From assembly GCA_011524785.1 (NCBI GenBank), contig WTJQ01000446.1:1-10486 (forward strand): DNA of 10,486 nt, in the 5' to 3' direction. Positions 1 through 10,486 of this stretch are shown here, piece by piece. How positions within the stretch are numbered: the stretch's first letter is position 1; the number at the start of each line of letters is the position of its first letter. This DNA is from Planctomycetota bacterium. Lineage in GTDB: Bacteria; Planctomycetota; UBA1135; GCA-002686595. Position numbers and translations under genes: made by a program. Under the pieces are notes generated by a model. It did not search any database, was not told the origin of the DNA, and was given only the letters and a program-made list of their open reading frames with translations.

Positions 1-14
1 CATACAATGTTTCA

Positions 15-1208
15 TTACCAGTGAACATAGTGATCGGGCAGCAGCTCGAGCCAGCGCGACAGCGTCTGGGCCCGGTAGGTGTAGGCCCAGATGAGCTCGT
101 CGCTGTCCTGGAGGTTGAGGTTGCCCTCGTCGAGGAGGAAGCCCAGGGCCCTGCGGAGCGCCGGGTCGAGGCCCGGGTCCTCGGCCCCTCGAGCGCGCGC
201 CTCGAGCAGGCCGCGGGCAGCGATCGCGCTGACCGCGACCTGCACGTTGGGCAGGCCGTCGGTCCCACCGAAGTCGTAGATGGAGTCCTTCCAGCCGCCG
301 TCCTCGCGCTGCATGGCGAGCAGGTAGGCGACGCCGCGCTTCCAGGCGGCGGCCAGGTCGTAGACCCCTGGAGCGCAGCGTGAGCCCGCGCCGCTCGCGA
401 CCAGCGCCTCGGGCGGCAGCGTGTCGTAGACCTCCTGGCCTCGCACCAGGCCGCCGTGACCCTCGAGCTCCATGGCGGCCTTGGCCGCGAGCGGGTGCTC
501 CGGGTACGCGTCGACGAGGCGCGTCCACAGCTCCCGCGCGCCGTCCTCGTCGCCGCGCCAGAAGCACCCAGCCGCTGCCAGGTGCAGGCCCTCGGCCCGG
601 GCGTCGGCATCGCCCTCGGCCAAGAGCTCCTCACGCTCCTCGGTCGTGAGCTCCGGGTCCCGCAGCAGCCGCACCGCCGCCTGGTCGAAGCGCAGGGTCG
701 GGAGACCGTCCGTGCGCTCGGGTTCGCGCCCCACCATCTCCAGCAGGCGCGCCTCGTACCACGCGGGGTGCAGCGTCGTCAGCTCCGACTGGCGGGTGAC
801 CTCGGCGCCAGCCGCGTCCAGCACCAGGAAGCCGGGCTCCACGAAGGAGTAGCGCTCGATGCCGTAGGCCTTGCACTCGTCCCGATCGGGGGCGTGACGC
901 AGCAGCACGAACGACTCCTCGAGCAGGCCCTGCAGCCGCGGCCACGAGTAGGGCCCCGCCAGCTGCGCGCGATCGATCTCGGGCTTGCGGTCCATGAAGG
1001 AGCCCGCGAGGGTCGGCACGTACCAGAGCAGGGGCCGCTCCTGCTCCTTGGCTGCCGCCAGCGCCGTCTCGAGGTCCGTGTGCCACGGCAGGTGCTGGCC
1101 CGCGCGCTGGGCCACCTCGCCCGGGGGGATCCGGATCCGCTTGCTCGAGTTCTGGGGCGCGGCGGCCGCCAGGGTCGACGATGCGAGGAGGAGGAGCAGG
1201 ACGCGCAT
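15..1208 (-). CDS. Secreted protein: thioredoxin-like domain plus start of alpha-toroid (prenyltransferase-type) domain, probably truncated
   Basis: Not a named gene. Residues 1-17 form a signal peptide (MR followed by a Leu/Ala-rich core, probable cleavage near AAAAPQ), so the protein is exported. Residues about 40-165 look like a thioredoxin-fold domain (WHTDLETALAAAKEQERPLL, then PGFLVLDAAG), but the expected CXXC position reads TLAGSFM, so redox activity is unlikely. Residues about 195-250 are helical and TPR-like. Residues about 288-385 (VAYLLAMQREDGGWKDS, then NVQVAVSAIAARGLLEA) match the repeat of prenyltransferase/squalene-cyclase alpha-toroids, of which only one or two repeats are present. 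The frame ends in HYVHW and TAA just where GC content collapses, so the native C-terminus is probably missing. It is the last gene of a four-gene minus-strand run, 22 bases after the HEAT gene. Domain calls are by eye; the biological role is unknown. Confidence 0.75.
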   Translation of the reverse strand: MRVLLLLLASSTLAAAAPQNSSKRIRIPPGEVAQRAGQHLPWHTDLETALAAAKEQERPLLWYVPTLAGSFMDRKPEIDRAQLAGPYSWPRLQGLLEESFVLLRHAPDRDECKAYGIERYSFVEPGFLVLDAAGAEVTRQSELTTLHPAWYEARLLEMVGREPERTDGLPTLRFDQAAVRLLRDPELTTEEREELLAEGDADARAEGLHLAAAGCFWRGDEDGARELWTRLVDAYPEHPLAAKAAMELEGHGGLVRGQEVYDTLPPEALVASGAGSRCAPGVYDLAAAWKRGVAYLLAMQREDGGWKDSIYDFGGTDGLPNVQVAVSAIAARGLLEARARGAEDPGLDPALRRALGFLLDEGNLNLQDSDELIWAYTYRAQTLSRWLELLPDHYVHW

Positions 1209-1230
1209 GGCGCCAGCCTATCGACCTGGC

Positions 1231-2493
1231 TCAGCGCGCCGTCGTCGCGGGTGCGACAGGACCGCCCAGGGAGGCGAGGATCCGGAGCGCTCGCTCGCGG
1301 AGCTCGACGAGTCGGGGGTCGGCTGGAGCCTCCGAACTGGCGGTGGGGAGCGACTCCACGAGGGCGCGCCACGCCGGCTGCAGGGCCTCGGGGCGGAGGC
1401 CCGCCACCGGCTCAGGACCCTTCACGAGCAGCAGGGTCTCGCTCGAGGCCCCGCGCACGAGCAGCTGCTCCAGGTCGCAGCCCGGCGTGCCGTACATCCG
1501 GCGCGGGCCGGCCGCGGCGAGCCCCGCGGTCAGGAGGTCCTCCAGCCGGGCGGTCGTGCCGGGCGGGAGCGAGACGACGGCCGGATTGCCCTGGCCCACG
1601 ATCAGCTGGTCGTCCGCGCCCCAGCGCAGCCAGAGCTCACCCTCGCGGCACGAGCGCAGCTCGAGGCCGATGCGGGCCGGCGCCGTTCGTCCAGCGCGCT
1701 GCTGCGGCAGCAGCTCGGGCCTCGGACCGAGCATCGCGGTCAGGTCCGCCTCGATCGCGCTCCTCGCGGCGACGGCGCTCGACGCGTCCGGCTCCTCGAG
1801 CGGGTCCAGCCCATGGAGCTCCACCCCCAGGCTCTCGAGCGCGCGCGCTGCGAGGATCCGAGCGGCCTGACCGCTGCGCCGCTCGAACCACTGGTCGACC
1901 CGCGCGAGCTCCTCGAACAGGAGCCACAGGGGGCGGCGGTCCCCGGCGCGCACGAGGGCGACCGCGGCGGCCCGGCGGACGCGCTCGTCCTCATCGGCGA
2001 GGACGGCGCGCAGCGGAGGGAGCGGACCGTGGCTGCGCATCAGGCCCTCGGCGGCCGCGGTGCGGACCTCGCCGAGGACGTCGTCGAGCAGCGGCACGAA
2101 GCGTCGCGCCTCCGCGGGGGTCGGACGCTCGGCGACGGCCCGGGCGCTGCTGGGCCGCCAGGGGAAGTCGGCGTCCCCGAGGCTCTCCCAGAGGGCCGCG
2201 CGCAGCCTGGGGTCGCGGGCGATGCCGAGGGCCTCGAGGATCGGGGGCCCGAGGGCGGCGAGCCCCATCCCGTCCGGTCCCAGCTCGGCCAGCAGGCGCT
2301 CCTCCCCGCGGGGTCCCAGCTCCACCAGGCGCCTCGCGGCCTGCGGGCGGACGACGGCCCGGCCCGTGGTCGCGGCGCGCATCAGGCGCTCGACCTCCTC
2401 GTCCTGGTGACGAGGGACAGGGGCGTGCGCCGGCGGCGCCAGGCGTGCGGGGCCCGCGGTGAGCGCCCCGAGGAGTGCGGCCGTCAGCAGCAT
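1231..2493 (-). CDS. Secreted HEAT-repeat protein
   Basis: This 420-residue protein starts with a hydrophobic Leu/Ala-rich segment (residues 1-24) that reads as a signal peptide. Residues about 32-225 are rich in Ala, Arg and Leu with the spacing of HEAT repeats: RPQAARRLVELG, LGEVRTAAAEGLMRS and DERVRRAAAVALVRAG are successive helix pairs. Residues about 245-400 form a different region with beta-like stretches (LELRSCREGELWLRWGADDQ) and no family I recognise. HEAT repeats are scaffolds for protein-protein contacts, so a structural or adaptor role in the periplasm is likely but not shown. The gene begins 10 bases after the stop of the DUF3299-like gene and ends 22 bases before the next start, which indicates co-transcription. 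No good Shine-Dalgarno sequence precedes the ATG. Confidence 0.8.
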   Translation of the reverse strand: MLLTAALLGALTAGPARLAPPAHAPVPRHQDEEVERLMRAATTGRAVVRPQAARRLVELGPRGEERLLAELGPDGMGLAALGPPILEALGIARDPRLRAALWESLGDADFPWRPSSARAVAERPTPAEARRFVPLLDDVLGEVRTAAAEGLMRSHGPLPPLRAVLADEDERVRRAAAVALVRAGDRRPLWLLFEELARVDQWFERRSGQAARILAARALESLGVELHGLDPLEEPDASSAVAARSAIEADLTAMLGPRPELLPQQRAGRTAPARIGLELRSCREGELWLRWGADDQLIVGQGNPAVVSLPPGTTARLEDLLTAGLAAAGPRRMYGTPGCDLEQLLVRGASSETLLLVKGPEPVAGLRPEALQPAWRALVESLPTASSEAPADPRLVELRERALRILASLGGPVAPATTAR

Positions 2494-2503
2494 CGGCCGC
2501 GGG

Positions 2504-2956
2504 TCACGGCATGGCCTTGATCTCGAGTCGGTAGAGGCTGACGACGAAGCCGTCCTCCTCCTTCTCTCCGACGCTGAACGTCCCGACCAGGTCGATGCGG
2601 CCGGGTCGGAAGCCGACGGTGTCCTCGGTCAGGGTGACCTCGACGAAGTGCTGCACCTTGGAGCGCCCGCACTCGCAGGACTCGGGCACCAGCTCGAAGA
2701 CGGTCGCGCCCTCCAGGGTCCCGATCGCCATGTAGCCGTTGATCGCGATCTCCTGCCCGTCGAGGGCGAGGATCTCGTCGGGGAGCTTCATGCCCCGCCG
2801 GTAGTCGAGGCTGGTCAGCCAGTCGAGGTTGACGTCGATCGGCTCCTCGACAGCGTGCTGGAGTGCGCCGACCGGGGAGCACTCGGGGGCCTGGACCTCG
2901 CTGGGGGAGACCAGCGGAGCCACGAGGCTGGCGGCGGCGAGGAGAGCGGCGCGCAT
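2504..2956 (-). CDS. Small secreted protein, DUF3299-like
   Basis: This protein has 150 residues with a signal peptide at about 1-22 (MRAALLAAASLVAPLV). The mature part carries the pattern seen in DUF3299 proteins: LPDEILALDGQEIAINGYM (residues 58-76), a hydrophobic strand (TVFELVP), then a Cys-containing stretch (PESCECG, residues 91-97) and a C-terminal beta-rich part (VGTFSVGEKEEDGFVVSLYRLE). The two Cys at 94 and 96 could form a disulfide or bind metal; this is inference. DUF3299 proteins are small envelope proteins, often found near metal-transport genes in other bacteria, with no settled function. The gene sits between the TlpA-like and HEAT genes with 34- and 10-base gaps. The TlpA-like partner makes a thiol-disulfide link to this Cys pair plausible. 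The ATG at 2956 is preceded by a C-run rather than a Shine-Dalgarno sequence. Confidence 0.75.
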   Translation of the reverse strand: MRAALLAAASLVAPLVSPSEVQAPECSPVGALQHAVEEPIDVNLDWLTSLDYRRGMKLPDEILALDGQEIAINGYMAIGTLEGATVFELVPESCECGRSKVQHFVEVTLTEDTVGFRPGRIDLVGTFSVGEKEEDGFVVSLYRLEIKAMP

Positions 2957-2990
2957 GGGGGAATGATAGGCCCTCCGGGCCCGTCCCGCC

Positions 2991-4250
2991 TCAGCGGTCG
3001 TCGTCCGCCGGCAGGAGGTCCTCGATCAGGAGCTCGAACTGGTCCACGAGGCGCTCGTGCGCGGGGCCCGTGGCCGGACCGTTGAAGCCGGTGTGGACGG
3101 CCCGGGGCGTCCCGTCCGCCGCGATGAAGACCGTCGTGGGGAACGCCAGGACGCGGTCGAGCAGGGGGAAGGCCTCGGAGGCCTCGGCCTTGCTCGCGTT
3201 GCCCGCGCGCAGCAGGGGGTACGGCACGTCGAGGGCGCGCTGGAAGCGCTGCAGTCGCGCGCGCTGGTTCTCGGGGGAGTCCTGCTGCTCGAAGCCGAGC
3301 CCGACCACCTGCAGGCCTCGCGGCCCGTACTGGCGCTGCAGTCGCGCGAGCAGGCGCGCCTCGTCGACGCAGTTGGGACACCAGCTCCCGAACAGGACGA
3401 GCACCAGGGCCTTGCCCTCGAAGGCCGGATCGTCGAGGGCCTGCGGCTCGCCGTCGATGGTCTCGAAGGTGAGGCCCGAGAGGTCGACGCCCTCCTTCAG
3501 ACGCGTGAGGCCGAAGGGGTCGGGCACGCGCGCGTCCTCGTCGCGGCGCGCTGCCCAGACCTCGGTCCAGTGGGCACCCGACTGGAAGACGCCACCCAGG
3601 TTCCCCTCGGCGTCGAGCTGGGCATCGAAGCGGAAGGCGTGCGCGCCGTCGAAGCACGAGAGGCGCAGGACGCCCTCCTCCCAGGTCCCCTCGAGGAAGC
3701 GGTAGTCGCCGAGGGTGGTCATGAAGGTGCCGGTCACGCTGCGGGGACCCTGCTCGAAGATCGCGACCGCGGGCTCCTCGCTCGACTCGAACTCCACCGA
3801 CCAGCGGCCCGCGAGTCGGGCTCCCCCGCGGGCGGTCTTGCCCTGGCCCGGGAAGCGGGGCTTGGCGCCGTGGGTCGCGTGGAACGGCATCGTGCGCGCC
3901 TCGCCCTCACCCCGCTCCAGGGTCCACTCCCCGTCGAGCCGCACGCCCCCCTGGGTGATGTCCGCCTCGATCCAACTGTCGTAGGGCGTGCAGTGCAGCC
4001 GCAGAGTGCGGTCCTCATGGGTCGCCTCGATCGGGATGCGCTCGCTCCCGTTGTTGATGTAGGCGACCCAGCCCCCCGGAACGCGACCGATGTCGATGGA
4101 GAAGGGGATCTCCCCCGAGGGCGAGTCGAGCCAGGCGTGCCAGCGGCCGGTCCGCGGCTCGAGCGGGCCCGCACCGGGCGTCGGATCCTGGGGGGTGGTG
4201 GTCATCAGGCCGATGAGGAGCAGGGCCAGCATGCTGCGATCGTACCGCAC
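2991..4250 (-). CDS. TlpA/ResA-like thiol-disulfide oxidoreductase with a long beta-rich N-terminal region
   Basis: The C-terminal 165 residues (about 255-419) are a TlpA/ResA/AhpC-TSA type thioredoxin domain. It shows GKALVLVLFGSWCPNC with active-site Cys291 and Cys294, a GLQVVGLGF strand, and the cis-proline strand FPTTVFIAADG (Pro371). Such domains reduce or exchange disulfides outside the cytoplasm. Residues about 35-235 are two beta-rich stretches that may be repeats: one has GRWHAWLDSPSGEIPFSIDI and the other AGRWSVEFESSEEPAVAIF, each followed by short beta strands and a LDGEWT or LEGTWE motif. They resemble lipocalin- or beta-barrel-like modules. The start is GTG at 4250, giving a basic n-region (R2, R5) before the hydrophobic stretch; an ATG at 4232 is an alternative. 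This is the first gene of the minus-strand operon and is divergent from the DUF2784 gene 46 bases away. Confidence 0.85.
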   Translation of the reverse strand: MRYDRSMLALLLIGLMTTTPQDPTPGAGPLEPRTGRWHAWLDSPSGEIPFSIDIGRVPGGWVAYINNGSERIPIEATHEDRTLRLHCTPYDSWIEADITQGGVRLDGEWTLERGEGEARTMPFHATHGAKPRFPGQGKTARGGARLAGRWSVEFESSEEPAVAIFEQGPRSVTGTFMTTLGDYRFLEGTWEEGVLRLSCFDGAHAFRFDAQLDAEGNLGGVFQSGAHWTEVWAARRDEDARVPDPFGLTRLKEGVDLSGLTFETIDGEPQALDDPAFEGKALVLVLFGSWCPNCVDEARLLARLQRQYGPRGLQVVGLGFEQQDSPENQRARLQRFQRALDVPYPLLRAGNASKAEASEAFPLLDRVLAFPTTVFIAADGTPRAVHTGFNGPATGPAHERLVDQFELLIEDLLPADDDR

Positions 4251-4296
4251 CTCGGCCGACCTGGATCGCTGGCGCGACCGGGCCTAGCCTCGCGCC
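4251..4296. promoter_or_regulatory. Divergent intergenic region between the TlpA-like operon and the DUF2784 gene
   Basis: Only 46 bases separate two divergent starts, so promoters for both transcription units must lie here or overlap the coding ends. I see no convincing -35/-10 pair; the stretch is GC-rich (gacctggatcgctggcgcga). Confidence 0.35.
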
Positions 4297-4695
4297 ATGA
4301 ACCCCGCGCTCCTCGCCGACGTGGTGGCCGCCGTGCACCTCGCGATCGTGGTGTTCGTGCTCGCGGTCCCCTTCGCGGCCCTGGCCGGCGGGCTCCTGCG
4401 CTGGCGCTGGGTCCGGAGTCCCCTGCTGCGGCTCGCGCACCTGGGGATCATGCTCTACATCGCGCTCAACGCGCTGCGGAACGAGCTCTGCTTCCTGACG
4501 CACATCGAGTTCGACCTCCGTCGCGAGGCCGGCCAGCAGGGTGCGGAGGGCTCGTTCGTGGGGCAGGTGCTCCACGACATCCTGTTCGTCGACGTGGACC
4601 AGGCGCTGCTCAACGGCATCTACCTGGGCTTCTTCGCGCTGGTCGTCCTGACGCTCGTCCTCGTCCCGCCCCGTCGGCGGGGAGCCGACGCCTGA
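4297..4695 (+). CDS. DUF2784 family membrane protein
   Basis: This 132-residue protein matches the DUF2784 family. It has an N-terminal membrane helix (LADVVAAVHLAIVVFVLAVPF, about residues 6-27), a second hydrophobic segment after a basic turn (HLGIMLYIALNAL), then the family signature CFLTHIEFDLRREAGQQG (residues about 65-82, family pattern L-T-x-x-E-x-x-L-R-R-x-A-G-x-x-G) and a final helix (ALLNGIYLGFFALVVLTLVLV). It is therefore an integral inner-membrane protein of three or four helices. The family has no established function. It is transcribed alone, divergently from the thiol-oxidoreductase operon and convergently with the next gene, nine bases past its stop. A hairpin lies across its last codons. 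Confidence 0.85.
   Translation: MNPALLADVVAAVHLAIVVFVLAVPFAALAGGLLRWRWVRSPLLRLAHLGIMLYIALNALRNELCFLTHIEFDLRREAGQQGAEGSFVGQVLHDILFVDVDQALLNGIYLGFFALVVLTLVLVPPRRRGADA
4673..4689. terminator. Hairpin at the convergent gene junction
   Basis: A perfect six-base stem GTCGGC/GCCGAC with a five-base loop lies at the 3' end of the DUF2784 coding region, between two converging genes. There is no T-tract, so it could be a weak or Rho-assisted terminator, or chance in GC-rich DNA. Confidence 0.25.
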
Positions 4696-4704
4696 GGCCG
4701 CTGC

Positions 4705-5028
4705 TCAGAGCCCCACGAGCGCTGACAGGGCGACGAGGCCCCAAGCCACTTCGAGCAGCAGCGGCTGCCAGGTCCTCCGGAGCCAGCACACCCAGCCGAC
4801 GCCCGCGGCCCCCGTCAGGTTGAGGAGCTGGTACTCGAGGCCCTGCTCCAGCCAGCCGTGGCTGCTCGCGAAGTAGGCCGTCAGGATCGCGGCGGTCCCG
4901 TACCAGCCGGCCACGCTGGCGGGCAGGGGGAGGCGAGCGGGCGTGGAGGGCTCCGAGTCCCGAGCCGGGGACTGCGGGCCGGGCGCGTCGGCGGTGGGGT
5001 TCGGGTCGCGGTCCATCGTTCCCATCAT
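4705..5028 (-). CDS. Small CBU_0592-like membrane protein
   Basis: The recognisable part is the C-terminal 70 residues: GWYGTAAILTAYFASSHGWL, then LEYQLLNLTGAAGVG, then TWQPLLLEVAWGLVALSALVGL. Order and spacing match the CBU_0592-like family of small membrane proteins (a G-x-x-x-x-L-x-A-Y helix, a YQLLNLxGAxG helix, and a final helix after a W-x-P-x-x-x-x-x-x-W motif), giving three membrane helices. The N-terminal 30 residues are Pro/Ser-rich and presumably cytoplasmic. The start is uncertain: ATG codons at 5028, 5025 and 5016 are all in frame, giving 107, 106 or 103 residues, and none has a clear ribosome site. The open frame continues far upstream without similarity to anything, so I reject longer versions. 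Function unknown. Confidence 0.75.
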   Translation of the reverse strand: MMGTMDRDPNPTADAPGPQSPARDSEPSTPARLPLPASVAGWYGTAAILTAYFASSHGWLEQGLEYQLLNLTGAAGVGWVCWLRRTWQPLLLEVAWGLVALSALVGL

Positions 5029-5292
5029 CGGGGGTGGAGAGCCGCGGGGGGCGCTCCGGGGCGCGGATCCTCGAGACCTCGCTGCGGCCCGAGAATTCCG
5101 TGCGAGCGGGTGCGTACCCTTCATCCTGAGCCCTGGCGCAAGCAGGCGCGGCGCTTCACGAAGAAGGGTCTGCCTGCCCCGGCGCCCATCCACCGGTCGT
5201 CCGCTCTGGTCCACCTGGCAAGAGCCACCGCAGCGCAGCCTCCGACCGCTCCCGCCTCGAAACCCAGAACCACGAGCCCACTCCACATCTCC
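5029..5292. promoter_or_regulatory. Divergent intergenic region upstream of the AIM24-family gene
   Basis: This 264-base gap lies between two divergent starts. It holds an AT-richer patch around gagaattccgtg (5091-5102), a separated inverted pair ACCCTTC (5116-5122) and GAAGGGT (5163-5169), and a small palindrome CTTCACGAAG (5154-5163). These are weak signals; promoters for both genes are expected but I cannot place them. The frame of the plus-strand gene stays open here, but the residues look non-coding. Confidence 0.35.
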
Positions 5293-6039
5293 ATGGCCGA
5301 TCAAGTCGACTACCGCATCGAGGGCGAGGACCTCCAGTCCGTCTCCATCATCCTGGACCCCGGTGAGGGGATGCGAGCAGAGCCCGGTGCGATGCTCTGG
5401 ATGGAGGACGGGATCGAGATGGACACCTCCACGGGCGGAGGTCTCTTCTCCGGCCTCAAGCGCAAGATCGCCGGGGAGAGCTTCTTCATCACGAGCTTCA
5501 CCAACGGGGCCAACGACCGGCGCGAGGTGACCTACGGGGGGCCCTACCCGGGCCGCATCGTGCCGATGGACCTCAGCCGCGGCGACATCCTCTGCCAGCG
5601 CGACGCCTACCTGTGCAGCGCCAACGGCATCGAGGTGACCCTGGGCTTCACCAAGCGCCTCGGCGCGGGCCTGCTCGGCGGTGAGGGCTTCATCCTGCAG
5701 CGCCTCAGTGGCGACGGCTGGGCCTTCGTCCACGCCGGCGGCTTCGTGATCGAGCGCGAGCTCGGGCCCGGCGAGAGCCTGCGGGTCGACACGGGCTGCA
5801 TCGCGGCCTTCGAGGAGACGGTCGACTACGACATCCGCATGGTGAAGGGCTTCAAGTCGATGCTCTTCGGGGGTGAGGGCATGTTCCTCGCCTACCTCAA
5901 GGGACCGGGCAAGGTCTGGCTCCAGACCATGCCCTTCTCGCGCCTCGCGCGGCGCATCGGCGGGGCCATCGGCAGCGGCCAGGGCGAGACCCGCCGCGGC
6001 GGCCTCTCGATGCTCGGGGACATGCTCGGGGGCGACTAG
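5293..6039 (+). CDS. TIGR00266/AIM24 family protein
   Basis: This 248-residue protein fits the TIGR00266/AIM24 family, a beta-rich tryptophan-RNA-binding-attenuator-like fold with pseudo-threefold symmetry. Visible signatures are LDPGEGMRAEPGAMLWMEDGIEM (start at residue 21), the glycine-rich GGGLFSGLKRKIAGESFFITSF (residues 48-69), PYPGRIVPMDL, and LSGDGWAFVHAGGFVIERELGPGE with VDTGCIAAFE. It ends with a Gly-rich tail, as family members often do. It has no signal peptide and is probably cytoplasmic. The bacterial members have no agreed function; the yeast homologue Aim24 is mitochondrial and affects MICOS stability. The ATG at 5293 is chosen because the family begins about here (MADQVDYRIEGEDLQSV) and upstream codons look random. 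The leader has no Shine-Dalgarno sequence. It converges on the next gene with overlapping stops. Confidence 0.9.
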   Translation: MADQVDYRIEGEDLQSVSIILDPGEGMRAEPGAMLWMEDGIEMDTSTGGGLFSGLKRKIAGESFFITSFTNGANDRREVTYGGPYPGRIVPMDLSRGDILCQRDAYLCSANGIEVTLGFTKRLGAGLLGGEGFILQRLSGDGWAFVHAGGFVIERELGPGESLRVDTGCIAAFEETVDYDIRMVKGFKSMLFGGEGMFLAYLKGPGKVWLQTMPFSRLARRIGGAIGSGQGETRRGGLSMLGDMLGGD

Positions 6040-6467
6040 CGCCCCGCCAGGCCCTCGATCCCGAGCAGGGCGAGGCCCAGCAGTCCGGTCACCCAGGCGG
6101 CGATGCGGGCGACCCTCAGGGAGGCGCGGACCCCGAACCACTCCAGGGTCTCGGGGGTGCAGAAGGGGTCGCGCGCGATGGCGAGCCCCAGCAGCACGAG
6201 CGTGGCCGCGAGGCTGGGGACCGCCCACGCCTCGGGAAGTGCGAGGGGAGCCACCACCGAGATCACGGTGAGGCCGAGCACGGTGACGAGCATGCGCCTC
6301 CCGTGGCGCTCGACCCGACCCGCGTAGGCCAGCAGTTCGTCTCGGTGCTCGGGAAGCACCATGCGCTCCCGGCCCTTGCGTGGGAGGGAGCGCACGAGCG
6401 AGGCCGGGAGCTCGATCGGCTCCGCGCGGTCGTCGCGCGTGCCGGACCAGAAGCAGCGCGGACGCAT
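6036..6467 (-). CDS. Unrecognised membrane protein with three predicted helices
   Basis: This 143-residue protein is of no family I recognise. Its N-terminal 55 residues are charged and probably cytoplasmic (RSLPRKGRERMVLPEHRDEL). Three hydrophobic helices follow at about 58-77, 81-99 and 118-141. The loop RDPFCTPETLEWFGVRASLRVAR between helices two and three is the most distinctive part and would be the best query. The start is taken at ATG 6467; an in-frame GTG at 6488 would add seven residues (mostly Gly) but lies inside a strong hairpin, so it is less likely. The stop codon shares bases with the stop of the AIM24 gene on the other strand. It follows the lipoprotein gene on the same strand and may be co-transcribed with it. 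Confidence 0.65.
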   Translation of the reverse strand: MRPRCFWSGTRDDRAEPIELPASLVRSLPRKGRERMVLPEHRDELLAYAGRVERHGRRMLVTVLGLTVISVVAPLALPEAWAVPSLAATLVLLGLAIARDPFCTPETLEWFGVRASLRVARIAAWVTGLLGLALLGIEGLAGR

Positions 6468-6483
6468 GGAGCCATCGCCACCG

Positions 6484-6515
6484 CCCACGGCCCGGCGGCT
6501 GCGCCCGGCCGTGGG
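6484..6515 (-). terminator. Strong hairpin between lipoprotein gene and membrane-protein gene
   Basis: The nine-base perfect stem CCCACGGCC (6484-6492) and GGCCGTGGG (6507-6515) has a 14-base loop. It lies nine bases after the lipoprotein stop on the minus strand. No T-run follows, so it may be an attenuating or RNA-stabilising hairpin rather than a full terminator. Confidence 0.4.
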
Positions 6516-6524
6516 GGAGGAGGA

Positions 6525-7004
6525 TCAGGTGTAGCCCAGACCCTTGAGCGCGTTGTTGAGAGCGCCGCCCTCGGCCTTGGCGGCCTCGGCCTTCAGCTTC
6601 TCCAGGTACTTCTGGAGCTTCTCGCTCTCGGGGAACTTCTTGAGGCCGGCGTCGACGACGTTGACGGCCTCCAGCAGGCCGTCGGCGCCGCCGTTGAAGA
6701 GGTCGCGGATCATGTCGCGGTAGGCCTTCTCCTCGAGGTCCGTGGCGCCGGCCAGCTGCATGAAGTCCTCGCGAGCGGCGCTCGAGTCGACGTAGGCGCG
6801 CGCGCGGCAGCGCGCGATGGCGACCTCGGTGTGCTCGGGCGTGCCCGCGCTCAGGCTCGCGAGGGCGGTGTCGAAGTGCCCGACGGCGGCCTGGTGGTCC
6901 CCGGCCTGCACGGCCATCTGGCCCGCCTCGGTGGGGTCGGCGGGCGTGTCGGAGCCGCAGGCGCCGAGGACGAGGAGGAGCGAGAGCGTGAGGGGGGCTT
7001 TCAT
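6525..7004 (-). CDS. Small lipoprotein with TPR-like helical body
   Basis: This 159-residue protein begins with a lipoprotein signal: MK, a Leu-rich core, and a lipobox VLGAC with Cys16 as the lipidated residue, followed by GSDTPAD. The mature protein is helical. Residues 25-52 (PTEAGQMAVQAGDHQAAVGHF) read as one tetratricopeptide-type repeat, followed by further helices rich in Ala, Glu and Lys (KKFPESEKLQKYLEKLKAEAAKAE), which could form a coiled coil. The final residues are NALKGLGYT, similar to the tail of the RHH protein encoded on the other side of the intergenic region. TPR lipoproteins usually serve as envelope scaffolds; the substrate here is unknown. It is transcribed away from the sulfate-activation operon and shares the 361-base intergenic region with it. 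Confidence 0.8.
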   Translation of the reverse strand: MKAPLTLSLLLVLGACGSDTPADPTEAGQMAVQAGDHQAAVGHFDTALASLSAGTPEHTEVAIARCRARAYVDSSAAREDFMQLAGATDLEEKAYRDMIRDLFNGGADGLLEAVNVVDAGLKKFPESEKLQKYLEKLKAEAAKAEGGALNNALKGLGYT

Positions 7005-7024
7005 GGCGTGAGCAGTCTAGGGGC

Positions 7025-7040
7025 AGGGGTGGACACCCCT
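7025..7040. repeat. Perfect palindrome upstream of the lipoprotein gene
   Basis: AGGGGTG and CACCCCT are exact inverted arms of seven bases around a GA centre, 21 bases upstream of the lipoprotein start. One arm sequence (AGGGGTG) recurs at 7299-7305 inside the six-repeat array, so the same regulator may bind both places. It is an operator candidate or a leader hairpin. Confidence 0.5.
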
Positions 7041-7079
7041 CCCGTCGGCGGAGGTTGGGGGAGAACCTGAGGGCTGGAG

Positions 7080-7139
7080 CGCTCCCGGGCCCCGTGGGGG
7101 CCAGCGGAACCCGCTCCGGGCCCCTGAACGGGCGGAACC
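7080..7139. repeat. Imperfect tandem duplication
   Basis: Two directly adjacent units share both ends. Unit 1 (7080-7111) begins CGCTCCCGGGCCCC and ends GCGGAACC. Unit 2 (7112-7139) begins CGCTCCGGGCCCC and ends GCGGAACC. The middles differ in length (32 versus 28 bases overall). Unit 1 also contains a hairpin-like GGCCCC/GGGGCC. Function unknown. Confidence 0.55.
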
Positions 7140-7191
7140 TCGAAGCGTTGGTCGGGGATCGCCTGCGACAGACCGTGCATTCGGCTCTTGG

Positions 7192-7203
7192 TGCGATGTC
7201 GCA
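7192..7203. repeat. Short palindrome TGCGATGTCGCA
   Basis: Five-base perfect arms (TGCGA/TCGCA) flank a TG centre. It lies 42 bases upstream of the six-repeat array and could be a second operator, but the length allows chance. Confidence 0.3.
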
Positions 7204-7245
7204 AGTCCCTGCCCCGCAGGCTCCTGGGACGATCCAGGGCGCCTG

Positions 7246-7316
7246 CACTCCAATCGCACTCTCACGACACTCCAATCGGAGTACCATTGGGGTGCCCGAG
7301 GGGTGTGATCGGAGTG
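7246..7316. repeat. Array of six 11-base repeats with dyad symmetry, candidate operator
   Basis: Three contiguous direct units start at 7246, 7257 and 7268 (CACTCCAATCG, CACTCTCACGA, CACTCCAATCG). After five spacer bases, three contiguous inverted units occupy 7284-7294, 7295-7305 and 7306-7316; read on the minus strand they are CACCCCAATGG, CACCCCTCGGG and CACTCCGATCA. All six begin CAC[T/C]C. About 24 of 35 positions pair across the dyad at base 7281. An 11-base period puts every unit on roughly the same helix face. Ribbon-helix-helix repressors typically bind short repeated boxes like this, and the next gene encodes one, so autoregulation is the leading inference. Confidence 0.75.
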
Positions 7317-7365
7317 TTCGGCTCCAGTCCCCGGGCGCTTCTGTCGACTCTAGGGGCACCTCCCC

Positions 7366-7605
7366 ATGCGCGAGTCCAAGGTCACGATCAAGATCCCCCG
7401 GCCCCTCTACCGCCGCATCCAGCAGGTGGTCGAGGACTCCGGCTTCGACTCGCCGACCGACTTCATCGTCTACGTCCTCCGGGACCTCATGGGGCAGGCC
7501 GAGGCCCACGCCGCCGAGGCGCCCGCGCCCGATGCCACGCCCGAGTTCACCCAGGACGAGCTCGAGGACGTGAAGCGCAAGCTCAAGAACCTCGGCTACC
7601 TCTGA
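7366..7605 (+). CDS. Ribbon-helix-helix (CopG/MetJ/Arc-type) protein, probable operon regulator
   Basis: This 79-residue protein has an N-terminal ribbon-helix-helix pattern: strand SKVTIKIPRPL (residues 4-14), helix YRRIQQVVEDSG (15-26), then SPTDFIVYVLRDLMG (29-43) as the second helix. In RHH dimers the paired strands insert into the DNA major groove, with alternating strand residues (here K5, T7, K9) contacting bases. An Ala/Pro-rich linker (44-60) leads to a charged C-terminal helix FTQDELEDVKRKLKNLGYL. That tail resembles the L-x-x-LGYL end of many sulfatase-family proteins. A weak AGGGG ribosome site (7352-7356) precedes the ATG by nine bases. It is the first gene of the sulfate-activation operon, 46 bases before sat, and is preceded by a six-repeat array that it probably binds. 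DNA binding is inferred from fold; the ligand, if any, is unknown. Confidence 0.8.
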   Translation: MRESKVTIKIPRPLYRRIQQVVEDSGFDSPTDFIVYVLRDLMGQAEAHAAEAPAPDATPEFTQDELEDVKRKLKNLGYL

Positions 7606-7611
7606 TCCTCC

Positions 7612-7627
7612 GTCGCCCGCAGGCGAC
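7612..7627 (+). other. Hairpin between the RHH gene and sat
   Basis: A perfect six-base stem GTCGCC/GGCGAC with a four-base CGCA loop starts seven bases after the RHH stop and ends 24 bases before the sat start. No T-run follows. It could be an attenuator, an RNA processing site or a stability element that sets the ratio of regulator to enzyme. Confidence 0.45.
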
Positions 7628-7651
7628 CCCTCCATCACCACTGCACGAACC

Positions 7652-8899
7652 ATGTCCTCCACCGCCGTCGCCACGCCCGTCCACGGGGGCCTCGACTCGC
7701 CCGTCAACCGCATCGATTCCGCCGCCGTCCAGGAGGGACTGGCCACGATCTGCGTCAACGAGGTCGACCGCACGACCCTGTACCGCATCGCCGACGGCAC
7801 CCTGAGCCCGCTCACGGGTCCCATGGGCAAGGCGGACTACGACAGCGTCCTTGGCCAGGGCTGCATCGAGCGCGGCGGCAAGAACTGGGCCTGGACGATC
7901 CCGATCATCCTGCCCGTGTCCGACGCGGAGGCGGGAGCCTGCACCGCGGGCGCGAAGGTCTCCCTCGTCGACGAGGCCGGCAAGGCCTTCGGCACGCTGA
8001 CCGTCAGCGACTGCTTCGCCTGGGACAAGGCCGCCTTCATCAAGGCCGTCTACCGCACCGAGCGCACCGACCACCCCGGCGCCAAGCTGTGGCTCGGCGA
8101 CGAGCGCACCCAGCTGGTCGGCGGAGAGATCTGCCTCGCGCCTGCCGAGGACACGCGTCCGTTCGCGGGGCGCGTCATGGGCCCGACCCAGACCCGCGCC
8201 CTCATCCAGGAGAAGGGCTGGGAGCAGTCCATCGCGTTCCAGACCCGCAACCCGCTGCACCGTGCCCACGAGTACGCGCTCGTGTACGGCGCGGAGTGCA
8301 TCCTGCGCGAGACCGGCAAGAAGACCGGCGTCGTCCTGAACCCGCTCGTCGGCCAGCTCAAGGGCGACGATGTTCCGGCCACCACCCGCATGGAGACCTA
8401 CGAGGCCCTCGTGGCGAACCGCTTCCTGGGCGAGGGCGACAAGGACGAGGAGCTCTGGAGCTCCAAGGGCCAGGACCTCAACGACCAGCTCGAGCTCGTC
8501 GGCCTGGACATGCGCATGTACTACGGCGGCCCGGCCGAGGCCGTGATGCACGCCATCTACCGCCAGAACCTGGGCTTCACGCACTTCATCATCGGCCGCA
8601 AGCACGCCGACGCCCCGTACGAGGACGGCACCGCCATCTGGGGTGACTTCGACGCCCAGGAGGTCTTCAACGAGCTCGGCGGCGACCTCCAGATCAAGAC
8701 GGTCAACGTCGGCTTCGCCGCGTACTTCGAGGAGATCGGCCGCGTCGGCCTGATGGAGGAGAACAAGGAGAACACCTCGGTCTTCATCTCCGGCACCAAG
8801 GTGCGCGCCCAGCTCACCGCCGGTGAGTTCCCCGACCCGCGCATCATGCGCGAGTCCACGGCGAGCATCCTCGTCGACTACTACAAGACCAAGGCCTGA
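7652..8899 (+). CDS. sat: Sulfate adenylyltransferase (ATP sulfurylase)
   Basis: Catalyses ATP + sulfate to adenosine 5'-phosphosulfate (APS) + pyrophosphate in the cytoplasm. The 415-residue length is normal for the monofunctional single-chain Sat family (not the CysD/CysN type). The N-terminal PUA-like region runs to about residue 170. The catalytic part has the signature QTRNPLHRAH (197-206; family Q-x-R-N-P-x-H-x-x-H), GGPAEAVMHAIYRQNLGFTHF (292-312), GRKHAD (315-320), and ISGTKVRAQL (379-388). Two departures are visible. The usual GRDHAG motif reads GRKHAD, and there is an extra loop of about a dozen residues at about 260-280 (GEGDKDEELWSSKGQDLNDQ) before the MRxxGGP motif. No separate APS kinase domain follows; CysC is encoded two genes downstream. 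The ATG at 7652 has no Shine-Dalgarno sequence. Codon use is strongly biased, suggesting high expression. Confidence 0.97.
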   Translation: MSSTAVATPVHGGLDSPVNRIDSAAVQEGLATICVNEVDRTTLYRIADGTLSPLTGPMGKADYDSVLGQGCIERGGKNWAWTIPIILPVSDAEAGACTAGAKVSLVDEAGKAFGTLTVSDCFAWDKAAFIKAVYRTERTDHPGAKLWLGDERTQLVGGEICLAPAEDTRPFAGRVMGPTQTRALIQEKGWEQSIAFQTRNPLHRAHEYALVYGAECILRETGKKTGVVLNPLVGQLKGDDVPATTRMETYEALVANRFLGEGDKDEELWSSKGQDLNDQLELVGLDMRMYYGGPAEAVMHAIYRQNLGFTHFIIGRKHADAPYEDGTAIWGDFDAQEVFNELGGDLQIKTVNVGFAAYFEEIGRVGLMEENKENTSVFISGTKVRAQLTAGEFPDPRIMRESTASILVDYYKTKA

Positions 8900-8908
8900 C
8901 CCGAGCAC

Positions 8909-8913
8909 GGGAG
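8909..8913 (+). promoter_or_regulatory. Ribosome binding site of the sulfatase-fold gene
   Basis: GGGAG lies nine bases before the ATG at 8923. It is one of the few recognisable Shine-Dalgarno sequences in the window and supports this start. Confidence 0.55.
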
Positions 8914-8922
8914 CGAACGCAC

Positions 8923-9897
8923 ATGGGACTCTTCGACGCCTTCAAGAAGAAGAAGCCGGCGGGCGGACCCCGCCCGGCGCTGCCGCCGCGTCCCATGATG
9001 CGGCCGGGCATGGTCAACAAGCCTGACCCGCAGGCCGAGAACAACTTCATCATCATCACCCTCGACTCGTGCCGCTGGGACTCGTTCGTCGCGGCCGAGC
9101 CGAAGGTGATCACGAAGCTCGGGAAGGTCGAGAAGCGCTACACCTACGCCTCCTGGACCGCGCCCTCGCACTACAACCTGCTGACGGGCCTCCTCCCGCA
9201 CACGACGCCGCAGAACGTGTACGCGTCGGAGTACTACAAGGAGGACTTCTACAACTACAACGAGCGCCTGGGCTCGAAGGGGACCGACATCGACTTCGCG
9301 GCGATGGTCCCCGCGCTGTGGCTCCCGCAGTTCATGCAGGCGAAGCTGGGCTACGACACGCACGCACGCGTCTCCCTGCCGGTCCTGAACCCCAAGACGG
9401 GGATCAACCGTGGCTTCGACAGCTTCCAGCTGATGGACAGCCACAACGACATGCGGTCGATGCTGCCCACCATGAAGTTCGACGGCCCGCGCCCGCACTT
9501 CTACATGCTCAACGTGGGGGAGACGCACTACCCCTACGCGAAGCCTGACGAGGACTCGTCCATGTGGCCTCGCATCAGCGGTGTGAACGGCGTCTTCAAG
9601 AAGATGAACGATCAGATCGCCGACAAGGCGGAGTCCGCCGAGGACGACAAGTTCAAGGAGGACTTCCAGTTCTTCGACCAGGACAAGCTCGACGAGCTCA
9701 AGGAGCGCCAGATCGACACCGTCCGCTACCTGGACGGCGTGTTCGAGGAGCTCTACGACCTCGTCCCGAAGAACACCCACATCATCGTGACCGCCGACCA
9801 CGGCGAGCTCTTCGGCGAGGCCGGCTACTTCGGCCACGGGCCGATCATGCACGAGAAGTGCTTCGAGGTTCCCTACCTCGAGGGAAAGATCCGCTGA
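8923..9897 (+). CDS. Cytoplasmic alkaline-phosphatase-superfamily (sulfatase-fold) protein with Thr at the nucleophile position
   Basis: This 324-residue protein has the sulfatase/alkaline-phosphatase fold. The first strand and metal ligand are FIIITLDSCRWDSF (42-55, Asp48). The nucleophile segment is SWTAPSHYNLLTG (77-89), aligning with the sulfatase signature C-x-P-S-R-x-x-L-x-T-G but with Thr79 for the formylglycine Cys and His83 for Arg. Then come NVGETHYPY (197-205) and the metal-binding VTADHGELFGEAGYFGHG (289-306). It has no signal peptide; a basic Lys/Pro-rich N-terminus indicates the cytoplasm. It is shorter than most sulfatases (usually 450-550 residues) and stops right after the EVPYLEGKIR strand. 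It lies 23 bases after sat and 75 before cysC. Without Cys it cannot form formylglycine, so a Thr-nucleophile phosphodiesterase, phosphatase or transferase acting on APS, PAPS or PAP is the inference. A catalytically dead regulator is the alternative. Confidence 0.85.
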   Translation: MGLFDAFKKKKPAGGPRPALPPRPMMRPGMVNKPDPQAENNFIIITLDSCRWDSFVAAEPKVITKLGKVEKRYTYASWTAPSHYNLLTGLLPHTTPQNVYASEYYKEDFYNYNERLGSKGTDIDFAAMVPALWLPQFMQAKLGYDTHARVSLPVLNPKTGINRGFDSFQLMDSHNDMRSMLPTMKFDGPRPHFYMLNVGETHYPYAKPDEDSSMWPRISGVNGVFKKMNDQIADKAESAEDDKFKEDFQFFDQDKLDELKERQIDTVRYLDGVFEELYDLVPKNTHIIVTADHGELFGEAGYFGHGPIMHEKCFEVPYLEGKIR

Positions 9898-9899
9898 CC

Positions 9900-9926
9900 C
9901 GCTCGCGGTGCGCCGGAGCCCGAGCG
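9900..9926 (+). other. Weak hairpin before cysC
   Basis: CGCTCG (9900-9905) and CGAGCG (9921-9926) can pair across a 15-base loop, just after the stop of the sulfatase-fold gene. It is short and GC-rich, so it may be chance; the remaining leader up to 9972 is C-rich and unstructured. Confidence 0.25.
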
Positions 9927-9972
9927 AGGCGCGGTGCCCGAACCCCATCCAGAATCCCCACTCCCTGATCCC

Positions 9973-10486
9973 ATGAACGACAACGGTTTCATCCTCTGGT
10001 TCACCGGCCTCTCCGGCTCGGGCAAGTCCACCCTCGCCGAGTACCTCACCCCGATCCTCATCGAGAAGGGCGTGAAGGTCGAGGTCCTCGACGGCGACGT
10101 CGTGCGCACCAACCTCTCGAAGGGCCTCGGCTTCTCGAAGGAGGACCGCGACACCAACATCCGCCGCATCGGCTTCGTGGCGAACCTCCTGGCTCGCAAC
10201 GGCTGCTGCGCCATCACCGCGGCGATCAGCCCCTACACGTCGGTCCGCGACGAGTGCCGCGCCATGTGCGAGGCGACCTTCGTCGAGATCTTCGTCGACG
10301 CCCCCCTCGAGGTCGTCGAGGAGCGTGACACCAAGGGCCTGTACGCCAAGGCACGCTCGGGCGAGATCAAGAACTTCACCGGCGTGTCGGATCCCTACGA
10401 GGCTCCCGAGAACGCCGAGATCGTCGTGAAGACCGGCGAGGAGTCCATCGAGGAGTCCGCCAACCGGATCCTGGGCTGGCTCCAGG
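9973..10486 (+). CDS. cysC: Adenylyl-sulfate kinase (APS kinase), partial at window end
   Basis: Phosphorylates APS at the 3'-hydroxyl with ATP to give PAPS, the universal sulfonate donor. The visible 171 residues contain the P-loop GLSGSGKST (12-20), the LDGD motif (39-42) contacting nucleotide, [19 protein letters not shown] (52-70), the AAISPY loop with Ser86 at the position of the catalytic-site serine of CysC enzymes, and the lid segment [21 protein letters not shown] (107-127) with [11 protein letters not shown] (135-145). These are all features of a functional CysC. Family length is about 175-200 residues, so only the last few to about 30 residues lie beyond the window. The ATG at 9973 lacks a Shine-Dalgarno sequence but matches the usual family start. 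It is separate from Sat, giving a two-protein PAPS pathway, and lies 75 bases after the sulfatase-fold gene on the same strand. Confidence 0.96.

Follow-up and report, generated by a model that had tools for sequence, protein, structure and literature searches.

An 11-bp box lattice points to a self-controlling ribbon-helix-helix switch for sulfate use in many Planctomycetota

Main finding

The window, by which we mean the whole 10,486-nt stretch of DNA analysed (contig WTJQ01000446.1 of a Planctomycetota bacterium, assembly GCA_011524785.1), carries an array of short boxes immediately upstream of a small gene of ribbon-helix-helix (RHH) type, which is followed by genes for sulfate adenylyltransferase (sat), a sulfatase-like protein and APS kinase (cysC). 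This array is probably, at a rough probability of 0.8, the operator of the adjacent RHH protein, dimers of which would bind side by side and repress the promoter of their own RHH-sat-sulfatase-like-cysC operon. Taken across genomes, the analysis points to an apparently undescribed self-controlling RHH switch for sulfate use in many Planctomycetota: the lattice of boxes is conserved, it is in register with a -10-like hexamer, it co-occurs with the RHH gene and not with sat alone, and the gene order of the operon is conserved as well. In the open-licence literature we found no RHH/CopG regulator of sulfate adenylyltransferase, ATP sulfurylase or sulfate assimilation, and a paper behind subscription could exist.

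The array and the operon in the window

The array lies between a divergent TPR-like gene (6525-7004, minus strand; Pfam TPR match below cutoff) and the gene of the 79-aa RHH-type regulator (7366-7605, plus strand), and is composed of seven boxes in register, three direct ones of the CACTCC type on the plus strand and four inverted ones of the GGAGTG type, which read on the minus strand. The first direct box, D1 (CACTCCAATCG, 7246-7256, CACTCC at 7246), occupies a lattice slot that is also used in relatives; D2 (CACTCTCACGA, 7257-7267, CACTCT at 7257) follows 11 bp after it; and D3 (CACTCCAATCG, 7268-7278, CACTCC at 7268) forms the left half of a central palindrome, CACTCCRATYGGAGTA, which is the most conserved part. 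The right half of this palindrome is the inverted box I1 (GGAGTA, 7278-7283), conserved at positions +10 to +15 from the anchor, and beyond it come I2 (CCATTGGGGTG, 7284-7294, core GGGGTG at 7289-7294), I3 (CCCGAGGGGTG, 7295-7305, core GGGGTG at 7300-7305) and I4 (TGATCGGAGTG, 7306-7316, core GGAGTG at 7311-7316). Counted by their hexamers, the direct boxes start at 7246, 7257 and 7268 and the inverted ones at 7278, 7289, 7300 and 7311; the step between neighbours of the same orientation is 11 bp, and a single switch of orientation occurs at CACTCC-AATC-GGAGTA, where the starts are 10 bp apart.

The first-pass annotation had described six 11-mers in a 3 + 3 dyad with exactly preserved spacing on either side of a 5-base spacer. 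The six 11-mers, D1 to D3 and I2 to I4, do stand where it had placed them (starts 7246, 7257, 7268, 7284, 7295 and 7306) and their 11-bp register holds, but the count of six does not, since the supposed spacer is part of an overlooked in-register box, I1, and the layout is therefore 3 + 4; the real dyad falls at about 7275.5, between CACTCC (7268-7273) and GGAGTA (7278-7283). When one mismatch or fewer per 6-mer was allowed, seven boxes were found in register in the window, against a maximum of three in 5000 dinucleotide shuffles of the intergenic region (7005-7365) scored for this motif, and a maximum of four in 60 shuffles in which any 6-mer, a period of 7-14 and a junction of 6-15 were accepted. 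The 15-mer CACTCCAATCGGAGT occurs exactly once in its own genome, in this array; at two mismatches the sole copy is inside the same array, and at three mismatches copies in that genome are not commoner than those of the reversed control (13 matches in all vs 32).

Downstream of the RHH-type gene and on the same plus strand are sat (415 aa, 7652-8899; PF01747, E 9e-56, and PF14306, E 5e-29), a gene for a protein of the sulfatase/phosphodiesterase superfamily (324 aa, 8923-9897; PF00884, 37 bits for a cutoff of 25) and cysC (170 aa, 9976-10485; PF01583, E 9e-65), which runs to the end of the contig at 10486. Sat and CysC are the two enzymes that convert sulfate to APS and PAPS. Among 80 named loci searched with tblastn, 69 have a Sat match, 72 one to the sulfatase-like protein and 47 one to the TPR neighbour, and at least part of CysC was recovered in 60; CysC matches of at least 150 aa were limited to 12 because the 2500-base flanks end near cysC. 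Judged from these matches, RHH-sat-sulfatase-like-cysC is a conserved operon. A 720-744-aa protein is encoded after cysC in G009 and in the two loci of family f5 that were checked; those of the f5 loci have a match to type I phosphodiesterase.

Conservation of the 11-bp lattice

The RHH protein was found in 37 of 61 related genomes and, in a phylum-wide sample of 294 genomes, in 30. From 168 relatives the best 80 were kept, with records labelled Planctomycetota, planctomycete or just bacterium, with one Gemmatimonadetes, and these 80 loci, the window and eight G loci (G loci with a gene start already present being left out) made up a set of 89. Within 450 nt upstream of these 89 RHH loci, exact CACTCC/GGAGTG hexamers form 54 same-strand pairs at 11 bp and 13 at 22 bp, and convergent pairs at 10, 21, 32, 43 and 54 bp number 4, 13, 19, 9 and 5, respectively. 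By comparison, 360 kb of DNA flanking the same loci contain no same-strand pair at 11 or 22 bp and no convergent pair, and none of 200 shuffles had more than one hexamer pair at the spacings of the array.

For the filling of the lattice, 300 nt upstream of 89 + 19 loci were considered, 12 of which were removed because their last 120 nt duplicated those of another locus, which left 96. At least three of the six lattice slots are filled (one mismatch or fewer) at 75 of these 96 RHH loci, vs 0 of 12 loci without RHH and 2 of 1093 flanking windows of 306 nt; the Fisher p of 1e-7 for this comparison overstates its certainty, because the RHH-less loci are few (12) and the related loci are not independent. 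Grouping of similar upstream regions left 78 groups, 59 of which have a member with three or more filled slots. The expectation that boxes with an 11-base period would be conserved upstream of orthologous RHH-sat loci is thus strongly borne out, by hexamer pairing as well as by lattice filling across RHH loci, and, as was also anticipated, no equally good array turned up at unrelated sites in the 360 kb of DNA flanking the RHH loci, the whole genomes having been scanned with short exact or near-exact patterns only.

Two or fewer slots are filled at 21 of the 96 RHH loci, and just one at five of them (L149, L151, L075, L076 and L246), two filled slots being also found in 144 of the 1093 background windows. 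These weak loci include L134 and L136, where RHH stands without sat, and the distant L249 and L250. Several members of family f5 and L151, whose record is labelled Gemmatimonadetes, also belong to them, with a motif that is eroded or different.

A column profile was built from the 79 of 89 loci that scored at least 11, which a 75% identity filter brought down to 65. The anchored columns read CACTCC-RAT-N-GGAGTA-YNAT-N-GGAGTG-YNAT-N-GGAGTG, the central boxes being the most informative with up to 2 bits, and in an alignment of loci of the same genus the boxes stand out against poorly conserved upstream flanks. The motif is strong enough for sequence-based annotation at most loci. A second conserved stretch, TTCTG-CGAC-C, is seen between the array and the RHH start (about 7337-7350 in the window) in five aligned loci of the genus.

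Candidate promoter and proposed mechanism

A probable -10 element, TACCAT (7282-7287, plus strand), overlaps the end of I1 and marks a predicted promoter, with a putative transcription start region after it. A TANNNT hexamer beginning at the T of the first inverted box is present at 68 of the 79 anchored loci, in the form TANNAT at 55 of the 79, and at the sixth base of that box A (83% of the reduced set of 65) predominates over G (14%). At L092, L097 and L099 the GGAG part of the box is altered and TACNAT is still in place. At five f47 loci (L244-L248) and at the second copy of G030 (L073), where that base of the first inverted box is G or the box is eroded, a TAYNNT recognised by eye instead precedes the first CACTCC or CACTCT by 3 bp, and at several other loci lacking TANNNT no -10 could be placed. 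A search for a sigma-70-type promoter with a -35 gave no match in the window. As a general promoter signature of the window's own genome, GGCTA(C/T)NAT was rejected (16 sites, against 10 in the reversed control).

The repeat array lies over the promoter, itself predicted, of the RHH gene. We infer that RHH is the binder, and likewise infer occlusion, repression, cooperativity and derepression by a signal. RHH dimers would be arranged side by side on the 11-bp lattice, one per box and on one face of the DNA; as 11 bp is about one helix turn, the dimers would share that face and could touch. Once bound, they would cover the start region as well as the -10 before it, which overlaps the central palindrome, and a covered promoter would leave transcription of RHH-sat-sulfatase-like-cysC repressed, and hence the APS/PAPS pathway. 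The loop would be autoregulatory and would also act on the linked operon, and a signal of sulfur status would bring about derepression.

It is less likely, and in our opinion unlikely, that RHH binds the same boxes and activates, or switches between activation and repression. Such a role would agree with the lack of a sigma-70-type match or -35 in the window, with upstream direct boxes that could place RHH beside RNA polymerase and that lie in the -35 region at many loci, and with the f47 loci, whose -10-like element is upstream of the boxes. However, beside the central pair it is the inverted boxes over or downstream of the -10 that are better conserved, where a bound protein should block, and a good number of loci lack any direct box before the central one.

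Boxes follow the RHH gene

The 12 loci without RHH consist of one sat-sulfatase-like operon (G016), five loci with a sulfatase-like gene and cysC only, two further sulfatase-like loci and four sulfatase-like loci in genomes that have RHH elsewhere. G016, whose sat is 52% identical, has the sole RHH-less sat operon that we found in close kin; the array is absent from it. Where RHH and the sulfatase-like gene are unlinked (four genomes), it is RHH that has the array, and the sulfatase-like gene has none. Conversely, of 12 RHH loci with no downstream sat match, ten keep three to five filled slots and two (L134 and L136) keep two. Among the cases compared, the array comes with RHH and is lacking where RHH is lacking, and this ties it to the RHH protein. 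G030 contains two RHH-sat-sulfatase-like operons (L227 and L228), both with boxes, the sats of which are about 33% and 68% identical to that of the window. In G095 (contig C291) and G255 (contig C15), the contig with the main RHH match carries another, weak one about 6 kb away.

Distant RHH genes of G180 and G329 precede genes of the TauE/SafE type, that is, of sulfite-exporter type. G180 has a three-box array, and G329 has two filled slots upstream and a palindrome, CACTCC-GTTA-GGAGTG, between RHH and the TauE/SafE-type gene; such genes following distant RHH relatives, with CACTCC/GGAGTG boxes nearby, were noted in L269 (about 3181-3196, minus strand) and in L270 (2298-3236). In G116, two slots are filled and the neighbour is TlpA-like; in L268 (1840-3694), a distant RHH gene stands before that of a DUF2092/TlpA-like redoxin protein and has the palindrome CACTCT-cata-GGAGTG just upstream. 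The printed upstream DNA of the L268 genome is AT-rich. The sat operons and the TauE/SafE neighbours make oxidised sulfur a common theme, G116 excepted.

Since it is co-occurrence that designates RHH as the binder, another regulator, for example a sulfur-responsive factor, might bind the boxes with RHH as a passenger of the operon. We consider this improbable, as the boxes are absent at G016, which lacks RHH though sat and the sulfatase-like gene remain, are mostly kept where sat is missing, and accompany distant RHH genes with other neighbours (TauE, TlpA-like). A role of the repeats in RNA, through a leader structure or attenuation, is very improbable: some inverted boxes do fall within the predicted leader, but the direct boxes and the central palindrome are upstream of the predicted -10 or across it, the leader folds no better than its shuffles (z 0.08) and the window has no Rfam match. 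Chance or a simple-repeat artefact, for which one could invoke the GC-rich DNA, the imperfect repeats of the window and a CACTCC simple repeat in G020, is refuted by conservation across RHH loci, and the shuffles, the empty flanking DNA and the filling of the lattice at RHH loci all speak against it.

Across the 61 genomes, 13 of the 14 distinct exact CACTCCRATYGGAGT sites are at RHH loci, the remaining one being inside a long open frame of G042. With up to one mismatch on both strands, CACTCCRATYGGAGT has 106 matches in these genomes (16 for the reversed control), many of which are outside RHH loci and some in genomes that have no RHH. A wider regulon found no support at six off-locus places (five in G021 and one in G042), none of which has three in-register boxes by eye and all of which are inside open frames of 215 codons or more; the other matches may include further targets. 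Exact CACTCC-N5-CACTCC pairs, of which the array in the window has none, number 65 in the 61 genomes (reversed control, 17), with 29 at RHH loci and 36 elsewhere with varied linkers; three of the latter form a simple repeat of CACTCC with an 11-bp period, which lies on an unrelated contig of G020.

Comparison with known RHH systems

MetJ, the RHH repressor of methionine and sulfur metabolism, binds tandem 8-bp AGACGTCT boxes with SAM as corepressor. The likeness lies in an RHH repressor, tandem boxes and sulfur metabolism, repression being here a prediction, whereas no 8-bp AGACGTCT boxes are found, the unit being CACTCC at 11 bp, and the genes are others. In Arc of phage P22, RHH dimers occupy two half-sites on the same DNA face, at a distance of about 11 bp. 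The same dimer distance is proposed here from the spacing of the boxes, which in contrast are usually three or more and precede a metabolic operon.

Omega acts on direct and inverted repeats over promoters, at plasmid copy and partition genes, and not at a chromosomal sulfate-activation operon as here. Passages of one account of omega from pSM19035 describe RHH dimers, one per repeat, that are proposed to polymerise on arrays of short repeats, with the 7-bp heptad NATCACN as the unit (PMC4803016). The units here are instead CACTCC with a period of 11 bp, and the heptad described in those passages is not the unit found. CopG serves plasmid copy control. According to passages of a second source, CopG of a Streptococcus plasmid is a small repressor of RHH type that forms chains of dimers on its operator, with wrapping of the DNA (PMC8251345). 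Our protein resembles it in being small and of RHH type; the operator and the function controlled differ. RHH antitoxins (ParD, VapB, PrpA), which occur among the weak fold matches below, are similar in autoregulation, which is predicted here, but an adjacent toxin gene would be expected with them, and the loci have Sat (69 of 80) and the sulfatase-like protein (72 of 80). A toxin-antitoxin reading was rejected: no toxin partner was seen, the next gene in the loci checked being sat, sulfatase-like, cysC or TauE-type.

Box number and orientation differ between species on one fixed lattice, and this natural series of operators makes the polymerisation of RHH on DNA directly testable. For Planctomycetota, many of which are represented by metagenomes only, sulfate activation and the supply of PAPS would moreover gain a regulator and a binding motif.

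The RHH-type protein

For the 79-aa protein, Pfam RHH_8 scores 12.7 bits, far below its cutoff of 25.4, no NCBIfam profile matches, and homologues are named CopG family, ribbon-helix-helix or Arc/MetJ-type in their source records. In the predicted model (mean pLDDT 71.6), residues 1-11 are extended and helices span 12-25, 30-50 and 63-75; DSSP assigned no strand, which can be the case when a single strand finds its partner only on dimerisation. Foldseek returned NikR, Arc, CopG, ParD and PrpA together with some non-RHH entries, RHH proteins dominating the informative matches, all of which are weak (none with E of 0.001 or less), and the closest solved sequence is NikR (E 0.17).

The N-terminal KVTxKIPRPLY and the C-terminal KLKNLGYL are conserved. 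In 21 aligned sequences V6, T7, K9, P11 and the C-terminal L-GYL are kept, with V6, T7 and K9 invariant, and an alignment of eight sequences that includes the three most distant retains V, T, K, I and P of the strand and the L-GY end. Invariant V6, T7 and K9 are consistent with a dimer that would contact DNA through the strand in the major groove, and the C-terminal helix may have a putative role in dimer-dimer contacts or in the sensing of a sulfur compound. A broader proposal, which we regard as an even bet, is that of a new RHH family of oxidised-sulfur metabolism scattered over Planctomycetota, in which the helix ending in LKxLGYL would sense a sulfur signal, the protein would polymerise on the lattice, one box would have been made into a -10 by a change of G to A (GGAGTG to GGAGTA), and the number of boxes would set the strength of control over sulfate activation and, in distant relatives, over TauE-type sulfite export.

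The divergent TPR-like protein (6525-7004) ends in ALKGLGYT, which resembles the KLKNLGYL end of the RHH protein; this tail motif common to both proteins may be a coincidence. A profile comparison also matched the RHH tail to the end of an APS kinase (7yq0), at a non-significant E of 1.6.
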